NCBI GenBank assembly: GCA_937950065.1
Contig: CALFEN010000130.1
Location: 1-6,144 of the forward strand
Source: an uncultured bacterium
GTDB taxonomy: Bacteria > Patescibacteria > JAEDAM01 > Absconditabacterales > Absconditicoccaceae
DNA: 6,144 bases
Reading direction: 5' to 3'
The notes beneath the pieces were generated by a model. It saw only the letters and a program-made list of their open reading frames with translations, did no database searches and was not told the origin of the DNA. This document shows positions 1 through 6,144 of the stretch, one piece after another. Numbering within the stretch: the stretch's first letter is position 1; each line of letters opens with the position of its first letter. Position numbers and translations under genes: made by a program.

Positions 1-459
1 AACCATAATATCACTACAGAAATTCCGACAATGCCAACCCCACGGCAGCCTGTTTACGAAAACAATAAAAAGATTTTTGAGAAATTGGATATAAATAATA
101 ATACAATACTAATATGATTTAGCTGCTGATCTGCTTTTCTAATACGCCGGCTTGGTGAGAGCAAAAAAATCGTGAAAAAACTCATTTTGGTAGCTCCACG
201 GAAGATAGCAGAAGATAAGAATCCTTTGAAAGAAATTTTTTATGATTTCCAAGTAGATAAAACTATAAAAGACAGAATTAAAAATATAACATTTTTTACT
301 TCAGACAATGAAGAAGTTGAGGGCAAGGAAAGTCTAAAAATCTTCCACGAAGCTATCTGATGAAAAATTATTAGTCTAAAAAATCACTGACATTATATTT
401 TTGGAAATATGTTAACAGTAGAATTTCCAGAATTATTAAAAGAGATTTTGGGAAAGTAA
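1..459 (+). CDS. RBBP9/YdeN-family serine hydrolase (alpha/beta hydrolase), 5' truncated by window edge
   Basis: The frame is open from base 1 to TAA at 457-459 only if TGA is read as glycine (TGA at 115, 127, 358, 361 and 388); 152 residues are visible, against about 180-190 for the family, so roughly 30-40 N-terminal residues lie outside. Numbering from the window start, the nucleophile elbow is G-F-S41-C-G at 39-43, with both glycines encoded by TGA and Phe where His is usual. It follows the beta-strand NTILI and precedes KKLILVAP. The likely acid is D102 in TSDNEE and the likely base is H131 in NHGHY, followed by the family ending EFPELLKEIL. Members are small cytoplasmic hydrolases of mostly unknown substrate, so none is assigned. 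Three CGG codons (43, 148, 199) occur. Those at 148 (after Arg CGC, before LGES) and 199 (after VAP) sit where I recall Trp in relatives (RWL.E, VAPW). The family call is firm; the substrate is unknown. Confidence 0.85.
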
Positions 460-465
460 TTATTT

Positions 466-493
466 TTGACAAGGGAAGATAAATATGTATAAT
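466..493 (+). promoter_or_regulatory. Sigma-70-type promoter for the 530-1171 gene
   Basis: TTGACA at 466-471 and TATAAT at 488-493, both exact consensus hexamers, are separated by 16 bp. Transcription would start near 500, giving a leader of about 30 nt before the ATG at 530. The -35 begins only seven bases after the stop of the upstream hydrolase, so the downstream gene is probably its own unit. One complication is an in-frame ATG at 485-487, preceded by AAGGGA (471-476), which overlaps this promoter. Confidence 0.75.
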
Positions 494-529
494 ATTCAAT
501 ATATATTCTATTTTTTTAAAAAACAAAGA

Positions 530-1171
530 ATGTCAGAAAGATTAATTGATAAAAGTAGCGACATCGATCCTTTGCTTACCAAAGGTAAGCTCAATTTAAC
601 AGCTGAAGATTTATTGAAAGATGCTTGATGAGATATATCAAAGGCTGTGAAAGAAGAGCAGGAGTTATTGAGTATAAAAGAAGAGCAATTAAAAATTACT
701 TGTCCTAAAGCCTGTGAATTGTATCAAAAGCGAAGTAAGTATACAAAAGATATTTATAAATCAACACAGAATCCTCTTTCTGAACTTAAGGGTTTATTGG
801 AATTAGATAATCAGATTATATATTTTTTTGAAAATAATTTATCTACAGCCTTTGCAAACGCTGATAAAATTTTGCAAGGCTTGGATATGAATAAAGACCA
901 TCTTAATAAATGACTTGAAACTATGCCTTTTGGTCAATATTGTCAAATGCTAAATGAAGTATATTCTATATATTCTGGAGATTCTTTTTTGTTTTTTAAG
1001 TTGTGAATTATGAAAGACAATATTTGAAAGGAACTTTTTTTGAGGTTTGTTTTGAATATATCTTCAAAAAATGAATTGTGAATCGAAAAGGGTAAACAAG
1101 AACTTGTTCAATATATTATCTGATATCATATTATGTATAAAGAAAGTCCATTTGCTCCTCAAAAACAATAG
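530..1171 (+). CDS. Hypothetical protein, 213 aa, predicted cytoplasmic and mostly helical
   Basis: The frame runs from ATG 530 to TAG 1169-1171 with seven TGA codons read as glycine, including a tandem pair at 626-631. I do not recognise the family. The protein is rich in Lys, Glu, Leu and Ile, with a charged stretch around residues 35-55 (KAVKEEQELLSIKEEQLK) that could be a helix or short coiled coil. C58 and C62 form a CxxxC pair; there is no convincing membrane segment or signal peptide. The C-terminal half is more hydrophobic and aromatic. The start at 530 is preferred because the strong promoter places the transcript start near 500. An in-frame ATG at 485, with a Shine-Dalgarno-like AAGGGA before it, would add 15 residues but lies inside that promoter. 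The gene ends 10 nt from the convergent miaB. A CGA codon at 731 (residue 68) may not be Arg. Confidence 0.75.
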
Positions 1172-1194
1172 AAATCCTTTTTTAGATTCTTTTT
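1170..1194. terminator. Possible weak hairpin between convergent genes
   Basis: AGAA(A)TC at 1170-1176 can pair with GATTCT at 1185-1190, leaving one bulged A and an 8-nt loop, and a short T run (1190-1194) follows on the plus side. It spans the TAG of the upstream gene and the TAA of miaB. It has only six pairs, mostly A-T, so it may be chance. It is listed because the two genes converge here with only 10 nt between them and no better terminator is visible. Confidence 0.25.
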
Positions 1195-2639
1195 GCTTCC
1201 AGCTTTAATGCTTCGGCATGAATAACCTCAGCTTTGACAAAGTTATTTAGACTTTCATCGTCCACATCTCTGACTATGAAGTTTTTTAGTTTTTCATCGT
1301 ATCACATTCATATTCAATTTTGGATATTTGTAATCAAGATATCTTTTATTTTACCGACTTCTTTTTGATTATTTTTAGAAGATATCTTTAAAAGTAAATC
1401 ATTTAGCATATTTCGTCTTTTTTCTTTGATCTGACTGGAGATATTGTCTTTGTAAAGTTTGTCTGCTAAAGTCAGCGGTCTTGATGAATAAAGTCAAATA
1501 TAAATCATATCAAATTTGGAATATTCTACCAAATCCAGCGTTTTTTTGAAATCTTCATCAGTTTCATTCGGAAATCACACTATAATATCTGTAGTTATAC
1601 TTATATCTCTTTTTAGATTTTGAAGTTTGGAAATAAAAGATTTAAACTGTTCTGAAGAATATCATCTGTTCATTTTTTTGAGAATTTCATCGCTGCCCGA
1701 CTGCAACGGTATATGTATTTGCGGACAAAGTTTTTGCTCATTTTCGTGTAGAGCAAAAATTTCATCGCTGTAATATGTAGGATAAGGAGAAGTATATCTG
1801 AGCCGTTTTAGTCAGTCTAGTTTTAGTATGCTTTTTAGGATATTTAAAAAATCTTTGTGTTTGTTTACTATTTGTCAGACAAGTATTATTTCAGTTTTTC
1901 AGTTTTTTAGATGAGATTTTACTTCTTCCAAAATTTCTTCAGTATTGCGGTTTTTCTCCAGTCATCTAGCAAACGGCACTATACAATAAGAACAAAATTT
2001 ACTACAACCCGTCTGTATTGGTACAAACGCTGTTTTGCTGCTGTCAGTAAAAGCAAAATTCGGATTATCAGGAATGATAGAAATATAATTTTGAAGTTTC
2101 TTATCGTTGACACTTACATCATAACCAAGTTTGGTCAATATCTCCGGCAGATGATGCAAATCATCAATTCTAAATAAAAGTTCAAGGTTTGGAAATTTCT
2201 TGATAAAAGTAGTAAAAAGCGGAATATATGCATAATTTACAAAAACATAGTCAGAAAGTTCCTGCTTTGAATTTAAGTAAATTTTTTCTTTTTCACTTAT
2301 TTTTTGCAATCAGATGATTTGCGGATTTTCATTAGTTTCTGGTAAAAAATTTCATTTTTTGAATTTCTGTCATTTCATCCAAAAAAATTTACCCGGATTT
2401 AGATCGTGCTGTATCATACAGCCTGTAATCCAGATTTTTTTGGATTTAGGAATATCTTTGAGTATGCCGGAAATTTTGTCTTCTGCTTTTTGTCTGACAG
2501 AGCAAGTATCAAAAATCACTACATCAGCTTCGTCTATACTTGTGCAATATTGCCAGCCTAGGTTTTGCAGCCGGACTTTGATTCTGGCACTGTCAGAGTA
2601 ATTCATCTGGCAGCCGTATATTAGTATATGGAATTTCAT
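1182..2639 (-). CDS. miaB: tRNA-2-methylthio-N6-(dimethylallyl)adenosine methylthiotransferase MiaB
   Basis: The product has 485 residues from ATG (2637-2639) to TAA (1182-1184), with 13 in-frame TGA read as Gly. MiaB is a radical SAM enzyme with two [4Fe-4S] clusters that adds a methylthio group to i6A37 of tRNAs reading UNN codons. The N-terminal UPF0004 domain shows GCQMN (C10), DTCSVR (C46) and TGC (C74), the three ligands of the auxiliary cluster. The radical SAM motif is C212-x3-C216-x2-C219 followed by IVPFARG. Later landmarks are IHIPLQSGS, TDIIVGFPNET (Gly of VGFP is TGA) and YSSRPLT; the end (about 425-485) is a TRAM-like RNA-binding tail. About 80 residues separate C74 from LLFRIDDLHHLPEIL, against about 20 in E. 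coli MiaB, so the N-domain carries an insertion. The GCQMN signature favours MiaB over RimO or MtaB. No Shine-Dalgarno precedes the start. CGG codons at residues 23 and 279 and CGA at 409 could be Trp; the conserved Arg sites use AGA. Confidence 0.92.
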
Positions 2640-2667
2640 TTACAAAATTTTATTTAAAACAGAATTA

Positions 2668-2695
2668 TTTATATAAATTTTTCAAAAATTTACAA
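2668..2695 (-). promoter_or_regulatory. Probable promoter for miaB
   Basis: Read on the minus strand, TTGTAA (plus 2690-2695) is followed after 16 bp by TATAAA (plus 2668-2673). Transcription would begin near 2661, about 20 nt before the miaB ATG. The hexamers are imperfect and the region is very AT-rich, so the match could be partly chance. The spacing equals that of the other three two-hexamer promoters in the window. Confidence 0.5.
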
Positions 2696-2830
2696 GACAG
2701 ATTTGTATATATTATTTTTGAAAAAGATAAAGAATGAAAAAAATGATTTAAGTAGCTTTATATAGGATTTTATGTTTTTATAAAATTATATACAAAATAT
2801 GTTTTAAAAGATATTTAGAAATTTTTTCTA

Positions 2831-2858
2831 TTGAAAAAAGAATTAAAATATTTATAAT
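2831..2858 (+). promoter_or_regulatory. Promoter for gyrA
   Basis: TTGAAA at 2831-2836 and an exact TATAAT at 2853-2858 are separated by 16 bp. The transcript would start near 2865 and have a leader of about 34 nt before the ATG at 2899. The leader is U- and A-rich and has no Shine-Dalgarno. A TTGACA at 2866-2871 has no -10 partner at proper distance and was not chosen. Confidence 0.7.
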
Positions 2859-2898
2859 ATGCAGATTGACAAAGTTTTTTATATTTTCAAAAAAATAG

Positions 2899-5325
<2,427 letters not shown>

Positions 5326-5345
5326 TTTTATAAAATAAAAAAATT

Positions 5346-5378
5346 AAAAACTATCTTAATTTATGAGATAGTTTTTTT
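5346..5378 (+). terminator. Intrinsic terminator of gyrA
   Basis: AAAAACTATCT (5346-5356) pairs perfectly with AGATAGTTTTT (5366-5376) around a 9-nt loop that can tighten to 5 nt by a T-G and an A-T pair. A run of seven T (5372-5378) follows. It begins 20 nt after the gyrA stop codon. The stem is A/T-rich, as expected for this genome. Confidence 0.85.
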
Positions 5379-5391
5379 GTAATAAATTCTA

Positions 5392-5419
5392 TTGAATAAA
5401 AATTTTTCTTTATTATAAT
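5392..5419 (+). promoter_or_regulatory. Promoter for the 5451-6047 surface-protein gene
   Basis: TTGAAT at 5392-5397 and TATAAT at 5414-5419 are separated by 16 bp. They lie just after the gyrA terminator. The predicted transcript starts near 5426, giving a leader of about 25 nt without a Shine-Dalgarno. Confidence 0.65.
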
Positions 5420-5450
5420 TCTCGAAATTTTATCAATAATTTATTTAATA

Positions 5451-6047
5451 ATGAACAGATTTAAAGATGGTATTAAGTTAGGATTATGATTTGTTTTTAT
5501 CTTGTCAGTATTTATGATAATCTGTGGAACATGATACTGGCTGCTAAAAGCAGAACGGGCAAATACCAAATCAACAACTGATGCGTCACCTGCGTGAGTA
5601 TTATACAGTACAGCATGAACCACGTTGACAGCACAAAAATGGAATGAGCTGGTAGATAGGACGAAGGTAAATTACCTGAACCAGGCATTTACAAATTGAG
5701 ACGTTACTTTAACTACTTCATATCAAAATATCTCAACTTTTACGATGACGACATGAAATAGTCCTGTTTTATTATCTATGAATGGTTTTATATCAAGTTC
5801 TACAACTTCTTCAGTTAATTATTGTTGGATTCGGGTAGATTGAGTAGTACAGAAAGGTTGATATTATTATGATAGTGTTACAGCAGGGAATCCAAGAGCT
5901 TTAAATTTTTCAGTTATAACAGATGTTCTTACTGCTTGATCTCATACTTTTTTATTCAAATGTAAGGCAAGTGTTAATTGAGCTGTACTTTACAGAAGTA
6001 GTACTTATGGTAGTTTTAATATGTCAGCAGTGGAGTTGAAACAGTAA
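5451..6047 (+). CDS. Membrane-anchored or secreted beta-rich surface protein with a KWNELV motif
   Basis: The 198-residue frame runs from ATG 5451 to TAA 6045-6047, with ten TGA read as Gly. A short basic N-terminus (MNRFKDGIK) leads into a hydrophobic helix at about residues 10-32, a signal peptide or signal anchor. No lipobox is convincing: C25 is preceded by bulky Ile. After a Thr/Ser/Ala linker comes TLTAQKWNELVDRT (58-71). That motif resembles the LTAxxWN.LV helix seen near the start of many tail-fibre-like and exported patescibacterial proteins. The rest (about 75-195) is Ser/Thr-rich and looks all-beta, with RVDGVV and LTAGSHTFLFK like jelly-roll receptor-binding or adhesin domains. 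These likenesses are from memory and no specific family is claimed. The likely location is the outer face of the cytoplasmic membrane or outside the cell, and a role in attachment to a host cell is an inference. CGG codons are at residues 36 and 128. Confidence 0.8.
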
Positions 6048-6076
6048 ATTCTTTGATATAAAAAATTGTTTTCTTT

Positions 6077-6085
6077 TGGTATAAA
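6077..6085 (+). promoter_or_regulatory. Possible extended -10 promoter for the gene starting at 6110
   Basis: TGG directly followed by TATAAA (6080-6085) matches an extended -10 element (TGn-TATAAT). The only TTG-type -35 candidate, TTGATA at 6053-6058, is 21 bp away, which is too far. A transcript start near 6092 would leave a leader of about 18 nt before ATG 6110. Confidence 0.35.
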
Positions 6086-6109
6086 GATAGATTTAAACAT
6101 TAGTCGTAA

Positions 6110-6144
6110 ATGAAGTTGGGTAAAATATTGAAAAATTTTAAAAG
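6110..6144 (+). CDS. Start of an unidentified gene, 3' truncated by window edge
   Basis: The sequence after ATG 6110 reads MKLGKILKNFK to the end of the window. A TAA directly before the ATG (6107-6109) closes the frame upstream, so this is the first possible ATG. The lysine-rich beginning could be the n-region of a signal peptide, like that of the preceding surface protein, but too little is visible to name it. It lies 62 nt after the previous stop, with a possible extended -10 between. Confidence 0.45.
   Translation, partial: MKLGKILKNFK

Follow-up and report, generated by a model that had tools for sequence, protein, structure and literature searches.

The 6,144-base stretch of DNA analysed here in full (the window) probably derives from a member of the Absconditabacteria, or from a lineage very near to them, whose genetic code would read UGA as Gly and both CGA and CGG as Trp; from sequence comparison, we put the probability of this reading at about 95%. 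Within the window itself, the Trp meaning of CGG is supported by all three CGG codons of a hydrolase gene and by one of the two CGG codons of a miaB-like gene. The Trp meaning of CGA appears very likely, with support at the level of the clade and one decisive site in the window, residue 409 of the MiaB-like protein. The recoding of CGA and CGG is already in print at the clade level, and the window adds a lineage to it.

The window has a GC content of 0.296 and contains five main frames when read with translation table 25 (TGA = Gly). These are a gene of the Ser_hydrolase family (PF06821, Pfam E-value 5.9e-06; positions 1..459, forward strand), the 5' end of which is cut by the window, a second ORF without a Pfam family on the forward strand, a miaB-like gene on the reverse strand (1182..2639; UPF0004 and Radical_SAM, E-values of 3.7e-19 and 6.5e-29), a gyrA-type gene (2899..5325, forward strand; DNA_topoisoIV, E-value 3.8e-158), which was used to place the lineage, and a gene for a short protein without a Pfam family (5451-6047, forward strand), for which we keep the term "surface" from the original prediction. 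The window yielded no Rfam match at gathering score, and no tRNA genes were found within its 6,144 bases. Its 1,876 codons, including five stops, comprise seven CGG, three CGA, nine TGG and 67 TGA; the Arg-type codons are 41 AGA, eight AGG, three CGT and two CGC, and the window thus shows both low GC content and AGA as the main Arg codon. The original prediction had listed CGG codons starting at positions 43, 148 and 199 of the hydrolase gene, at residues 23 (2573) and 279 (1805) of MiaB and at residues 36 (5556) and 128 (5832) of the surface protein, together with a CGA codon at MiaB residue 409 (1415), and each of these proved to be in frame. Two further CGA codons were present at residue 83 of the second ORF (731) and residue 799 of GyrA (5293).

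The window was placed by means of its gyrA-type gene. Seven of 60 genomes from the class of genome G002 contain a GyrA with 56-61% identity to that of the window over at least 787 residues; the remaining GyrA matches of at least 600 residues in the 60 class genomes reach at most 45% identity, and shorter matches with 54-67% identity occur in G054, G055 and G062. All seven genomes belong to the order of G048, which comprises 49 genomes and also includes G001-G006 (called the order in the following). A scan of contigs for GyrA gave six relatives with best-segment identities of 49-59%, and the GyrA of G005, also from this order, shows 49% identity in its best segment; one sequence of the GyrA set (L002) was dropped because it represents the same gene as L027. 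The lineage of the window is absent from the genomes searched, and its best full-length GyrA relative shows 61% identity, suggesting that the lineage is new and its code already known. We infer the identity of the clade as Absconditabacteria from this code.

The three CGG codons of the hydrolase gene fall on nearly invariant Trp columns. We aligned the best 120 of 739 database homologues after removing the window's own protein, and all following counts refer to the remaining best 119 of 739. Residue 15 of the hydrolase (CGG at 43..45, forward strand, in the motif MPxPW) corresponds to W in 115 and R in four homologues, residue 50 (148..150, forward, in R-W-LGE) to W in 116 and R in three, and residue 67 (199..201, forward, in LVAPW) to W in 117, R in one and K in one, and all three are read here as Trp. 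The four, three and one R residues in these columns are taken from database translations with unseen codons behind them. A few of the homologues are assigned by their source to Paceibacterota or Buchananbacteria, which presumably use the standard code. As controls, R occupies residue 49 (CGC) in 118 and residue 92 (AGA) in 113 of the 119 homologues. These data bear out the idea that CGG means Trp (W in 115-117 of 119, with the clade columns in agreement), as well as the expectation that the CGC directly preceding the CGG at 145-150 yields the sequence R-W; the motifs RWLGE and VAPW, named in the original prediction, are indeed present in homologues. At the DNA level, four of 24 hydrolase loci from the order were scored, the other 20 being weak matches (E-values of 6e-9 or worse), and locus L084 was trimmed at 750 bases because its frame continues into another gene. 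The four close relatives all carry TGG at residue 15; at residue 50 they carry TGG, CGA, TGG and a Tyr codon, and at residue 67 CGA, CGA, TGG and an Ala codon.

The codon alignment of MiaB comprised the window and 32 of the 43 genomes of the order in which a match occurred. The column of residue 279 (CGG at 1803..1805, reverse strand), where Trp had been considered plausible beforehand, consists of 11 TGG, 17 CGA and five CGG codons and nothing else among the 33 sequences including the window, and that of residue 409 (CGA at 1413..1415, reverse strand) of 17 CGA, 14 TGG, one CGG and one His codon in the same set; both residues are read as Trp. The same three codons also share the column of residue 70, at which the window itself has TGG (26 TGG, five CGA, two CGG). 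Residue 23 (CGG at 2571..2573, reverse strand) corresponds to V in 25 and I in seven of the other 32 sequences, which is slightly against Trp (ln(W/R) of -1.61). The MiaB matches in seven TGA-recoded genomes from outside the order were all split or partial, with at most 48% identity, and were left unused for codon meaning. The CGA codon of GyrA residue 799 (5293..5295, forward strand) is located in the variable C-terminal tail, where 12 relatives have M (six), L (three), F, R and K (one each), and the score is again slightly against Trp (ln(W/R) of -3.52). For residue 83 of the second ORF (CGA at 731..733, forward strand), a search confined to the order found a match in none of the 49 genomes. 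Homologues of the surface protein were likewise absent from the 49 genomes, and a database search with this protein returned only two relatives beyond the window's own. Both have Tyr at residue 128 (CGG at 5832..5834, forward strand), which leans to Trp, and both have R at residue 36 (CGG at 5556..5558, forward strand), which looks like Arg and is not settled by these two translations, as the codons behind them are unseen. In total, five of the ten CGA/CGG codons of the window are assigned to Trp, one leans to Trp, and four (MiaB 23, GyrA 799, residue 83 of the second ORF and surface residue 36) do not decide; these four, one of them possibly Arg, do not overturn the Trp reading.

We further scored codon meaning over four families, containing 33 miaB, 13 gyrA, five hydrolase and 30 trpS sequences (the latter from 30 of the 46 genomes with the gene), as the summed log ratio to background, with CGA and CGG masked and the own sequence excluded. 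Over the clade, CGA scored +296.1 for W and -194.9 for R at 98 sites, and CGG scored +62.7 for W and -40.0 for R at 19 sites. For the window, five of the seven CGG codons could be scored and gave +12.4 for W and -8.4 for R, four of them lying in Trp-majority columns, one of which is a tie; the two scored CGA codons gave sums of +2.7 for W and -1.8 for R, decisive for Trp only at MiaB 409. The 50 scored of the 67 TGA codons gave +92.1 for G, with the next best residue at -43.9, and 41 of these 50 lie in Gly-majority columns, showing that the window also uses UGA as Gly. The control codons behaved as expected from their known meanings, with AGA, AGG, CGT and CGC scoring as R, TGA and GGT as G, AAA as K, CAA as Q and TTT as F. 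A control for TGG with every TGG masked fails by design (W -110.4), and we used a majority count instead, by which 128 of 174 TGG codons lie in Trp-majority columns.

If CGG and CGA were still standard Arg codons, their positions in Trp columns would have to result from chance or from tolerated substitutions. A few codons fit such a reading, as both database relatives have R at surface residue 36 and MiaB 23 and GyrA 799 lie outside Trp columns, but the distribution of the codons leaves it virtually no probability. The 41 Arg columns of the four clade families contain 740 AGA, AGG, CGT or CGC codons and not one CGA or CGG, and the ten Trp columns contain 114 TGG, 57 CGA and 13 CGG; if columns with at least half Arg or at least half Trp are counted, the values are 900 Arg codons without any CGA or CGG in 57 columns, and 131 TGG, 67 CGA and 15 CGG without any other Arg codon in 14 columns. 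Seven of the ten CGA/CGG codons of the window were scorable; five of these share their column with a TGG codon of a relative, and none lies in an Arg-majority column. Such TGG-containing columns make up 34 of 1,444, resulting in a hypergeometric P of about 1e-7 for this placement; the same five sites are TGG-majority columns (12 of 1,444; P about 3e-10), although at hydrolase residue 67 W and Ala are tied at one each when CGA is masked. By comparison, 47 of the 54 other Arg codons of the window were scorable, of which 32 fall in Arg-majority columns and none where a relative has TGG. The earlier observation that conserved arginines avoid CGG and CGA therefore holds (0 of 7 scored CGA/CGG vs. 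32 of 47 other Arg codons in Arg-majority columns), and the homologue-column check proposed along with it, run here on relatives, returned Trp instead of Arg profiles for both codons. As a method control outside the clade, we inspected the conserved Arg in the motif R-A/S-TQGV of GyrA, which six of 23 class members encode by CGA or CGG (counted by eye), indicating that the codons behave as Arg there. Together with the three nearly invariant hydrolase Trp columns, all of which hold CGG, the column counts refute the standard Arg meaning for the sites tested.

Two readings closer to the preferred one were also weighed. CGG alone could have changed to Trp with CGA remaining Arg, a change of CGG being suggested in PMC8629427 for some of the sister group Gracilibacteria, and the window offers a single decisive CGA site, since GyrA 799 lies in a Lys-rich tail and could be Arg; we regard this as very improbable, because the CGA codon of MiaB 409 shares its column almost entirely with CGA and TGG codons and the clade closest to the window by full-length GyrA is the one that reads CGA as Trp. 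Both codons could also be decoded ambiguously, mostly as Trp and partly as Arg, representing an intermediate stage of reassignment. The few codons at non-Trp places (surface residue 36, GyrA 799, MiaB 23) would agree with this, but the lack of any CGA or CGG at Arg-majority columns of the four clade families makes it a highly unlikely explanation. The reading of both codons as Trp is preferred. We do not claim that a CGG-rich code is special to the lineage of the window: the share of CGG among CGA and CGG codons is 7/10 in the window vs. 15/113 in the order over the four families (Fisher P of 2e-4), but the numbers are small, and several relatives come close in their CGG frequency per 10,000 codons (about 37.6 in the window; 45.5 in G071, 34.4 in G072, 32.2 in G093 and 30.4 in G077, based on mechanically picked ORFs that may include false ones).

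The tRNAs for the two codons were surveyed in the relatives. The 49 genomes of the order were searched with a tRNA model (R1), built from two CCG tRNAs and used with stricter filters, and the matches were read with ARAGORN; 70 loci were read among the matches listed, and for G002 the reading covered 28 of 36 tRNA matches. Because the model derives from two CCG tRNAs, it favours look-alikes, and a differently built Arg-type CCG or UCG tRNA could have escaped the survey. A CCG tRNA was found in at least 39 genomes, a UCG tRNA in at least 13, and either of them in at least 43 of the 49. Among the matches listed, G73 is present as parsed in 38 of 39 CCG and 12 of 13 UCG tRNAs, the parser having placed the ends wrongly in G003 and G016 (CCG) and in G095 (UCG); the 1:72 pair is A:U in 37 of 39 CCG tRNAs and G:U (seven), A:U (three) or G:C (two) in the UCG tRNAs, with one misparse, and A20 occurs in none of the 52 CCG/UCG rows. 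Both Arg(UCU) tRNAs of G002 and G006 have A73 and A20, and all four Trp(CCA) tRNAs have A1:U72 and G73. ARAGORN labels the CCG/UCG genes as tRNA-Arg, as in standard anticodon naming. According to the rules given in PMC8629427, G73 and a base other than A20, supported by A/G1:U72, mark Trp acceptors, and by these rules the CCG and UCG tRNAs of the order are provisionally classified as Trp acceptors. The anticodon check suggested at the outset, run on relatives, thus gave Trp-type and not Arg-type features among the matches listed. A trpS gene is present in 46 of the 49 genomes, with a second copy above the curated cut-off only in G083, so that a single TrpRS probably charges tRNAs of both anticodon types; a weak second trpS match in G072 falls under the cut-off. 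In G056, G070 and G067 (L141, L143, L146), trpS adjoins a cluster of 5 to 9 tRNA genes within the locus, the first being tRNA-Gln(UUG).

The anticodon loops of the two tRNA types differ. Most CCG tRNAs have A37 in a CUCCGAA loop (among the matches listed, two of 39 read by eye), the four tRNA-Trp read have CUCCAAA, and 12 of 13 UCG tRNAs among the matches listed have CUUCGGA with G37, which we take to be an Arg-type loop. It is conceivable, but rather doubtful, that the tRNAs which took over CGG and CGA have separate origins, the CCG tRNA arising from a tRNA-Trp by an anticodon change (A36G) and the UCG tRNA from an old tRNA-Arg by a change of identity; if true, two routes would have led to one reassignment within the same clade. 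Similarity of the tRNA bodies was uninformative on their origin, as the mean best identities of the 39 CCG sequences were 0.717 to UCG, 0.694 to Trp and 0.686 to Gln(UUG) tRNAs in a comparison with the whole set of tRNAs retrieved, which includes few Trp sequences. In G001, a UCG tRNA gene precedes a tRNA-Trp(CCA) gene on the same strand at a distance of 72 bases (L185:180-252 and 325-398), and in G002 the two are on separate contigs. G074 contains a tRNA-Trp(CCA) with a D-arm like those of the CCG tRNAs (L216:81-152) and has more R1 matches than any other of the 49 genomes (15 among the matches listed).

In the proposed mechanism, low GC content would first have made CGA and CGG rare enough for a change of meaning, as argued in PMC8629427. 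The CCG and UCG tRNAs, which in the relatives carry the Trp-type features G73, usually A/G1:U72, and no A20, would be charged by a usually single TrpRS despite their G36. The two codons, which occupy conserved Trp columns but none of the conserved Arg columns tested, would thereby specify Trp, and Arg would be left to AGA, AGG, CGU and CGC. The database copies of two window proteins, P0001 (5451-6047) and P0004 (1-459), were translated with TGA as W and CGG as R, both of which would be wrong on the Trp/Gly reading; the proteins of this contig should therefore be retranslated with both codons changed. With the window, one of the few sense-codon reassignments reported for bacteria gains a lineage as well as many aligned codons.

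The survey of codon meanings cited in the original prediction is that of Shulgina and Eddy 2021 (PMC8629427), and its content is as described there: in addition to the use of UGA as Gly, CGA and CGG are predicted to mean Trp in Absconditabacteria, and the tRNAs are consistent with this. By the paper's own words, the prediction is computational and experiment alone can establish a reassignment. The same CGA/CGG reassignment is stated for Absconditabacterales in PMC13092985, and the literature searched, which covered few subscription journals, contained no further reports of it. The Absconditabacteria (SR1) share with the window UGA as Gly, CGG as Trp and very likely CGA as Trp, AGA as the main Arg codon and Trp-type CCG/UCG tRNAs (seen here in relatives), and the GC content of the window (0.296) compares with 0.26-0.38 for the four CGA/CGG clades of PMC8629427. 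The sister group Gracilibacteria likewise reads UGA as Gly, with CGG predicted as Trp in some members and as Arg in others (PMC8629427). Seven class genomes with in-frame TGA in GyrA but outside the 56-61% group, which are probably Gracilibacteria, have a GyrA with 38-43% identity to that of the window. In Anaerococcus and an RFN20 clade of Bacilli, UGA is not known to be read as Gly. Like the window, these two groups are described as reading CGG as Trp instead of Arg, and they have a CCG tRNA with Trp-like features; unlike the window, they belong to the Bacillota (Firmicutes in the paper), and their CGA stays Arg, presumably read by an ICG anticodon (PMC8629427).
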